Shown piece by piece: positions 1 to 64,000 of a stretch of 64,000 bases of DNA. The position numbers were made by a program, and so were the translations under genes. Each line of letters opens with the position of its first letter. The stretch's first letter is position 1. The notes below the pieces were generated by a model, which saw only the letters and a list, made by a program, of their open reading frames with translations, was not told where the DNA came from and searched no databases. Source of the DNA: Pseudomonadota bacterium (GTDB taxonomy: Bacteria; Pseudomonadota; Alphaproteobacteria; Rickettsiales; UBA3002); NCBI GenBank assembly GCA_040384265.1, contig JAZKJM010000001.1, forward strand, positions 310,001-374,000, in the 5' to 3' direction.

Positions 1-320
1 GCACTACCCAGAAACGCCTCAATCCCACCAAATACTTTCTTAGCACCAGCGCCCACTTCCTCTGCTACTTTCCCGGCACCCGCTGCAAGAGCAGCACCCG
101 CTGCTGCCGGCGCTGAAGCTTCCGAAGCCGCTGGTGCTGGCGCACTGGCCGCCGAAGCGGGAGCTGCAGGCGCGGGAACTTGCCCATTGGCGCCAGCTTT
201 CTGAGCCTCATCATGCAGCCTTTTCGCTTCCACAGCAGCGTCGACTACCTTGCCAGCACTCGTCAACTTATCCTGTAAGCCTGGAGGCAGTAAATTTTTC
301 AAATCATCAAACATTCCCAT
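1..320 (-). CDS. Hypothetical Ala/Pro-rich protein, C-terminus outside window
   Basis: Reading from the ATG at 320, about 106 codons stay open to the window edge, so the gene is partial. A GGAG box lies 8 nt before the ATG. The product begins MGMFDDLKNLLPPGLQDKL, an amphipathic helix-like start, and continues into a low-complexity Ala/Pro/Ser stretch with repeated APA and ASA units, then a Gly/Ala segment. I recognise no family and see no signal peptide. It resembles in composition the other Ala-rich unknowns of this window, but its promoter carries a CtrA-like site rather than the TGTGA repeat. Function unknown. Confidence 0.6.
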   Translation of the reverse strand, partial: MGMFDDLKNLLPPGLQDKLTSAGKVVDAAVEAKRLHDEAQKAGANGQVPAPAAPASAASAPAPAASEASAPAAAGAALAAGAGKVAEEVGAGAKKVFGGIEAFLGS

Positions 321-374
321 CGTATAACTCCTACTGTTAGCATGAACGTCATCGCCACTATAGCCACCCAACGA

Positions 375-389
375 TTAATAAAGGCTTAA
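375..389 (-). promoter_or_regulatory. CtrA-like site TTAA-N7-TTAA
   Basis: Two TTAA half-sites separated by exactly 7 bases lie upstream of the gene starting at 320. On the minus strand a TATAGT hexamer follows 12 bases downstream, so the box sits where a -35 element would. This matches the consensus for the alphaproteobacterial cell-cycle regulator CtrA; whether it is bound is inference. Confidence 0.4.
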
Positions 390-400
390 CGGCATATAAC

Positions 401-446
401 AAAAAGCCCCGCTTGCGGGGGCAAGCGGGGCTTGAGCATTTTTTTA
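401..446 (-). terminator. Rho-independent terminator, possibly bidirectional
   Basis: A perfect 12-bp stem (405-416 with 421-432) with a GGGG loop is followed on the minus strand by five T and on the plus strand by a seven-T run. It lies just past the stop of the minus-strand gene ending at 461. Confidence 0.85.
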
Positions 447-460
447 CGGAACGGCGCTGG

Positions 461-1144
461 CTAGTTGCTCAGCTTCGCGCTCACCGTCCAGCCAAGGGTG
501 ATATTGGCCGTGCCGGTTTTTTTGCCGATAGTGAAAGCCTGATGCTTCTTCTGCTCACCGAGGCTTGCATCGAGCAGGTAGCTACCGGCCGGCAGTTTCG
601 CATAGAGCAGCGGGCCGGCGACCGCATCCAGCATCACCTCGCCGGTTTTGGTGGTGATGACCACGCGTGCATCGCCAACGAATGCTCCGGTCGTGCTCGC
701 GCTCAACACATAGGTGTTGTAATTCGCCTTGGTGGCTTTGATGCTTTGCAGCTCATCATCGCCGATGCCGCCGGTGATGTAGGTCACATCCGGATGCACT
801 TGCGCGTGCTGCTTGGTGTTGATGAGTGGGATCGCGTGCGTGCGCTCGGTGCCGGGCTTCACTTTCACGGGCTTGGCAACCGGGGCTGCAACTGGTGCCG
901 GGGCCACTTCCGCCGCAGGAATCACCACTACCGGTGCCGGGGCCTGCTCCGCCGGGATCACGGCGGAAGGAATGGTCGCCGGGGCGACAGGCACTAACGG
1001 TGCGGGCGCGGCGGTCAATGCCGGGGCGCTAACGGCAGCCGCAGGCGGCGTATCCAACTGATATTCATCGCCCGATTGGGCATGGGCCTGCGCTGCAACC
1101 CCAGCGAGAACAAGGAAGGCAACCGAACGGGACAGATGTTTCAT
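461..1144 (-). CDS. Secreted protein with carboxypeptidase-regulatory-like domain
   Basis: The start at 1144 has an AGGAG box 8 nt upstream and gives a clear Sec signal peptide (MKHLSRSVAFLVLAGVAAQA, cleavage likely after AHA). The longer reading frame to 1186 lacks this logic. The mature protein (about 205 aa) has a Pro/Ala-rich linker (residues about 30-95) followed by a beta-rich C-terminal domain containing VVITTKTGEVMLDAVAGPLL and a LPAGSYLLDA segment. That pattern is typical of small transthyretin-like carboxypeptidase-regulatory folds. It probably sits in the periplasm or on the envelope. It is monocistronic, with a strong terminator downstream. No catalytic motif is visible; the specific role is unknown. 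Confidence 0.75.
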   Translation of the reverse strand: MKHLSRSVAFLVLAGVAAQAHAQSGDEYQLDTPPAAAVSAPALTAAPAPLVPVAPATIPSAVIPAEQAPAPVVVIPAAEVAPAPVAAPVAKPVKVKPGTERTHAIPLINTKQHAQVHPDVTYITGGIGDDELQSIKATKANYNTYVLSASTTGAFVGDARVVITTKTGEVMLDAVAGPLLYAKLPAGSYLLDASLGEQKKHQAFTIGKKTGTANITLGWTVSAKLSN

Positions 1145-1374
1145 AGAGCGTCTCCTGCAATGGGTGAATAGAACCGATGGCGGCAATTATGTGCCCGAAC
1201 CCGCTGAATAGCAAGGAACATCCCTCACCCGCCATAAAAAGGGCATCGGTTTTTGGGTGGCGAAGGAACCCAGTATTTCCGCCGCACCGTCACAAATATT
1301 TAACAAATATGATATGTGATTCCACCTGCCAATCGCTTACAATGACTAAAGAAATAGCATCGGGATGACACTCT

Positions 1375-4083
1375 ATGAAAAAACATGCTCCAGCCGCCCA
1401 TAAGCCTGCCCATGGGGCAGCCAAAGCCGGCAAAAAAGCGCACGCTCCGGCAAAGGTGAAGGCGCCGGAACCCCCGGCAGAATCATTCGCGGACCTGCTG
1501 CGCACCGGCGCGCACCCGGATGCCACCGAGTGGAACGGCATGAAGGTCTTCGCCATGGATCCGGTAACCGGCTCGGTGCTAATCAATGCCGCGGGCGACG
1601 CTCCGCATGACCCTGCCTCCCTCACCAAGATGCTGACATTTGAAGGGGTGATGCTGAAAATCAAGGCTGGTAAATTGACGCTGACCGGGAAGCTCATCGT
1701 GCCGCCAGAAGCAGGGCGTAAAACTAAAGAGAATGGGTGGGTTGGAATCGAAGGCTCACACCTGACAGCGGGCAGTGAGGTTTCCGTATCGGAGCTGCTT
1801 GGCGCAATGATGACCGCCTCGGACAATGGTGCTTCGCTGATGCTGGCGAACCGAATTTGGGGCAATGACTGCGTGGCACAGATGAACGCCCTCGCCAAAG
1901 ATATCGGGTTGAAAAACACGAAGTTTGTCAACCCACACGGCTTGCCATACGACGCCGCAAAAAATACGACCACTGCCCGCGACATGGCCACCTTGATCCA
2001 GCGCGTCCAGAAGGATTTCCCCAATGAGATGCAGGCCTATATGGGACAGGCTTCCGTGACCTACGATGGAAAAACACGCGGCGCGCATCATTTTCTGAAC
2101 AATCCGGAATCCGCCGTGCATCTGAAGGATGGCTATACAGCCGCGGCCAAAACAGGATTGACCAAGGCCGCGCAAAATAACCTCGCCGCTGTCGTTACGC
2201 ACGACAAACGTGATGTGGTGGTTGTCGTTCTTGGGGCAAGCAGCCCGACGCGCGCCATCGCCGCGGAGTCCATGAGCAGTCAGATTTATAAGGACCTGCA
2301 GCATGAAAAAAATGGCAACCGGGGCAACCGGCACGCGAGCGGGTTAGCGGCAAAGCTGGCGGCAACCTTCCTCGACGATAAGGCTCCCACCATCGCCGCG
2401 AGCATCCCTGCGCCCACGGCGAAAGTTGAAGCAAAGCCCGCGCCCGCCAAACCTGCCGCACCCGCCCCTGCCCCCGTGGTCGCAGCAGCCCCTGCGCCTG
2501 TTCCCGCAAAAGCGCCCCCTGCAGCGCCTGCGCAAGCGCCCGTAGCCGCTGCACCCCATAGCGAAAAACCGGCGGCCGCTGCCATTGTTCAGTCATTCTC
2601 AGCGGCGGACCTGAAAGCAGTTGCCGCATGCACAAAGGCGCTCGGCAAGAGCACCAATAAACTTCCCCAAAGGCCGGGGCCGGAAACAAGTGCAAAACCG
2701 GAGTTGCTGGACGCGCCGATCAATGTCACCACGGCGGATAAGGCATTGCATCGCTATGTCGCCGAGAAGGAAAAAACGCTGGCTTCCATCAAAGGTACCG
2801 ACAGCAAATCCGAAGCCAAAAAAGCAGCAATCCGCCAATCCATCGCACCGGTGAAGAAGCTGTTGCAGGATGGCCTCCGCCCCACCCTGGAGGGGCTTGA
2901 AAACCAGTCAAACCCGAACCTCTATACGCAAGCGAATTACGAAGCCCAGATCACCCGCGGGCAGGAATATACCAACGCCTTTGTCGATACATGGACGGGC
3001 CCGCTGCCCAAAGGCGGCAAGGAAGCGCTGCGGCAAACACTTTCCGCCATCATCGCCGGCACGGCGGGCATGGAAACGGGCTGGAATGTGGACACAGTCA
3101 AAGGCGGTGCCAAACGCCGCCCGCACAGCGGCGTGTTCCAGACCGAATGGAGATATATCGCGGATGCGGCCGAGCAAATTAAAAACAACCCGGCGATGGC
3201 CGCCGTGCTGGAAAAACACCCCGAAGATGCAAAAGTGCTGGCACTGGGCAAACCCCTTTCTGTTGTAAGAGGTCTTGAGCTGCCGACCACTTCCTTTGCC
3301 GGTCAGGGGGCCTCAGCCGGAGCCATGGCAGTCGCCTCGTATGTGCGTTTTGTTGAACAGAAAAAACAGAACCCGAATGATTTCAGCGGCGTCATTGTCT
3401 ATCACGATCACCTGATGGGCGCGACCGGTGCCCTGAAGCAACGCAACCGCCTCGCCGCAGACCCTAACAAGCTCGTCCAGACACCCGATGCCACGGGCAC
3501 GCCGATTATGACAAAGGCAGCGTATGACGATAATTACATGAACGTCAATAATCCCTACACGCAGAGCAACGACCTCAACCGGCGGCGCGTGATGTATGCG
3601 GATGCCAAAGCGAGCGATGTGCAGGAGATGATGCACTTCAAGCTGGTGCATGCGCGTAACAAGCTGGTGAATAAATCCACCGCCATCACGGAAACCCTGA
3701 AAAAATTAGAGGAAACCTACCCGTTGGAGCGTAAAAAACTGGCGGAGGCCAACCCGGCCAAGCTTAAGGAATTCGACGGCGCGTTCGAGCTGGAACGCAA
3801 AAACCTGACGGGTAAATTCAACGCCATCACCACCCATCTGAAGGAATTCGAGGAAGCCTTCCTGCCGGAATGGACGAAAAACCCAGAACTCAAAAAGTTT
3901 GAAAGCGAACTGGTGCAGCACCTGAAAGACAGCGGCCTGCAAGCACGTGCCAAGGCGGAGCAAGACGTTGGTGGCCTGCAAAAGGCAAAGGCTCCCAGAG
4001 GAGAACAGGCACAAGCCCTGTGCAACATCCTGCAGCCCATCCCCATGCCGCCCAAGAAATCAATGACCATCGCAGGGCGCTAA
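1375..4083 (+). CDS. S11 D-Ala-D-Ala carboxypeptidase domain fused to a long C-terminal region
   Basis: The 902-aa product has the three penicillin-binding motifs of the S11 (DacF/PBP5) family: S82-L-T-K85, S149-D-N151 and K259-T-G261. The N-terminal half is therefore a serine DD-peptidase acting on peptidoglycan. Residues about 340-400 are a Pro/Ala linker. The C-terminal half (about 410-902) has a segment around residue 565 reading AGMETGW that recalls lytic-transglycosylase active-site helices, then a charged, helical tail rich in Lys/Glu. Typical S11 enzymes are 380-450 aa, so this is a double-length fusion. The N-terminus is Lys/Ala/Pro-rich with no hydrophobic signal peptide, which is odd for a periplasmic enzyme. 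The second domain is unassigned. Confidence 0.75.
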   Translation: MKKHAPAAHKPAHGAAKAGKKAHAPAKVKAPEPPAESFADLLRTGAHPDATEWNGMKVFAMDPVTGSVLINAAGDAPHDPASLTKMLTFEGVMLKIKAGKLTLTGKLIVPPEAGRKTKENGWVGIEGSHLTAGSEVSVSELLGAMMTASDNGASLMLANRIWGNDCVAQMNALAKDIGLKNTKFVNPHGLPYDAAKNTTTARDMATLIQRVQKDFPNEMQAYMGQASVTYDGKTRGAHHFLNNPESAVHLKDGYTAAAKTGLTKAAQNNLAAVVTHDKRDVVVVVLGASSPTRAIAAESMSSQIYKDLQHEKNGNRGNRHASGLAAKLAATFLDDKAPTIAASIPAPTAKVEAKPAPAKPAAPAPAPVVAAAPAPVPAKAPPAAPAQAPVAAAPHSEKPAAAAIVQSFSAADLKAVAACTKALGKSTNKLPQRPGPETSAKPELLDAPINVTTADKALHRYVAEKEKTLASIKGTDSKSEAKKAAIRQSIAPVKKLLQDGLRPTLEGLENQSNPNLYTQANYEAQITRGQEYTNAFVDTWTGPLPKGGKEALRQTLSAIIAGTAGMETGWNVDTVKGGAKRRPHSGVFQTEWRYIADAAEQIKNNPAMAAVLEKHPEDAKVLALGKPLSVVRGLELPTTSFAGQGASAGAMAVASYVRFVEQKKQNPNDFSGVIVYHDHLMGATGALKQRNRLAADPNKLVQTPDATGTPIMTKAAYDDNYMNVNNPYTQSNDLNRRRVMYADAKASDVQEMMHFKLVHARNKLVNKSTAITETLKKLEETYPLERKKLAEANPAKLKEFDGAFELERKNLTGKFNAITTHLKEFEEAFLPEWTKNPELKKFESELVQHLKDSGLQARAKAEQDVGGLQKAKAPRGEQAQALCNILQPIPMPPKKSMTIAGR

Positions 4084-4260
4084 TAGGCGATGGCGCTGCC
4101 CATAAAAAACACTTTATGGTTGAGTTGAGGCAAATAGATTACACCTCACGATATAAATCGCATCACAACTAATGGTTGAGCGATTTCGCCTTTATTCTTC
4201 CTCAAACACAACCAATCATAGCGCAACTCCCGGCTAAATTCAACCTATGGGTGTTGACCT

Positions 4261-7113
4261 GTGATCCGCCAACCGCCACTGCCGCGCTCAAAAAGCCCCA
4301 ACGGCTTTACGCTGCTTGAATGCTCGATTGTCCTCGCCCTGGGTGGGCTGATGATGACCTACGGGCTGCAAATCGACCAGCTCACCACCACGCGCGATTG
4401 CTATGCCAGCAGCAAACCCCAGCTCCATGCCACGCGCGAGGCGATTGAGCGCTTCGCCCGCAAAAACGACCGGCTGCCCCTGCCCGCCGCCCGCAATATC
4501 GGCGTTGATGACGTGGCCTATGGGCGCGAGGCAGACGCCGCGCAACTGCTCGCCGGAGCGATCGACCAGACCGCCGGCGCAAGCTGGGGCGCGCTACCCT
4601 TCCAGACCCTCGGCCTGCCCACCGCCTATGCGGGTGATTGCTGGGGCAACAAGGTGACCTATACCGTCACCACCGCGCTCACCACCAGCGCCAGCCTTGG
4701 CGGCTTTCTCGACCATGCGGCGCTTGGCACCCTCACCATCAAAAGCTCGACCACCGCCAGCACCACGGGAGCCTATGCCATCATCAGCCACGGCGAGGAC
4801 GAGCTGGGCGCGGTGAAGCTCAACTATGAGGGAGCAAGCCACGGCTGGTGCAGCGGCAGCGCGCTCAAGCAGCTCAACTGCGCGGCCAACAGCGCCACCA
4901 TCGCCAACGCCCTGCTCGACCCCAGCCTCGGCGCAACGTATTTTGACGATCTCGTCGTCGCGGCGGATAAACCGCAAACCATTGTCCCGCCCGGTAACCT
5001 GTATTGCTGGGGCCGCAACAATGCCGGACAGCTGGGCGACGCCACCACCACCACGCGCAGCACCCTCACCAGCGTGCATGGCGGCGCGGCCTACACCACC
5101 ATCGCCAGCGGCCATGATTTCAATTGCGGCCTCACCGCCGCTGGCGACGCCCAGTGCTGGGGCGATAACAGCAGCGGCCAGCTGGGCGATGGCAGCAGCG
5201 GCACCACCCGGCCCGAGCCCGTCAGGGTCAGCGGCACGGGGGCCGATCCGCTCAGCTTCATCGCCATCGCCGCGGGCTATAACCATGCCTGCGGGCTCAA
5301 TGTCACCGGCGACGCCTATTGCTGGGGCGACGATAGCTACGGCCAGCTGGGCGATGGCGCGGCCGGCAGCATCAGCACCACGCCGGTGAAGGTGGGCGGC
5401 GGGCTTGCCTTCACCCGCATTGCCGCGGGCAACGCGCGCAGCTGCGCCATCACCGCCACTAACGCGCTGTATTGCTGGGGTGCGAATGCGGGCGGCGGGC
5501 TGGGCACTGCCATCGGCACCATCACCACGCCGACCCTGGTCAGCAGCGGCCCCTTCCTGAGCGTCTCCATGCACCCCGATAGCGGCACCCAATGCGCTAT
5601 CTCCAGCGCCGGGGCGGCCTATTGCTGGGGCATCGGCGCACATGGCGAGCTGGGCAACGGCAGCACCACCGCCAACAGTAACGCCATCGTCCTTGTCAGC
5701 GGCGGGCTGAACTTTCGCACGCTGGCCGTCGGCGGCACGCATGTCTGCGGCCTCACCAGCGCAGGGGCCGCCTATTGCTGGGGCAGTGGCACTAACGGCA
5801 TTGTCGGTAACCCGGCCGCCGCCGCCGCGCAAACCACCCCGCTTGCGGTCGTCGGCGGCCATGTGTTCTCCGACCTCGTAGCCGGCACCGACCATAGCTG
5901 CGCGCATGAAACCGGCAGCCTGTATTGCTGGGGCGTCAACAGCGATGGCAATCTCGGCGATGGCACCACCACCAACAGCAGCACCCCGGTCAAAGTCAGC
6001 AACACCGGCACGGGCAGCTATGTGATGGGCGGCATGGCGGCCGGTAATTGTCACAGCTGCGCCCTCGCCCCCATCGACCGCACCTATTGCTGGGATGCCA
6101 ACGGCAGCGGCCAGGTTGGCGATGGCACCACCACCGCCCGCACCACGCCGACATTGGTCAGCGGCGGCGCTATTTTCACCAGCGTCATCCGCACCGGCAA
6201 TTTCAGTTGCGGCCTCACCCCGGCCAGCGCCGCCTATTGCTGGGGCAACAACAGCAACGGCACGCTGGGTATTGGCAACACCACCGCCAGCAGCACCCCG
6301 GTTGCTGTCAACGGTGGCTACAGCTTCAGCAAACTCTCCAGCGGCGACGCGCTCACCTGCGGCCTCACCACCGCCGGCATCGGCTATTGCTGGGGCTGGA
6401 ATGCCTATGGCCAGCTGGGCAACGGCACCACCAGCACCACCAACGCCCCGGCAGGCCGCGTCAACAGCTACCTCTTCCGCGACCTTGCCGCCGGGTGGGA
6501 CCATAGCTGCGGCATCCGCGATAATGGCACCGCCTATTGCTGGGGCTGGAACATCATCAAGCAGCTCGCCATCCTCAGCCTCAATGCGTATGAATCAAGC
6601 CCCCAACCGATCCTCGGCGGCTATCTCTATACCGCGATGACCGCCGGTGCGTCCTTCACCTGCGGCCTGCGCGATAACGGCTCGGTCTATTGCTGGGGCA
6701 CCAACCTGTATGGCGCCATGGGCAACGGCCTGCCCGGGATCGATAACATCCTGCCGCTTCCCGTCATCGGCGGCCTTAAATTCCGCCAGATTTCGGCGGG
6801 CACCAACCATATGTGCGGGCTCAACCAAACCGGCTACCCCTATTGCTGGGGCGATAATAGCAGCGGCCAATTGGGCATCGGCGCGGGCTATCTGCTGTCG
6901 TTCGCCCCGGTGGCGGTGCTGGTCGGCGGTGTCGCCACCCCATTCGCGCGCATCCAGTCCGGCAGCGACCAGACCTGCGCCACCACCGCCAACGGCCAGG
7001 CCTATTGCTGGGGCGATGTCCTCGGCAGCGTCAGCTATGCACCGACCCTCGTCAACAGCCCGAATATCTTCAGCAAAGGCAGCCAAGGCATCGCCTGCGC
7101 TGTTGCACCGTAA
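4261..7113 (+). CDS. Type IV prepilin-like protein fused to 14 RCC1-type repeats
   Basis: Translation from a GTG at 4261 gives a class III (prepilin) leader: basic start, then G|FTLLE followed by a hydrophobic helix, the site cut by prepilin peptidase. An in-frame ATG is not available just upstream. From about residue 240 the protein is built of 14 repeats of roughly 50 residues, each centred on a CWG-like core (usually YCWG followed by a GQLGDG-like turn), which is the RCC1 beta-propeller signature. Fourteen units would make two seven-bladed propellers. The likely picture is a pilus-tip or surface-displayed propeller assembled through the prepilin system. The ligand is unknown. The start codon is the least certain part. 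Confidence 0.8.
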   Translation: MIRQPPLPRSKSPNGFTLLECSIVLALGGLMMTYGLQIDQLTTTRDCYASSKPQLHATREAIERFARKNDRLPLPAARNIGVDDVAYGREADAAQLLAGAIDQTAGASWGALPFQTLGLPTAYAGDCWGNKVTYTVTTALTTSASLGGFLDHAALGTLTIKSSTTASTTGAYAIISHGEDELGAVKLNYEGASHGWCSGSALKQLNCAANSATIANALLDPSLGATYFDDLVVAADKPQTIVPPGNLYCWGRNNAGQLGDATTTTRSTLTSVHGGAAYTTIASGHDFNCGLTAAGDAQCWGDNSSGQLGDGSSGTTRPEPVRVSGTGADPLSFIAIAAGYNHACGLNVTGDAYCWGDDSYGQLGDGAAGSISTTPVKVGGGLAFTRIAAGNARSCAITATNALYCWGANAGGGLGTAIGTITTPTLVSSGPFLSVSMHPDSGTQCAISSAGAAYCWGIGAHGELGNGSTTANSNAIVLVSGGLNFRTLAVGGTHVCGLTSAGAAYCWGSGTNGIVGNPAAAAAQTTPLAVVGGHVFSDLVAGTDHSCAHETGSLYCWGVNSDGNLGDGTTTNSSTPVKVSNTGTGSYVMGGMAAGNCHSCALAPIDRTYCWDANGSGQVGDGTTTARTTPTLVSGGAIFTSVIRTGNFSCGLTPASAAYCWGNNSNGTLGIGNTTASSTPVAVNGGYSFSKLSSGDALTCGLTTAGIGYCWGWNAYGQLGNGTTSTTNAPAGRVNSYLFRDLAAGWDHSCGIRDNGTAYCWGWNIIKQLAILSLNAYESSPQPILGGYLYTAMTAGASFTCGLRDNGSVYCWGTNLYGAMGNGLPGIDNILPLPVIGGLKFRQISAGTNHMCGLNQTGYPYCWGDNSSGQLGIGAGYLLSFAPVAVLVGGVATPFARIQSGSDQTCATTANGQAYCWGDVLGSVSYAPTLVNSPNIFSKGSQGIACAVAP

Positions 7114-7129
7114 TAAGGATGGAGGAAAA

Positions 7130-7205
7130 TGGTGGCCAGAGACGGGATCGAACCGCCGACACGGGGATCTTCAATCCCCTGCTCTACCAGCTGAGCTATC
7201 TGGCC
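7130..7205 (-). tRNA. tRNA-Phe (GAA)
   Basis: The minus strand folds into a standard 76-nt cloverleaf: 7-bp acceptor GGCCAGA/TCTGGCC, D-arm with AGCTCAGCTGG, anticodon stem GGGGA/TCCCC with loop reading GAA, T-arm GGTTCGATCCC, discriminator A and an encoded CCA. GAA reads Phe codons. Confidence 0.95.
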
Positions 7206-7297
7206 ACGCGCTTTTGAAGCGAAGAAGCAGTGCTATAGCGAATGCGATCCCCCATGGCAAGCGCCGGTTTTCGGTTTATGGCGATCGGTGGGAAATC

Positions 7298-7495
7298 CTA
7301 GGATTCGTCAGGAAGAACGCCGCCGATGCGGGCGGCTTCGGCGAGGCTTTCGTCGTCCACGTCATCCAGCTCGACGGCGGGGACGGCGTAGGAGCCTGTG
7401 AACCAGCGGTTCAGGTCCACCTCGCGGCAGCGGGCGGAGCAGAAGGGCTTGGTGGCCGCCAGGGACGGTTTGGAACAGACGGGGCACAGGCTCAT
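7298..7495 (-). CDS. yacG: DNA gyrase inhibitor YacG
   Basis: This 65-aa protein carries the YacG zinc ribbon: CPVC near the N-terminus and FCSARCREVDLNRW further on, four cysteines in total. Family members bind GyrB and inhibit gyrase. The C-terminus is acidic, as usual. Its ATG overlaps the stop of trhO by 4 bases (ATGA), implying translational coupling in a trhO-yacG unit. Confidence 0.9.
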   Translation of the reverse strand: MSLCPVCSKPSLAATKPFCSARCREVDLNRWFTGSYAVPAVELDDVDDESLAEAARIGGVLPDES

Positions 7496-8226
7496 GCGGC
7501 TTGCCCCAGCGCCGGCACCAGCCCATGGCCAACGCTGACACGCTCATCGAAAACAAAGCAGCTGCCCTGCCACAGCGATTGCGCGAGCGGAATCTGCTCC
7601 AGATAGGCCAGAATGCCGCCATGCAGGTGGTAAACCTCCCCGAAACCCTCGGCGACGAGGTAGGACGAATATTTATCGCAGCGAATGCCGCCGGTGCAAT
7701 ACATGGCGATGCGCTTGCCTGATGCCGGGTCGAGATGACGCTCCGTAAAGGCGACCATTTCCTTGAAGTTGCGCGTGGCAGGGTTGACGGCGCCCGCAAA
7801 ATGGCCAAACGCGAATTCATAATCGTTGCGGGTGTCGATGATAATGACATCCCCTGCGGTGATGAGCGCGTTCCAATCGGCAGGCATCACATACCGCCCA
7901 ACGCACTGCGCCGGGAAGGTTGGCGCGCCCAGCGCGATCAGCTCACGCTTCACCTTCACTTTGGCGCGCTTGAAGGGCTGCGCGGCGTCGTAGCTCTCAC
8001 GGAACGTGGGGGTGGTGAATTGGATCAACCCATTGAGGAACTCCATCAGCGACTGGATCGCCGCGTTACCGCCCGAAATGGTGGCGTTGATGCCTTCCGC
8101 CGCCAGCGTGATGGTGCCGCGAATGCCCAGCGCCTCCATGCGCGCGAGAATCGGCGCGCGCAGGGCTGCCGGATCGGCAAGCGCGCTGAAGCTGTAGAAG
8201 GTGCTGATGGTGACGGATTCGCTCAT
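7492..8226 (-). CDS. trhO: tRNA uridine-34 hydroxylase (rhodanese-family TrhO/YceA)
   Basis: The 244-aa protein has the TrhO N-terminal ferredoxin-like domain (TLAAEGINATISGG) and a rhodanese domain with the catalytic loop CTGGIRC containing the active cysteine. Family members hydroxylate U34 of certain tRNAs to 5-hydroxyuridine using molecular oxygen. It lacks the longer C-terminal extension of the E. coli enzyme, as many alphaproteobacterial versions do. It is followed with a 4-base overlap by yacG and lies 32 bases after the M48 peptidase gene, so it might be read from the upstream operon. Confidence 0.9.
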   Translation of the reverse strand: MSESVTISTFYSFSALADPAALRAPILARMEALGIRGTITLAAEGINATISGGNAAIQSLMEFLNGLIQFTTPTFRESYDAAQPFKRAKVKVKRELIALGAPTFPAQCVGRYVMPADWNALITAGDVIIIDTRNDYEFAFGHFAGAVNPATRNFKEMVAFTERHLDPASGKRIAMYCTGGIRCDKYSSYLVAEGFGEVYHLHGGILAYLEQIPLAQSLWQGSCFVFDERVSVGHGLVPALGQAA

Positions 8227-8258
8227 GGGAGCGCCTTAGCGCAGCGCGGCGGAAATGT

Positions 8259-9302
8259 CTAGCCCGTGACGCCCTGAACCTGCACGGGCGTGCCAACCCG
8301 CTCGATATGGGCGACCTGGTGGATTTGCGCGGCGGGGGCACCCGGCGTGAGCGGCGCAATCGCTTCATCATCGCTGATGACCACGGAGCTGGATGGCATG
8401 GTGGCGGCCAATGCGCGCAGGTTCTCGATGCGGGCCTCGTGCGAGGGATAGCCCGATTTAAAGGCCCGGAACCGCTGGTAGAGCGTTTTTTCGCCACGGC
8501 TTTCATCCAGCTTGTTGAGGGCGGAAATCAGCCCCAGCGGGTCGCCGGAAATCAGCGCACCCTTGCGGTCGGCATCCAGCTCTGTCGGCCGCACGGACAC
8601 TTTGTTGGCGACAATGCCCCCAATCCCCGCACCAATCGCCACCGCCGCCACCGAGCCAAGCAGCGAATAGGGGCGCGTGCCGTCGCCAAAAGCCGACAGC
8701 AGCATTTTTTTGAAGCGGCCCGGATTCTCCTTCGCCGCATCGATCATCCAGCGGATACCGCCATGATGGGCGATGTCATTGCCAATCACCAGCCCTGCCC
8801 CGCCGAACACCGACATGGCGACAATGCGTGGCCGTGTGTGGTCGCTGGCCTCGTGCCCCAGCTCGTGGCCGAGCACCGCATTCAGCTCGCGGAAATTCAG
8901 CAGCTTCAGCAGGCTGGTGGTGACCACCACTTCCTCGGGCGAGAGCGTCACCGCATTCACCGTTTTGCTTTCCGCCAGAATCAGCTGCGGCGCTTGTTTA
9001 AGCCCTGCCCGCGCACTCAGCACCTGCCATGCCTGATAAAGCTCCGGATGCGACTGCGCAGTGATGCGCTTGCCGCGCTTCATGCCCATGCGGCCCAGCT
9101 CGTTGAGCGTGCTGACATCGATGTTGTCGGCATTCATCGGCCCGCGCGGAATAAACCGCGGGTCGATCCCCGGCGTGCGGATGAGTGCTTCCTCGGGCGA
9201 AAAATCGCTATGGCCGAACAGCCCCTGCGTGAACTGCGTGGCCGAGGCGATCACCTTTTCGGCGACCGACCAAAAGCCATTGCTGTCCGTGTCGAGGGCC
9301 AT
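8259..9302 (-). CDS. M48-family zinc metallopeptidase
   Basis: The product (347 aa) has the zinc motif H146-E-L-G-H150 and the third ligand in ELDADRKG (E241), placing it in M48 (HtpX/Oma1/Ste24-like). A hydrophobic stretch around residues 160-175 and another at 213-233 could be membrane hairpins. There is no signal peptide. It starts 5 bases after the Ala-rich gene upstream, so the two are co-transcribed from the TGTGA-repeat promoter at 10.36 kb. The last 17 residues (AHIERVGTPVQVQGVTG) closely resemble the C-terminus of the divergently transcribed membrane protein at 10525-11517, although the two proteins are otherwise unrelated. Role is probably envelope proteolysis; substrate unknown. 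Confidence 0.8.
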   Translation of the reverse strand: MALDTDSNGFWSVAEKVIASATQFTQGLFGHSDFSPEEALIRTPGIDPRFIPRGPMNADNIDVSTLNELGRMGMKRGKRITAQSHPELYQAWQVLSARAGLKQAPQLILAESKTVNAVTLSPEEVVVTTSLLKLLNFRELNAVLGHELGHEASDHTRPRIVAMSVFGGAGLVIGNDIAHHGGIRWMIDAAKENPGRFKKMLLSAFGDGTRPYSLLGSVAAVAIGAGIGGIVANKVSVRPTELDADRKGALISGDPLGLISALNKLDESRGEKTLYQRFRAFKSGYPSHEARIENLRALAATMPSSSVVISDDEAIAPLTPGAPAAQIHQVAHIERVGTPVQVQGVTG

Positions 9303-9307
9303 CCGCG

Positions 9308-10309
9308 TTACGACGCTGTCAGCGCGACAGTGGGCGCATTGGCCGCAAGGCCCCTATGAACCCCTGGCGCTTCAATGGATACCGATGGCAGTGCCGGTGC
9401 GGTTTCACCAAGCGGCTGATCGGTTAACGCCGCAGGTGCGGCCGATGCGTCAACGCCCTTGGGCGCCTCAGCGGTGGCAGCAAGCGCCGCAGGCGCTGCA
9501 GCGGCGGAGGCTTCTACTGCTAAGGCATCGTTGGCAGCAGCAACCCCAGCTGGCGCAACAGCGGCAAGCGCTGCCGTCGGCAAGCCGGTGGGAGCCGTTT
9601 CAGCAAGTGCTGCAGCCGCGACGCTGGCTTGCGATGCCGCGGCGACATCCGCCTGCGGGGCTGCATCCAGCTGCGCGGTGGCAGGAGCAGCCACGCTTGG
9701 CTGCTGCGACGAGAAAATGCTGGGCGATGCCGGCGTAATGCCTGCCGCCAATGAATGAATGAGTGTGGCATACTGCGCATCAGTCAGCTGCGGCATATGA
9801 ATTTCAAGCGTGTTGGCCAGCCCTTCCGGCTTCTGCGCATGCGGCTTATGCGGGCCATGGAACAGCGGCGCAATGGCCGATACCCCCGCCAGCGCGGCCA
9901 GCACTTCCTTACCCAGCAGCGCCGCATTGCTATCGACCAGCGGCCCGGTGAGGACAAGCTTTACATCCGTCGTGCTGTTCTTGCCCAGCGCGCTGACGAG
10001 CGTCAGCATCAGCCCGGACGTCAGTTGCGGGTTAATCTTCCCGGCGATGAACGGGGCAAGATTTTTTTCTGCCTTCTGCAAATCCGGTGGCATCACCACC
10101 AGCGGCGCGGCATTGGCGCCCGTTACAATCGCTTGTTCGGTGGTTTGCTGCACAGGCACGGTCAGCACCGTCGGTGTTTCTGGTGGCACCAGCGCAGGCG
10201 CTACTCCAGCCCCGCCCTCCGGCGGCTTCACGGGCGAGCGGGCGGCATCATCCGCTTGTGCTTCTACAGCTTGTGCTTCTACGGGCGCAGCAGCGTTAAG
10301 AGTGGTCAT
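9308..10309 (-). CDS. Ala-rich hypothetical protein, first gene of the M48 operon
   Basis: I place the start at the ATG at 10309, which follows GAGG by 5 bases. The 333-aa product has a low-complexity N-terminus, a central more ordered part (residues about 75-180, including LAPFIAGKINPQLTSGLMLT and a glycine-containing helix pair), and a long Ala-rich tail of near-repeats built on AAALAE and AAVAPAG. No family recognised, no signal peptide, no clear transmembrane segment. It is driven by one of the TGTGA-N6-TGTGA promoters and coupled to the M48 peptidase 5 bases downstream, of which it may be a partner. Confidence 0.65.
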   Translation of the reverse strand: MTTLNAAAPVEAQAVEAQADDAARSPVKPPEGGAGVAPALVPPETPTVLTVPVQQTTEQAIVTGANAAPLVVMPPDLQKAEKNLAPFIAGKINPQLTSGLMLTLVSALGKNSTTDVKLVLTGPLVDSNAALLGKEVLAALAGVSAIAPLFHGPHKPHAQKPEGLANTLEIHMPQLTDAQYATLIHSLAAGITPASPSIFSSQQPSVAAPATAQLDAAPQADVAAASQASVAAAALAETAPTGLPTAALAAVAPAGVAAANDALAVEASAAAAPAALAATAEAPKGVDASAAPAALTDQPLGETAPALPSVSIEAPGVHRGLAANAPTVALTAS

Positions 10310-10341
10310 GGTCACCTCATCAGTAGTGTTTCTTACCTTGC

Positions 10342-10383
10342 ATCATAACGGCTGGCGCCCATCCGTGTGTGACAGTTTGGTGA
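10342..10383 (-). promoter_or_regulatory. TGTGA-repeat promoter of the Ala-rich/M48 operon
   Basis: Half-sites at 10368-10372 and 10379-10383 (TCACC and TCACA on the coding strand, 11-bp period) are followed after 20 bases by a TATGAT -10-like hexamer (10342-10347). Confidence 0.6.
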
Positions 10384-10470
10384 AGAATGCGGATGGCCCA
10401 TCAATTACAACAATTAATTATTGTAATTAATTTAATTCCACATATTATAACGAATACCGCCAACCAACCT

Positions 10471-10513
10471 TCACAAAACCTTCACATTTCTCGTTCGTGG
10501 GAAATGGTAAATT
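10471..10513 (+). promoter_or_regulatory. TGTGA-repeat promoter of the membrane protein/kinase operon
   Basis: Two perfect TCACA half-sites at 10471-10475 and 10482-10486 are followed after 21 bases by TAAATT (10508-10513). The start codon lies 11 bases after the -10. Divergent from the promoter at 10342-10383. Confidence 0.6.
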
Positions 10514-10524
10514 GAGGGTGAACC

Positions 10525-11517
10525 ATGATCAGGACCGCAGTGAGCGATACGACCCTAGAGAATAAGAGCGAAAACCTTGAGAAAAGCGGCAGCGTTCCGC
10601 TGGCGGACCTGCACGCGCTAAATCAGGATTTAAACCCCTTCGCCCATCAGGAACACGAAGCCAAACCGAAACGCACCCTCGGCCTGCGCCTGTTCGACGC
10701 CACGCTGTATGGCGCGTTTTTCAACAGCACGGTGTTCGCCGCTTCCACCGCCTTCACCTACATGACCAAATATGGCAACACGGTTGGCAAAGAGGCCAGC
10801 GCCCTGCGCTCGGTCGGCAACTTTTTCTACAAGCGCCGTCAGCCCATTCTCAATGGGTTCAGAAAAATCGGCGTCAAAAATGAAACCGCCGCCGATATGT
10901 TCACCACCGTGCTCTTCTCCTTCCTCGATGGCAGCATCTTCGCGGCGATGGTCAAGCCGTTGGAAGATTATCGCGAGCGCATCGCCTTCAAAATCGATAA
11001 CCTGCTTGGCACCACCGCCGATAACCTGAAGGCCTATGACGCCGAGCCCAAGCAAACATGGGGAAGCGTGCTGGGTGGCCGCGGCAAAACCAGCCTGATT
11101 GTGCTGCCCGTCGCCCTGATCATGGAGGCTACTGGCGGCAATAAAAAAATCTTCTATAACGGCGGCGACAAGCTGGAAAAACTTGTCGAGAAATTCCCGA
11201 CGCTGAACGCAAAATTCACCGGCCTTGCCAGCAAAAACTACCTGTTCCAGACGGTCGTGTTCGAAGCATTCTACACCACCGTCTGCACGGCGGGGACGTA
11301 TCTGTTTAGCCGCCGCATCGCCATCAAGCACCCGCCGTCGCTGGAATACCAGCAGAAGCACCATATGACGCTGCCGCCCCGGCCCGCAGCGGATGCCACC
11401 ACGGATATCGCCCCCGCCGATGCCCCAACCACCGACACGCCCGGCACCCGCGTGATGCAACCGGCGCACATGGAGCGGATACAAACCCCGCTACGCATGC
11501 AGGAAGTCACCGCCTGA
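10525..11517 (+). CDS. Hypothetical membrane-associated protein
   Basis: The 330-aa product begins after a GAGGGTGA box. Hydrophobic segments occur around residues 58-82 (FDATLYGAFFNSTVFAASTA), 195-205 and 245-260, suggesting a polytopic inner-membrane protein without a cleaved signal. The C-terminal 45 residues are Pro/Thr/Asp-rich and end in AHMERIQTPLRMQEVTA, a tail nearly shared with the M48 peptidase encoded on the other side of the divergent promoter region. The sensor kinase-like gene follows after 38 bases, so these probably form an operon. No family recognised. Confidence 0.7.
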   Translation: MIRTAVSDTTLENKSENLEKSGSVPLADLHALNQDLNPFAHQEHEAKPKRTLGLRLFDATLYGAFFNSTVFAASTAFTYMTKYGNTVGKEASALRSVGNFFYKRRQPILNGFRKIGVKNETAADMFTTVLFSFLDGSIFAAMVKPLEDYRERIAFKIDNLLGTTADNLKAYDAEPKQTWGSVLGGRGKTSLIVLPVALIMEATGGNKKIFYNGGDKLEKLVEKFPTLNAKFTGLASKNYLFQTVVFEAFYTTVCTAGTYLFSRRIAIKHPPSLEYQQKHHMTLPPRPAADATTDIAPADAPTTDTPGTRVMQPAHMERIQTPLRMQEVTA

Positions 11518-11555
11518 TTGCAGGCCGCTGAAAATTGTGCGTATAACACTTCCAT

Positions 11556-13349
11556 ATGATGAACATCCGCACACAGCCGTCACTGAGCCGCGACTTTTCC
11601 CTGCTGTCGGTGTTTATCGTCTTCATTTTCGTGCTGGTGTCGGCCTGGGTCGCGGTGGAGACCTACAGCAACTACGAGCGCGACGTGCTCAAGCAAATGG
11701 AGAGCGAGGCGCTGCGGCTCGATCGCGGCCTCATCGTCGAGATCGAAAACGCGTCCTATATCCTCGAATCCGTCGGCCGCCAGATTCAGGCGACCAGCGA
11801 CAAACCCGAAAACATCGCGCAGCTGTTCTTCTCCTTCGCGAAAACCGAAGGCCCCAAGCGCAGCATCTTCTCCTGGGTCGATAAGAGCCAGATGCTCACC
11901 GTCTCGAACAATCTGGGCGTGCTCGATAAACCGATCGATGTCACCGACCGCGATTACGTCAAAAAATCCATCGCCGAACCGTGGAAAGTCCATATCGGCC
12001 GCCCGATTGAGGGCCGCCTGTCGCATAAATGGGTGCTGCCGCTCAGCCTCGGCCTGACCGATAACAACGGCACCTATGTCGGCTCGGTCATCGTTGCGCT
12101 CGACACCGAATCCCTCGGCGACGATATCGGCCGCACCATGAAAGATACCGGCATCCGCTTCGCCATCACCAACCTGTCGCTGACATTGCTCACCCAATCC
12201 TCCACTGCCGAGAAATTCTTCGCCGAGAATTTCGATGTCACGCGCCTGTCGAAACTCGATTTCGACAAAAACACCTCGGGCCAATATTCCCATGCCTCGA
12301 TCTTCCATCAGGATCAGATTTATTCCTATTTCGAGCGCTCCAGCCAATATCCGTACGTGATTTTCCTCGGGCTCGATGCCGAGAAAAGCAACCGCGAACT
12401 GCGCAAGCTGCTCATCCCACGCCTGTTCCAGCTGTTCGTGATCGCGGTGTTCCTGCTGTTCGTGTTATGGACCGTGCGTAAGCGCATCATCCATCCCGTC
12501 ATCGCGCTGACGGAGCAGACCGCCGCCATCGTCCAGGGCGCGCGCTTCGATGCCGACCACACGCAAGGCCCGCTCGAAATTGAGCAGCTGGCCTATGAAA
12601 TCAAGCATCTCTACGACTATATCGAGGAGCGCCGCCGCGTGGAAAGCGAGCTGCGGCTCAAAAATTCCGAGCTGACGCGCGTCAAGGAAGCGGCGCAACT
12701 GACCAATCAGGTCAAAGCCGATTTCTTCGCCTATGTCGGGCAGGAGCTGACCGAGCCCGTCGAGCAAATCCTCGAACAGATCGAAACCGTGAAAGACCAG
12801 CATTTCGGCCCCATCGGCAACGCGAAATATCTCGGGCCCGCGCGCGCCGTCTATGAGCAGGCGCGCGAGCTGATCGCCATGCTGGAGGATATTAAATCCA
12901 TCTCGAAGGCGGAAACTGGCCTGCTCGCGCTTAATGAAAGCGAGGTCGATCTCACCTTCATCCTGCAAAAAACCATCCGCATTTTCCGCGAGAAAAGCGG
13001 CAGCGACGCCGATGTGCAGCTTGATATCAGCCACAGCCTGCCGCATGTGCGCGGCGACGAACTGCGCATCAAGCAGATGATCCTGAACGTGCTCACCGCC
13101 GCCAGCCAGCAGGTTTCCACCGGCGACACCATCCGCATCACCAGCAACCTCAAAGCGCAAGAGCTGTCGCTGTGCTTCTCCTATGCCGGGGCGCCAAGCG
13201 CCGCCAGCGCCGCGCGCAGCAAGCACGGGCTGGAACTCGCCCTCGCCCGCCTGCTCATCGCCCTGCATCAGGGCACACTGGAAATGAAAACCACCCAGGA
13301 CCGCGTCTCGATGGTGACGCTCAAATTCCCGGCATTGCGCGTATTGTAA
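11556..13349 (+). CDS. Degenerate membrane sensor histidine kinase
   Basis: The 597-aa protein has a transmembrane helix at about 14-34, a periplasmic Cache-like sensor (about 35-285, including DVTDRDYVKKS and RPIEGRLSHK), a second helix at about 289-307, a HAMP-like linker and a coiled coil, then a kinase-like region. The H-box aligns as KADFFAYVGQELTEP: the phospho-accepting His is replaced by Gln396. The N-box (IKQMILNVLTAA) keeps one Asn, and the glycine-rich G boxes are not visible. The protein should therefore sense but not autophosphorylate. It probably acts as a pseudokinase or by allosteric contact. It lies in the operon of the membrane protein upstream; the next gene follows after 9 bases. 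No response regulator is adjacent. Confidence 0.8.
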   Translation: MMNIRTQPSLSRDFSLLSVFIVFIFVLVSAWVAVETYSNYERDVLKQMESEALRLDRGLIVEIENASYILESVGRQIQATSDKPENIAQLFFSFAKTEGPKRSIFSWVDKSQMLTVSNNLGVLDKPIDVTDRDYVKKSIAEPWKVHIGRPIEGRLSHKWVLPLSLGLTDNNGTYVGSVIVALDTESLGDDIGRTMKDTGIRFAITNLSLTLLTQSSTAEKFFAENFDVTRLSKLDFDKNTSGQYSHASIFHQDQIYSYFERSSQYPYVIFLGLDAEKSNRELRKLLIPRLFQLFVIAVFLLFVLWTVRKRIIHPVIALTEQTAAIVQGARFDADHTQGPLEIEQLAYEIKHLYDYIEERRRVESELRLKNSELTRVKEAAQLTNQVKADFFAYVGQELTEPVEQILEQIETVKDQHFGPIGNAKYLGPARAVYEQARELIAMLEDIKSISKAETGLLALNESEVDLTFILQKTIRIFREKSGSDADVQLDISHSLPHVRGDELRIKQMILNVLTAASQQVSTGDTIRITSNLKAQELSLCFSYAGAPSAASAARSKHGLELALARLLIALHQGTLEMKTTQDRVSMVTLKFPALRVL

Positions 13350-13358
13350 GGAGGCACC

Positions 13359-14366
13359 ATGTCACAATCACTCACCGAGCAGCTCGATCAGGCCGGATTT
13401 TTTCGCCACGCCGATCCGCAGGAAAAAGCACGGCTGGTTGAAGCCTTTGCAAATGGCAATCCATGGCTCATGATGGATGAAGCCCTCGGCCGCCACTTCA
13501 CTGCCGATGCGGAAGCGCTTGCAGAGCTAGGGATTGGCCAGTTCCTGCGCGAGGTGCAACCCTATTTCGACACCCAATCGGTTCGCACGCCCGACATTGT
13601 CGAAGATGAGGGCGGCGCTGATTATTACTCGGTGACCGTGAACCACAAACGCTTCGAGATTTGGGATGAACACGATGTTGAACAGGAAACCGAGCACGAG
13701 AAGCACGGCCTCATCTGGCTAAAAGCAAGCCTTGCAACCACCCATATCCTGAATTTTCTGCTAAGCGAAGCTGGCTCTCAGGATCGTGCCTATGCCATCA
13801 ATGGCGGCAATGATCTAAGCTTTATTTTCCTGACGCCCGCACAGCACGCGCTCCTGCTACAATTCAAAGAAGTGCGCGCCAACCCGCTCGATGCGCCGTA
13901 TGACCTGACCGCCCCGGCACCAGCAAGCACGCCCGCCCCACGCCGCACCTTCCTGCAGCGTTATCTGCGCTGGCTGCCGTTATTACTGGTGCTCGCCGTC
14001 GCCAAATATTATCATGAGGCCAACCAACACGCGGACGTAGCACCGCATCCACAACAGCAGGCGCAAACAACATATGCGCCACAAACACCTGAACCCGCGC
14101 CTGCCGCCGCCCCAGTGCCCAGCTATACGCTGACACTAGACGGCGATTACACCGTCCATCGCTCGCAAAGTTTTGGGCCGCAGCGATCCCTGACATGGGT
14201 TATCATGGCCGATGACCAGATCGTGCTCGAGCGCCTTGCGGAGAACGAGCTATCCTACCGCTATTTCAATCTGCGGCCGGGCCATCGCTATACGGTGTTT
14301 CTGAAAGCCTATATCGATGGCGGCTACCAGCCGGTGAGCGACCTGCTGCGCTTTATACCGCACTAG
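13359..14366 (+). CDS. Hypothetical bitopic protein with C-terminal beta domain
   Basis: AGGAGG-like ribosome binding site, start 9 bases after the kinase stop. The 335-aa product has a soluble acidic N-terminal domain (1-175; includes DYYSVTVNHKRFEIWDE), a basic Pro-rich linker, one transmembrane helix at about 205-222 (WLPLLLVLAVAKYY) and a C-terminal domain of about 85 residues with a fibronectin type III-like pattern (YTLTLDGDYTV, RYFNLRPGHRYTVFLKAY). The order suggests a cytoplasmic N-terminus and periplasmic C-terminus. It could relay signals with the degenerate kinase; function not known. Confidence 0.7.
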   Translation: MSQSLTEQLDQAGFFRHADPQEKARLVEAFANGNPWLMMDEALGRHFTADAEALAELGIGQFLREVQPYFDTQSVRTPDIVEDEGGADYYSVTVNHKRFEIWDEHDVEQETEHEKHGLIWLKASLATTHILNFLLSEAGSQDRAYAINGGNDLSFIFLTPAQHALLLQFKEVRANPLDAPYDLTAPAPASTPAPRRTFLQRYLRWLPLLLVLAVAKYYHEANQHADVAPHPQQQAQTTYAPQTPEPAPAAAPVPSYTLTLDGDYTVHRSQSFGPQRSLTWVIMADDQIVLERLAENELSYRYFNLRPGHRYTVFLKAYIDGGYQPVSDLLRFIPH

Positions 14367-14397
14367 GCTTTGCGCACCATGCAGCCTACAGCAAACA

Positions 14398-16620
14398 TTA
14401 ACCGTTAAACTTATTGCTCCGTGGGAAGCCCACCGGCGGCAGGTGGCCTTGCGCGGCGCGTTGGCCGAGCCATGGCTTCACATCCGTTTCGGTGCGCACA
14501 CGCTCACCGATGTTCCAGCTGAGGCCGTCTTTCAGCGCGAAGACCACGGCATCCGCCAAATGCGCGCCTTTGTATTTTTGCAGCGCGACGCCCTGCCCGC
14601 GCTTCATCACCGGCACCTGATCGAGCGGGAAGACGAGCAGCTTGCGGTTGCTGCCCAGCACCGCGACATGGTCGCCCGCCGCATCCACACAGACCAGCGC
14701 TTTGCCGCCATCGCTCACATTGAGCACCTGTTTGCCGCCGCGCGTTTGCGCCAGCACGTCTTTTTCCTCGACCACGAAACCTTTGCCGCTATCGGATGCG
14801 AGCAGCAGCTTGCGCGCGGGCTCATGCACCAGCATCTCGACCAAATCCTGCTGGTTATCGAGGTCGATCATCAAGCGCACCGGCTCGCCCTGCCCTTTGG
14901 CGCTAGGCAACTTGTCGCACGGCAGCGTGTAGAATTTTCCATCCGTCGCGAACACCAGCAGCTTGTCGGTGGTTTTCGCTTTCAGCTGGAAGCCCGGCCC
15001 ATCGCCCTCTTTGAATTTCAAATCCGGCAGGTCGTCGTGATGGCCTTTGAAGGCGCGGATCCAGCCCAGCCGCGAGCAGACCACCGTGATCGGCTCTTTC
15101 TCGATGAATGCTTCCATCGAAATGGTGACGTTGGCAGGCGCTTCCGTCAGCTCGGTGCGGCGTGCGGAGAGGCCTTTTTGCGCAGCGAAGCGCTTTTTTG
15201 TCGCCTTCACCTCATCGGCGATGCGCGCCCAGCGGGCGTCGGTATCCTTGAGCAGCGTCATCAGCTCTTTTTGCTCGGCCTTGAGTTCCTTATGTTCGCG
15301 CTTCAGCTCCATTTCCTCCAGCTTGCGCAATTGGCGCAGGCGCATGTTGAGGATGGATTCGGCCTGCAGGTCGGTCAACTCGAACGCTTCGATCAGCGAT
15401 GCCTTGGGCTCGTCCTCCTCGCGGATGATGCGGATCACCTCGTCCAGATTGAGGAAGCAGATGATAAAACCCGAAACAATCTCAAGGCGGCGCTTGATCG
15501 CTTCCAGCCGGTAATTACTCTTGCGCACGAGGACAATATGGCGATGGTCGAGGAATTCCTGCAGCATCTCGCGCAGGTTCATCACCCGCGGAATGCCATC
15601 CGCGCCCAGCACGTTCATGTTGACGCCGTAACGCACTTCAAGATCCGTCGCGCGGTAGAGCGCTTCCATCAGGATTTCCGGATCAACACTGCGCGATTTC
15701 GGCTCCAGCACGATGCGCACCGTCGTTGTGGACTCATCCTGAATATTGGCCAGCAGCGGCAGTTTTTTCTCGCGGAAAAGCTCAGCGATTTTCTCGATCA
15801 GCTTCGATTTAGGCACCTGATACGGAATCTCGGTGATGACCACCTGATAGAGCCCGTGGCTCAGCTGTTCCTTCTCCCACCGCGCCCGCACCCGCAGGGA
15901 GCCGCGGCCGTTGGTATAGGTCTCGACAATCGTCGCGCGCGATTCGGCAAGCAACCCGCCGGTCGGGAAATCGGGCCCCTGCACATGGTTCACCAGCGTG
16001 TCGATCGAGGCATTCGGGTGCTTGATGAGATGCGTCAGCGCGTCGCACAGCTCGAGAATATTATGCGGCGGAATGGCGCAGGCCATGCCGACCGCGATGC
16101 CCTCCGCGCCGTTGGCCAGCAAATTGGGGAAGCCCGCGGGCATCACCACCGGCTCGCTCTCCGTACCGTCATAGGTCGGGCGGAAATCGACCGTGTCGTT
16201 ATCCATATCCTCCATCAGGAGGATCGCGGCATCGGTCAGCTTCGCTTCGGTGTAACGCATCGCGGCGGCGTTATCGCCATCGATCGAACCGAAGTTCCCC
16301 TGCCCGTCCACCAGCGGATAGCGCACCGAGAAAGTCTGCGCCAAACGCACCATCGTGTCATACACCGCCGTGTCGCCATGCGGGTGGTATTTACCGATCA
16401 CATCCCCCACCACGCGCGCGCATTTCTTGTAGCCGGAGCTCGGCTCCAGCTTCAGCTGCATCATCGCATACAGCAGGCGGCGGTGAACGGGTTTCAGCCC
16501 ATCGCGCACATCCGGCAGCGAACGCGCAGTAATCGTCGACAGCGCATAGGCGAGATAGCGGTCGCCAAGGGCATCCTTGAACGAGACGGTTTCAATGGAA
16601 CTGGTATTTGCGGTGGCCAT
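14398..16620 (-). CDS. parC: DNA topoisomerase IV subunit A
   Basis: The 740-aa product has the type IIA A-subunit core with the catalytic tyrosine in [11 protein letters not shown] and the helix [11 protein letters not shown], followed by a C-terminal beta-pinwheel. Length, the absence of a QRRGGKG GyrA-box and the C-terminal GFPRSNKF ending favour ParC over GyrA. It decatenates daughter chromosomes together with ParE. At the position of the quinolone-related Ser80 of E. coli ParC there is Thr. The gene is convergent with the operon ending at 14366; the Ala-rich unknown upstream is unrelated. Confidence 0.92.
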
Positions 16621-16661
16621 AGGCGGCAGAAACTAGCGCCCACGCGGGCGAATGCAAGGAA

Positions 16662-17471
16662 TTATCGAGCAGCCCCCGATTTTGCCGGTGCGCCAACGAT
16701 CGGCACGCAGTCCGGCACCGCCAACCCATCGGCGCTTGGCGTGAGGCGCACGGTCGCAGCGCCCGTCTTCGCCTTGCAGACATCGAACAGCTTATTCATC
16801 GCCGAAATATCCAACTGGTTGGACTCCGTCTCCTTGCTTGAAGCCCCCACAACCGGCTTGCCCACCTGATTGCCCGTTTGCTGGAGGATAACAACCCCCG
16901 CCGGGCGGCCTGCAGCCGTTGCCGCCTCCAGCATGGCACGCATTTCTTCCTGGGTGAAATCCACCACGCCCGCAGCGGGAGGAACAATCACTGGCGGCGC
17001 TTTGGCCGGAGCTGGCGCAGATGGTGCCGCCTGTGCCGACGCGCCAACACTTTTCGCTTTCTGAATTTCGGGTGTCACCGCAGGGGATTCTTTTTTCCAA
17101 AAGCCGTTCCAAGCACTACTGATCGTATTGCCCAGGCTTTGCCCCTCTTTGCTCAGGAAGCCAATCAGGATACCCACTCCCCCAAGGGCCATCGAGGCGA
17201 GATTGCCTTCGCCGAAAAGCGTGCCAGCAAACCAGCCAACACCCGCCATCACAAAGGAGCCGACAACCCTGCCGAAGCTGAGATTTTCCCAGAAACGTTT
17301 GCCGGAATCCGCAACCGCGCCCGCTGTCGCACCCGGATGGGTGACGGCATTCACTACGGCTTTACCGCCAGCGGCTGCCGCGTTGACCACATCGGTCGCG
17401 CCCGCGTTGATTGCGTCCGCATTCGCAGTGCTGCGTGCGTCGGCTGTGGATGTGGATGCTCCTTGAACCAT
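16662..17471 (-). CDS. Hypothetical protein with membrane hairpin, leaderless mRNA predicted
   Basis: The 269-aa product is Ala/Gly/Asn-rich at its start, carries two adjacent hydrophobic segments at about 70-90 and 95-108 (VVGSFVMAGVGWFAGTLFG; MALGGVGILIGFL), then a Pro/Ala linker and a C-terminal domain containing FTQEEMRAMLEAATAAGR and two cysteines. The ATG at 17471 lies only 6 bases after a TATGAT -10, with no ribosome binding site, so the mRNA is probably leaderless. The promoter is one of the TGTGA-repeat set. No family recognised. Confidence 0.65.
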   Translation of the reverse strand: MVQGASTSTADARSTANADAINAGATDVVNAAAAGGKAVVNAVTHPGATAGAVADSGKRFWENLSFGRVVGSFVMAGVGWFAGTLFGEGNLASMALGGVGILIGFLSKEGQSLGNTISSAWNGFWKKESPAVTPEIQKAKSVGASAQAAPSAPAPAKAPPVIVPPAAGVVDFTQEEMRAMLEAATAAGRPAGVVILQQTGNQVGKPVVGASSKETESNQLDISAMNKLFDVCKAKTGAATVRLTPSADGLAVPDCVPIVGAPAKSGAAR

Positions 17472-17477
17472 AGGATG

Positions 17478-17520
17478 ATCATACCACCACCGCGCACCAA
17501 GAAATGTTACAGTTGCGTGA
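17478..17520 (-). promoter_or_regulatory. TGTGA-repeat promoter (leaderless type)
   Basis: Half-sites 17505-17509 and 17516-17520 (TCACG and TAACA on the coding strand) with an 11-bp period, 21 bases before TATGAT (17478-17483), which is 6 bases before the ATG. Confidence 0.55.
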
Positions 17521-17530
17521 AGGTTGCGGC

Positions 17531-18280
17531 TTAGGCCACCGGTGCGCGCCGGTGCAGCAGCGCCACAAAATGCGCCCGCAACGAGGATGGGTGCCGGTGC
17601 AGCGCGGGCAACAGCCGCGCCTCCAGAAAATAGCCGGTGAGCGCCATGCCATCATGAATGGCATCCATGCTGCCCGCCATATCCGCCGCCTCGCGGATGA
17701 AATCCGGCAGTTTCAGCATTTTCTCGTGGTAGGGCGCGCCCGCCGTGCGGCACACCGCGCGGCCGGATTTGGGCGACACATAGGCCAAATCGCTGCTCAC
17801 CCCGGTGGCGGCGCAGCGGGTTAAATCCAGCCCGAACCCGGCCTGCTCCAGCAGCGCCAGCTCCAGCCGCACATATTCCGCCAGCCAGATCAGCGGCTCC
17901 ACCCCGGCGGCCACATGCTGCAAAAACGTGATCGCCTGCGCATACAACTCCGGATGCGCATCGCGCTCGGCAAGGCTTGCGGCGATCAGGCTCATCACAC
18001 TGCCCACCGCCGCCAGCTTCAGCGGATCGCTCATCACCCGCGCCGCGAAACTATGTTTGGCTTCGAGCGTAATCGTGCCCATATGCTCCGGCAGCCGGGC
18101 CTTCCACGTCGCTTCAACCAGTGTCGCAGGCTGCACATCGGCGCGGTTTTTGCTGGTCAGCGCCCGCTTCACCACGCCGCGGCACAGCCCATGCAGCGGC
18201 GTGAACAGATGCACAATCGCATCGTGATCGCCAAACGCATCGACAGTGAGGATCAGGGCATCATCGGTGAAGGTCAGCAT
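17531..18280 (-). CDS. recO: DNA repair protein RecO
   Basis: The 249-aa protein begins with the RecO OB-fold (DDALILTVDAFGDHDAIVHL, then a basic GLCRGVVKRA strand) and continues with the helical C-terminal domain (LLEQAGFGLDLTRCAATG). It mediates loading of RecA onto single-stranded DNA with RecR. The zinc cysteines of some RecO proteins are only partly present. It follows era by 15 bases in the usual era-recO order. Confidence 0.9.
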   Translation of the reverse strand: MLTFTDDALILTVDAFGDHDAIVHLFTPLHGLCRGVVKRALTSKNRADVQPATLVEATWKARLPEHMGTITLEAKHSFAARVMSDPLKLAAVGSVMSLIAASLAERDAHPELYAQAITFLQHVAAGVEPLIWLAEYVRLELALLEQAGFGLDLTRCAATGVSSDLAYVSPKSGRAVCRTAGAPYHEKMLKLPDFIREAADMAGSMDAIHDGMALTGYFLEARLLPALHRHPSSLRAHFVALLHRRAPVA

Positions 18281-18295
18281 ACGCGCGTGACTCGC

Positions 18296-19207
18296 CTACT
18301 TGTTAAATTCCAGCCCCAGATAGCTATAGGATTCCGGCTTGTCTTTCCAGTCCGGGCGCACTTTCACGAACAGGTAGAGATGGCAGCGCGCGCCGAGTAG
18401 CCGCCCGATTTCGTGCCGTGCCCGTTCGCCGATGGCCTTGAGCATCTGCCCGTCTTTGCCGATCAGGATCGTCTTCTGCCGCTCGTTCTGGACGATGATA
18501 TTCTGGTGGATTTCCACCGAGCCATCCTCACGCGCATCGTATTTCTCGTTCTCGACCGTCAGCGTGTAGGGCAGCTCTTCCTGCAGCTTGAGGAAACATT
18601 GCTCGCGCGTCATTTCGCTGGCGATCAGCCGCATCGGCATATCGGTCAGCGCATCGCGGTCATAAAGGAACGGCCCCACCGGCATCAGCTCCGCCAGCGC
18701 GCCGCGCATGTCGTCCACCCCGTCGCCTTTGCGCGCCGAAATCAGGAAAATATGCTGCCACACCAGCCGCTCGTTGAACCACACCACCCGCTCCAGCAGC
18801 ACCTTCTTGTCGGGCAGCGCATCCACCTTGTTGAGCGCGATCAGCGCCGGTTTGCCCATATCGCGGATGCGGTTGATCACCGCTTCGGTTTCCTCGGTCG
18901 GCTTTTTGCGCGCATCGTGGATGAACAGCACCACATCCGCCGAGCGCGCCGAATTCCACGCCGCCGACACCATGGCTTTCTCAAACGTCTGCGTCGCATC
19001 GAACACGCCGGGCACATCGAGGAACACCAGCTGGCTCTCGCCTTCCAGCGTCACGCCCGTCACGCGGCTGCGCGTCGTTTGCGCCTTGGGCGTCACGATC
19101 GAGATTTTGGTCCCGATCATCCGGTTCATCAGGGTCGATTTGCCCGCATTGGGTGCGCCAATCAGGGCAATCGTACCGCAGCGTGTCTGTAGGTTTTCTG
19201 TGCTCAT
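18296..19207 (-). CDS. era: GTPase Era
   Basis: The GTPase domain shows G1 GAPNAGKST, G3 DVPG and G4 NKVD, followed by the KH domain with IGKDGQMLKAIGERARHEIG. Era binds the 3' end of 16S rRNA and checks 30S maturation. I prefer the ATG at 19207 (MSTENLQTRCGTIALIG), which matches the family's usual N-terminus, over the frame-open start at 19237; neither has a strong ribosome binding site. In many relatives rnc precedes era; here it does not. recO follows. Confidence 0.92.
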   Translation of the reverse strand: MSTENLQTRCGTIALIGAPNAGKSTLMNRMIGTKISIVTPKAQTTRSRVTGVTLEGESQLVFLDVPGVFDATQTFEKAMVSAAWNSARSADVVLFIHDARKKPTEETEAVINRIRDMGKPALIALNKVDALPDKKVLLERVVWFNERLVWQHIFLISARKGDGVDDMRGALAELMPVGPFLYDRDALTDMPMRLIASEMTREQCFLKLQEELPYTLTVENEKYDAREDGSVEIHQNIIVQNERQKTILIGKDGQMLKAIGERARHEIGRLLGARCHLYLFVKVRPDWKDKPESYSYLGLEFNK

Positions 19208-19316
19208 GGGCGGCGGTGTAGAGGATACAGGCCGCAAATGCCAGTATTAAACCATGTTTTCCTCGCCCAAAACTAGCCCCATCCGGCGCTGACCCGGCTT
19301 TTAGCAAGCAATGGCC

Positions 19317-19345
19317 TTGACTTCGCCCCCATTATGGGGCATAAG
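19317..19345 (+). promoter_or_regulatory. Sigma-70-type promoter of the cold-shock gene
   Basis: TTGACT (19317-19322), a 17-base spacer and CATAAG (19340-19345). It predicts a transcript starting near 19352 with a 5' untranslated region of about 208 bases. Confidence 0.55.
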
Positions 19346-19559
19346 TAGCTTCGAGTTAAATTGCTAACTCTTTGATACTTTAAAGCCTCCTGCTTCGATT
19401 CGCTGCCAAAGTGAATTCCTACGGTGGTGCGAATGGAGCCCTCTCCCTTCGAATGTTGCAAAGAGTTGGGCGCGCCTTCACGGTTCGTCAAATTCAACTC
19501 ACCCCACAACCGCCACGGTGGCGGACGTGGGAACAACGCCATTCTTTAGGAGTTTTCTA
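19346..19559 (+). promoter_or_regulatory. Long 5' leader of the cold-shock mRNA
   Basis: About 200 bases without a credible gene separate the promoter from the cspA start. Long structured leaders of this size are a known thermosensing feature of cspA mRNAs. Near its start is an inverted repeat GAGTTA-N6-TAACTC (19353-19370), also found in shorter form upstream of the prepilin gene at 26.77 kb. A TTAGGAG ribosome binding site closes the leader. Confidence 0.45.
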
Positions 19560-19766
19560 ATGGCTACTGGTATCGTTAAATGGTTCAACCCAACCAAAGG
19601 CTACGGCTTCATTCAACCTGACCAAGGTGGTGCAGACGTGTTTGTTCACATCACGGCGCTCGAAGCCGCTGGCCTGCGTTCGTTGAACGAAGGTCAAAAA
19701 GTCAGCTACGAACTTGCTACCAACAAAGGCAAGACCTCGGCTGCAAACCTGAAAATCGCTGCTTAA
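19560..19766 (+). CDS. cspA: Cold-shock domain protein
   Basis: The 68-aa protein is a single cold-shock domain with RNP1 KGYGFIQ and RNP2 DVFVHI. Such proteins bind single-stranded RNA and melt secondary structure. The true start is the ATG at 19560 after TTAGGAG, not the longer open frame. A 9-bp stem terminator follows directly. The gene symbol is by family; several csp paralogues are usual. Confidence 0.93.
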
Positions 19767-19794
19767 TTCATTAAGTAACGTGCTTTAGAATATT

Positions 19795-19830
19795 CCCGCC
19801 GGACCGCTTTTTAGCCTCCGGCGGGTTTTC
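19795..19830 (+). terminator. Rho-independent terminator of the cold-shock gene
   Basis: Stem CCCGCCGGA (19795-19803) pairs with TCCGGCGGG (19817-19825), followed by TTTT. Confidence 0.85.
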
Positions 19831-20089
19831 TAAAGCTGCCACAGTAGTACCTACTTGCGCCGCTCGCACCGCCTTTGAGGCATCCTCCGCGCGCGTTGAT
19901 TTGTGTTTAGGTGCTGCAACTAAGCCCTGACACACCTTCATCAAAATTCCTTTTGTGAATGGTTGCCCGTTATCCGCATGTTCGCCGTGCCGCATCCTTT
20001 GCGCATCGCGGCCCGGAATGAGTGCAACCTCAGCAATGTTTGATTCAGGTGGTTCCTATAACCAACCTCACCTTATTTTAGGATATCCC
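19831..20089 (+). other. Spacer before the RNA helicase gene
   Basis: No convincing gene. The region should hold the helicase promoter and leader; I see no clear -35/-10 pair. A 56-codon minus-strand frame (19771-19941) has a passable AAGGAA site but runs through the terminator above, so I do not call it. Confidence 0.4.
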
Positions 20090-21355
20090 ATGCAACATTT
20101 CGACGAACTTGAACTGCCGCCCGCTTTGAAGGCCGCACTCATCGCCATGAACTACACCCTTCCCACCCCCATCCAGGCGCAAGCCATCCCGCTGGCCATC
20201 GCCGGCCGCGATGTGCTTGGCACCGCGATGACGGGCTCGGGCAAAACCGCAGCCTTCTGCATCCCGATGATCGCGCGCATGCTCACCAACTCGCGCGGCT
20301 CCGCGCTTATCATGCTGCCAACGCGTGAACTGGCCAACCAGGTCGAAGCGGTTGTCAAGCAACTGCTCGGGCCGTATGGTTCGATCAAAACCGCGCTGCT
20401 CATCGGCGGCGATTCGATGCCCAAGCAGCAAGCGCAACTGCGCGCCCGCCCACGCATCATCGTCGGCACGCCGGGCCGCATCATCGATCACCTCCAGCGC
20501 GGCAGCCTGATGCTGCATGACGCCACCTACCTCGTGCTCGATGAAACCGATCGCATGCTCGACATGGGCTTCGAAGACCAGATCATGCAGATCCTGAAAT
20601 ACCTGCCGCAGCAGCGCCAGACCTTGCTGTTCTCGGCCACCTTGCCGCCGCAGATCCTCAAGCTCTCGGAGAAATACCTGCGCAACCCCGAGCGCGTGGA
20701 AGTGGGTGAAACCAACAAAGCCGCCGACCGCATCGAGCAGAAAACCATCAACGTCACCAACGAGGAAAAATACAACCTCCTCGTCAAGGAACTGAAAGAG
20801 CGTGAAGGCACCGCGATCATCTTCGTGAAAGCCAAATACGCGACCGAAAAACTCGCCGCTAAGCTGCAGAAATCGGGCTTCACGGCAGATGCGATCCACG
20901 GCGATCTCGAACAACGCCAGCGTGAGCGGGTGCTTGCCGCCTTCCGCGAAAAGCGCCACCGCATCCTGGTCGCGACCGACATCGCCAGCCGCGGCCTCGA
21001 CATCCCGCATATCGAGCACGTCATCAACTACGACTTGCCGCAAGCGCCGGAGGATTACATCCACCGTATCGGCCGCACCGGTCGCGCAGGTGCGGATGGG
21101 GCTGCCGTCAGCTTCATCTGCCCGGAAGACATGCTGAAATGGCGCGCCATCCAGAAACTGATGGACCCAAGCATCGTGCTTGAGCCCCTGCCAGCGGGCA
21201 TGGCCAAACCAAAACGCCGTGGCGGACGCAGCGGCGGTGGCCGCAGTGGCGGCTTCGGTGGTGGTGGCAATGGCGGCGGCGGTTTCAGTGGCGGCGGTCA
21301 ACGCCAAAACAACGCCCCCCGCTCCGCCGCCCCGCGCCGGACTTCGGGGTCGTAG
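20090..21355 (+). CDS. DEAD-box-family ATP-dependent RNA helicase (RhlE-like), motif II DETD
   Basis: Start at 20090 after AGGAT gives a 421-aa protein with the full helicase set: Q motif (YTLPTPIQAQAIP), motif I TGSGKT, motif III SAT, motif VI HRIGRTGRAG, and a Gly/Arg/Ser-rich tail that usually contacts RNA. Motif II reads D151-E-T-D154 instead of DEAD. The Asp-Glu needed for Mg-ATP hydrolysis is kept, but the Ala-to-Thr change is uncommon. Proteins of this class remodel ribosome precursors or degradosome substrates. It sits just after cspA, fitting a cold-response neighbourhood. Confidence 0.92.
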   Translation: MQHFDELELPPALKAALIAMNYTLPTPIQAQAIPLAIAGRDVLGTAMTGSGKTAAFCIPMIARMLTNSRGSALIMLPTRELANQVEAVVKQLLGPYGSIKTALLIGGDSMPKQQAQLRARPRIIVGTPGRIIDHLQRGSLMLHDATYLVLDETDRMLDMGFEDQIMQILKYLPQQRQTLLFSATLPPQILKLSEKYLRNPERVEVGETNKAADRIEQKTINVTNEEKYNLLVKELKEREGTAIIFVKAKYATEKLAAKLQKSGFTADAIHGDLEQRQRERVLAAFREKRHRILVATDIASRGLDIPHIEHVINYDLPQAPEDYIHRIGRTGRAGADGAAVSFICPEDMLKWRAIQKLMDPSIVLEPLPAGMAKPKRRGGRSGGGRSGGFGGGGNGGGGFSGGGQRQNNAPRSAAPRRTSGS

Positions 21356-21377
21356 GCAACCATACGATTAATGAAAG

Positions 21378-21414
21378 AAACGCCATCGCATCCCCATGCG
21401 GTGGCGTTTTTTTA
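21378..21414 (+). terminator. Rho-independent terminator of the helicase gene
   Basis: AACGCCATCGCAT pairs with ATGCGGTGGCGTT (one G-T wobble) around a CCCC loop, followed by a run of seven T. Confidence 0.85.
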
Positions 21415-21477
21415 TTGTCGCCCCCTTCCCGGTCCGTGCCGGCCATGCCTTCATAGCGCCTCACCAGAGGAGCATGC

Positions 21478-21897
21478 ATGAGACGATTCACCCGAAGCAC
21501 TCGCACCCGCACCAATGTGCGCGATACCGACCAGCTGCGCGACCAGTTCATCCGCGATCTGACGCTGGAAGCCACCGCGCTCATGACCCAGCTGACAATG
21601 CAATTCGGCCAGAACCTGCAAACACAGGCAGCGCAATATTCACAAGGCATTGTGCCCAATAACAGCGCCAACGCCAACACATCCGGCAGCGCTGGCAGCA
21701 GTGATTTCAACAGCATCAGCAGCGTCTCGCAGCTGCTTGCCACCGGCGTGCGCTATCTGGTCAGCCGCCCGCGTACCTCGCGCGATAGTGAGGAGACCAG
21801 CCGCTCGCAAGGTGCCGACACACAATTTCGTGTCAGCCAATCGCAAGCGATGGCCGAGGCACAAGCCGCGATTAACAAGGGGAGCCGCAACCTATGA
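21478..21897 (+). CDS. Small hypothetical protein
   Basis: AGAGGAG lies 6 bases before the ATG. The 139-aa product has an Arg/Thr-rich N-terminus, a helical segment DQLRDQFIRDLTLEATALM, then Gln/Asn/Ser-rich low complexity (NNSANANTSGSAGSSDFNS) and a further helical C-terminus. No transmembrane helix or family recognised. A GC-rich 8-bp hairpin (21913-21938) follows the gene without a T-tract on this strand. Confidence 0.6.
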   Translation: MRRFTRSTRTRTNVRDTDQLRDQFIRDLTLEATALMTQLTMQFGQNLQTQAAQYSQGIVPNNSANANTSGSAGSSDFNSISSVSQLLATGVRYLVSRPRTSRDSEETSRSQGADTQFRVSQSQAMAEAQAAINKGSRNL

Positions 21898-22047
21898 TGG
21901 GCTCAGAAAAATGCCTCCGGCTCACGCGAACCGGAGGCAAAAGCGAGACAAAAATCAACGTTCCGCCAATGGTTAAACCACCGCAGGTGCGCGTGGGGAA
22001 TTGCGCATTTCGCATGGCCGTCATGCATTTGCCACAGTGCCGATTTT

Positions 22048-22090
22048 TCACGCAATTGTCACACACGGCACTTGTCGTGGGTGTTATGGT
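22048..22090 (+). promoter_or_regulatory. TGTGA-repeat promoter (leaderless type)
   Basis: Half-sites TCACG (22048-22052) and TCACA (22059-22063), 21 bases before TATGGT (22085-22090), which is 6 bases before the ATG of the next gene. Confidence 0.55.
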
Positions 22091-22096
22091 GATGCT

Positions 22097-22384
22097 ATGA
22101 ATTACGCACCGCAACCCACCCCGCACGACGACTATCAGGGCATTCCGCATATGTTCAACCCGAACGATTTCATCACCCTCAACGGCGACGGCTTCGCGCT
22201 CTGCACGAACCCCATGGCCGATGGCGGGCTGGAAGCGATCATGGTGAACACCCGCCTTGCTGGCGAAGGCCTGCGCAATTTCGAAAGCTCGATCAAGCGC
22301 ATGGTGCTGTCGAAACTGTTCTCGCCCAAGTTTGGCGAGGTCATCCTCACCGCCACGCGCATCACTGCGGGCGAAAACGCTTAA
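22097..22384 (+). CDS. Small hypothetical protein of the TGTGA-repeat set
   Basis: The 95-aa product starts MNYAPQPTPHDDYQGIPHMF and contains a beta-rich centre (NDFITLNGDGFALCTNP) and a helical, basic stretch (FESSIKRMVLSKLFSPKFG). It is soluble, with a single Cys. The ATG follows a -10-like TATGGT by 6 bases and there is no ribosome binding site, so translation is probably leaderless. A longer frame from 22001 exists but runs through the promoter. No family recognised. Confidence 0.6.
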   Translation: MNYAPQPTPHDDYQGIPHMFNPNDFITLNGDGFALCTNPMADGGLEAIMVNTRLAGEGLRNFESSIKRMVLSKLFSPKFGEVILTATRITAGENA

Positions 22385-22444
22385 ATTCTCCCGTTTTTTC
22401 GTTGACCGCCTTGCAATGGCTGTATTGCATGGTACAAATACGCC

Positions 22445-22807
22445 ATGGAACGACCACGTTACGAGCAGTTTGGCATCAATATCGAGGAGCAAGGGGCCAC
22501 CACCCATGTATTCAAGGATGGCACGCTGGTTGGCTCGTTCACCATTGAAATCGAGCACCGCAAACTGAAGTTCGATTTCCCGAACAACAAATTCTTCAAT
22601 TACTTCGCCTATATCGCGTCGGACCGGCCGTCCAACCGCGTCAAATGGGTGAACGAGAACCTCAACCAGGATTCGATGGATAACCTGCAGGCGGGCGTCG
22701 CCTTCCTCGGTTTCGCAAAATTCGAGGAGATGATGGCGATCGCCATGCAAGCCGAGCAAGATGGGGAGGACGCGCGTGGCACCGCCAACCAAACCATCGT
22801 CCACTGA
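22445..22807 (+). CDS. Hypothetical protein
   Basis: The 120-aa acidic product (ERPRYEQFGINIEEQGATTH at the start, then alternating beta strands and a C-terminal helix with FLGFAKFEEMMAIAMQAEQD) matches nothing I recognise. It lies 60 bases after the preceding gene and overlaps the next start by 32 bases, suggesting translational coupling with it. Confidence 0.6.
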   Translation: MERPRYEQFGINIEEQGATTHVFKDGTLVGSFTIEIEHRKLKFDFPNNKFFNYFAYIASDRPSNRVKWVNENLNQDSMDNLQAGVAFLGFAKFEEMMAIAMQAEQDGEDARGTANQTIVH

Positions 22808-23096
22808 AGGCAACCCCTTCCTCGACGATCTTGACCAGAAAACCCCGCAGGAACTTGCCGATTATTTCTATGCGCTCGCCGAGGAAATCATCGCGGCCCC
22901 GGAAGAATATAAAATCAAAATGAAGCTGGCGAAGCTCGATATCAGCGAGCTGGACAATATCGATTTAAACACCCCCGCTGGCCGCAAAAAACTCGCCAAA
23001 CTCTTCCGCCTGCTGGCCGAACAAGCCCTGCGCGGCAAGGATGTTTATCAGGCCACGGTGGTCGATCAATCCAAACCCCAAGGCCGCGGGCGCTAG
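22776..23096 (+). CDS. Hypothetical protein, coupled to the upstream gene
   Basis: I choose the GTG at 22776, which follows GGGGAGGA by 5 bases, over the earlier ATG at 22761 that would bypass that site. The 106-aa product is helical and charged (PQELADYFYALAEEIIAAPE; GRKKLAKLFRLLAEQALRGK) with a basic tail. It is soluble and of unknown function. Confidence 0.6.
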   Translation: MAPPTKPSSTEGNPFLDDLDQKTPQELADYFYALAEEIIAAPEEYKIKMKLAKLDISELDNIDLNTPAGRKKLAKLFRLLAEQALRGKDVYQATVVDQSKPQGRGR

Positions 23097-23139
23097 CGTC
23101 GCTGCACCGTTTCTGTGCAACTATCCCGCTTTCACCACA

Positions 23140-23285
23140 CTGTCACCCCGTCGCACGACGGGGTCCCGCTTTTCCCCTGCCCATTGTCATGCCAGCGCAG
23201 GCTGGCATCCATCGCGCGTGAGCGCAGGCGCAATTACACCCGACAAGGAAGCGCCCCCACCCGGCCTAAAGCCGGGGTGACAGCG
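23140..23285. repeat. Cluster of three short palindromic repeats
   Basis: Three perfect hairpins lie in series in a gene-free stretch: CCCCGTCG/CGACGGGG (23146-23163), ATGCCAGC/GCTGGCAT (23189-23208) and CCCGGC/GCCGGG (23260-23276). They are flanked by GTCA-type ends. Related GTCACCCCGTC and GTCATGCC units recur at 29.9-30.0 kb, so this is a dispersed intergenic repeat family. Confidence 0.75.
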
Positions 23286-23398
23286 CAAAAAATGGAGAGA
23301 GTGGGCGCGTGGAATAGACCGATATCCCATCACCCGAAACAGGGGACACACGTCACCCTTGGCCACCGCGATCACCGCCTCAAGAAGCGGTGCGTGCG

Positions 23399-23725
23399 TT
23401 ATTTGCCGGCAACCTGCTTTTTAGGAGCAACCGCACCCATGTCCTGCGACATTTCGCCGACCACACCCAGAACGCGGATCACATGGGTGTTGTTGAGGTA
23501 ATAGAAAATCTGGCGCTGTTCGCGGCGCGCGCCGAGCACACCTTCGCGGCGTAGCTTGGACAAATGCTGGCTGAGCGCCGGCTGGCTGACTTTGACGCTC
23601 TTGTTCAGCTCGGAAACGTTTTTCTCGCCGCCAAGCAACAAGGTCACGATCTGGAGACGGTAGGGGTTACCCAACACTTTTAGAATTTGGGCCGATTTTT
23701 TTAAGTGCGCTGCATCTTTGAACAT
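23399..23725 (-). CDS. ArsR/SmtB-family transcriptional regulator
   Basis: The 108-aa protein has the winged-helix fold of ArsR: KVLGNPYRLQIVTLLLGGE, recognition region VSQPALSQHLSKLRREGVL, and the beta-wing GARREQRQIFYYL. The metal-binding ELCVC motif is absent and the protein has no cysteine, so it is not a classical metal sensor. Regulation could depend on other ligands. The upstream 475 bases contain no gene. Target genes cannot be named. Confidence 0.88.
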   Translation of the reverse strand: MFKDAAHLKKSAQILKVLGNPYRLQIVTLLLGGEKNVSELNKSVKVSQPALSQHLSKLRREGVLGARREQRQIFYYLNNTHVIRVLGVVGEMSQDMGAVAPKKQVAGK

Positions 23726-24200
23726 GGTGTTCCTCTATGGTTTTCATTCATACATTTTGTAGGCGTCACAACTAGTCACTCCGGGTGCAATTGCAAGCGG
23801 AATGCGACATTGGAAATCGCGCAGACCCGCAAGAACCAACGCCTTTCACATCATCACACGTGATATAAAGATAATATATGATTATGAAAAAACATCCTCT
23901 GGATGGCATTAAATCTTTGTAATAGTCAGCGGCCAATGCGCATCAAAAAATCAATAAATTGGCGGAAACATACGCGTGTGGAGGTATAATCACCTGCCCC
24001 CCATCCACACCATTTTTAGCCACGCAAATGGCTGCATCGCCTCACCCGCCGGTACATCCGATCCCACAGATTCATATTCATGAATGTAATAACGCCGCAA
24101 ATCGCCGGATACGATTTTTCACTTCATGGCGAGAATGCAACAACCCGCGCAGTATTATATGGCAAAACCACGCGCCCCCTGCCCTGACCAGCCGTGCCGC
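23726..24200. other. Gene-free AT-rich spacer
   Basis: No convincing coding frame on either strand. The stretch around 23850-23960 is markedly AT-rich and includes a TCACACGTGA palindrome. It must hold the arsR promoter. I see no tRNA, terminator or repeat of the families found elsewhere. Confidence 0.4.
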
Positions 24201-26603
24201 TTAGTGGCGGCGTGGCGCATCCTCGTCATCGTTACGGGATTTGAGCACGCTCTCATCCTCGACCTCGACCCAATCCGTAATCGGCTTGGGCGCTTCGGCG
24301 AGCGCGTGTTTCAGCACTTCATCGACATGGTTGACGGGGATGATGGTGAGCAGCTTTTTCACGTTATCGGGAATATCTTCCAGATCCTTGACGTTCTCCT
24401 GCGGGATCAGCACCGTGGTGATGCCACCGCGCAGTGCGGCCAACAGCTTCTCTTTTAGCCCGCCAATGGCCAGCACCCGGCCACGCAGCGTGACCTCGCC
24501 CGTCATCGCCACATTTTTCTTCACGGGGATGCCGGTGAGCACCGAAACAATGGTGGTGCACATGGCAATCCCGGCGGATGGGCCATCCTTCGGCGTCGCG
24601 CCTTCGGGCACGTGCACGTGGATGTCCTTCTGGCGGAATAGCGGCGGTTTGATGCCAAAATCAAGCGCCCGGCTGCGCACATAGCTCGCCGCCGCTTCGA
24701 TCGATTCCTTCATTACATCGCCCAGTTTGCCGGTGACGGTGAACTTGCCCTTACCCGGCATCGCCACCGATTCGATCAGCAGCAGGTCGCCGCCGGTTTC
24801 CGTCCAGGCGAGACCCGTGGTGACACCGACCTGATCGACCAGCTCCGCCAGCCCATACGAGGCTTTGCGCACGCCGAGATACTTGCCCAGCGTCTTGCGG
24901 GTAACGACGATTTTGGGCTTGCCCTTCATCATGATCTGTTTGACCGATTTACGCGTGATCCGCGCAATTTCACGCTCAAGGTTACGCACCCCGGCCTCAC
25001 GCGTGTAATAACGAATCGTGTCGCGCAGCGCATCTTCCGAAATGGTCAGTTCGCTCGGCTTCAGCCCATGCTCCTTGAGCTGCTTGGGAATCAGATGTTC
25101 TTCCGCAATGCTGACTTTCTCATCCTCGGTGTAACCCGACAGGCGGATGATCTCCATCCGGTCCAGCAATGGGCGCGGCATGTTGAGCGAGTTGGCGGTG
25201 GTGATGAACATCACATCCGACAGATCGTAATCCACTTCCATGTAATGGTCGTTGAAGTTTTTGTTTTGCTCGGGATCAAGCACCTCAAGCAGCGCCGCCG
25301 CCGGGTCACCGCGGAAGTCATTGCCCATTTTGTCGATCTCATCGAGCAGGAAAAGCGGGTTGGTGGATTTCGCCTTTTTCATGCTCTGGATCAGCTTGCC
25401 CGGCATCGACCCGATATAAGTGCGCCGGTGACCACGGATTTCCGATTCATCGCGCACGCCGCCGAGCGAAATTTTCACATACTGCCGCCCGGTCGCCCGC
25501 GCGATGGAGCGCGCCAGCGAGGTTTTACCCACACCCGGAGGCCCAACAAGGCACAAAATCGGCCCTTTGATCGACTTGGTGCGCGCCTGAACCGCCAGAT
25601 ATTCAAGAATCCGTTCTTTGACTTTTTCGAGGCCCGAATGATCAGCATCGAGAATTTTTTCCGCTTCAGCGAGGTCACGCTTCACTTTTGTGGGCTTCTT
25701 CCACGGAATCGTCACCATCCAGTCGAGGTAATTGCGGATCACTGAAGCTTCCGCCGACATGGTGCTCATGGTGCGCAATTTCTTCAGCTCAGACTCACAC
25801 TTCTCGCGCGCTTCTTTGCTGAGTTTTGTTTTCTTGATCTTCTCTTCCAGCTCGCTCGCCTCGTCGCGGCCTTCATCCAGCTCGCCGAGTTCTTTCTGGA
25901 TCGCCTTGAGCTGCTCGTTCAGGTAATACTCGCGCTGGGTTTTTTCCATCTGGCGCTTGACGCGGCCACGGATGCGCTTCTCGGTGTTGAGCACGCCGAT
26001 TTCCGATTCCATCAGCGCATACACATGCTCCAACCGCTCCGCGACTTTGACTATCTCGAGAATCTCCTGCTTCGCCGGAATATCGATCGACATATGCGCC
26101 GCAACCGTATCCGCCAGCACCGATGGCGAAGTGATTTTGCCAATCGCGCCGAGCGTTTCGGGTTGGATTTTTTTGTTGAGCTTCACATATTCTTCGAACT
26201 TCGAAATCACCGAGCGGAACATCGCTTCCGTCTCCACCGGGTCGCCCACGGGCTCGGGCAGTTCCTCGGTTTCGACCTCGTAGAACAGCTCGTTTTCGTT
26301 GAAGTGATTCACCTTCGCGCGCTGCACGCCTTCGACCAGCACTTTCACCGTGCCATCCGGCAGGCGCAGCAGTTGCAGCACCGTGGCAATGGTGCCCACA
26401 CGGTAGAGATCTTCACGCGTCGGAATATCCTGCGAGCCGTTCTTCTGGCTAACGAGCAGGATTTTATTGTTGCCCTTCACCACCGATTCGAGCGCCTTGA
26501 CCGATTTCTCGCGGCCCACAAAAAGCGGCACCACCATGCCCGGAAAAACGACGATGTCGCGCAGCGGCAACACGGGAAGGTTCTGGGCGGCGGATGATGT
26601 CAT
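24201..26603 (-). CDS. lon: ATP-dependent protease Lon
   Basis: The start at 26603 (MTSSAAQNLPVLPLRD) matches the family; the frame continues open 60 bases upstream but adds an unlikely extension. The 800-aa protein has the LonN substrate domain, the AAA domain with Walker A GPPGVGKTS, and the protease domain with catalytic Ser in DGPSAGIAM and Lys in GLKEKLL. It degrades misfolded and regulatory proteins in the cytosol. Compared with the usual alphaproteobacterial tig-clpP-clpX-lon order, a prepilin gene on the other strand intervenes between clpX and lon. Confidence 0.95.
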   Translation of the reverse strand: MTSSAAQNLPVLPLRDIVVFPGMVVPLFVGREKSVKALESVVKGNNKILLVSQKNGSQDIPTREDLYRVGTIATVLQLLRLPDGTVKVLVEGVQRAKVNHFNENELFYEVETEELPEPVGDPVETEAMFRSVISKFEEYVKLNKKIQPETLGAIGKITSPSVLADTVAAHMSIDIPAKQEILEIVKVAERLEHVYALMESEIGVLNTEKRIRGRVKRQMEKTQREYYLNEQLKAIQKELGELDEGRDEASELEEKIKKTKLSKEAREKCESELKKLRTMSTMSAEASVIRNYLDWMVTIPWKKPTKVKRDLAEAEKILDADHSGLEKVKERILEYLAVQARTKSIKGPILCLVGPPGVGKTSLARSIARATGRQYVKISLGGVRDESEIRGHRRTYIGSMPGKLIQSMKKAKSTNPLFLLDEIDKMGNDFRGDPAAALLEVLDPEQNKNFNDHYMEVDYDLSDVMFITTANSLNMPRPLLDRMEIIRLSGYTEDEKVSIAEEHLIPKQLKEHGLKPSELTISEDALRDTIRYYTREAGVRNLEREIARITRKSVKQIMMKGKPKIVVTRKTLGKYLGVRKASYGLAELVDQVGVTTGLAWTETGGDLLLIESVAMPGKGKFTVTGKLGDVMKESIEAAASYVRSRALDFGIKPPLFRQKDIHVHVPEGATPKDGPSAGIAMCTTIVSVLTGIPVKKNVAMTGEVTLRGRVLAIGGLKEKLLAALRGGITTVLIPQENVKDLEDIPDNVKKLLTIIPVNHVDEVLKHALAEAPKPITDWVEVEDESVLKSRNDDEDAPRRH

Positions 26604-26708
26604 GGGGGGCTCAAAATCTGTGAGGATGGGAAAAACTGTGATAGGAGAAATATAGAGTGCCAAACGGCAATGTAAAGCCCTACCGAGTTGCTTATTTTTG
26701 CTCCATCC

Positions 26709-26726
26709 GTTAAGTTGCTAACTCTT
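26709..26726 (+). promoter_or_regulatory. GTTA-N6-TAAC element upstream of the prepilin gene
   Basis: An 18-base sequence differing at one position from bases 19355-19372 in the cspA leader, with an inverted GTTA-N6-TAAC core. It lies 43 bases before the prepilin ATG. A shared operator is inferred. Confidence 0.35.
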
Positions 26727-26768
26727 CCTTAACCCTTTTGGATTATCGTCAGATACGGAGTACTCCCC

Positions 26769-27503
26769 ATGGCCCATCGTCGAGCATCTGCGGCCTTCAC
26801 CCTCGTCGAGATCGCAGTCGTCCTCAGCATCATCGGCCTGTTGGTCGGCGCGGTGATCGGGGGCGTTAAACTGGTGCGCCAATCCGAAATTCAAACCATC
26901 ATCGGCGACAGCACAAAATATTATAACGCCTTCGTGCAGTTCAAACAGCAATATGGCGGCTACCCCGGCGACATTGTCGATGCGCGGGATTTCTTTGGCA
27001 CCACCGCCAACGGCGTGACCGTGAACAACGGCGACAATAACAACACCGTCACCGGTGCGGAGGCCTATCAGGCATGGCTGCAGCTGGTGCTGGCCAAACT
27101 CGTCAATGGCAATTTCACCGGCGCCGCATCCGGCGGCGGCGCGGTGCCGGGCACCAACGTGCCCAAGGGCCGCATCAACACCTCAGGCTGGAGTTTCGAA
27201 AACAATACCGCCTCAGCCGGCAATAGCATCTGGTACGCGCAGGATCTGGGCAATATGCTGTCGTTTGGTGGCACCGTGCCGGCCGCGACCACGCAGGGTC
27301 CAGTCATCACCACGCTGGAAGCAGCCCAAGTCGATGCGAAAATGGATGATGGGCTGCCCGCTACCGGGCGCGTGGTCGCGCTCAAGCCGACCACCTCTGT
27401 TATTCCCAACTGCACCAGCAGCGCGACGGATGCATCGGCGCTCTACGCCAAAAGTACCCAGGGAAATGTTTGCAGTCTGAACATCTCGCTGACAACGAAG
27501 TAG
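26769..27503 (+). CDS. Type IV pilin / pseudopilin-like protein
   Basis: The short leader MAHRRASAA is followed by FTLVEIAVVLSIIGLLVGAV, the prepilin cleavage site and N-methylated helix, with Ala rather than Gly at position -1 (tolerated by prepilin peptidases). The conserved Glu5 is present. The globular domain (about 200 aa) contains GGYPGD and DFFGT motifs seen in alphaproteobacterial pilin-like proteins and ends with a Cys pair that may form a C-terminal loop. GGAG lies 8 bases before the ATG. Together with the RCC1 prepilin it implies a type IV pilus or type II secretion apparatus elsewhere in the genome. Confidence 0.85.
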   Translation: MAHRRASAAFTLVEIAVVLSIIGLLVGAVIGGVKLVRQSEIQTIIGDSTKYYNAFVQFKQQYGGYPGDIVDARDFFGTTANGVTVNNGDNNNTVTGAEAYQAWLQLVLAKLVNGNFTGAASGGGAVPGTNVPKGRINTSGWSFENNTASAGNSIWYAQDLGNMLSFGGTVPAATTQGPVITTLEAAQVDAKMDDGLPATGRVVALKPTTSVIPNCTSSATDASALYAKSTQGNVCSLNISLTTK

Positions 27504-27593
27504 CCCTTCCCACTTCCCTGCCCCTCCGGTGTGTTCCAGCGGCGCACAGGCATGCTCGCCAACACCGAGCGCCTGCACACTAGCGCATACTCC

Positions 27594-27640
27594 ATAAAAA
27601 AACGCCTGCCGTCACGAGGACATGCAGGCGTTTCATTCTT
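27594..27640 (-). terminator. Terminator after clpX (possibly shared with the prepilin gene)
   Basis: AAACGCCTGC (27600-27609) pairs with GCAGGCGTTT (27624-27633). The minus strand ends in a long T run. The convergent prepilin gene may use the same hairpin. Confidence 0.8.
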
Positions 27641-27656
27641 TTACAGCGGTAGAAAG

Positions 27657-28919
27657 CTAGCTCTTCTTGCCAGCTTTCTTGGTGCCGGTTTCCTGGGTGA
27701 TGACCGCTTCGGCTTTGCCGTTGATGACATCGCCGGTAATCGATACTTCCGAGACACCTTCGGTGCCGGGGATTTCGTACATCAGCTCCATCAACGCTTC
27801 TTCCATGATCGCACGCAGACCACGTGCACCGGTCTTACGGGCGATCGCTTTCACCGCGATGGCATTCAGCGCATCGTCGGTGAATTTCAGGTCAACGCCT
27901 TCCATCTCAAACAGCTTGCGGTACTGCTTAGTTAACGCGTTCTTCGGCTCGGTCAGGATGTTTTTGAGCGCATCCTCATCGAGATCATCAAGCGTCGCGA
28001 TCACTGGCAAGCGGCCGATGAACTCCGGAATCAGGCCGAATTTCAGCAGATCTTCCGGCTCCAGCATGCGGAACATTTCGCCCGGCTTCGCCTCATCCGT
28101 ATTGCGCACATCCGCACCGAAACCAATGCTGGTGCCCTTCTGGCGGCGGGCGATGATTTTCTCGATCCCCGAGAACGCACCACCACAGATGAACAGGATG
28201 TTGCTGGTATCCACCTGCAGGAATTCCTGTTGCGGATGTTTGCGGCCACCTTGCGGCGGAACGCTGGCAACCGTGCCTTCCATGATTTTCAGCAAGGCCT
28301 GTTGCACGCCCTCGCCCGACACGTCGCGGGTGATGGACGGGTTCTCGGATTTGCGCGAAATCTTATCGACTTCATCGATATACACGATCCCTTTTTGCGC
28401 GCGTTCGACATTGTAATCCGCCGCTTGCAGCAGGCGCAGGATGATGTTCTCGACATCTTCCCCGACATACCCGGCTTCGGTCAGCGTGGTGGCATCCGCC
28501 ATCGTGAACGGCACATCCAGAATCCGTGCCAGCGTCTGCGCCAGCAGGGTTTTACCCGAACCCGTCGGCCCGACTAGCAGGATGTTGGATTTTGCAATCT
28601 CGATCTCGTTGGATTTCTCCATCACCGCGATGCGTTTATAGTGGTTATGCACGGCAACCGAGAGCACCTTCTTCGCGCGGTTCTGGCCGATGACATAATC
28701 ATCCAGCACCTTGCGGATTTGCTGCGGCGTGACGAGCGTATCGCTGGCTTCCGTGGTGACGGGCGACTTATCGGCAGTGCGGATAATATCGACGCATAGC
28801 TCCACGCATTCATCGCAGATGAACACGGTCGGCCCGGCGATCAGCTTGCGCACTTCATGTTCGCTTTTGCCGCAGAAGCTGCAATAGCGGGTCGTTTTCG
28901 TTTCGCGTGGCTTGCTCAT
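27657..28919 (-). CDS. clpX: ATP-dependent Clp protease ATP-binding subunit ClpX
   Basis: The 420-aa protein has the N-terminal zinc-binding domain (CSFC and CDEC), AAA domain with Walker A GPTGSGKT and Walker B YIDEVD, and sensor 2 region. The IGF-type loop that docks on ClpP is present as IGFG. It unfolds tagged substrates and feeds them to ClpP. It lies downstream of clpP, separated by a 133-base gap that contains an inverted repeat. Confidence 0.96.
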
Positions 28920-28933
28920 GATGTCCTCACTTT

Positions 28934-29032
28934 AGGATTCGGGATTTAGATTCGGGATTGAAGGGGATTCCCCCGCTATCCGTCATCATACTTCTCGAAT
29001 CACATTGACCTTGTCTAAAATTCCCGAATCCT
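28934..29032. repeat. Inverted repeat between clpP and clpX
   Basis: AGGATTCGGGA (28934-28944) is repeated inverted at 29022-29032, with a second GATTCGGGAT copy inside the left arm and a GAATCCTGA copy just outside the right arm. It may form a large stem or be a dispersed palindromic element. Confidence 0.5.
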
Positions 29033-29052
29033 GAATGGCCGAATCCTGAAAT

Positions 29053-29721
29053 CTATTTCTTTTTCTTCTCCGCATCCGCACGGCTGGCGACGATCTCATC
29101 GATCAGGCCGAATTTCTGTGCGGTTTCAGCAGACATGAAGTTGTCACGATCCATCGCTTTTTCGACGATCGGCAATTTCTGGCCGGTGTGCTTCACATAC
29201 AGGTTGTTCAACCGCAGGCGCAGCGCAATGATTTCCGCAGCGTGGATTTCGATATCGCTCGCCTGACCGCGGAACCCGCCGGATGGCTGGTGAATCATGA
29301 TCCGTGCGTTCGGCGTTGCATAGCGCATGCCAGTTTCACCCGCCATCAGCAACAGCGAACCCATCGAGGCCGCCTGGCCGATGCACAGCGTGCCCACTTT
29401 TGGCTTGATATACTGCATGGTGTCATAGACCGACAGCCCTGCCGTCACCACGCCGCCGGGCGAGTTGATGTAAATCGAGATATCCTTATCCGGGTTTTCC
29501 GATTCAAGGAACAGCAGCTGCGCCACGATCAGCGAACACATATGGTCCTCGACCTCGCCGGTCAGGAAGATGATGCGCTCCTTCAGCAGGCGCGAGTAAA
29601 TATCGTAGGCGCGTTCGCCGCGGCTGGATTGCTCCACCACCATCGGCACCAGCTGCGCCTTTTCCGGCGTGCCGAGCATGTCGTTGTAGGAATCAAACAT
29701 ATCGCGCTTGGTATGGATCAT
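29053..29721 (-). CDS. clpP: ATP-dependent Clp protease proteolytic subunit ClpP
   Basis: The 222-aa serine protease has its triad at S119 (GQAASMGS), H144 (MIHQPSGG) and D193 (DRDNFM). GGGAGA lies 4 bases before the ATG. It forms the barrel that pairs with ClpX. The Lys-rich tail is common in alphaproteobacteria. Tig lies upstream after a repeat-containing gap, giving the conserved tig-clpP-clpX block. Confidence 0.96.
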
Positions 29722-29891
29722 AACTTCTCCCGTTGTATCGTTACAGGCTGCATGACGGATTGGCTGCCGTCAAAACAGTCGCAGTGATTTTATGCGCTTC
29801 ATGGTGAAAGATAGTGCGCGTGTGGGTTAATTGCCACGGTGGTGGTGCAAGAATTGTTTTGACAGCGCAATAGAGCTTATTTCCCCCACAT

Positions 29892-30024
29892 GTCATGCCG
29901 TCGTATGACGGCATCCATCTTACAGAGCATGATGCACCCGCCACAGTGACGAGCTACAGCTCACAGGCAGGCAACACAAGCCCATCGTGGCACACAGATG
30001 GACCCCGTCATACGACGGGGTGAC
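29892..30024. repeat. Pair of inverted palindromic repeats in the tig-clpP gap
   Basis: A 29-base unit at 29892-29920 is repeated in inverted orientation at 29996-30024 with a few differences. Each unit is itself a palindrome (ATGCCGTC/GACGGCAT; CCCCGTC/GACGGGG). Same family as the cluster at 23.14 kb. Confidence 0.75.
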
Positions 30025-30039
30025 AGCAAAAAACCAAGG

Positions 30040-31377
30040 CTACTTCTTCGCCTTTTTCTTCGGCGTCACGTCCTCGTCGTCCTTCATCAGGTCTTCGATG
30101 CTGATCGGCTTGGCGGTGCGCGTCACTTTGCTCAGGATGAAATCCACCGATTTCTCTTCAAGGATCGGCCCGCGCAGCTCGTCGACCTGCTGTGGGTTCT
30201 TGCGGTAGAATTCGAAGATCTTGTCTTCCTGGCCCGGATAGTTGCGCGCCTGGCTCATCACGGCGGCGGACAATTCCTCGCGCGTGATTTGCAGATTGTT
30301 GGTGCGCGCGATGTCCGAAAGCAGGATGCCAAGGCGCACGCGGCGCTCGCTGATCGCTTCGTATTCCGAGCGCAGCTCTTCGTCGGACTTGCCTTGCAGC
30401 TCAGGGTCACCGGCTTTCTTCGCCTCATCCACCTGCTTCATGATGCTTTCGACTTCCATCTTCAGCATGGTGGCAGGAATTTCGAACGTGGCGATTTCAT
30501 CCAGCGCGTCGAACAGCTGCTTCTTCGCTTTCGCACGGGCAGCACCTTTATACTCAAAGTCAATCTGCTGACGCACCGCGCCGCGCAGGTTCTCAACATC
30601 GGTGAAGCCGAGAGACTCGGCCAGTTTATCATCCACATCCGGCGCGTGCAGGCGCAGCACTTCATGCACCGTCACATCGAACGTGGCAGGCTGACCGGCG
30701 AGGTCCGCGCTGTGATAGGCTTCCGGGAAATTGACGCTGATAACGCGCTCGTCACCCGCTTTCATGCCGACCAGCTGCCCCTCGAAACCGGGGATGAACT
30801 GGTTGGAACCCAGCTCCAGCGAGAAGCCCTTGGCTTCGCCACCGCTGAACGGCACGCCGTCTTTTTTACCGAGGAAGTCGATTTTGACCACATGGCCCAT
30901 TTCCGCCGCGCCGTCATGGGCGTGGGTGTGCTGGCGGGTTTTGGCGAGGCGGGCAAGGCCTTCGGCCACTTCCGCTTCCGGCAGTTCGTAGGTGTATTCA
31001 TCGACCGAGATTTTGCTGAAATCAATCGCCGGCACTTCAGGCATCACTTCGATGGTGATGTCGAACGCCAGGTCGCCGCCTTCTTCAAAGCTGGTGATTT
31101 TCACATCCGGCTGCAGCGCCGGGCGCAGTTTCTTCTGCTCCACCACTTCGCGCGTGGCTTTGGTGATGGCGCCTTGCAGCACATCGCCCATCACGTCCTT
31201 ACCGTATTTCGTTTTCAGCACCGACAGCGGCACCTTGCCCGGACGGAAGCCCGGCATCTTCACCTTCTGGCTGAGCGACTGCAGCTCCACTTCCATTTGC
31301 GACTCCACATCCGCCGCCGAAACGACAACGTGGAAGCTATAAACAAGGCCGGAATGTTCTTTGTCGGTGATCTGCAT
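30040..31377 (-). CDS. tig: Trigger factor
   Basis: The 445-aa chaperone has the ribosome-binding signature (GFRPGKVPLSVL), the central FKBP-type domain (GHVVKIDFLGKKDG, FSLELGSNQFIPGFE) and the helical C-terminal arms. It binds nascent chains at the ribosomal exit and helps proline isomerisation. It begins the tig-clpP-clpX block. The C-terminus is Lys-rich. Confidence 0.95.
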   Translation of the reverse strand: MQITDKEHSGLVYSFHVVVSAADVESQMEVELQSLSQKVKMPGFRPGKVPLSVLKTKYGKDVMGDVLQGAITKATREVVEQKKLRPALQPDVKITSFEEGGDLAFDITIEVMPEVPAIDFSKISVDEYTYELPEAEVAEGLARLAKTRQHTHAHDGAAEMGHVVKIDFLGKKDGVPFSGGEAKGFSLELGSNQFIPGFEGQLVGMKAGDERVISVNFPEAYHSADLAGQPATFDVTVHEVLRLHAPDVDDKLAESLGFTDVENLRGAVRQQIDFEYKGAARAKAKKQLFDALDEIATFEIPATMLKMEVESIMKQVDEAKKAGDPELQGKSDEELRSEYEAISERRVRLGILLSDIARTNNLQITREELSAAVMSQARNYPGQEDKIFEFYRKNPQQVDELRGPILEEKSVDFILSKVTRTAKPISIEDLMKDDEDVTPKKKAKK

Positions 31378-31474
31378 GGGATTCTCTCTATCGTAGCGTT
31401 AAATGTGGCTCGCAGGCTTCATGGCACAGGCTTTTTCTACCGGCAAGCCTAAATTATGGTTTGGGGAGGGCGTT

Positions 31475-31879
31475 TTACACACCCAAAAGCGCGTCGCGCC
31501 CGGCAATCGCGACGATCTCGTCCTCGTGCGACTTCACGCCCGAAACGCCAATGCCGCCGACGCATTCGCCGTTATGGATGATCGGCACGCCGCCTTGCAC
31601 CGGCAGGCGGCCGGGCATCAGGCCCACCGCGGGGCGCTCAGCCACCACATCCTCCAACGCTTTGGTCGGAGCTTTGGCGATGGCCGCCGTGCGCGCCTTC
31701 AGCGTCGCGATTTCAGCGCTGGGCATGCCCGCGCCATCTACCCGCTCCAGATGGATCAGGTAGCCCGCATCATCCACCACCGCGATGGAAACAAGCCAGT
31801 TATTCTTCGCCGCTTCCGCTTTGCAGGCGGTGAGGATCAGAGCGGCATCTGCAGCCGTAATGGTGGTTTTCGTGCGCAT
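31475..31879 (-). CDS. GlcG/HbpS-family (DUF336) protein
   Basis: The 134-aa product has the compact GlcG fold: helix ADAALILTACKAEAAKNNW, strand LVSIAVVDDAGYLIHLERVD, and the C-terminal GGVPIIHNGECVGGIGVSG loop. Family members bind haem or cobalamin-type ligands or serve as accessory proteins. It lacks a signal peptide, so it should be cytosolic. AAGGAACC lies before the ATG. Ligand unknown. Confidence 0.85.
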   Translation of the reverse strand: MRTKTTITAADAALILTACKAEAAKNNWLVSIAVVDDAGYLIHLERVDGAGMPSAEIATLKARTAAIAKAPTKALEDVVAERPAVGLMPGRLPVQGGVPIIHNGECVGGIGVSGVKSHEDEIVAIAGRDALLGV

Positions 31880-32016
31880 GGTTGGTTCCTTTTTTGTAGT
31901 GTTGTGCGTGTCCCCAGTCCGTCGTCGCCTTTTTGGCTATGCCGGACACTGCTTCGCCCAAGTCGATGGCACTCCACGTGGCTGCTGCCCGCGCGTAGCC
32001 CGCAAGGAGCGAAGCG

Positions 32017-32101
32017 TGGTGCGGGTGATAAGACTCGAACTTACACGCCTCTCGGCGCCAGAACCTAAATCTGGTGCGTCTACCAATTCCGCCACACCCG
32101 C
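32017..32101 (-). tRNA. tRNA-Leu (TAG)
   Basis: An 85-nt cloverleaf with long variable arm on the minus strand: acceptor GCGGGTG/CACCCGC, anticodon stem CCAGA/TCTGG with loop reading TAG, T-arm GTTCGAGTC, encoded CCA. Class II shape and TAG anticodon fit Leu codon CUA. Confidence 0.95.
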
Positions 32102-32287
32102 ACATGTTCGCTAAGTGCCATGCAGTATGCGCAAGCGCAAGCGCGAAACAAGTGGCTGTGTTGCGCACAGAACAACCCATAATTGCATAACTTCATTTAT
32201 TTAAATATTTAGGTTGCAATTGCGCGCCGCACAAATATACCTAAGGTTGTCGTTATTCGATTTAAAACTCAATCCAAGGTTGATTTT

Positions 32288-33037
32288 ATGCCCGTGATCG
32301 AAAAACATCCCTTCATCCCCCAGCCGCGTATCTACGCATGGTTTTCCGCCGTGATCGCCGATGACCGCGCCTTGCTGGAAGATCTACTGCTCCACGGCGT
32401 GCCTGTTGATGTACCGCATCCCCTCCGTCATTCCACAGCCTTGATGGAGGCCACTCGCCTGGGCCGCGCCACCTTGGTCCATTGGTTATTGGACCACGGC
32501 GCGGCCCCGGTCTTTTTGTCGGGATTGCCGCTGGGCACACCGCTGCATTGCGCGCTGCGCCGCCACCACTGGAACATCGCCCTGCAGCTGGCCGAAGCGA
32601 TGGACCGATGCAGCGCCGCCGATGCGTATGGCGCCACCCCCTTGCATGTGCTGGCCGCCGAAGCCTTCGCCAAGGAGAAAACCCAAACCGTCCGCCGCAT
32701 CGCCACCGCCGCGATCGAGCGCGCCTGCCCGCTGGACGCACTCGACCTCGAAGGCACCACGGCGCTGCATCACTGCGTCATCAACGACCTGGTGGAGCTG
32801 GCCGATCTGCTGCTCAGCCACGGCGCCAACCCCAATGTGCTGATCCCGGATTCCCATGTCAGCGCGCTGGCCATCGCGGCGCTGGAAAAAAACACGGAAA
32901 TGGCCCATGTGCTGATGCTCTATGGTGCCGACCCGCACCTAAAAACGCGCGAAGGCGCAACGCCGCTATCGATTTACCCCCCGCTTGGCCAGCTGCTTAC
33001 CCCCCAGCATGCGGCGCACGCGGAATTGCTCGGTTAG
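32288..33037 (+). CDS. Ankyrin-repeat protein
   Basis: The 249-aa protein carries about five ankyrin units, recognisable from STALMEATRLGRATLVHWLL, GTPLHCALRRHHWNIALQL, GATPLHVLAAEA, GTTALHHCVINDLVELADLL and SALAIAALEKNTEMAHVLM. There is no signal peptide or membrane segment. Such repeats mediate protein-protein contacts and are common in host-associated alphaproteobacteria, but one gene does not show a host lifestyle. It lies 41 bases before valS on the same strand. Confidence 0.88.
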   Translation: MPVIEKHPFIPQPRIYAWFSAVIADDRALLEDLLLHGVPVDVPHPLRHSTALMEATRLGRATLVHWLLDHGAAPVFLSGLPLGTPLHCALRRHHWNIALQLAEAMDRCSAADAYGATPLHVLAAEAFAKEKTQTVRRIATAAIERACPLDALDLEGTTALHHCVINDLVELADLLLSHGANPNVLIPDSHVSALAIAALEKNTEMAHVLMLYGADPHLKTREGATPLSIYPPLGQLLTPQHAAHAELLG

Positions 33038-33077
33038 GCTTTGACAGCGCCGCGCCGCTTGGGTTAAACACGCGGTC

Positions 33078-35906
33078 ATGACATACACCCACACAATGCT
33101 CCCCCTGCCCGCGCAATACGACCAGGCCGCCACCGAGAAAAAATGGCAGGCCCACTGGCTCGCCGCCCGCACCTATGCCTGGAACCCCGAAACCCCGCGC
33201 GCGGATTCCTACGTCATCGACACCCCGCCGCCGACCGTTTCAGGCACGCTGCATATGGGCCATGTGTTCAGCTACACGCAGGCGGATTTCATCGCCCGTT
33301 TCCAGCGCATGACCGGCAAAAACGTGTTCTACCCCATGGGTTTTGACGATAACGGCCTGCCCACCGAGCGCCTCGTCGAGAAAACCAAGAAAATCCGCGC
33401 GACAGATATGAGCCGCGAGGCGTTTATCGCCGAATGCCTCGGCGTCAGCGAGGAAGCCCGCAAGGAGTTCCGCACCCTCTTCCAATCCATCGCCCTCAGC
33501 GTCGATTGGGATCAGGAATACCACACGATTTCCGACGATAGCCGTCGCCTGTCGCAGGCATCCTTCCTCGATCTGGTGAATAAAAATCAGGTCTACCGCT
33601 CTTTACGTCCCTTCTATTGGGATCCAGTGGACCAAACTGCCATCGCACAAGCAGAGATAGTGGATAAGGAGCTGCCCAGCTTTCAAAATACCATTACCTT
33701 TACTGTTGATGGCGAGCCAGTTAGCATAATGACAACCCGGCCAGAGCTGCTTCCTGCTTGTGTCGCTCTATTCTATCATCCGGAAGACGCGCGATATACA
33801 AAGTTCAAAGGGAAGCGGGCCACCGTACCATTATTCGGCCATACCGTACCAATTTTTGAAGACGATACAGTTGAGTCTGAAAAGGGCACTGGCATAATGA
33901 TGTGCTGCACCTTTGGTGATGATGCTGACATAGTAAAGTGGCAGAAACATGACTTGAGCACTCGAGTCATTCTGAACAAACTCGGTCGCATCGCGTTTCA
34001 ATGGAGATACGGTAATGGCCTAGTACTCGGTTATAAAAATCTCCCAGAGGGTGTTGAACCTCTGGCTATTGAGACTGGAAACTATGGAAGGTCAGGTGGT
34101 GCTGGCGGTTGCACAGACGAGTGGAGTCACGAGTTTAAAAACTTCCAGTACTACGTAGAACTCTTGAAAGAGATTGATGGCCTCAAGGCTAGCAACGCTG
34201 ATCCTAAACATCCCGGCGCGCGTGAAGTAATCTTAGATAGATTGAGCGATGCTGGCTTGCTTACTGATAAGAAGCCAATAAATCACACTGTAAAAACTGC
34301 AGAACGCTCGGGTAGCCCACTAGAAATACTTCCTACCCAACAATGGTTTGTCCGTGTTTTAGACAAGAAAGAACAACTGCTCGCAAAAACTCGGGAAGCT
34401 GAATGGAACCCCGAATGGATGCGCTTGCGAATGGAGCAATGGATTGCGGGATTGAATCAAGATTGGTGCATCAGCCGCCAACGCTATTTCGGCGTGCCAT
34501 TTCCGGTGTGGTATGCGCATCAAACACTAGTGCCCGGCGTGACAATGCAACCTGTTGTATTTGCTCGCCCTGAAACTTTGCCTATAAACCCACTGATTAC
34601 AGTACCCAAAGAGTTTAAGATCATTGAAAAAACATGCCACGAAAATGGGACAGTTCTGTTTAAATGCGAGTTAGTTGAAGACTACAATGACTGGATTACG
34701 AACCAACTGCTTTTCAAACGCGGCGATAAAGTAAATTTGCTGCCTGACCACGACGTCATGGACACCTGGGCCACCAGCTCCATCAGTCCGCAGCTTTCCG
34801 CCCATGGCATCAACGCCGAAACAGCGGCCGATGGCAACCGCTTCAGCAAGCTCTTCCCGGCCGATCTGCGCCCGCAGGCGCATGAGATTATCCGCACCTG
34901 GGCTTTCTATACGTTGGTTAAATCTCACCTGCATAATGATTTGATTCCATGGAATAATCTCATGATCTCCGGCTGGTGCCTTGCTGAAGATAAGTCCAAA
35001 ATGAGCAAGTCCAAAGGTAATGTCGTCACCCCCGTCGCCCTCATTGAGGAACGCGGTACGGACGCGGTGCGCTATTGGGCCGGCACCTCCCGCCTCGGGC
35101 AGGACACGGCTTTCTCGCCCGATCTTCTCAAAATAGGTAAGAAACTCGTCGGAAAGCTTTGGAATGCCACGCAATTCGCAGCGATCCATCTCAGCAAGCT
35201 GCAAACACCGCCCACCACCGCCAGTGCGGATACCGCGATCACCGAAACGCTCGACCGCTGGATCCTCTCGCGCCTGGGTGAAACCGTCGCCAAAGCCACC
35301 GAGGCCTTCGCCGCCTATGAATATGCCGATGCGCTCGACGCCACCAACCAATTCTTCTGGGCGGATTTCTGCGATAACTATCTCGAACTCATCAAGAAAC
35401 GCGTTTATAATGAAGACGGCACCGCCCGCCCTGAGGCGCAAACCTCCGCCATCCGCACGCTTTATTATGTGCTGGACGGCATCCTCAAGCTCTACGCCCC
35501 CTTCGTGCCGCATGTAACGGAGGAGCTTTACAGCCACATCTTCGCCGAAGCCCACGCCGCGCGCGGGTCGCTGCATGCCATGGGGCAATGGCCCCTAGCC
35601 GCGGACTACCCCATCGACGCCCAGGCCCTCGCCGATGGACGCCACGCGCTGGAGCTGCTGGAGATCATCCGCAAAAGCAAATCCGAGAGCAACCGCTCCA
35701 TCAAATTCCCGATTGTTGCGCTCACCCTCTTCGCCGCCACCGACGCCGCCCGCGCCACGCTGGGCCGCGTGATGGAAGATGTAAACGGCGCCGGCAACGT
35801 GCAGGCACACACGGTAACAGCGGAAAAAACCGCACCCATGACGCACACTGCCGATGAGCATTTCGCCCTCGCCATCGCCTTTGCGGAAGCGGCCGACGCG
35901 GCCTGA
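33078..35906 (+). CDS. valS: Valyl-tRNA synthetase, archaeal-like/rickettsial type
   Basis: The 942-aa class I synthetase has the HIGH-type motif H59-M-G-H62 and K641-M-S-K-S645, an editing domain in between and an anticodon domain at the end. The early region (FYPMGFDDNGLPTERLVEKT) is of the type found in Rickettsiales and archaea rather than the E. coli type. Base use changes sharply inside the gene: about 33,600-34,740 (and a short patch at 34,905-35,010) has far lower G+C and different codon choice than both ends, while the frame stays intact. This suggests recombination with a lower-G+C allele. A second in-frame ATG exists at codon 7. Confidence 0.93.
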   Translation: MTYTHTMLPLPAQYDQAATEKKWQAHWLAARTYAWNPETPRADSYVIDTPPPTVSGTLHMGHVFSYTQADFIARFQRMTGKNVFYPMGFDDNGLPTERLVEKTKKIRATDMSREAFIAECLGVSEEARKEFRTLFQSIALSVDWDQEYHTISDDSRRLSQASFLDLVNKNQVYRSLRPFYWDPVDQTAIAQAEIVDKELPSFQNTITFTVDGEPVSIMTTRPELLPACVALFYHPEDARYTKFKGKRATVPLFGHTVPIFEDDTVESEKGTGIMMCCTFGDDADIVKWQKHDLSTRVILNKLGRIAFQWRYGNGLVLGYKNLPEGVEPLAIETGNYGRSGGAGGCTDEWSHEFKNFQYYVELLKEIDGLKASNADPKHPGAREVILDRLSDAGLLTDKKPINHTVKTAERSGSPLEILPTQQWFVRVLDKKEQLLAKTREAEWNPEWMRLRMEQWIAGLNQDWCISRQRYFGVPFPVWYAHQTLVPGVTMQPVVFARPETLPINPLITVPKEFKIIEKTCHENGTVLFKCELVEDYNDWITNQLLFKRGDKVNLLPDHDVMDTWATSSISPQLSAHGINAETAADGNRFSKLFPADLRPQAHEIIRTWAFYTLVKSHLHNDLIPWNNLMISGWCLAEDKSKMSKSKGNVVTPVALIEERGTDAVRYWAGTSRLGQDTAFSPDLLKIGKKLVGKLWNATQFAAIHLSKLQTPPTTASADTAITETLDRWILSRLGETVAKATEAFAAYEYADALDATNQFFWADFCDNYLELIKKRVYNEDGTARPEAQTSAIRTLYYVLDGILKLYAPFVPHVTEELYSHIFAEAHAARGSLHAMGQWPLAADYPIDAQALADGRHALELLEIIRKSKSESNRSIKFPIVALTLFAATDAARATLGRVMEDVNGAGNVQAHTVTAEKTAPMTHTADEHFALAIAFAEAADAA

Positions 35907-35992
35907 TCCATACCGATTACGTATCGATTCTTTATCGCGCATGAATTCTATAGGACGGGCGCTTCGGCGTTCACCTTATAACGGAGTTACCC

Positions 35993-36166
35993 ATGAAAAC
36001 GATCCTGCTTCTGTCCACTCTCGCCATGCTGAGTGCGTGCGAGCTACCTGGCAGCCCTATGGCCAATGATGAATGCGGCAGCTATCGCGGCCTCACCGTC
36101 GGCACGATTGAATATAACGAATGTGTGATGCGCATCGACCAGAACACTACGGCAACCCGCAAATAA
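35993..36166 (+). CDS. Small lipoprotein (57 aa)
   Basis: ACGGAG lies 7 bases before the ATG. The product has a lipoprotein signal (MKTILLLSTLAMLSAC) with lipobox LSAC, so Cys16 would be lipidated; the mature 42 residues contain two further cysteines (DECGSYRG, YNECVMRI) that could form a disulfide. It is exported to the periplasmic face of a membrane. Small lipoproteins of this type often have envelope roles; none can be assigned. It lies between valS and the candidate sRNA. Confidence 0.7.
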   Translation: MKTILLLSTLAMLSACELPGSPMANDECGSYRGLTVGTIEYNECVMRIDQNTTATRK

Positions 36167-36224
36167 CGCCGCGGCACCGCTTCTTTCCATCATCCCATCG
36201 CCCCCAACCGGGGCGGTGGGATGT

Positions 36225-36322
36225 AAAAAAGAAGGCGCTGGATTACTCCAGCGCCCCAAGCTTTCCTCGCACAGAAGAAACTCATAAATTGGTGAAACCG
36301 TGCGGTTTACTGTCCAAGTAAT
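36225..36322 (-). ncRNA. Candidate Hfq-type small RNA, about 98 nt
   Basis: A TGTGA-repeat promoter (36329-36371) with CATACT as -10 points to a transcript start near 36322 on the minus strand. About 70 bases later is an intrinsic terminator: perfect 8-bp stem GGCGCTGG/CCAGCGCC (36234-36255), then TTCTTTTTT. A small internal hairpin (AAACC/GGTTT) is also visible. No gene of useful length fits between them. Promoter, size and U-rich end are as expected for an Hfq-dependent sRNA, and hfq itself begins about 195 bases away on the other strand. Existence of the transcript is inferred. Confidence 0.5.
36234..36255 (-). terminator. Intrinsic terminator of the candidate sRNA
   Basis: Perfect 8-bp GC-rich stem with a 6-base loop, followed on the minus strand by TTCTTTTTT. 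Confidence 0.75.
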
Positions 36323-36328
36323 ACCCTG

Positions 36329-36371
36329 AGTATGCCACGAATAATGGGCATTCTGTGTGACGGTTCTGTTA
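36329..36371 (-). promoter_or_regulatory. TGTGA-repeat promoter of the candidate sRNA
   Basis: Half-sites 36356-36360 (TGTGA) and 36367-36371 (TGTTA), 21 bases before CATACT (36329-36334) on the minus strand, the same geometry as the protein-gene promoters. Confidence 0.5.
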
Positions 36372-36516
36372 AGATTCAGTCCTTCGCCCGCCGCGCGGGA
36401 TGGTAAATATATTCCCCAAAACGCTTGCTTTGCCTATGGGTTACCAGTAAACAGGGCGGGATTTTGGAGAACCGGAATCCCATAAAAACGACCAAAAACC
36501 CCATCAAGAGGCATCC

Positions 36517-36789
36517 ATGGCAAGCGAAAAAAGTCAGAATATTCAAGATGTTTTCCTCAACACCCTGCGCAAGGAAAAAGTGCCGGTCACGGTGTTCCTC
36601 ACCAGCGGTGTGAAACTGCAAGGCAATATCAGCGGCTTCGATAATTTTTGCGTCGTGCTGCGCCGCAGCCCGCAAGTGCAGCTTGTTTATAAACATGCCA
36701 TCGCCACCATCGTGCCAAGCACCAACATCAGCCTCTACAAAGGCGAAGATGAAGATGCCCCGGCTACGGATGCCGCACCAAGCGCCTAA
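36517..36789 (+). CDS. hfq: RNA chaperone Hfq
   Basis: The 90-aa protein has Sm1 ([20 protein letters not shown]) and Sm2 ([10 protein letters not shown], where the usual KHAIST reads KHAIAT). Gln8-type and Tyr/Lys/His RNA-contact residues are recognisable. It forms a hexamer that pairs sRNAs with mRNAs. The C-terminal tail is short and acidic, typical of alphaproteobacteria. hflX follows after 6 bases, the conserved hfq-hflX pair. Confidence 0.96.
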
Positions 36790-36795
36790 ACGGGA

Positions 36796-38058
36796 TTGAC
36801 CTCCACCCTCGTCATCCACCCCACCATCACGGGCAAAACGGGTTCCGACCGCTCGCTGCACGCGTCGCTCGAGGAAGCGGTCGGCCTCGCCCACGCCATC
36901 GCGCTGGACGTGGCGCACGCCACCATCGTCCGCCTGCAGAAAATCACGCCCGCGACCTATATCGGCAAAGGCAAGGTCGAGGAGCTGAAGCAACTGGTCG
37001 AGGAACAGGCGCTCGGCCTGGTGATTGTTGATTGTGCACTGACACCGGTTCAACAGCGGAATCTTGAAGTCGCATGGACCTGCAAGGTCCTTGATCGCAC
37101 GGCACTCATCCTAGAAATTTTCGGCGCCCGCGCCCGCACGGCGGAAGGCAAATTGCAGGTCGAGCTGGCCTCACTCACCTATCAGAAATCCCGCCTCGTG
37201 CGCTCATGGACACACCTTGAGCGCCAGCGCGGCGGCTTCGGCTTCCTCGGCGGCCCCGGCGAATCGCAGATCGAACTCGATCGCCGCATGATCGGCGACC
37301 GCATCATCAAGATCAAAAAGCAACTCGACACGGTCGTGCGCACCCGCAACCTCCACCGCGCCACCCGGCGCGACGTGCCCTATCCGTTGATCGCCCTCGT
37401 CGGCTACACCAATGCCGGTAAATCCACCCTGTTCAACCGCCTCACCAACGCCAACGTGGTCGCGCAGAACCTGCTGTTTGCCACGCTCGACCCCACCATC
37501 CGCGAGGCGCAACTGCCTTCGGGCCTGCGGGTGTTAATGTCGGACACCGTCGGTTTCATCTCCAACCTGCCCACCGAGCTGATCGCCGCCTTCCGCGCGA
37601 CGCTGGAGGAAGTCCTCTCCGCTGATATCCTGCTGCATGTGCGCGACATCGCCCACGACGACACCGCCGCGCAAAAAGAGGATGTGATGGGCGTGCTCAA
37701 AAGCCTGTTCGGCGCGGATGCTAACCTCGACCACCTGATCGAGGTCCACAATAAAATCGACCAGTGGCAAGCCGACCATAATCACGAGAACTACGTCCCC
37801 ACCGGTGACGCCATCGCCCTGTCCGCCATCACCGGCGAAGGCTGCGACATTTTATTGAAACGGGTAGATGACACCCTTTCCGCCCAACTGCTCGCCACCT
37901 ATGACTACGCCATCCCCCACCATGATGGCCGCGCCATTGCCTGGCTTTACGCCAACGGCCAGGTCATGCATCACCGCGAGGAAGACGCCCTCGCTCATTA
38001 CCAGGTGCGCCTCTCCGCCGCCAACGCCGCCCGTTTTCAGCAAGCGTTCGGGTACTAA
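36796..38058 (+). CDS. hflX: GTPase HflX
   Basis: The 420-aa protein starts with TTG six bases after hfq. It has the HflX N-terminal domain, the linker [14 protein letters not shown], and a GTPase domain with G1 [10 protein letters not shown]3 DTVGF and G4 NKID. HflX binds ribosomes and helps rescue stalled or heat-damaged 50S/70S particles. Translation is likely coupled to hfq. A large perfect inverted repeat lies just after the stop. Confidence 0.94.
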
Positions 38059-38070
38059 ACTCCATTACAT

Positions 38071-38161
38071 CGTCATTGCGAGCGAAGCGCGGCAATCCAG
38101 CGGTGCCGCGTATCAAAAGAAGAAAGTAAGGCTGGATTGCCGCGCTTCGCTCGCAATGACG
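38071..38161. repeat. Perfect 30-bp inverted repeat
   Basis: Bases 38071-38100 are exactly repeated in inverted orientation at 38132-38161, separated by 31 bases. The arms contain TCATTGCGAGCGAAGCG, a sequence of a type widely dispersed between genes in many proteobacteria. It may also act as a stem stabilising or terminating the hflX mRNA. Confidence 0.8.
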
Positions 38162-38186
38162 GCGCGTAGGGATGGAAATCAAATGA

Positions 38187-38618
38187 CTAAGACGTACCCC
38201 CATAAAGCGCCGCTTCCGCCGCCCGTCGGCGCACCAGCCCCGGCAATTTGCGCCCATCCGCCCACACCCAGCGCATGAACTCGCCCGCCACCGCTTCATC
38301 CTCGCCCCGGTTTATCACCCGGCGCAAGGTCGAGCGCTGCAACGCCGCCGCGCCGAGGTTAAAAGTGAAGCTCACCAGCGCATCCCTCTGGCCCTGCGTC
38401 AGCCGCCGCGCAACCAACCGGCCCACTGCCGCTTCTGCAATCGCCACATCCTCCTGCAGCAACGCCTGCGCCATCGCGCGCGTCACCGGCGCATGCACTG
38501 CTGAGGGCAGCACATGGCCGTAACCAATCGTCCAATAACCCGCCGGGCAGCGATAGGGCTCGGCGGCAAATCCCTCAAAATCCTGAATCAGCTGTAACCC
38601 GCGTGCGGAGGTCGCCAT
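38187..38618 (-). CDS. Phage-type endolysin, GH24 lysozyme
   Basis: The 143-aa muramidase has the T4-lysozyme catalytic spacing: E15, C24 and T30 (YRCPAGYWTIGYGH), where T4 has Glu11, Asp20 and Thr26. The second residue is Cys instead of Asp; known T4 D20C remains active and CPAG forms exist in phages. No signal sequence, so a holin is needed for release, and holin-like genes lie immediately upstream. It is the last gene of the GTA/prophage cluster. Confidence 0.9.
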   Translation of the reverse strand: MATSARGLQLIQDFEGFAAEPYRCPAGYWTIGYGHVLPSAVHAPVTRAMAQALLQEDVAIAEAAVGRLVARRLTQGQRDALVSFTFNLGAAALQRSTLRRVINRGEDEAVAGEFMRWVWADGRKLPGLVRRRAAEAALYGGTS

Positions 38619-38619
38619 G

Positions 38620-39129
38620 TCACTTCACCCCGTGTTTTTTCATCGCCCGCTGGCCGAACCAGAACGCCATGATCGCCGAAAAAATAGCGACATCTTCTTC
38701 CGTCCACAGACTGGCCAGCGCCTGCCCCATCGTCAACCCACTCTGCCACGGCAGACCGGGCGCAAGCAGCATATGGAACTGCGCGCATTTCACCAAGAAA
38801 TAGAGCATGAAAAACGAATAGGTAATCACCGGCCGCACCGAGCCCGCCAGCGCATCCACCCAGTGGATGCCGGTGAGTGAATCCTTCACCCGCGCATTCA
38901 GCGCGCCCTGCTCAGCCGTTACGGCCTGTAGCGCAATCTCTTGCAGCTGCACGTTTCGCACCGCCACCTGCTCACTGGCAGCGGCCACGAGCCGCGCGCG
39001 GTCATACTCCATCTGCAGCTTCAGCAGCGTGATTTCATGCGCGCGATCCTTGGCATCACGAAATAGTTTAAACATATCGGGCACCGCGCTCGAGATAAAC
39101 CCAAGCAATGCGCTAAATAACGCAATCAT
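38620..39129 (-). CDS. GTA-type 3TM holin
   Basis: The 169-aa protein has an N-terminal hydrophobic segment (MIALFSALLGFISS), a long charged coiled coil (about 25-85) and two further membrane segments (VRPVITYSFFMLYFLVKCAQ; VAIFSAIMAFWFGQRAMKK). This is the layout of the 3TM holin family used for gene-transfer-agent release. It is adjacent to the endolysin with a 1-base gap, forming a lysis cassette. Confidence 0.85.
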   Translation of the reverse strand: MIALFSALLGFISSAVPDMFKLFRDAKDRAHEITLLKLQMEYDRARLVAAASEQVAVRNVQLQEIALQAVTAEQGALNARVKDSLTGIHWVDALAGSVRPVITYSFFMLYFLVKCAQFHMLLAPGLPWQSGLTMGQALASLWTEEDVAIFSAIMAFWFGQRAMKKHGVK

Positions 39130-39152
39130 AACCGCTCCTGGACATCGTTTTC

Positions 39153-39419
39153 CTATTTATGAAAAAACGAGGTGAGGATGCCCACCCCCTCAATCACCAC
39201 CGCCCCAAACGCCGCCGCCAGCGCGATGGATGCCGCATACGCCCCCTTGCCGCGATCCATCATCGCGGTCAGCGCATCGAGCTTGCTTTCCATCCGGTCG
39301 AACCGCTTCTGCGCCGCATCGTGATGCGCCCGCTGCTGCTCGCGCAGCCCGCTGATCTGCTCCTCCACCACCGCGATCCGCACCGCGTGGTGATGCTCGC
39401 GCCCACCGCCTTCATACAT
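39153..39419 (-). CDS. Small membrane protein, XhlA-like lysis accessory
   Basis: The 88-aa product has an N-terminal coiled coil (VVEEQISGLREQQRAHHDA and following) and a single C-terminal transmembrane helix (AYAASIALAAAFGAVVIEGV). That pattern matches haemolysin XhlA-type phage proteins that assist holins. Placement directly upstream of the holin supports a lysis role; direct evidence is only the topology. Confidence 0.65.
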   Translation of the reverse strand: MYEGGGREHHHAVRIAVVEEQISGLREQQRAHHDAAQKRFDRMESKLDALTAMMDRGKGAYAASIALAAAFGAVVIEGVGILTSFFHK

Positions 39420-39428
39420 ACGAACCCC

Positions 39429-40043
39429 CTAGTTATAGACGATGAAGCCGACCGACGTTTCCGCCGTCGCCGCCGCGTTCAGGCGAATGGTGAACGACCC
39501 CGCCGCGGGCACCACATTCTTAATCACCGCCGTCGTATCGTCCGTGCGCACCACCGCCAGCACAATGCTCGCCGTGCCCACCACACTGTTCGTCACCACC
39601 AGCGAACTCGCACCAGCCGCAACATTCACCGTGCCGCTGGGTTGGTTGATGGTCTGCGCGCCCGTTGTGCCAGCCTCCGTGTTGGTCGCAAGCAACGTCG
39701 GCTTGCCGCCCACCGCCACCACCCACGCCGTGCCGTTGAACTGGTAATACAGCGACTCATCGCGCACCCACAGCCGCATGCCAGTCTGCGGCGCCACAAA
39801 CCGCCAGACCTGATCGAAATACGTGAGATACGTCGCCTTGCCGCTCCACGCCCCTGTCGGGCTGGCCGCCACAATGTAAAGCAACCCCGCCACCGGCGAT
39901 CCGGGCGGCGTCGCCAGATCCTTATCCACCACCGCGCTGGCGGTCACCGCATCCATCAGGCCAAACGCCTGGTTAATCGTGACCTCTTTTTGCGCCTGCG
40001 ACGGGTCAACCAGCGTCACACCGAAATTCGGAGTAGTAGCCAT
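39429..40043 (-). CDS. Phage tail-fibre-type protein, DUF2793
   Basis: Start at 40043 after GAGG gives 204 aa beginning ATTPNFGVTLVDPSQAQKEV, the DUF2793 signature (NQAFGLMDAV, GSPVAGLLYIVA, TYFDQVWRFVAPQTGMRLW), followed by a beta-rich C-terminal receptor-binding-like domain. These proteins are found at the distal end of phage and GTA tail gene clusters and probably form fibres or spikes. The longer frame to 40079 has no ribosome binding site. Confidence 0.8.
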   Translation of the reverse strand: MATTPNFGVTLVDPSQAQKEVTINQAFGLMDAVTASAVVDKDLATPPGSPVAGLLYIVAASPTGAWSGKATYLTYFDQVWRFVAPQTGMRLWVRDESLYYQFNGTAWVVAVGGKPTLLATNTEAGTTGAQTINQPSGTVNVAAGASSLVVTNSVVGTASIVLAVVRTDDTTAVIKNVVPAAGSFTIRLNAAATAETSVGFIVYN

Positions 40044-40124
40044 AAATGCCTCAAAAATAGTGGTGATATAAAAAAACATCGCGTACCATAGGGTAACGCG
40101 ACGTTAGAAACGAAGGAGTGCGCC

Positions 40125-40685
40125 ATGCCGACACTTGAGAACATCTGGCAGCAGATCAATTCCCTGCCGCACAAATATATTTTCTACACGCGCAAGGAAA
40201 TCCGCTACCTGCCGAAAATCCTCAACGAGGATGAGCGCGTGCTCGCCCTCACCTCCGGCTTCATGGATAAGCGCACCTGGCTTGCCGTCTGCACCAACCG
40301 GCGCATCATGTTTCTCGATCGCGGCATGTTCTTCGGGCTGCGGCAGGTGCAAATGAACCTCGACCGCATTCAGGCGATCGATTCCAGCTTCGGCCTCGTC
40401 ATGGGCAGCATTCGATTGTGGGATGGTGCGTCGTCGGTCAGCATCAACATGATTATCAAATCATCCATCGCGCCGTTCGTACGCACCGTTCAGGATGCGA
40501 TGGATAAATACAAGCGCCTGATGGTGCACGACCTCGCCGCCACCGCCACCAACGCCCACCAAACCATGAAACCCGCAGGCGCCCCGCTCATCAGCGAGCT
40601 GGAACGCTTAGCAAAACTAAAAGCGGAAGGTGCGTTGACGGAAGAAGAATTCATCGCCGCCAAAGCAAAGCTGCTCGCTCACTGA
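40125..40685 (+). CDS. PH-domain and SHOCT-domain protein
   Basis: The 186-aa product has an N-terminal bacterial PH domain (YokE-like: DERVLALTSGFMDKRTWLAV, RRIMFLDRGMFFGLRQVQM) and a C-terminal SHOCT motif (SELERLAKLKAEGALTEEEF). Such proteins bind membranes or oligomerise. AAGGAG precedes the ATG. It runs against the surrounding phage genes and its stop overlaps the convergent gene by 7 bases, so it is probably a cellular insert rather than a structural gene. Confidence 0.82.
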   Translation: MPTLENIWQQINSLPHKYIFYTRKEIRYLPKILNEDERVLALTSGFMDKRTWLAVCTNRRIMFLDRGMFFGLRQVQMNLDRIQAIDSSFGLVMGSIRLWDGASSVSINMIIKSSIAPFVRTVQDAMDKYKRLMVHDLAATATNAHQTMKPAGAPLISELERLAKLKAEGALTEEEFIAAKAKLLAH

Positions 40686-41086
40686 CCAATCATCAGCGCG
40701 TTGATTTTCATCCGCAGCGACACATCGACCTTATCGAGCGCCCGCGGGAACAGATTCTGGATGCGTCCCATGAAATCCGGAAAGGCAATTTCGCCTTCCA
40801 GCACCAGCGATTCCAGCAACCCCAGCAACGCACTGGCTTCATCATCAAGCCCCTGCATCCGCAACGACGTCACGAACTGGCCAATCGCCAACACGCGTGA
40901 TTGCTCGGTGATAAGGCTCTCGCCCAAATCATAGCGCTGATGCATGGCAACCGCCCGTACCTGCAAGCGCGGCGTTTTGCTTTTTGCACTACCGCCCCAC
41001 GGCAACATGCTTTTGCCAAAGGCCAGCACCAGCTGGTGTAAGGGTTCAGACGAAGGGGAATGCGGTATACTGGATACATCTCTCAT
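40679..41086 (-). CDS. Hypothetical protein in the phage cluster
   Basis: From the ATG at 41086 (preceded by AGGG) the product is 135 aa: basic Pro/Ser-rich start, then helices (TEQSRVLAIGQFVTSLRMQG, ASALLGLLESLVLEGE). A GTG at 41107 is an alternative start. Located between the tail-tip gene and the tail fibre. Not recognised; could be a chaperone for the fibre or a non-phage insert. Confidence 0.55.
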   Translation of the reverse strand: MRDVSSIPHSPSSEPLHQLVLAFGKSMLPWGGSAKSKTPRLQVRAVAMHQRYDLGESLITEQSRVLAIGQFVTSLRMQGLDDEASALLGLLESLVLEGEIAFPDFMGRIQNLFPRALDKVDVSLRMKINALMIGQ

Positions 41087-41112
41087 GATCCCTGCAGTGT
41101 ACGCCACAATCC

Positions 41113-44100
41113 TTAAGAAACCGTTACCACCTCCTGCGCCACTTTCCCAAGCCCGATCAGCGCCGAAACCTGCGCAATCGCCAGCGTCAAACTTGCTGGC
41201 GCCGTGCCAAAATCCGTCACTTGCTGGGCCGCCGTATAAAGCACACTCGCGCTACCCACCCGCCAGTTGCGCACCACCGTGCTTCCGCTCAGGATCGTCA
41301 CGTCATACTGCTCGCTTTGCTCCATCAGCGGAATATCCACATAATCCCGCAAGCCCGCATCAATGCGCGCCCGCCGCACCCAGCGGATGGTAATGTCCCC
41401 ACTGGTCGCATCCTTCACCGCCTGCAGATGCACCGGGCTCAGCGGCTTCAAACTCTCCGCCTGAATGCCCATCGTCACTTCCGTGCCATTGCTCAGCGAA
41501 CTACCAAACGAGGATGCCCGCACCGTCCACGACTGGCCATTGCTACCCACCGGCACCGTAAACGGCACCACCGCCGCGTTGAGCAACACAAACCGCTCGC
41601 CAATTGCATGGGTCGCTGTTTCCGCTTCCGTGCCCAGCCGCCCACGCAACAGCCCGCTTAGGCGATAGACCCCATTCCCCACAAACGTCGCATTGGAAAA
41701 CTGGATCACCTCATGTCCCAGCAGCGCCACATTCGCACCGTTCAGCACCGCCGCCTCGCTCGTGCTCGTTAATGTCTCACTGCCAAGCACCGAGATATCA
41801 ACCGTATTCACCCGGTCGAACACCTGCGTCACCCCCGCCGCCAGCAAGCTCACCGCCGAGCCCATCGTCGCCGGCGAGACAAGGTCGAACAGCATCTCAT
41901 CGTCACCGCTCTCGCGCACCCGCGCCAGCGTCGCCCCCTTCCAGCCATCCGAGATACCGCACGCCGCAAAGCGCAGCGTCAACGTATCCTGTGTATCGCT
42001 CGGCAAGGCAGGCATGTCGATAATCTCCAGCCGCGTCGCCGGGCTTGGCAGCACCAGCGCCCCATCGCTGCCTACCGTCGGCGCGATGTAACCATCCCAC
42101 GCCTCCGCCGCATCGATCACCCCAGTCAACTTCACCAGCCCCGGCCTGCCGATCTGTACCTTGTTCAGGCGAATGCGATGCGCCACCGCGCCATCCATCA
42201 GCTGCACCACATCCCCCGGTTCCAACCACGCATAGGTAATCGGCAAATGAAACACCATGCTACTACGCTCCGCCCAGCGGTCGGCCAGCCGTGTTTCCGC
42301 CACCGCCCGCGCATGCGATTCCGAGAGCACCAAACTCACCTTCAGCGTCACCGTCTCCGTCGCATCCTTGGTGCTGCGCTGCGCCGCCTGCACATTTGTT
42401 TCATAGCGCTGCAGGCGGTTCAGGTAATGCACCTCCTGCCGCTCTGGCAGCACCAGATCCTCCTGCCGCGTCAGCACATAGGCCACTTCCTGCATCCCAA
42501 CCTTCTGCGGAATACAGGCCGAGGCCAAAATCGTCGCATCCACACTCGCATCGCGCGGAATCGCCACCAGCGCATCCGCGCTTTCCTTGATCGTGAAGAA
42601 ATACGCCTGCATCAACTGGTCGAGCGCCGCCCGCGCACTCACCCGGTCGTTAATCACAAAACCATCCAGCATAATCTGGATTCCACGTGTGTCGATCTGC
42701 GCATCCGTCAGCCCCGCGCGCTGCGCGATTTCTTCTACCGCCGCCGCCACATGGCTAGCGCCCAGCTTGCCCTGCACCCAGTGGCCCGTCACCCAGTTGC
42801 CGCCATCCGCCCACACGCTGCGCAAATCCGGCCAATACGGGTAAGGCCGCGCGTCCCACGTCCACAGGAACCGCTGCGCCACCATGTCGCTGTCCGCCCA
42901 CTCAAGCTCCGTCGCCGTGATCGCCGCGCGCTGCGCGAGGAAATCCACCCGCCCGCGCGAGAACCGCGGATACGCACTATCCCACGAGGTGCTATCGACA
43001 AACACATTCGGCTGGTTGGCGCAGCCATCCACACTGGCATAGCCATATTCACTGAACCAGACCGGCTTGCTGGCAGGCACCCAATCGCTCGCCACCCCGC
43101 CGGGATTATAATGCGTATGGTTCCACCACCACTCGATATTCTTCCATGCATAGGGCGCATCCAGCGTCGCCTTGGTGGTGCGTTCGCCATCGGTATAATA
43201 CCAGTCATACCCCTCGCCGGATGTCCACCCCGCGCGCAACGCCGCGATGTCATAGCCCGTCTGCACCCCATCGGTCAGCGGGAAATACGCATCGATCGCC
43301 ACCATATCAATCGACGATGACGCCCATAGCGGATCGAGATGATACCACCCCCCATCCGTGTGGTGATACTCCGACCAATCCGCCGCATACGTCACCTTCA
43401 CCGACGATCCAAGCATGCCCTTCACCGTCGCCGCCAACGACACCAGCTCGCTCACCGCCGGGAACACCCCCGTGCTACTGCTCACCTTCGTCAGGTCGCG
43501 CATCTCGGTGCCAATCGCAAATGCATCGACCAGCCCCGTCACCAGCGACGCATAATGCGTAATAAACGCGTTATACCCCCGCGTACCGCTAAAGAACCCG
43601 GCTACCGATGCGGCGCTGCCCGTCAAATAGCCCCGCCACGGTTTCCCCGGCACATCCATCAGCATCTGCGGATAGAAGAAAATCTTCAGCCCACGCGCGC
43701 GCAGTTCCACCAGCAAACGCACAATGCTCCCATCGTCGGGCGTGCCGCCATAGCGCACCACCCCTGCGTCATTACCGATCAACCGCCCCGTCGCCCGCGT
43801 ATAGCCCGCCACCTGCCAGTCATCCGGCGTGGTCTGCGTGTTCACCTGATATTCCACACTCGGCCAAATCTGGCAGGTCGCAATATCCATCGTCGTGCCG
43901 AACCAGTTGACCGCCACCCCCACCCATTCAAGGTTGGGAAATGTCTGCTGCAACTGGTCAAGCGCCACCAGCGCATTGGCCTTGCCTTCCGCCGTGTGCT
44001 GGTTCAGCGGAATCTGGTAGCCGCTTTGCACAATCATCCCGCTCGTATCCGTCCCGTTGATCTTATATTCCGTCAGCGTGTCATAAACAAACTCGCCGGA

Positions 44101-44787
44101 CCCCGGGATCAGCATCACCGATGTCACCAGCGACTCCACCGAATCCGCCCCCGTGTCGTTCTGCGACGTGCGCCGCGTCACCTCAAAGGTGAAGTTGGGA
44201 ATCCGGCTACCGAAATCCGCCATCGGAAAATCCTCGATCACCACATACGCCATCCCGCGATAGCCCGGCGTCGCCCCAACCCCCTGGTAACTCTCGATCA
44301 GCGCATCGGGCAATTGCGTCTCGCTGCCCTTATAAATCCGGTACACCCCCTGGCTCAAATCCAGCAGTTTGGAATCCGCCCATACCCGGTCAATCCGTAG
44401 CAGCTCGCCTTCGCAAATGGCAATCGCGAGGGTCACATAATAGCTATAGCTTGTGCTCGAACTCACCGTCTGCCGGCTCGATCCACCGCCCCCCTTACCA
44501 CCACCCGACCGGGTAGTGGTCGTCGTCGCAATCTCGCGAATCGGTCGTGACCAGATGATGTTGCCTGCAATCCGCACCGTGCCAAACGTAATCGGAATCA
44601 TCCGCCCATAGGTCGAGGTCTGCACCGCAAGATTTTCCAGCCGTGCGCCTTCATAATGCGTTTTGCTCGACCCCTCCATCTGGCTGCCGATGCGCGCGCC
44701 AAGCTGCGCACCGATCTGTCCGCCAATGGGGCCGCCAATATACGTCCCCACTGCACGCCCAACGGTCGACAGAACAATCGATGCCAT
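41113..44787 (-). CDS. GTA gp15-like tail-tip/host-specificity protein with TIM-barrel domain
   Basis: The 1224-aa protein begins with a Gly-rich hydrophobic segment (RAVGTYIGGPIGGQIGAQLG), then the gpJ-like phage hub region (GRMIPITFGTVRIAGNIIWS), a glycoside-hydrolase-like TIM-barrel (about 330-640, with VTYAADWSEYH, VAIDAYFPL, KPVWFSEYG) and beta-rich tail-hub domains. It is the megatron-type baseplate hub of GTAs and siphophages. GGAGAAAATC precedes the ATG. It follows gp14 in the canonical order. Confidence 0.93.
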   Translation of the reverse strand: MASIVLSTVGRAVGTYIGGPIGGQIGAQLGARIGSQMEGSSKTHYEGARLENLAVQTSTYGRMIPITFGTVRIAGNIIWSRPIREIATTTTTRSGGGKGGGGSSRQTVSSSTSYSYYVTLAIAICEGELLRIDRVWADSKLLDLSQGVYRIYKGSETQLPDALIESYQGVGATPGYRGMAYVVIEDFPMADFGSRIPNFTFEVTRRTSQNDTGADSVESLVTSVMLIPGSGEFVYDTLTEYKINGTDTSGMIVQSGYQIPLNQHTAEGKANALVALDQLQQTFPNLEWVGVAVNWFGTTMDIATCQIWPSVEYQVNTQTTPDDWQVAGYTRATGRLIGNDAGVVRYGGTPDDGSIVRLLVELRARGLKIFFYPQMLMDVPGKPWRGYLTGSAASVAGFFSGTRGYNAFITHYASLVTGLVDAFAIGTEMRDLTKVSSSTGVFPAVSELVSLAATVKGMLGSSVKVTYAADWSEYHHTDGGWYHLDPLWASSSIDMVAIDAYFPLTDGVQTGYDIAALRAGWTSGEGYDWYYTDGERTTKATLDAPYAWKNIEWWWNHTHYNPGGVASDWVPASKPVWFSEYGYASVDGCANQPNVFVDSTSWDSAYPRFSRGRVDFLAQRAAITATELEWADSDMVAQRFLWTWDARPYPYWPDLRSVWADGGNWVTGHWVQGKLGASHVAAAVEEIAQRAGLTDAQIDTRGIQIMLDGFVINDRVSARAALDQLMQAYFFTIKESADALVAIPRDASVDATILASACIPQKVGMQEVAYVLTRQEDLVLPERQEVHYLNRLQRYETNVQAAQRSTKDATETVTLKVSLVLSESHARAVAETRLADRWAERSSMVFHLPITYAWLEPGDVVQLMDGAVAHRIRLNKVQIGRPGLVKLTGVIDAAEAWDGYIAPTVGSDGALVLPSPATRLEIIDMPALPSDTQDTLTLRFAACGISDGWKGATLARVRESGDDEMLFDLVSPATMGSAVSLLAAGVTQVFDRVNTVDISVLGSETLTSTSEAAVLNGANVALLGHEVIQFSNATFVGNGVYRLSGLLRGRLGTEAETATHAIGERFVLLNAAVVPFTVPVGSNGQSWTVRASSFGSSLSNGTEVTMGIQAESLKPLSPVHLQAVKDATSGDITIRWVRRARIDAGLRDYVDIPLMEQSEQYDVTILSGSTVVRNWRVGSASVLYTAAQQVTDFGTAPASLTLAIAQVSALIGLGKVAQEVVTVS

Positions 44788-44835
44788 GATTTTCTCCGAA
44801 TAAGATTGATGGTGAATGCCTCACAACCGAGGCAA

Positions 44836-45276
44836 TTAGTCCTTCAGGCGATACGCCGCATACGTCTCGCGCCGCCAGTGCGTGTCGTAGCGATGCTCCA
44901 CCACCTTGCGCGCCGGTGCATAGGCGTGGATCATGCCGTACTCACCCGCAAACGGGTAATCGCTGATAAGCGCCAAATGCTGCGGCGATCCCTCGACCTT
45001 CAGCAGCACCATATCCCCCTCGCGCACCTGCGCGGTGGCAATCGGGCACAGGTAGCCATCGAGTTTCTGTTTCAATAACCGCGTATCCGGCCGCGTGCCG
45101 TAAAGCGGCACCTCCAGCGTCAGCGCATCCTTGCCGTCGAATGTCACACCCGCTTCCTGCGCCGCCACAATCAGCAGGCCGAGGCAATCGAGCCCCTGCG
45201 CGCTGCGTCCTTGATGTGCGAACGGAACGCCCATAAAGCGCCGCGCGCACGCGATCACTTCGCATGCTGTCGTCAT
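44836..45276 (-). CDS. NlpC/P60 peptidase, GTA gp14-like
   Basis: The 146-aa protein has the NlpC/P60 core: catalytic Cys in GLDCLGLL, His in QHLALI, and the following polar region. In phage and GTA tails this enzyme sits at the tip and cuts peptidoglycan stems during DNA entry. It lies directly upstream of the gp15-like gene, as in Rhodobacter GTA. Confidence 0.9.
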   Translation of the reverse strand: MTTACEVIACARRFMGVPFAHQGRSAQGLDCLGLLIVAAQEAGVTFDGKDALTLEVPLYGTRPDTRLLKQKLDGYLCPIATAQVREGDMVLLKVEGSPQHLALISDYPFAGEYGMIHAYAPARKVVEHRYDTHWRRETYAAYRLKD

Positions 45277-45301
45277 AAAGTTCTTTCAGATAAAAAGGGA
45301 A

Positions 45302-45730
45302 TTATTCGCTACGTTCGGATTTTTCCGGACGGAAATTCGTGCGCATCGCCGGGCGGGCAAAAAGCGGCCGCTGGCCAAGGCTCTTCGCATACCACCACAC
45401 AATCGCCGACATGGTTACAATAGCCATACCAAACACCCAGATGAACGCCGCCACACTGGCATTGCCCGATAGCCCGATAATCGTCGCCGAAGTAAAAATC
45501 GCCACCCCGATCAGGAACCCAAGCAACTGCCCAAGCAACGTCGACACCTGATGCACCTTCAGCGCCCGGTGTTCCCACTGGTGGCGGTGCGTCTGCTCAC
45601 GCTCGAACATTTCAATAATGCGCGTCGCTGAACCTTTCAACACCGTGTCATAGGCTTCCAGAATCTCTGGCGAAGGCAGCCCCTCGGGCGACTTGCGGCC
45701 TTGCGGCTTATTGCCATAACGCTCACTCAT
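45302..45730 (-). CDS. DUF2335-type predicted membrane protein
   Basis: Start at 45730 gives 142 aa beginning SERYGNKPQGRKSPEGLPSP, a helical part (EILEAYDTVLKGSATRIIEM, FEREQTHRHQWEHRALK) and two membrane helices (LLGQLLGFLIGVAIFTSATI; AAFIWVFGMAIVTMSAIVWW). This matches DUF2335. Its start overlaps the preceding small gene by 8 bases. Not part of known GTA clusters, so an insert between gp13- and gp14-like genes. Confidence 0.75.
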   Translation of the reverse strand: MSERYGNKPQGRKSPEGLPSPEILEAYDTVLKGSATRIIEMFEREQTHRHQWEHRALKVHQVSTLLGQLLGFLIGVAIFTSATIIGLSGNASVAAFIWVFGMAIVTMSAIVWWYAKSLGQRPLFARPAMRTNFRPEKSERSE

Positions 45731-45884
45731 GCCCGCGCTCCATGCTGGATTCAATGTCACTGTGAATGCGTTTCGCATCCCCACGGAATGCTTCCTCCGC
45801 CGAGCGGTACGGATAGCGGTAAAGCGGGCTTTCATGAATCCGCAGCCCTGCCGATAGCCCTTGCAAGATGGTAAAAATCCACAT
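45723..45884 (-). CDS. Small hypothetical protein upstream of DUF2335
   Basis: From the ATG at 45884 (GGGG two bases before it) the frame encodes 53 aa: a short hydrophobic start (MWIFTILQGLSAGLRI), then an acidic and Arg-rich end (EAFRGDAKRIHSDIESSMER). The stop overlaps the DUF2335 start by 8 bases, suggesting coupled translation. A two-gene unit with toxin-antitoxin-like size, but nothing else supports that. Confidence 0.45.
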   Translation of the reverse strand: MWIFTILQGLSAGLRIHESPLYRYPYRSAEEAFRGDAKRIHSDIESSMERGHE

Positions 45885-45937
45885 GGCCCCATCATGCGCG
45901 ACACGCGCCGCAGTTGCAAGCCTGTTATCGCGCGCCC

Positions 45938-46786
45938 TCACCCGCTGCGCGTCGCCGTGGTTTCCAGCATCTTGTCCGTCCCCGGCACATGCGGTTCCCC
46001 ACGAAAATTCACTGCATTCCCAAAGCGACCAATGCAGGTGTCAAACACCTTGTCGCACCCTGCAATCGCCGTAAATGTATCCCCCACCTCAATCGCATAA
46101 GCCATCGGCAGGAAAAGCCCGAACCGGCTACTGCTGAATTCGCGCACCTCCATGCTCAACCCGGCATTTGCTCCGCTGGTGAACGTCACCACCCCATAGG
46201 AAAAATACCCGTTCGGCTGCGTCTTGCTGCTATCGGAAAACGCATGCGCCGCTTCCACCGCCGTCACCGTGCCGCTCACCGTATAGCCCGCAAGCTCCAC
46301 CGTGCAGCGTGCATCGCCCAGCCGCGCCCGGCAAGTGCTGGTGTAAACCTCGCCAATCGTCTGCTGCAACCGCGACGACAGCCCGCGCATCTCCGCCACA
46401 AACTGGCCTCCCTGCAACGTCACCTCGCCCAGCCACCCTGTTTTCAGGTGCAACTTGCCCATCGCCGGGTCGGCATAATTCACCATAAAAATCGACAACT
46501 CTGCATGGTCATACCGGCCGCTCAATATGTCGGATTCCAAAATCACCTCGGCGCTTAGCATCCCCGCGAATTCGAGGTTATCGACCGCCAGCCCGCTTTG
46601 CGATGTCACCGCGCTTGGGCTCATGCCGCTTGCCGCAGCATACACCTGCCCCTCCACCACCACATCACGGTCATGCTCGGTGAAATAATAGCTCACCCCA
46701 TCCTTACGCGTGATGCTCCAGCAGGTTGCCAGCGTCGTCACCTCCTGCGCCAGGTGCGTCGCCAAATCATTCGGGATCGTTTGCAT
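45938..46786 (-). CDS. DUF2163 tail protein, GTA gp13-like
   Basis: The 282-aa product matches the DUF2163 pattern: DLATHLAQEVTTLATCWSIT, YYFTEHDRDV, SGLAVDNLEFAG, CRARLGDARC, and a C-terminal GCDKVFDTCIGRFGNAVNFR with paired cysteines. In GTAs it forms part of the distal tail hub. It begins 1 base after the DUF2460 gene ends. Confidence 0.92.
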   Translation of the reverse strand: MQTIPNDLATHLAQEVTTLATCWSITRKDGVSYYFTEHDRDVVVEGQVYAAASGMSPSAVTSQSGLAVDNLEFAGMLSAEVILESDILSGRYDHAELSIFMVNYADPAMGKLHLKTGWLGEVTLQGGQFVAEMRGLSSRLQQTIGEVYTSTCRARLGDARCTVELAGYTVSGTVTAVEAAHAFSDSSKTQPNGYFSYGVVTFTSGANAGLSMEVREFSSSRFGLFLPMAYAIEVGDTFTAIAGCDKVFDTCIGRFGNAVNFRGEPHVPGTDKMLETTATRSG

Positions 46787-46787
46787 A

Positions 46788-47387
46788 TCACACCCTCACT
46801 TCAATCAACGGAATATCCAGCCACGAGTGAATCCCATATGCTTCCAGCGTCGCGGATAATTTATCGGTGTCAAACCGCACCGGCACATCGAACTGGAAAC
46901 TCGCCGTAATCGCCGCCGCCGCTGCGGGCGCCGCTGCAAACGTCACCACCCCCGTCGTCGTATCCACACTGATGCCCGTTGTCTGCAGCACCGCATTCTT
47001 ATAAATCTGAATCGTGCCCGATACCGGCTTGGTCACCGTGCGCGTTTCCGTCACGCTGCCGCTGACATACCGCTTCACCAGTTGAAACTGCGTTAGCAGC
47101 CCGTTGCCCGTCCCAATCGCCTCCGTGCTTGCCTGATAGTCCGTCCAATCCTTGAAGCGAAAGCCGTAAGCCCGCCCCTTACGCGCCCGGAAAAATGCAA
47201 TCAGCGTGTCGAGCTGCGCCTTTGTCTTCACCCCGTGCGCCACATTATAGCGGGCCCGCGCCTGCTCCCAGTTGATATTGCGCTGCTCATAGCCGCTCTG
47301 GCTCGCCACAATATCCGTCGCATATTCCGGCCCGCCCGACGATCCATAACTGATATCCGGCGGGAACTGCGTTTCCACAAAACCCAT
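46788..47387 (-). CDS. DUF2460 tail protein, GTA gp12-like
   Basis: The 199-aa product has the DUF2460 landmarks: FPPDISYGSSGGPEY, the GYEQRNINWEQARARYNVA block, LIAFFRARKGRAYGFRFKDW and a C-terminal ITASFQFDVPVRFDTD. In GTAs it is a distal tail component. Upstream of it a tape-measure gene would be expected; instead a block of non-phage-like genes is found. Confidence 0.92.
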   Translation of the reverse strand: MGFVETQFPPDISYGSSGGPEYATDIVASQSGYEQRNINWEQARARYNVAHGVKTKAQLDTLIAFFRARKGRAYGFRFKDWTDYQASTEAIGTGNGLLTQFQLVKRYVSGSVTETRTVTKPVSGTIQIYKNAVLQTTGISVDTTTGVVTFAAAPAAAAAITASFQFDVPVRFDTDKLSATLEAYGIHSWLDIPLIEVRV

Positions 47388-47476
47388 AATCCTAACCCTT
47401 CAACGTTGAAAAAACAGCACCGCCACCCACGCAAAAGCGGGGGTGGTCCATCACTCAAAAAATAGGGAAAAATTAA

Positions 47477-48487
47477 TTAAACCGAAGCAGCGCCAACATT
47501 CTGCGCCGCAGCGGCACGACGGGCAACTTCATCCGCCGCATAGCTACTATCGTTCGCCGCCGCCATGCCGCTGCTCGCGCGGCGGGCCTGCTCACGCCCG
47601 GCAAAGGTCGTCGCCTGCGTACCCAACGCATATTGCGCCGAGCGGCTTTTCAGATTCGGCGCCCGCGCCATCAGCTCCTGCACCGGCAGCATATCGTTTG
47701 CCACCGCATAGGCCTCGGTCGTCGCTGCATTCGCCAGCGCACCGAACTCCGACATCACCTGCGTCTGCTCCGCGTCATTCATTTTGTGGAACGGTTTCTT
47801 ATACCGATCAGCAATTTCCTTGGCAAAAAATTCATCCTGCGCCAGGCGAAGCGTGAAAATCATCTGCGGCGTCACCACCGTGCGCGGATCCACACCTTGC
47901 TCTTTCGCCGCTGCCAACTGGCTGCTGATCCCTTCCACCACTTCCTGCGCGCTGAGATGCTCCTTGGTCGTCCAGCTGGCAAGCAACCCACCGGCAGTCT
48001 GCGCCACAATCGTCTTACCCATATACGAAGCCTGCGCCAGCGCTTTGGCGCCCTTGGTCGCCGCCACCGCAACACCGCCCACTTCTTTCGCAACACCGCC
48101 GAACGGAACAAACGCTACCGCCGTGTTAATCATCGCCGAGGATTTATTTTCGCTGGCTTCCTCGCGCTTCACATCGCGCACCGCCGATGCCAGCACAGGA
48201 TTGGTATTGGCCGCCTCAATGAGATGCTTGCCCCGAACCTTGCGCGGGTCCATGTCCAGCGTCGTCGCGATCTGGTCACGATACCAGTCGGCGCGCGCAT
48301 TTAGCTCTTTCTTCGCCTTGAAATGGTTGCTCACCCGCTCGATGACATGCGTCACCCCCGCCGCAATCGGCGGCACAACACCCAGCACAAGCCCCGCCGC
48401 AAGCGTTGCCGCAAGCGTGATGCCTGTCAGCCAGCCGTTACCAGCGCGCGTGGGCTTTGCAGCATGCATTGTGTTCGGATTAGCCAT
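47477..48487 (-). CDS. Hypothetical Ala-rich membrane protein inside the GTA cluster
   Basis: AAGGAG lies 4 bases before the ATG at 48487. The 336-aa product has one clear hydrophobic segment at about 20-45 (GITLAATLAAGLVLGVVPPI), a charged region, a second weaker hydrophobic stretch near 115-135 and a helical rest with Ala-rich end. No signal cleavage site, no family recognised. It has its own TGTGA-repeat promoter, unlike the phage genes around it. It occupies the position of a tape-measure gene but lacks the usual long coiled-coil pattern. Confidence 0.65.
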   Translation of the reverse strand: MANPNTMHAAKPTRAGNGWLTGITLAATLAAGLVLGVVPPIAAGVTHVIERVSNHFKAKKELNARADWYRDQIATTLDMDPRKVRGKHLIEAANTNPVLASAVRDVKREEASENKSSAMINTAVAFVPFGGVAKEVGGVAVAATKGAKALAQASYMGKTIVAQTAGGLLASWTTKEHLSAQEVVEGISSQLAAAKEQGVDPRTVVTPQMIFTLRLAQDEFFAKEIADRYKKPFHKMNDAEQTQVMSEFGALANAATTEAYAVANDMLPVQELMARAPNLKSRSAQYALGTQATTFAGREQARRASSGMAAANDSSYAADEVARRAAAAQNVGAASV

Positions 48488-48504
48488 GAGACTCCTTCAC
48501 CCTC

Positions 48505-48546
48505 ATCATACCATTTGGCATGGCGAGGAGTGTGAAGCTTTTATGA
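48505..48546 (-). promoter_or_regulatory. TGTGA-repeat promoter
   Basis: Half-sites 48531-48535 (TGTGA) and 48542-48546 (TATGA), 20 bases before TATGAT (48505-48510) on the minus strand. Confidence 0.6.
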
Positions 48547-48561
48547 CAATCCGTGGAAACC

Positions 48562-50358
48562 CTAGGCGATTGCCCGCTCACGGGCATGCATCATGCCCTT
48601 ATGCTCACGCGCATCCGCCGTAATCCGGGTCGAGGGCACCTCCATCTTCGGCGCGCCGACCACCTCTACCGGCGTCGCCTTGGCCGAGTGCTGCGCTTTG
48701 GCAATAGCCGCCTGCGCTTCGTTCTTGGCGCTCACTTCAGCCAGAAATTGCGTAAACTGGGTGTCATTGCTCAGCAGCTGCACCATTTGCTTCACGCTCA
48801 TCTTACGTTCCAGCATTTCGGTAGCCGACTGTGTCACCAATGCGTTACCCATCCCTTTATGCACCGACGCTGCAGGCATCGCCGCCACCAGCTGCTTCAC
48901 CAGCCCCAGCTGCTGCGATGGATGCTCAAACTTCAACGTCCCCGCCTCATGCTGTTGCAGCCCTTTATAGGCCGCAAGCAGGGGGTTATCACTCACAAGC
49001 GCGCTCAGCGCCACCGGAAGCATTTGCGCCGTAATAACCGCGGCACCCACGCCACCCGGCGCAAGCCACATCATCCCATCGGCCACCTGGCCCACCGTTT
49101 CAAGCCCTGCCTTGGCAGTTGCCCAGCCGTTTTGCGACCGGTGCGCCATCTTCACGGCCTTCGCAAAATCGCTGTCTCTGCCCGCCTCACCGATATCGGC
49201 CAGAAGGTCATTAAACGCCGCTTTCGCCTGTTTGCTTTCACCACGGGCCCTCAGCCCCAGCGCCATCACGCCCGTGCCAACGCCCACCATCACCATGGCA
49301 TTAAATACCGGAATACGCGTTGCCGCTTTTGCAAACACGCCCAGCATGGTTTTCGCACTCCCGCCTGCTTTTGCGAACATATCCATCGCCTGCGCCGATT
49401 TCATGGCTTTAGTCGCATGTTTCATTACCGCGTTCGCACGGTGCAGCGCTTCGCCGCTAAAGGCATTCGCCGCCACCTGCGTTTCCAGCGTGCTCACCAG
49501 CTTGCCCAGATGCTCCGCCTTTTGCGCACCCTGCAGCGCATTTGCCATCTGCAGCTGGCTCAACGCCGGTGCCAGCGCACCCGCCTCCACCAACGCAGGC
49601 TTCGTCCGCATCACAAAATGGCCGATGCGCTTAAAGAACCCGGCCCCTTCACGGGTCGCCGCCTCAGTTGCCGCCCCCAGAGCCTTTGCGTGGCGTCCGC
49701 CTGCTGCCGTTGCACGGCCTTGCACCACATCGCTTAAAAAGCCATGCAGCGCACCGCCCGCGCCCGTGTTTTGCGCGCCATCCAACGTTTTACCAACCGA
49801 AGCAAATAAATCGCCCGTCCGTTTCGCAGCCGCTGCATCGCGAGCGCTCGCCAACTGCTCAAACCGCGCCGCCTTGTTCTGCGCCGCCTCTGCCCAGCGT
49901 TCACCACGCGCGCCCATACCCGGCGCATGTTTGGCAACGGCCTTAAACCAATTCGCTGGCAAATGCATCAGATCGCCCAATGCCGTCGCGCGCAACGCCT
50001 CAACCGGCGCCGCAAACACCACCTTCATAAAACTGGCCGCCTTGTTCAGGCCCAAAAATCCTAATGCCCCGCCACCGAACATCCCGCCCAGCTCAATCAT
50101 CGTCGGCGCCATCGCTATCGAGCTCACGCTTTGCAGCGTTGCAGCCCGTGCTTGATCTTTCGTTACGACCGCTGCCTGCGAGCTACGCTGCGCCTTACCA
50201 ACCGCGTCTGCTGCGCCGCGCTCAGCCTCGCCTGCGCTGCCACCACCGCGCAGCTTCGCCATGAGCGCCTGCGTCTCTTGCTCCGCCTTCTGCGCGTTGT
50301 TAACAACGCGTCCGGCCGAAGCGGGATTGACTCCCGGTGCTGAAAATCCTTGATCCAT
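48562..50358 (-). CDS. Large Ala-rich hypothetical protein inside the GTA cluster
   Basis: The 598-aa product is rich in Ala, Gly, Lys and Met, with hydrophobic glycine-rich segments at about 83-105 (MIELGGMFGGGALGFLGL), 345-362 and 425-450, suggesting membrane hairpins. The C-terminus is soluble and charged. No family recognised, no signal peptide. The ATG lies 7 bases after a TATTCT -10 with no ribosome binding site, so the mRNA is probably leaderless. Own TGTGA-repeat promoter. Confidence 0.65.
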   Translation of the reverse strand: MDQGFSAPGVNPASAGRVVNNAQKAEQETQALMAKLRGGGSAGEAERGAADAVGKAQRSSQAAVVTKDQARAATLQSVSSIAMAPTMIELGGMFGGGALGFLGLNKAASFMKVVFAAPVEALRATALGDLMHLPANWFKAVAKHAPGMGARGERWAEAAQNKAARFEQLASARDAAAAKRTGDLFASVGKTLDGAQNTGAGGALHGFLSDVVQGRATAAGGRHAKALGAATEAATREGAGFFKRIGHFVMRTKPALVEAGALAPALSQLQMANALQGAQKAEHLGKLVSTLETQVAANAFSGEALHRANAVMKHATKAMKSAQAMDMFAKAGGSAKTMLGVFAKAATRIPVFNAMVMVGVGTGVMALGLRARGESKQAKAAFNDLLADIGEAGRDSDFAKAVKMAHRSQNGWATAKAGLETVGQVADGMMWLAPGGVGAAVITAQMLPVALSALVSDNPLLAAYKGLQQHEAGTLKFEHPSQQLGLVKQLVAAMPAASVHKGMGNALVTQSATEMLERKMSVKQMVQLLSNDTQFTQFLAEVSAKNEAQAAIAKAQHSAKATPVEVVGAPKMEVPSTRITADAREHKGMMHARERAIA

Positions 50359-50365
50359 AGCTTAC

Positions 50366-50408
50366 AGAATAGCAAAAACCGCTGAATTCCAGTGTGAAGC
50401 TTTTGTGA
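50366..50408 (-). promoter_or_regulatory. TGTGA-repeat promoter (leaderless type)
   Basis: Two perfect TGTGA half-sites (50393-50397 and 50404-50408), 21 bases before TATTCT (50366-50371), which is 7 bases before the ATG. Confidence 0.65.
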
Positions 50409-50440
50409 CAATCGGCGGCGGCAGCGCCCCCGGCAAACGG

Positions 50441-52498
50441 TTAGTCCACCGCCATTTCGGCATCCTGCGCACTCGTACGCCGGTGCTCCTCGCGCTTGGC
50501 ATGCCCGCTTTTCGCAGTCTGATGCTCACGCTTGGCATGGTTGCCGCTTTTCGCCCGTGCCAGCGCCGCTTCGGCCATTTCAGCCGCACGTGCCTCGTCC
50601 TTATCGGCCGGCTCCTCCTTATCAGCCAGCGCGCTGTCGGTATTTTTCTGGTCCTTCACCAAACTGCGCCCGTTTTCGATCAGCGTGCCGAGATACGTCT
50701 TATCCCCCACCAGCTTGGGCACCACAAAGTCCGCGACGACATTTTCGATCCCATCCGCATGGGTCGGACTGCCAAGCAGCGCCTCAAACGCATCCAGCCC
50801 TCGATCGGCCAACATTTCCTCGCCTTTGCGCAGTTGGTCGATCTGCGCAGTGCCAAGCCCGCCCGCCTTCAGGTCTTCATCACTTTTTGCCGCTAGCGCG
50901 CTGACTTTATAGCGCAGCATCTGCTTATAACCCAGCTTCGCCCGGTGCAGCTGCACGCTCTTGATCGTCTGCTCGTCCTCGCCCGCCGCCTTCAGCACCC
51001 CATCGGGGAATGAGGCCGCGTAATCCAGTTTTTCCTCACCTTTCAGGCTTTGCAGCGATTCTTTGACATTCGGCAGGTCGAAATTGCGACCACTCAAATA
51101 TTCCTTCGGGTCCACCGTATTCATCCGGTGCGATTTGCCCTCATAGCTTTCCAGCGTTGTCTTCACATCGGTCGCACTTGCCAGCCCGCGCCCGTAATTC
51201 TTGATAACCTTCTGTTCCCCCGCCAGCCGCACCAGCATCAGCGGGTTCAGTTTGCCGCCGCGCAGCGCTTCGGCAATCGGCTTCACCAGCGCATCCAAAT
51301 CCTCATGCAGCGATTGCCGCAGCTCGCTGTAATTCGCATCAAGGTCGCACATCTCGCGCTGGTGCTGCTTGAAAATCTCCGCGACATATTTCTCCAGCGG
51401 CAGCTCCTGCCCGCGCTGGCCCGGCAGCTGGAAGCGGTTATCACCGCCCGGGTTATTCTGCAGCTGCTCGCTCAAACAGGAAATCATCTCCCATGCCGAG
51501 TAAGGCTGGCGCGACTTCTTCAAACGGTTCATTTTGGATTCCGTCACTTTTCCAAGCAACGTCGGCAACAGCATGTTTAAACCAAGCGCACCCATGCGGC
51601 CCGCTTCGTTATCATGCTTCTGGTGCAGGTCTTCGGCAACTTTCTTCTCAATCTCCGCATCCATTTCCAACCGGCGCTTTGCCGCGGCCGCAGCGCGCGC
51701 TTCGTTCTGTTCGGCGCCATAGTACCCACCGCGGTCATAGTGGCCGCCATGCCGTTCTTCATAGGCCCGGAGACGCTCGCGCATCTCGCCCGCTTCCTTC
51801 TCATGCATTTTAAGGAAAATCGCTTCACGGTGTTTCCCCGTCCACAGCGAGCGCACATTCATGCCCTGGCCCACGAAGTTGACCATGTTATTGCCCACCG
51901 CCGACAGCACCGTGCCACTATTAAGCGCCGACGCTTCCTTGCCCACCCGCTGGCGATGCGCCCAGATAACACTGTTATCCGTCGCTCTCACACTATTATA
52001 CGTCCCGACAGAATGCTTGCCCATCAGGTCATCGAGCACCGGTGCCATGTGGCGCGCCACATCCGCCCGCGCGCGGTGCTGGCTTACCATGTCATTGCAC
52101 AGCTTAACCGCCGAACCACCGACAAAAATGCCAAGGTTCACCCCAAGCGTCACCCCCGCCGCCGTGCGGTGGAGGGCAGTTTCCGAAAGCATTTTATCAG
52201 CAATTTTTATTTTCAGGCCCTGGTCGAACACTGTCTTGTAAAGTCTCGGTGACAGTGTGCGGGTAATTTCGCCGCTCATCCCTGCCCACAGGCCCTCGAT
52301 CATCTTCACAACGCCCGAATCCATCTCGAACAGGCCAAACAGCTTGGCCGTGTTTTTGTCAGGATCGTCGCTGTATTGGTGCCGCTGCAGGTCGTTCACG
52401 CCTTGCTCGATGCTCCGCTGCAACGCCGCCTTCGCGTCGTCCTTGCCCAGGGCGTCGTCGCGGTCGGAATTCTGCGAATGATAACGGCTACTGCTCAT
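50441..52498 (-). CDS. Large charged hypothetical protein inside the GTA cluster
   Basis: The 685-aa product has a Ser/Arg/Asp-rich start (SSSRYHSQNSDRDDALGKDD), one hydrophobic segment near 125-145 (TLGVNLGIFVGGSAVKL), an extended helical, charged middle including Ala/Arg/Glu runs (ARAAAAAKRRLEMDAEIEKK), and a Lys/His/Glu-rich C-terminus that could be unstructured. No family recognised. AAGGTGAAGGAA precedes the ATG. Transcribed from one arm of a divergent pair of TGTGA-repeat promoters. Confidence 0.65.
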   Translation of the reverse strand: MSSSRYHSQNSDRDDALGKDDAKAALQRSIEQGVNDLQRHQYSDDPDKNTAKLFGLFEMDSGVVKMIEGLWAGMSGEITRTLSPRLYKTVFDQGLKIKIADKMLSETALHRTAAGVTLGVNLGIFVGGSAVKLCNDMVSQHRARADVARHMAPVLDDLMGKHSVGTYNSVRATDNSVIWAHRQRVGKEASALNSGTVLSAVGNNMVNFVGQGMNVRSLWTGKHREAIFLKMHEKEAGEMRERLRAYEERHGGHYDRGGYYGAEQNEARAAAAAKRRLEMDAEIEKKVAEDLHQKHDNEAGRMGALGLNMLLPTLLGKVTESKMNRLKKSRQPYSAWEMISCLSEQLQNNPGGDNRFQLPGQRGQELPLEKYVAEIFKQHQREMCDLDANYSELRQSLHEDLDALVKPIAEALRGGKLNPLMLVRLAGEQKVIKNYGRGLASATDVKTTLESYEGKSHRMNTVDPKEYLSGRNFDLPNVKESLQSLKGEEKLDYAASFPDGVLKAAGEDEQTIKSVQLHRAKLGYKQMLRYKVSALAAKSDEDLKAGGLGTAQIDQLRKGEEMLADRGLDAFEALLGSPTHADGIENVVADFVVPKLVGDKTYLGTLIENGRSLVKDQKNTDSALADKEEPADKDEARAAEMAEAALARAKSGNHAKREHQTAKSGHAKREEHRRTSAQDAEMAVD

Positions 52499-52522
52499 AG
52501 GTTCTACATTCCTTCACCTTGC

Positions 52523-52565
52523 AGTATAAGCCAAGCAGCCCCCTCCATGTGTGACAGTTGTGTGA
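52523..52565 (-). promoter_or_regulatory. TGTGA-repeat promoter, minus arm of a divergent pair
   Basis: Two perfect TGTGA half-sites (52550-52554, 52561-52565), 21 bases before TATACT (52523-52528). Confidence 0.65.
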
Positions 52566-52593
52566 AAAATCACCCGCTAACCGGCCGCCATTG

Positions 52594-52636
52594 TCACACA
52601 ATCTTCACACTTAGCCCCCCACCGTTTTGCTACTAT
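52594..52636 (+). promoter_or_regulatory. TGTGA-repeat promoter, plus arm of a divergent pair
   Basis: Two perfect TCACA half-sites (52594-52598, 52605-52609), 21 bases before TACTAT (52631-52636). The two divergent boxes are 28 bases apart. Confidence 0.65.
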
Positions 52637-52654
52637 CGGGGTGAGGGAATGTAT

Positions 52655-53644
52655 ATGAACGCAACTGCACCAGTCATGACACCAGAGAAACGCCGGGAGG
52701 AGGCTTTTAGCCGCTTGACCGACAAAGCGAAGGGCATCGCGCTCAAAACCGGCAAATCCTGGTTGTCGTCCTTTACTGGTGGACTCTCAGACGCTGGGGA
52801 TTTCGTTGAAATTGCAGGCGACCTTGCGGGCGCCGAAAAGGGTGGCAAGGGCTTTTTTGAGTCAATCATGGAGTGGTTTAAGCCCCTTATTGACTGGTTT
52901 AAAAATCTTCTGGGCATGATCGATCACGATGCAACCCTGGCTGAAAAAACTGTGCCAGAGAAAATTTCTCAATCCACTGCCTTCAAAACCATGGCCACCA
53001 AACTGGGCCTGAAAGAAGAAGTCGGCACGGACATTCAAAAGATCATTTCTGAATCCGGGAAAAGCTATCTGAGCGACGGCATTCCAGCGTTCGACGAAGA
53101 CGGCACACAAACCAACACCATAAACCATGTCGTAAAAACACATGAAGACATTGTGACCCATCTGGTCGGTGTACCGAAAAAGAGCGTCGGCCGCCTCGCT
53201 CAGCAATACCCCGACATGCCCCCACAAAAACGCGAAGAACTCGCCGAACAGATCGCTAGCTACGTCACCGGCCTGCCCCCACAGCCCGCTGATGGCTACG
53301 ATCTCGCCCAACTCATCCGCAAAAATGCCAAAGGCGAATACATCAATATCTCCGGCGGATTAGCCGGCACCTTGCTCACCACGCAAGCCAAGGCAAAAGG
53401 CCCGAATCATCCGAAAGATGCACTGCAAGAGAGTGATATCCCACTCGTCTTCAAGGAAGAGACGCTCAATGCCGCAGTGGCGGCCATCAACGCCATCTCC
53501 AAGGTGGATCCCAAGGACGCCGCCAAAGCTGCTGCACCAGCAACTACACCGGTTGCTGGTGGGACAAACGTAGCACCCGGCACCCAACCCGTCGGCAACA
53601 CCGGCATTCCCGCCGCGCCGCCCGCACCAAAAGCGAAAGGCTGA
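52655..53644 (+). CDS. Hypothetical protein, first gene of a four-gene insert operon
   Basis: I choose the ATG at 52655, 8 bases after GAGG; another ATG lies two codons earlier. The 329-aa product contains an amphipathic aromatic segment at about 65-90 (SIMEWFKPLIDWFKNLLGMI) that may associate with membranes, a soluble middle, and a Pro/Ala/Gly-rich tail. The segment resembles IMHAIFAFVQNLFNG in the next gene, hinting at related architecture. No family recognised. Next gene starts 3 bases after the stop. Confidence 0.65.
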   Translation: MNATAPVMTPEKRREEAFSRLTDKAKGIALKTGKSWLSSFTGGLSDAGDFVEIAGDLAGAEKGGKGFFESIMEWFKPLIDWFKNLLGMIDHDATLAEKTVPEKISQSTAFKTMATKLGLKEEVGTDIQKIISESGKSYLSDGIPAFDEDGTQTNTINHVVKTHEDIVTHLVGVPKKSVGRLAQQYPDMPPQKREELAEQIASYVTGLPPQPADGYDLAQLIRKNAKGEYINISGGLAGTLLTTQAKAKGPNHPKDALQESDIPLVFKEETLNAAVAAINAISKVDPKDAAKAAAPATTPVAGGTNVAPGTQPVGNTGIPAAPPAPKAKG

Positions 53645-53647
53645 TAA

Positions 53648-54259
53648 ATGGCAATCAGCCCCAAACCCACTGATCCCACTCCCAACGGCACTTTCGCCGA
53701 GGGCATCAATTTTGATACGGTCTATGAAAGCATCGCCAAAAAAGGCATCCAGCTCAGCGCCGAAGAAAAAGGGAAACTAAAAACAATCTGCCTCGAAGAA
53801 CTCAAGGATAATGACGGCGGCGTGCTCAGCAGCCTTGGCATCACCAACATCATGCACGCCATCTTCGCCTTCGTCCAAAACCTGTTCAACGGCTCGGATG
53901 GCGTCGGCCTCAACAATATCGGCACCCATCTCGGCCAAACGGCAACAAAAACGCGCGAGCTAAACAAGCTGCGCCAGCTCGACACTGCCGCCCAACGAAT
54001 CGACATCCGCCTGCGCAACGCCGGCGGCAATCTCGCCGCCGCCGCCAGCCTGGTATCCGGCCAAACACTCGCCAGCGATCCCACGCCCTACGACGTCACC
54101 GCTGCCAACTCCATCATCTACAGTCAGCTTCGCGCCCGCATCGACCTTCCCGCGAACGCCACTTCCAGCCTCAATCCCGGGTCGCATTATGCCGAATTCG
54201 TACCGCCGCTTCCCACACCTAACAAGAGCCCATTGACGGCACGCGGCCTGTCAGCGTAG
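53648..54259 (+). CDS. Hypothetical protein, second gene of the insert operon
   Basis: Start 3 bases after the upstream stop. The 203-aa product has a Pro/Thr start, an acidic helix (QLSAEEKGKLKTICLEELKD), a hydrophobic amphipathic segment (IMHAIFAFVQNLF), a helical centre (LNKLRQLDTAAQRIDIRLRN) and a Pro-rich end. No family recognised. Confidence 0.65.
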   Translation: MAISPKPTDPTPNGTFAEGINFDTVYESIAKKGIQLSAEEKGKLKTICLEELKDNDGGVLSSLGITNIMHAIFAFVQNLFNGSDGVGLNNIGTHLGQTATKTRELNKLRQLDTAAQRIDIRLRNAGGNLAAAASLVSGQTLASDPTPYDVTAANSIIYSQLRARIDLPANATSSLNPGSHYAEFVPPLPTPNKSPLTARGLSA

Positions 54260-54269
54260 ACTACCCGCC

Positions 54270-54785
54270 ATGCGCACCAATTATAAATTCCACGCGATGG
54301 CCATTTCGACACTCTGCGTCGTCATCACCGTCCTGTATTTCCTGATCGGCCCCAAACCCGAAGTCCCGGCAGACCAACAGCCGGTCGGTAGCCGCTATAT
54401 CACCATCTACAGCGCGACCTGGGGCGAAAATTGCAACGAAGCCATCCAGCAAACTCTTGCCGCGCGCACCCATATCCCCCTCAATAAGGATAAAGATAAG
54501 GATGCAGACGGCAATCCTATCGAACATGAGAAACTGCAGAAAGTACTCCCCAACAATGCCCTCTCCGCCATGAGCGCCTTGTGCAACGGTAAGCTCTCCT
54601 GCAACATGCGCGTCGATAGCGAAACCATCGGCTTTGATCCCATGATGAGCTGCTTCAAAAAATTACAAGTCAGCTACCGCTGCTACAGCTACGACCGTCT
54701 CATCAGCCAGAGCCTGAATGATGGCGATACCCTCGCCATGAACTGCGCCCCAGACGCTGTAGCACCCCCTGCTAATCCGCAATAG
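54270..54785 (+). CDS. Membrane-anchored protein with SUEL-type lectin-like domain
   Basis: The 171-aa product has an N-terminal anchor (AISTLCVVITVLYFLIG, about 11-27) and an exported domain with cysteines at 55, 105, 111, 128 and 138. The pattern C105-NGKLSC111-x-M-x-V and K-x-LQVSYRC138, together with YITIYSATWGENC55, matches the galactose/rhamnose-binding (SUEL) lectin domain known mainly from animal egg lectins and adhesion receptors. The assignment rests on my reading of the motif. The domain should bind glycans at the cell surface. A Lys/Asp-rich insert sits at 73-82. Confidence 0.6.
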   Translation: MRTNYKFHAMAISTLCVVITVLYFLIGPKPEVPADQQPVGSRYITIYSATWGENCNEAIQQTLAARTHIPLNKDKDKDADGNPIEHEKLQKVLPNNALSAMSALCNGKLSCNMRVDSETIGFDPMMSCFKKLQVSYRCYSYDRLISQSLNDGDTLAMNCAPDAVAPPANPQ

Positions 54786-54840
54786 ATACATCCTCACCGC
54801 CGCTGCCCTTGGCGTTTGCGTCGGCATCGGCGGCGCATTA

Positions 54841-55308
54841 ATGTTCATCGCCCGCCCATCACCACCCATTATCGTCGTCGCCCCGGTTGCAGAACCAGTC
54901 ACGCCCGCTGCCCCACCGGCAGCACCCATCGCGGATCCAAACGATTCATCCACCCAGATCCTCGAACTCTTCAACCCATCCGACCAATATCTCACCAACC
55001 AGCTCAGCGACACCGTCATCACCCAGCAGATCGAGCAAATCTTCACCCTTAGTTTCGTGCTGACGAAATGCCACCGCATCACCGCTGATGATTACCGCGA
55101 CAGTTTCCGCGCCCTCATCGTCTATGCCCAGCAAATGAAACTCGCGCCCGATGGCGTTAGCGCCGAAGCCCGCGTCCGCAAAATCGCTGAATCCGCCGGT
55201 GCGAGCTACGCGCTCGTCTACAGCCGCACCAACTGCGCGGATCCCGACCTGCCCATCCGCGCCCAGCAATTACTGAAATGGCAAACCGCCATCTTAGACA
55301 ATCACTAG
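54841..55308 (+). CDS. Hypothetical anchored protein, fourth gene of the insert operon (start uncertain)
   Basis: The first standard start is ATG 54841 (155 aa), but the frame is open back to a stop at 54760 and codes there for RNRYILTAAALGVCVGIGGA, which with the following residues makes a perfect basic-then-hydrophobic membrane anchor like that of the preceding gene. No ATG, GTG or TTG precedes it; the only near-candidate is CTG at 54769. The rest is a Pro/Ala linker and a helical domain with two cysteines. Probably an anchored periplasmic protein with a non-standard start or a frameshift link to the upstream gene. Confidence 0.55.
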   Translation: MFIARPSPPIIVVAPVAEPVTPAAPPAAPIADPNDSSTQILELFNPSDQYLTNQLSDTVITQQIEQIFTLSFVLTKCHRITADDYRDSFRALIVYAQQMKLAPDGVSAEARVRKIAESAGASYALVYSRTNCADPDLPIRAQQLLKWQTAILDNH

Positions 55309-55698
55309 CGCCCCGGTCGATTCCAACCGGCATTGCAGCCGCTTTACATTCCCGGCCTCCATCGTCTCGCGGTAAAGCGTTACCACCGCCGTAAACAGCA
55401 GCGTTTCCGCCGTGTTCATCTCTAATTTGAAATTGCCGCTGGCCCCGCTCAGCATCAGGCTGCGCAGCCGCAGCGGCGCCGCATCATCGGTCGCCAGCCC
55501 ATCGCACTCGATCACCGCGTGCCGCGCGGTGGTGCCCGTGCTCACCTGCCATGCATCCGCCGCAATCGCGGTCGCCACCGCATTGCGCTGGCTGATTTCG
55601 CAGCGCGTCACCATCGCGCCTTTCAGCGTCGCAAAGCCCTCGCTCATCAGCCCATCACCCACCAGCAGGCTCAGCCCATCCGCGCCAATCATCGCCAT
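55294..55698 (-). CDS. Major tail protein, GTA gp9-like
   Basis: The 134-aa product has the phage tail tube pattern: MIGADGLSLLVGDG, a TRCEISQRNAVATAIAADAW helix-strand block, and C-terminal beta strands. Its place right after the DUF3168 gene is where the TP901-1-type major tail protein lies in GTAs. The match rests on context more than on motifs. Its end overlaps the convergent insert gene by 15 bases. Confidence 0.75.
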   Translation of the reverse strand: MAMIGADGLSLLVGDGLMSEGFATLKGAMVTRCEISQRNAVATAIAADAWQVSTGTTARHAVIECDGLATDDAAPLRLRSLMLSGASGNFKLEMNTAETLLFTAVVTLYRETMEAGNVKRLQCRLESTGALVIV

Positions 55699-55699
55699 A

Positions 55700-56104
55700 T
55701 CAATTCTCCGTCACCGTTGCAGTGATTGTCAGCGTGCCATGAATCCGCGTGCCCTGCTCGATCAGCGTGGTCTCCGCCTGCTCACACCGCAGCAGCACCA
55801 GCTGGTAACCACTCATCGTCAACGTGCCCAAATGCACCAGCGCAAATATCCGGTTCATAATCGCAAGCGCCGTCTTGCGGCCACCAACATCCGTCCACAC
55901 ATCCAGCCCCAGCCGGCATTGGGCCACACTCACCCCGTCCGCCGCCACCACATTCTGCAGCCCGTCGCCAATCACCACATAGGGCAACGCCGCTCCCTGC
56001 GGCACCGTGTCATACACCCCGCCGACCATGCCCATCAGCACGCCATCCGCATGCAGCTTGCCATACAGCGCCCGCTGCACTTCCATCAACGCCAATCCGC
56101 TCAT
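55700..56104 (-). CDS. DUF3168 tail-completion protein, GTA gp8-like
   Basis: The 134-aa protein fits DUF3168: ALMEVQRALYGKLHADGVLM, VGGVYDTVPQGAALPYVVIG, LGLDVWTDVGGRKTALAIMN. It forms the tail terminator. The start overlaps the preceding adaptor's stop by 4 bases, consistent with coupled translation in the head-tail joining module. Confidence 0.9.
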   Translation of the reverse strand: MSGLALMEVQRALYGKLHADGVLMGMVGGVYDTVPQGAALPYVVIGDGLQNVVAADGVSVAQCRLGLDVWTDVGGRKTALAIMNRIFALVHLGTLTMSGYQLVLLRCEQAETTLIEQGTRIHGTLTITATVTEN

Positions 56105-56421
56105 AAATTTTCCTCATAGGTTAGGATGCTCAACGCCTCGCCCGTCTCATGCAACGAGTGAATCACCAGCGTGCGCGATTTCCACACAACGCGCATGGAT
56201 GCCTTGATGTCCGTGCGCAAACGCACCTTCACCCGATACCCTGCCCGCGCATTCAGCTGATCGCCAATCACCCGTTCGCTGTCGGACACATACACCGGCG
56301 TCACGTTCGCAAATACATTGGCCAGTTCCGACCAGCTGACCGTCTGCCCGCCATACCCGTCATCCACCCGCACCTGCTGCTGAATGCTGACCCGCTCGGT
56401 CAACTGCGATGCCAGCGTCAT
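56101..56421 (-). CDS. Head-tail adaptor / head closure protein, GTA gp7-like
   Basis: I place the start at 56421, where an ATGA overlap links it to the preceding connector gene. The 106-aa product carries the SPP1 gp16-like pattern: LTERVSIQQQVRVDDGYGGQ, then the strand-rich VWKSRTLVIHSLHE. It closes the head after packaging. Confidence 0.88.
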   Translation of the reverse strand: MTLASQLTERVSIQQQVRVDDGYGGQTVSWSELANVFANVTPVYVSDSERVIGDQLNARAGYRVKVRLRTDIKASMRVVWKSRTLVIHSLHETGEALSILTYEENL

Positions 56422-56966
56422 AGCGACACCCGGCGATACGGCTGATAACACGCCAGCGCCTGCGTCGGCAGCGGCACTGCGCCCTCCCGGTTTTCCATCA
56501 TCGAGGCGATGTGGTGCAATATACCCTGCGTAATCTGCGCCGGCACCTCGCTCACCGTCGCCGCGCTCGATGCGCTGAAGCGCACTGTCAGATTTTCAAT
56601 GCTCGGCGCGTTAGTGAACAGCACCGCATAGCCATCCACACTCAGCCGATAATTCGCTGCATTCATGGTCGAGCTTGCGCCCGCCTCATTCACCAGCGTC
56701 ACACTCGTAATGCTTTGCGCCGGGCCAAACGGCAGACGAATCCGCACACCGCACGGGTTCGCCACCGTGTAATCCCACACCTGCGGCAGCAGCGCCATGC
56801 GCAGGTAGGATTCAGCAAACTGCCGCGCCGTGACAATCGCCCGCGTAATCGCGTCGTCGTCGCCCGTATGTTCCACACGCAGAAATGTTTTTGCCTGGGC
56901 AAGCGTTACCGGCTCGCTCGCAGGCCCGCTCACAAGCCGCAGCTCGCAGGATGCGTCATCGCTCAT
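56418..56966 (-). CDS. Head-tail connector protein, GTA gp6-like (phiE125 gp8 type)
   Basis: From ATG 56966, after GGAG by 5 bases, the 182-aa product is a typical phage connector: EPVTLAQAKTFLRVEHTGDD and the following helix AIVTARQFAESYLRMALLPQ, C-terminal ILHHIASMMENREGAV. The reading frame is open for a further 53 codons to 57125 and that part also reads like real protein (GARPLSREDVALLVRLGWA), so an extended form is possible. Confidence 0.85.
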   Translation of the reverse strand: MSDDASCELRLVSGPASEPVTLAQAKTFLRVEHTGDDDAITRAIVTARQFAESYLRMALLPQVWDYTVANPCGVRIRLPFGPAQSITSVTLVNEAGASSTMNAANYRLSVDGYAVLFTNAPSIENLTVRFSASSAATVSEVPAQITQGILHHIASMMENREGAVPLPTQALACYQPYRRVSL

Positions 56967-57144
56967 AGGGTCTCCAGAAAAAAGGGGTGAATCGGGAATC
57001 AACGTCGCCCAGCCAAGGCGCACTAAAAGCGCCACATCCTCGCGCGACAACGGCCGCGCGCCATCAACGCACAGCACCGCGCCACCGCCCCACCAGCTGC
57101 GCGGGCGATAGAGATGACACGGCATATCAAAACGCTAAGGGGAG

Positions 57145-57486
57145 TTATTCGTGCTCGTTGGCGATCTTGCTCAGTTCAGCCGCCAGCCGGTTGGCATTAC
57201 CGGGGTCGGGAATATCCAGCATGCCATCATGGTTGAAGCCGTAATCCTCTTCCATGCGCGCGCGGATGTCCGCAGTCGGCTCGCCCACGCCCGCCTCGAT
57301 GATGACGCCATGCTCCTCAGGATAAAACAAGCCCTGCTGCTGCGCTTCCATGAAGGCCTGCAGCTTGTCCGCCCGCACGCCCACATAGGCATAGATCCCT
57401 GCACCGTCCGGGTCTTCGCCACGCACCAGCAACACGCAGACTGTCTTTTCCGCGAGGATTTTTTCAGACCGGCTCAACTCGCTCAC
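57145..57486 (-). CDS. Hypothetical protein between capsid and connector, paralogue of 63667-63939
   Basis: I choose the GTG at 57486, preceded by AAGGAG with 6 bases spacing. The 113-aa acidic product is similar over its length to the small protein at 63667-63939 (shared GEPTxxIRxxxxExYGF ending, AxxxGxxxxEExGxII pattern). Neither belongs to a family I recognise. Position between capsid and connector is unusual in GTA clusters. Confidence 0.65.
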   Translation of the reverse strand: MSELSRSEKILAEKTVCVLLVRGEDPDGAGIYAYVGVRADKLQAFMEAQQQGLFYPEEHGVIIEAGVGEPTADIRARMEEDYGFNHDGMLDIPDPGNANRLAAELSKIANEHE

Positions 57487-57616
57487 GGAATGCTCCTTAT
57501 GAAGCCTCAACTTTACGGTTATCGCCCACCACCGTCAACAAAAACGCCGCGCCCGAAGGGTATAGACGCCTGTTTACGGGCCGTTGCCGACAAATATGCC
57601 ATATTGCTTAGGTATA

Positions 57617-57644
57617 GGCGGGTGTGCCCGAAGGCACACCCGCC
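57617..57644 (-). terminator. Hairpin after the capsid gene
   Basis: Perfect 12-bp stem GGCGGGTGTGCC/GGCACACCCGCC around a CGAA tetraloop lies after the capsid stop. The T-tract is weak, so it could stabilise the capsid mRNA rather than terminate it. Confidence 0.6.
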
Positions 57645-57714
57645 CTTCAACGCCGCCTTAACACGTGCCGGTGGGTGGGGCACAAACGACCGTGGGCGCG
57701 CTGAATGCCATGCC

Positions 57715-58911
57715 TTAAAGCAGCTTCAGCAGCTTGATAGCTTCGGTGTTGACCACTTCACCGCCCACCCGCTTGGTGGTGTAGAACTTCACAAACGGTT
57801 TCGCGGTAAACGGATCACGCAGGGTGCGGATGCCAATGCGATCCACCACCAGATAGGCGCGCTTAAAGTCCGCAATCGCTACCGAAAGCGAGCTTGCCGC
57901 CGGCACCGGCATGTCGGAGGCCAACGCCACCGGCACACCCAGCAACGTGTCCGGCGTGCCTGCCGACAGGCCCGGCTGCCAGAGATACTGGTTGGTGGTC
58001 GCCTCTTTCAATAAGCGCACCGCCTGCACGGTGGTGCGATGCATCAGGAACGTCGCGTGGCGCGCATAATCATCCTTCAGCGAGTAATACAGCTGCACCA
58101 GGCTATCGGCCGTCACCGTTGCCGAAGTGCCGGTTGTCACCTGCTGAATCTGCCCCCACGCCGTGCCCGCCGTATAGGTCAGGATGCCCTTCGGTTTGGT
58201 GGTGCCATCGCCGGTGATAAACGCGGTGGCCTCAAGGCGCGCCATTTTATCGGCCACCTTGCGGGCAATCCATTGCTCAATATCGATCGATGCATCATCG
58301 ATCAGTTTCTGCGTCGCCTGCGGCTGCGCATACATCTCATACGTATCCACCGTATTGCGGCCAATGGTCGAGGATGTGGTTTCCGCCGAGCGCACCGTGG
58401 TCTCATCGCCCCACGCCGCATCCATATCGACCGTGTCCTCAATCAAATCCAGCGAGTCGGAGGAAATCGTCTCCACCGTCGCAAGCGAACGCATCGGCGA
58501 GGATTCATTGACAATCTGCACAATCAAATCCGCCAGCTGGTTAGGCACCAGGTAGCCACCGCTCGCATCCGTCCCCGCCGAAAGCGCCTTGGTCTGGATC
58601 TGCTCCAGACCCGATTCCGTGCCCTTGCGCAGGTAGGAATGAAACGCCGCCTTATACTCCGATTGGTCTTCGCCGCGATAGCCCAGCGAGCTCATCTCGC
58701 GGCCCGGACGCGCATGCGCCGTTTCCATGCGATCCATCCGGTGCTTATGCTGGTCCAGCGCATCGTTGATTTTTTTCAAATGGTCGGTGTGCAGCGGGTC
58801 GGCATACCCCTTACGCTCAATTTCGCTCAGGCGGTTTTCGTTCACCTGTTTAAATTGCTCCCAGGCACTGCCCAGCGCATACATACCGTCGGTCACTTCT
58901 TGAATTGTCAT
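57715..58911 (-). CDS. HK97-type major capsid protein, GTA gp5-like
   Basis: The 398-aa product has the coiled-coil delta domain at its start (RLSEIERKGYADPLHTDHLK, about 1-105) and an HK97-fold body (SGGYLVPNQLADLIVQIVNE, MARLEATAFITGDGTTKPKG, LLGVPVALASDMP). It forms the icosahedral shell after processing by the prohead protease, whose gene lies upstream. Confidence 0.94.
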   Translation of the reverse strand: MTIQEVTDGMYALGSAWEQFKQVNENRLSEIERKGYADPLHTDHLKKINDALDQHKHRMDRMETAHARPGREMSSLGYRGEDQSEYKAAFHSYLRKGTESGLEQIQTKALSAGTDASGGYLVPNQLADLIVQIVNESSPMRSLATVETISSDSLDLIEDTVDMDAAWGDETTVRSAETTSSTIGRNTVDTYEMYAQPQATQKLIDDASIDIEQWIARKVADKMARLEATAFITGDGTTKPKGILTYTAGTAWGQIQQVTTGTSATVTADSLVQLYYSLKDDYARHATFLMHRTTVQAVRLLKEATTNQYLWQPGLSAGTPDTLLGVPVALASDMPVPAASSLSVAIADFKRAYLVVDRIGIRTLRDPFTAKPFVKFYTTKRVGGEVVNTEAIKLLKLL

Positions 58912-59225
58912 CGTATCATCCTCTAATTAAGTGAAAAAAGAACGATGCCGATCACGCCGTTTCCGTCGTCATCCACATCACGTAAAAATTAATAAAATTC
59001 TACCAAAGTTTAACTTGTGTTAACTTTTTGCCCGTGTTACCGTTTTTTCAAGTGAACGAACAACCTATCCCCAGCCAATCAAAACGGGGTGTTAACGAGT
59101 CGCTGAAAGATGTTGCCATCCCTGCATCGCTTCAGCATAGTTTAGGTCGGGATTGTCAGGCGCAACGCTTGGCTGTCTCATAAAAACAATAGCCCCTCAC
59201 CGGGGCACAGCGCAGGCAAGTTTTT
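58912..59225. other. Gene-free AT-rich spacer upstream of the capsid gene
   Basis: No credible gene on either strand. It contains a TTAAC repeat pair (59010-59014 and 59020-59024), close to but not matching the CtrA N7 spacing. It probably holds promoters of the capsid gene and of the divergent small gene. Confidence 0.4.
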
Positions 59226-59678
59226 ATGCAAGAGTTCTCCGTTGCTTTCAGTCGAGTGTCGCGCGCCGCGATTGCGGCCAATCCCGAATTAAAAAGCCAC
59301 GTCATCGAGCTGCTCAACCGCGCCTATTTCAACCTGCACGGCACCTCCTTTGGCAGCGCCGACCCGTTATGGGTCAACGGCATCATCGCCGCCGGTCTCC
59401 AGCTCTGCCTCGATGAACGCGTCAGCGGCCTGAACCCGCGCGAACTCGTCCATCTGTTCGAAAACGTCATCCGCATCAGCGAAGAGCATCTGCGCGAGGC
59501 ACGCCGCCACGCTGCCATGGCCAGCAACGTGTTTTACCTGAAAGAAACCTCGCTGGATGCCATCCTGCTCGACACGCAGGAAGCGGGTTACCACCCCGCC
59601 GCCCCCACCATCATGGGCCGCAACGCCGCTCACACCGGCCGGGTAGAACTGCCAAAACCCGGCGATCCCATCGCGTAA
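59226..59678 (+). CDS. Hypothetical protein running against the phage genes
   Basis: The 150-aa product is helical (VELLNRAYFNLHGTSFG-like region, FENVIRISEEHLREARRHAA) with a Pro-rich end and ends inside the convergent prohead protease gene (49-base overlap). No ribosome binding site of strength. Not recognised; either a small regulator or an inserted cellular gene. Confidence 0.5.
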   Translation: MQEFSVAFSRVSRAAIAANPELKSHVIELLNRAYFNLHGTSFGSADPLWVNGIIAAGLQLCLDERVSGLNPRELVHLFENVIRISEEHLREARRHAAMASNVFYLKETSLDAILLDTQEAGYHPAAPTIMGRNAAHTGRVELPKPGDPIA

Positions 59679-60220
59679 AGCAAGGCAATCCCGGCACGGT
59701 CGAGCACACTCGCCAAGTGCGCCATCGGGTCACCCTCGGCAGATTTCACCACCGTCACCAGCGCCGCCTCATTCGCCGGCATCGTCACCAGGCTGATCTC
59801 CCACAGCTCGACTTCCAGCAACGCCCGCACGCCCGTATCAATGTTGCGCTTCGCACGCTTCACGCTGTAGCCAATGCTTAAGCCCCGAATCACGCCAGAT
59901 TTCAGCAGCGCATATGCTTCACGCGCCCGCGCCACCTCCATCAGCAGCTTGCCTTTCACATACAGCCCGCGCGTGTTCTCAAACAGCGTTTCGATCACCC
60001 CAATCGGGCTCTCCCACTGGTGTTGCCACAGCAACTGCACCGGCTGATTGCGGGTTTTCAGGCTCGCCCGAAACGCGCCCGGCTGCACCACATCGCGCTG
60101 GCTATCAACCACGTTAAACACGCTCGCATAGCCCTCAAATGTCCCGTCCTGCGCCAGTGATTTGACCTCGAACGCACAGGAAACCGTCTCCCGGCCCGCG
60201 TGATATGCCTTATTTTCCAT
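59630..60220 (-). CDS. HK97-family prohead protease, GTA gp4-like
   Basis: Start at 60220 (ENKAYHAGRETVSCAFEVKS) gives 196 aa. The U35-type core is present: FEGYASVFNVVDSQRDVVQP, QLLWQHQWESPIGVIE with the catalytic His, and GLSIGYSVKRAKR with the Ser. It matures the capsid. The start overlaps the portal stop by 11 bases. Confidence 0.9.
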   Translation of the reverse strand: MENKAYHAGRETVSCAFEVKSLAQDGTFEGYASVFNVVDSQRDVVQPGAFRASLKTRNQPVQLLWQHQWESPIGVIETLFENTRGLYVKGKLLMEVARAREAYALLKSGVIRGLSIGYSVKRAKRNIDTGVRALLEVELWEISLVTMPANEAALVTVVKSAEGDPMAHLASVLDRAGIALLYAMGSPGFGSSTRPV

Positions 60221-61406
60221 CGCTGATCCCCAACAGTTTGCGTTTCTCATCCGCGCTCAGGAAATCCGCCTTGCTGATGCGCTCCCAATACGCATCCCGT
60301 TTCTCCGCCAGCACCGGGATCGCATCCTGGTCGAGGCTCAGCGTCAGCGCCGTATCGAACATCGGCACCAGCCAGTTATTCAGCGCATCCGTCACGCTTT
60401 GCAGCAGCGGCACAATCGTCTGCTCCCACAGCGCCAGCCGCGCTTCCTTCAGGTTGGCGTAGGTATTATCCCCCGTAATCCCCAGCAATTGCGGCGGCAC
60501 GCCAAACGCCAGCGCCACATCCCGCGCACTCGAATTCTTGATCTCGATAAAATCCATATCCTTGGGCGAAAGGCTCATTTCCTTCCATTCGAGCCCGCCT
60601 TCCAGCAGCAGCGGCCGCCCGGCATTCAGCGCGCCGGAAAACTGGTCATCCAGCTGCGTTTTCAACCGCGTATACTGGCTCTCGCTCAGCGCGCCCGGTT
60701 GCCCGTCACCCGCCTTCACCATCAGCGCCCCCGAAGGCCGCGCCCCATTTTGCAGCAGCGCCTGGTTCCACGCCCCACACTGGTTATGCTGGTCGATGCT
60801 ATAGGCCGCAGCCTCCATCGGCGACAGCCCATACCAATCATCCAGCGGGTGAAATGTCTTCACATGCAGAATCCGCGACTGGCCGGTAATCGCATCCACC
60901 GGCACATCCACCGAACGCGTATCGATCGTATACCGATACGCCTTGGGAATCCCCCCCTGACCGGGGATAATCGCAATCCGGTCCGGCCGCAACACATGCA
61001 GCTCCAGCGGCGGCGCACCCTTCGGCCCAATCGCATGCAGATACGCATTGCCCGCAATCTGGCGATGCGCATACAGCGCCTCGCATAATTCACTGCCGCC
61101 CTGCAGCGGGTTGGGCGTCGCCAGCAGCGTCAGCAGCGGGTGGCCCTCCAGCACGCGGCTGCCGCGCGCCCGGCGTTCACTCAATTTCCACGGCACGGAT
61201 GCCGCCGCCGTCGCAATCATCGACACCGCGCGATGGGCGATCACATTGCGGCGATAGCCCTCATCGGCAAATTTCGTCATGTCGCGCCGCATCCATACCG
61301 GCTGGCTGGAGGGGATCATGAACGACGTCGTCGCCGGATAGGTTTTTTCTTCAACGACAGGCCCGCGCAAACGACGCTGCGCCAGCCACGGTATCATGCG
61401 TGCCAT
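60210..61406 (-). CDS. HK97-family portal protein, GTA gp3-like
   Basis: From ATG 61406 the product is 398 aa with family landmarks FADEGYRRNVIAHRAVSMIA, HPLLTLLATPNPLQGGSE, GNAYLHAIG, PLDDWYGLSPMEAAAYSIDQ and GVPPQLLGITGDNTYANLKE. It forms the dodecameric DNA gate. A start further upstream (61457) is possible but no start has a strong ribosome binding site. Confidence 0.92.
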   Translation of the reverse strand: MARMIPWLAQRRLRGPVVEEKTYPATTSFMIPSSQPVWMRRDMTKFADEGYRRNVIAHRAVSMIATAAASVPWKLSERRARGSRVLEGHPLLTLLATPNPLQGGSELCEALYAHRQIAGNAYLHAIGPKGAPPLELHVLRPDRIAIIPGQGGIPKAYRYTIDTRSVDVPVDAITGQSRILHVKTFHPLDDWYGLSPMEAAAYSIDQHNQCGAWNQALLQNGARPSGALMVKAGDGQPGALSESQYTRLKTQLDDQFSGALNAGRPLLLEGGLEWKEMSLSPKDMDFIEIKNSSARDVALAFGVPPQLLGITGDNTYANLKEARLALWEQTIVPLLQSVTDALNNWLVPMFDTALTLSLDQDAIPVLAEKRDAYWERISKADFLSADEKRKLLGISDGK

Positions 61407-61470
61407 AGGTTCTATCCATGTTGGTGGGGAAAACATGCCGCCATTATCACTACACATGCCCCACCCCCCA

Positions 61471-61564
61471 CCGTCATCCTGCGGCTCGACCGCAGGATCT
61501 CAGGCAACGCCCGCAAGCCTCAGCGTGCTGCCTGAGATCCTACGCGTAAAGCGTAGGATGACGG
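61471..61564. repeat. 94-bp composite palindromic repeat
   Basis: The outer ends CCGTCATCCT and AGGATGACGG are inverted copies; inside are a CCTGCGG/CCGCAGG hairpin, a CTCAGGCA/TGCCTGAG pair and a CCTACGC/GCGTAGG hairpin. This is the structure of dispersed intergenic palindromes seen in other alphaproteobacteria, lying in the spacer before the portal gene. Confidence 0.75.
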
Positions 61565-61693
61565 AGTAGGTAGGAACAGGATGCATGAAATAACGACAGA
61601 CTGGGAAGCGAGCCCTGCTCACAGAAATCCCATTCTATATTTATAGGTTTAATCCTAATCCCAGATACCCGGAAGGGGGCGAGTGAAAAATAA

Positions 61694-62104
61694 TTACACC
61701 TGCCGCTGCGGCACCGGCTCGCCCACCATGCCCTGCGTCTTCACATCCTCCACGCGGATGGATGAAAGCGGCACATGGCCCGCTTTATCCGCCATCACTT
61801 GCGGCGCGTCCATCTCCGCCGTTACCATCGCGGGCCCATTTGGCACAGATGCTTTTTCTACCTGATCGGATGCCTTGAACGACGAATACGCCGCCAGCAG
61901 CGCCGAGAAAATTCCCATGCCCCACTGCATAATTGGCGCCGCCATCTGCCGGCTTGGCTCATTGCCGCGCACGCCCAGCCAGCGGCCAAGCATCGCCCCC
62001 AACCCGCCAAACAGCGCCGCGCTGAACATCGCAAGCCCCACCCGCTCCCCATAACTGGGCGGCGTGGTCACATTCTCCACAGCGAGCTCTGACGGCTTTT
62101 CCAT
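61694..62104 (-). CDS. Small membrane protein between terminase and portal genes
   Basis: The 136-aa product from ATG 62104 has two hydrophobic segments (GLAMFSAALFGGLGAMLGRW; MQWGMGIFSALLAAYSSF) and a soluble C-terminal region (about 85-136). It has its own TGTGA-repeat promoter with a -10 six bases before the ATG, predicting a leaderless mRNA. It is not a known GTA component and resembles the other regulon proteins in layout. Confidence 0.65.
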   Translation of the reverse strand: MEKPSELAVENVTTPPSYGERVGLAMFSAALFGGLGAMLGRWLGVRGNEPSRQMAAPIMQWGMGIFSALLAAYSSFKASDQVEKASVPNGPAMVTAEMDAPQVMADKAGHVPLSSIRVEDVKTQGMVGEPVPQRQV

Positions 62105-62110
62105 GCTTAC

Positions 62111-62154
62111 AAAATACCACAGCCGCGTCGTGTGATAGTGTGAAGTTTTTGTGA
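62111..62154 (-). promoter_or_regulatory. TGTGA-repeat promoter (leaderless type)
   Basis: Two perfect TGTGA half-sites (62139-62143 and 62150-62154), 22 bases before TATTTT (62111-62116), six bases before the ATG. A third TGTGA lies at 62131-62135. Confidence 0.6.
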
Positions 62155-62168
62155 CAAAACAGTTAATT

Positions 62169-63587
62169 TTACAACCGCCTAACCCGCATTTCCCCAGCAT
62201 TCTCGCGCGCTCGCCGCCAATTCAGGTACTGGCTCACCGCATCCACCTGATCGTCATGCGCGCCGTCGGGAAACGCAAAAAACTCCTGCTCAAATGCCGC
62301 CAGCCACGAGGCATGCATCGGCAGCGCCATTTTACCCGCTTCCAGCATCGGCGTCACCCGCATCAGCCGCGTCACCTTATCCACCGTTGGCATACAGCCA
62401 ATCACCGGGATCTGCGTTTCCTGTCGCAAATCCTGCAGCAGCGATTGCCCGCTCGCCTTATCCTCGATCAGCACCGCCTCCGCCCCAAACCGCTCGGCAT
62501 GGCGCATCACCATGCGCTTCAGCGCCGGATATTCCAGCCGCACCACCGTCATGTCCACCAGCCGATGCACCCCATCCACCAGCACAAACGTCGCGCAGGC
62601 GCTGGCATCATGCCCCGCCCCCGCCTTCACCCCCGTATCCCAGGATTGAATCACCCCCGCCGCCATCTCTGTCCCAAGCGCAAACCGCGGAAACCACGCC
62701 GGTTTCACCATGCTGCCCGCCAGGCTCACCGGCGCCTGCTGATATTGCGCGCTGAAATTGCTGCTGCCCACTTCCCGCTTGGTCTGCTCCAGCAGCGCCA
62801 CATCCTCACGCGCCGCATGCAGCGCCTCCCCCGCCTCGCGCACATGCCTGAAATCACGGATCACCAGCGTCGTCTTCTGCGGCGCAATCGCCGGCAAACA
62901 GCAATGTTCCCAGCCGCCCTTATCCAGCAAATAGCCCGACAAATCCTCGCTATGCAGCCGCTGCATCACCACCACCACCGCTCCGCGCCGCTTATCATCC
63001 AGCCGCGTCACAAACGTGTGGTCGAACCATTCATTCACTGCGTCGCGCTGGTGGCGGTGGCCCGCCTGCAGCGGGTTGATCGGGTCATCCACAATCAGCA
63101 CATTCCCGCCCTCGCCAATCGCCGCCCCACCCACCGATACCGCCAGCCGGTAGCCGCGCGCGGTCGTTGCGAACTTCTCCTTCTCGTTCTGGTCGGCGCT
63201 CAGCACCGTGCCCGCAAACAACCGCCGATACCACAGCGCCTGCATCACCGTGCGGCAATCGGTCGAGTGCTTGATCCCCAGCGACTGCGCGTAACTCGCC
63301 ACCATGATCCGCTCGGTAGGCCGGTGCCCAAGCAGCCACGAGGGCCACGCCACCGAAACAATCGTCGATTTCAGCATCCGCGGCGGCAAGTTGATAATCA
63401 ACCGCTTCACCTCGCCCGCCGCGCAGGCCGCGAGATATTCCGCAATCGCATCCATGTGCCAGTTATGAGCATAACGCGCCCCCGGCGCGATGGTCGCCAG
63501 CACCCGCCGCAAATAAAACGAAAAATGGGTGCGGCTGGCTGCGTCGAATTGGCCACGCAGATGGGCGCTCGTATCGTGTTTTGTCAT
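62169..63587 (-). CDS. Terminase large subunit, GTA gp2-like
   Basis: The 472-aa packaging motor has a Walker A-like loop (NLPPRMLKST), Walker B VLIVDDPI, a coupling motif region (VVVVMQRLHSEDLSGYLL) and the RuvC-like nuclease (SWDTGVKAGAGHDASAC, EDKASGQSLL, DDQVDAVSQYL). It is the first gene of the GTA structural block; no small terminase or integrase is present in the window. Confidence 0.93.
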   Translation of the reverse strand: MTKHDTSAHLRGQFDAASRTHFSFYLRRVLATIAPGARYAHNWHMDAIAEYLAACAAGEVKRLIINLPPRMLKSTIVSVAWPSWLLGHRPTERIMVASYAQSLGIKHSTDCRTVMQALWYRRLFAGTVLSADQNEKEKFATTARGYRLAVSVGGAAIGEGGNVLIVDDPINPLQAGHRHQRDAVNEWFDHTFVTRLDDKRRGAVVVVMQRLHSEDLSGYLLDKGGWEHCCLPAIAPQKTTLVIRDFRHVREAGEALHAAREDVALLEQTKREVGSSNFSAQYQQAPVSLAGSMVKPAWFPRFALGTEMAAGVIQSWDTGVKAGAGHDASACATFVLVDGVHRLVDMTVVRLEYPALKRMVMRHAERFGAEAVLIEDKASGQSLLQDLRQETQIPVIGCMPTVDKVTRLMRVTPMLEAGKMALPMHASWLAAFEQEFFAFPDGAHDDQVDAVSQYLNWRRARENAGEMRVRRL

Positions 63588-63666
63588 TTTTGTCTTGAAT
63601 CTCTTGTGTTTGGGTGGCGCGCTGGGTATGTTAACGAAGGTTCAGCATGCAAACGAGACAGGGTTA

Positions 63667-63939
63667 ATGGACGAAAAACGTCGCACATTCGTGGATCAGA
63701 TCATTGCCAAGAAAGGGCACCTGATCCATAAACTCAAAGCGAAGGATACAACCGGCCGCTGGGCCTATTATTTTGTGCTGGTCGAAGCCCCGCGTGAGGC
63801 TGCCTTCCTCAAATCCATCGAGGGTGACGGCACCATCGACCTCGAAGATTTCGGCAAAGTCGTCGCCTCCAGCTACGGTGAGGAACCCACTCAGGAAATC
63901 AGAGATTTCCTCAAGGAAAAATACGGGTTCGACGTTTAG
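63667..63939 (+). CDS. Small hypothetical protein, paralogue of 57145-57486
   Basis: From ATG 63667 the product is 90 aa: DEKRRTFVDQIIAKKGHLIH, a beta segment (GRWAYYFVLVEAPREAAF) and an acidic end finishing in EEPTQEIRDFLKEKYGFDV. It is similar to the protein encoded between capsid and connector genes. The longer frame from 63529 overlaps the divergent terminase start and is less likely. Function unknown; it flanks the cluster on its outer side. Confidence 0.65.
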   Translation: MDEKRRTFVDQIIAKKGHLIHKLKAKDTTGRWAYYFVLVEAPREAAFLKSIEGDGTIDLEDFGKVVASSYGEEPTQEIRDFLKEKYGFDV

Positions 63940-64000
63940 TCTACCATTCCTACCCCATCCCCCGCCGCACCGGAAGGGCACCCGCGCGCAAATGCTGGAA

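Follow-up and report, generated by a model that had tools for sequence, protein, structure and literature searches.

A conserved small RNA gene predicted beside hfq in a Rickettsiales-like lineage

The stretch beside hfq examined here is, as judged from its sequence, a real small RNA (sRNA) gene of about 98 nt that was previously uncatalogued and has its own promoter and terminator. A small RNA with these two signals had been proposed in an earlier note, and the proposal is now strongly supported by conservation and covariation. The studied interval covers positions 36225–36371 of the window, by which we mean the whole 64,000-nt stretch of DNA that was analyzed (JAZKJM010000001.1, positions 310,001–374,000, forward strand). 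The genome to which the window belongs (own genome) has a size of 2.0 Mb, while the relatives used for comparison are all metagenome-assembled genomes, part of them incomplete, and the genome counts given below are small. Searches covered 14 family genomes and, as samples, 263 genomes of the order and 385 of the class.

All parts of the predicted unit lie on the minus strand near hfq, as the earlier note had it: a box, a −10 element and a terminator are present, and an RNA of about 98 nt is predicted. The activator box (TTAACAGAACCGTCACA, 36356–36372) is an 11-bp-spaced direct repeat, TTAACA-N5-GTCACA, which matches a motif found at 28 sites genome-wide, and the −10 element CATACT (36329–36334) lies 21 nt after it. 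With the start placed 7 nt after the −10 element (± 3 nt), the predicted transcript occupies 36225–36322. Within it, a 5′ palindrome (AAACCGCACGGUUU, 36295–36308), which differs in sequence between genera, is followed by the core UUUCUUC-UGUGC-GAGGAAA (36262–36280), a likely hairpin and the candidate seed, and then by an intrinsic terminator, GGGGCGCUGGA-GUAA-UCCAGCGCCUU plus CUUUUUU (36225–36257), with its hairpin at 36257–36232 and its tail ending at 36225. The terminator had been described as a perfect 8-bp stem and proved even stronger, with 9 Watson-Crick and 2 G-U pairs; it is the top terminator-like site within the 5 kb scanned. The divergent neighbour, hfq, is located at 36517–36789 on the plus strand (Pfam Hfq, E 2.7e-30). 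The notion that this promoter drives no gene agrees with the absence of a conserved ORF. A standard sigma-70 scan missed the box-type promoters, which is expected if the box replaces the −35 element.

The 98-nt RNA has a folding energy of −34.7 kcal/mol, lower than that of its shuffled versions (z −3.62). In the minimum-energy fold of the own-genome sequence, the 5′ CGCACGG pairs with CUGUGCG of the core and replaces the core hairpin. According to this folding model, the sRNA of the own genome could adopt two conformations, and the 5′ palindrome region may pair with the core loop.

A DNA search recovered the region in genomes of the same genus and gave short matches across the family. A covariance model (R1) built from seven seed sequences matched 12 of the 14 family genomes, with a single strong copy in each and E-values from 5e-19 to 3e-10, which are rough owing to a short calibration; by this model no copy was found in the family members G008 and G009 (94–96% complete). 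The model search of the 263 order genomes yielded no further convincing copy, and the marginal match in G048 was rejected as a homologue, with the terminator present and the core absent. In the 385 class genomes, a near-exact core pattern gave single-mismatch strays only, none of which scored as the RNA.

The first 17 nt of the core (TTTCTTCTGTGCGAGGA) are invariant in 11 of the 12 copies, and in G002 the stem is altered (UUCUC-UGUGC-GAGAA) with pairing intact and the UGUGC loop unchanged. Across the alignment of 12 sequences, 95.7% of cells pair, and two-sided changes occur in 9 of 18 pairs (35 two-sided cells). The covariation score was 0.539, compared with at most 0.154 when slid, and was reached by none of 500 shuffles. 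Most of the covariation comes from the terminator, with two-sided changes in 8 of its 11 pairs; among the seven pairs of the core helix, four never vary and one shows two-sided changes. Since the core stem is nearly invariant and the covariation lies mostly in the terminator, these data argue only modestly for pairing within the core. Loss of the promoter or the terminator in close relatives, which the earlier note had named among the observations that would count against it, was checked and did not occur: the terminator is kept in 12 of 12 copies, and the promoter (box, spacing and −10 element ahead of the core) in 10, where shuffles predict 0.04. G010 and G011 have no recognisable box upstream of the core. 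In G011 (L009, positions 1525, 1576 and 1627), the core (TTTCTTCTGTGCGAG) and its flank occur three times at 51-bp intervals, ahead of a single terminator.

The sRNA gene has hfq as its immediate divergent neighbour in 10 of the 12 genomes, with a distance of 210–332 bp from the core to the hfq motif. In G005 one gene lies between the two, about 1.3 kb apart, and the sRNA is retained; G011 was not assessable for this count, its contig being short. The neighbour sequence on the far side varies between genomes. In the window, a 57-aa ORF with a lipoprotein-like signal (35993–36166, plus strand) lies between valS and the sRNA gene, and a similar small ORF is seemingly found at the matching place in G002. 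Elsewhere in the window, lysozyme-like, membrane and tail-like proteins are encoded in a row (38187–40079, minus strand), which by eye looks like a prophage or gene-transfer-agent remnant.

At Rfam gathering cut-offs no family was found for the sRNA, and permissive scans returned chance-level or terminator-driven matches; from such comparisons it most likely founds a new family of a known general kind. MmgR/suhB (RF00519) and BjrC68 (RF02353) resemble it in being short alphaproteobacterial sRNAs with a hairpin, a linker and an intrinsic terminator. For suhB/MmgR, no match was obtained among nine sRNA loci at a permissive cut-off, and for BjrC68 the nine loci gave no match and the G002 copy a weak one (21.4 bits vs a cut-off of 39). 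A second conserved sRNA (B) was observed in the own genome at C2:117242 (L166) and in L121–L126. It consists of an invariant GUUGCUUGCCGAGCGACUUG plus a terminator, is preceded by GGCGCC-type and variable hairpins, and has weak sub-threshold BjrC68 and suhB matches that are mostly terminator-driven.

In enterobacteria, the sigma-E sRNAs MicA and RybB belong to a stress regulon. An sRNA placed within a stress regulon is the logic common to both cases; the present promoter differs, however, in having a direct-repeat box rather than a sigma-E-type one, its regulon is not recognisably an envelope regulon, and no porin target emerged. ChvR of Caulobacter crescentus, compared by description only, is likewise an alphaproteobacterial sRNA that is activated by an OmpR-family two-component system (ChvI) and acts post-transcriptionally, but it does not depend on Hfq, and the TonB receptor ChvT is what it represses (PMC6237742). 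CcnA of C. crescentus is CtrA-dependent, and the sRNA of five relatives has TTAA-N7-TTAA at the same place; CcnA differs in its length of 182 nt and its location at the replication origin, and the own-genome box is a hybrid rather than TTAA-N7-TTAA (PMC8959179).

The box pattern KTMACANAANNKTMACA occurs genome-wide at 28 exact sites and at 58 sites with at most one mismatch, whereas the pattern read in reverse occurs at 0 and 1. In 21 of the 26 distinct exact sites, [TC]ANNNT follows the box at 19–22 nt (background 7.9%), and the modal distance from box to −10 is 21 nt, the position of CATACT in the sRNA promoter. Ten promoters of one regulon had been claimed for the window, and the genome-wide scan found the same box at ten places. 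Besides that of the sRNA, these are 10368–10384 (−), 10470–10486 (+), 17505–17521 (−) and 22047–22063 (+), designated boxes 1 to 4, and 48531–48547 (−), 50393–50409 (−), 52550–52566 (−), 52593–52609 (+) and 62139–62155 (−), designated boxes 6 to 10. The sRNA box is a hybrid, with an unusual first half, TTAACA, and a second half, GTCACA.

Genome-wide, the 58 boxes mostly precede uncharacterised Ala-rich or membrane proteins, and an RTX-repeat protein (L169, 3901–5778) is also preceded by a box; these regulon proteins are candidate secretion substrates. Pfam gave no match in ten regulon proteins (nine in the window and one just beyond). Related box arrays precede a VirB2-VirB2-VirB4-VirB6-VirB8-VirB9-VirB10 operon (type IV secretion). 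Measured from the last repeat, the −10 of this operon is at about 10 nt, and measured from the first pair at about 20 nt, which leaves its box class ambiguous. The duplicate virB2 pilin genes (own genome C3; L171, 6805–7176 and 7981–8352) are 1176 bp apart and identical across the 90 residues compared, with an identical 11-bp repeat array before each. Given the ten proteins without a Pfam match and the related boxes before the VirB operon, the earlier description of an envelope regulon found no support, and our guess is that a secretion-linked regulon of unknown proteins is the better-founded description.

Direct repeats with an 11-bp spacing are a mark of binding by OmpR-family regulators, and such a regulator is therefore indicated for the sRNA promoter. 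Nine OmpR-family regulators are encoded, including a true PhoB and a true CtrA. A PhoB regulon is marked by Pho-type repeats with the −10 about 10 nt after the box and includes phosphate genes; here PhoB is encoded, the distance from the sRNA box to the −10 is 21 nt, not 10, and no phosphate genes were found among the downstream genes examined. Outside the window, 11 kb beyond its end, lie the genes of a CusR-like response regulator and histidine kinase (L169, 9444–12773; L158), whose divergent upstream region contains box-like repeats. G001 (95% complete), G004 (92%), G007 and G011 lack close orthologues of the pair. The CusR-like system (L158) is not favoured as the controller, since G001 is without a close orthologue yet has TCACA-type boxes. 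The sites reported for ChvI are TTGC-N3-GCAA or GCC-N8-GCC (PMC9731502); the sRNA promoter did not show a ChvI site, and ChvI was rejected as the regulator because its published motifs are unlike the sRNA box.

An exact TTAA-N7-TTAA box, the core of the CtrA consensus (PMC9791040), precedes the sRNA in G005, G006, G007, G012 and G013. The sRNA boxes of G000, G001, G003 and G004 have GTCACA as their second half and contain only one TTAA half, and in G002 both halves are of the TCAC type, with no TTAA half. In a 382-kb sample of G005, 11 promoters are of the TCACA type (0 in the reversed control), yet its sRNA box is of the TTAA type. The family as a whole has thus not retained this shared control; with TTAA-N7-TTAA boxes in other genera, the co-regulation appears to be genus-specific. 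The idea that the sRNA shares a regulon with the nine other promoters of the window thus stands for the own genome, where box, spacing and −10 agree, and fails family-wide, given TTAA-N7-TTAA in five genomes. Membership of the sRNA in the TCACA regulon is plausible in its own genome, but is either not ancestral or not shared.

Taken as a whole, we think it probable that the locus is a stand-alone gene for a response-regulator-activated, Hfq-type, trans-acting sRNA expressed with the box regulon. Bound to the direct-repeat box across the −35 region, an OmpR-family response regulator would activate the CATACT promoter, and the transcript would stop at the intrinsic terminator after about 98 nt. 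The U-tailed terminator and a U-rich segment would bind Hfq, the product of the adjacent gene, and the near-invariant core UUUCUUCUGUGCGAGGAGA, in a weak stem able to open, would pair with trans-encoded mRNAs. Since the box matches that of the uncharacterised-protein regulon and related boxes occur at the type IV secretion operon, the sRNA is probably made together with the regulon programme and would retune other genes when the programme is on. Hfq dependence is plausible in view of the U-tailed terminator and the hfq linkage. Assignment to the Hfq-type trans-acting class is made by analogy with a layout of own promoter, variable 5′ part, near-invariant core and U-tailed terminator; the own promoter, the U-tailed intrinsic terminator, the absence of a conserved ORF and a conserved candidate pairing region were all found here.

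A search for complements of the core in four same-genus genomes gave no site conserved between genomes. One candidate site lies at a ribosome-binding region in G000, and in G004 a perfectly complementary stretch of 15 nt spans a start codon; neither was common to the other genomes searched. The duplex energy in G000 (−26.4) lies in the upper tail of 495 starts and does not go beyond it, and over these starts no target stands out. With no conserved target found, the suggested role as a porin repressor was not borne out.

Strong conservation of the core with little covariation could also be explained by protein binding, the core hairpin and linker sequestering an RNA-binding protein as a decoy, with no mRNA pairing. 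This would fit the nearly invariant core stem and loop in an RNA whose remainder drifts, the search that found no conserved mRNA target, and sRNA B, which has the same layout (fixed hairpin-CUUGGGG-terminator) in the same genomes with a different core. The sRNA is, however, single-copy with one binding hairpin and appears to lack the repeated GGA loops typical of CsrA binding or any other familiar protein motif, and we regard this explanation as unlikely. In another explanation the locus acts on hfq in cis: hfq expression would be tuned by the divergent transcription itself or by regulatory DNA common to both genes, and the RNA would be a by-product. This would account for the divergent position next to hfq, which 10 of 12 genomes maintain while differing in the gene on the opposite side. 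It does not sit well with an RNA structure conserved through compensatory changes, nor with the RNA being kept in G005 despite the intervening gene and the distance of about 1.3 kb, and we hold it to be very improbable.

The genome contains many terminators and many boxes, and a real promoter and a real terminator might thus be unrelated, as a relic or a read-through stop with no RNA function; but 10 of 12 genomes preserve the whole unit of box, spacing, −10, core and terminator, and this explanation has little credibility. The own genome alone would suggest a short mRNA for a small peptide, with an ATG before the core (AUGAGUUUCUUC...) and a frame open through the terminator. The ATG is not conserved, relatives having ACG, ATC, TTC or others, the frame is broken by 1–3-nt insertions and a 1-nt deletion in G002, and stops occur in the reading frames of several genomes. 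With start and frame lost in relatives, the peptide-coding explanation was rejected and retains hardly any probability.

With the trans-acting sRNA as the preferred reading, we further consider, as a speculative and rather doubtful scenario, that a family-specific sRNA lastingly coupled to hfq was handed from a CtrA-type master response regulator (other genera) to another one, that of the TCACA-type regulon (own genus), and has thus been rewired into a secretion programme. An rvh type IV secretion system has been described in early-branching Rickettsiales that are probably free-living (PMC9352585). Rickettsia genomes are reported to lack hfq (PMC5105140), and an sRNA linked to hfq among their Rickettsiales-like relatives therefore offers a handle on the losses that come with intracellular life. 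The finding would add a new RNA family to a lineage where RNA regulation is almost unknown, and the sRNA draws attention to a large uncharacterised regulon to which a type IV secretion system may belong. The TCACA-type regulon may govern type IV secretion together with its candidate effectors and, if the scenario is true, the rewired sRNA would be the post-transcriptional arm of the secretion programme in these Rickettsiales-like bacteria.
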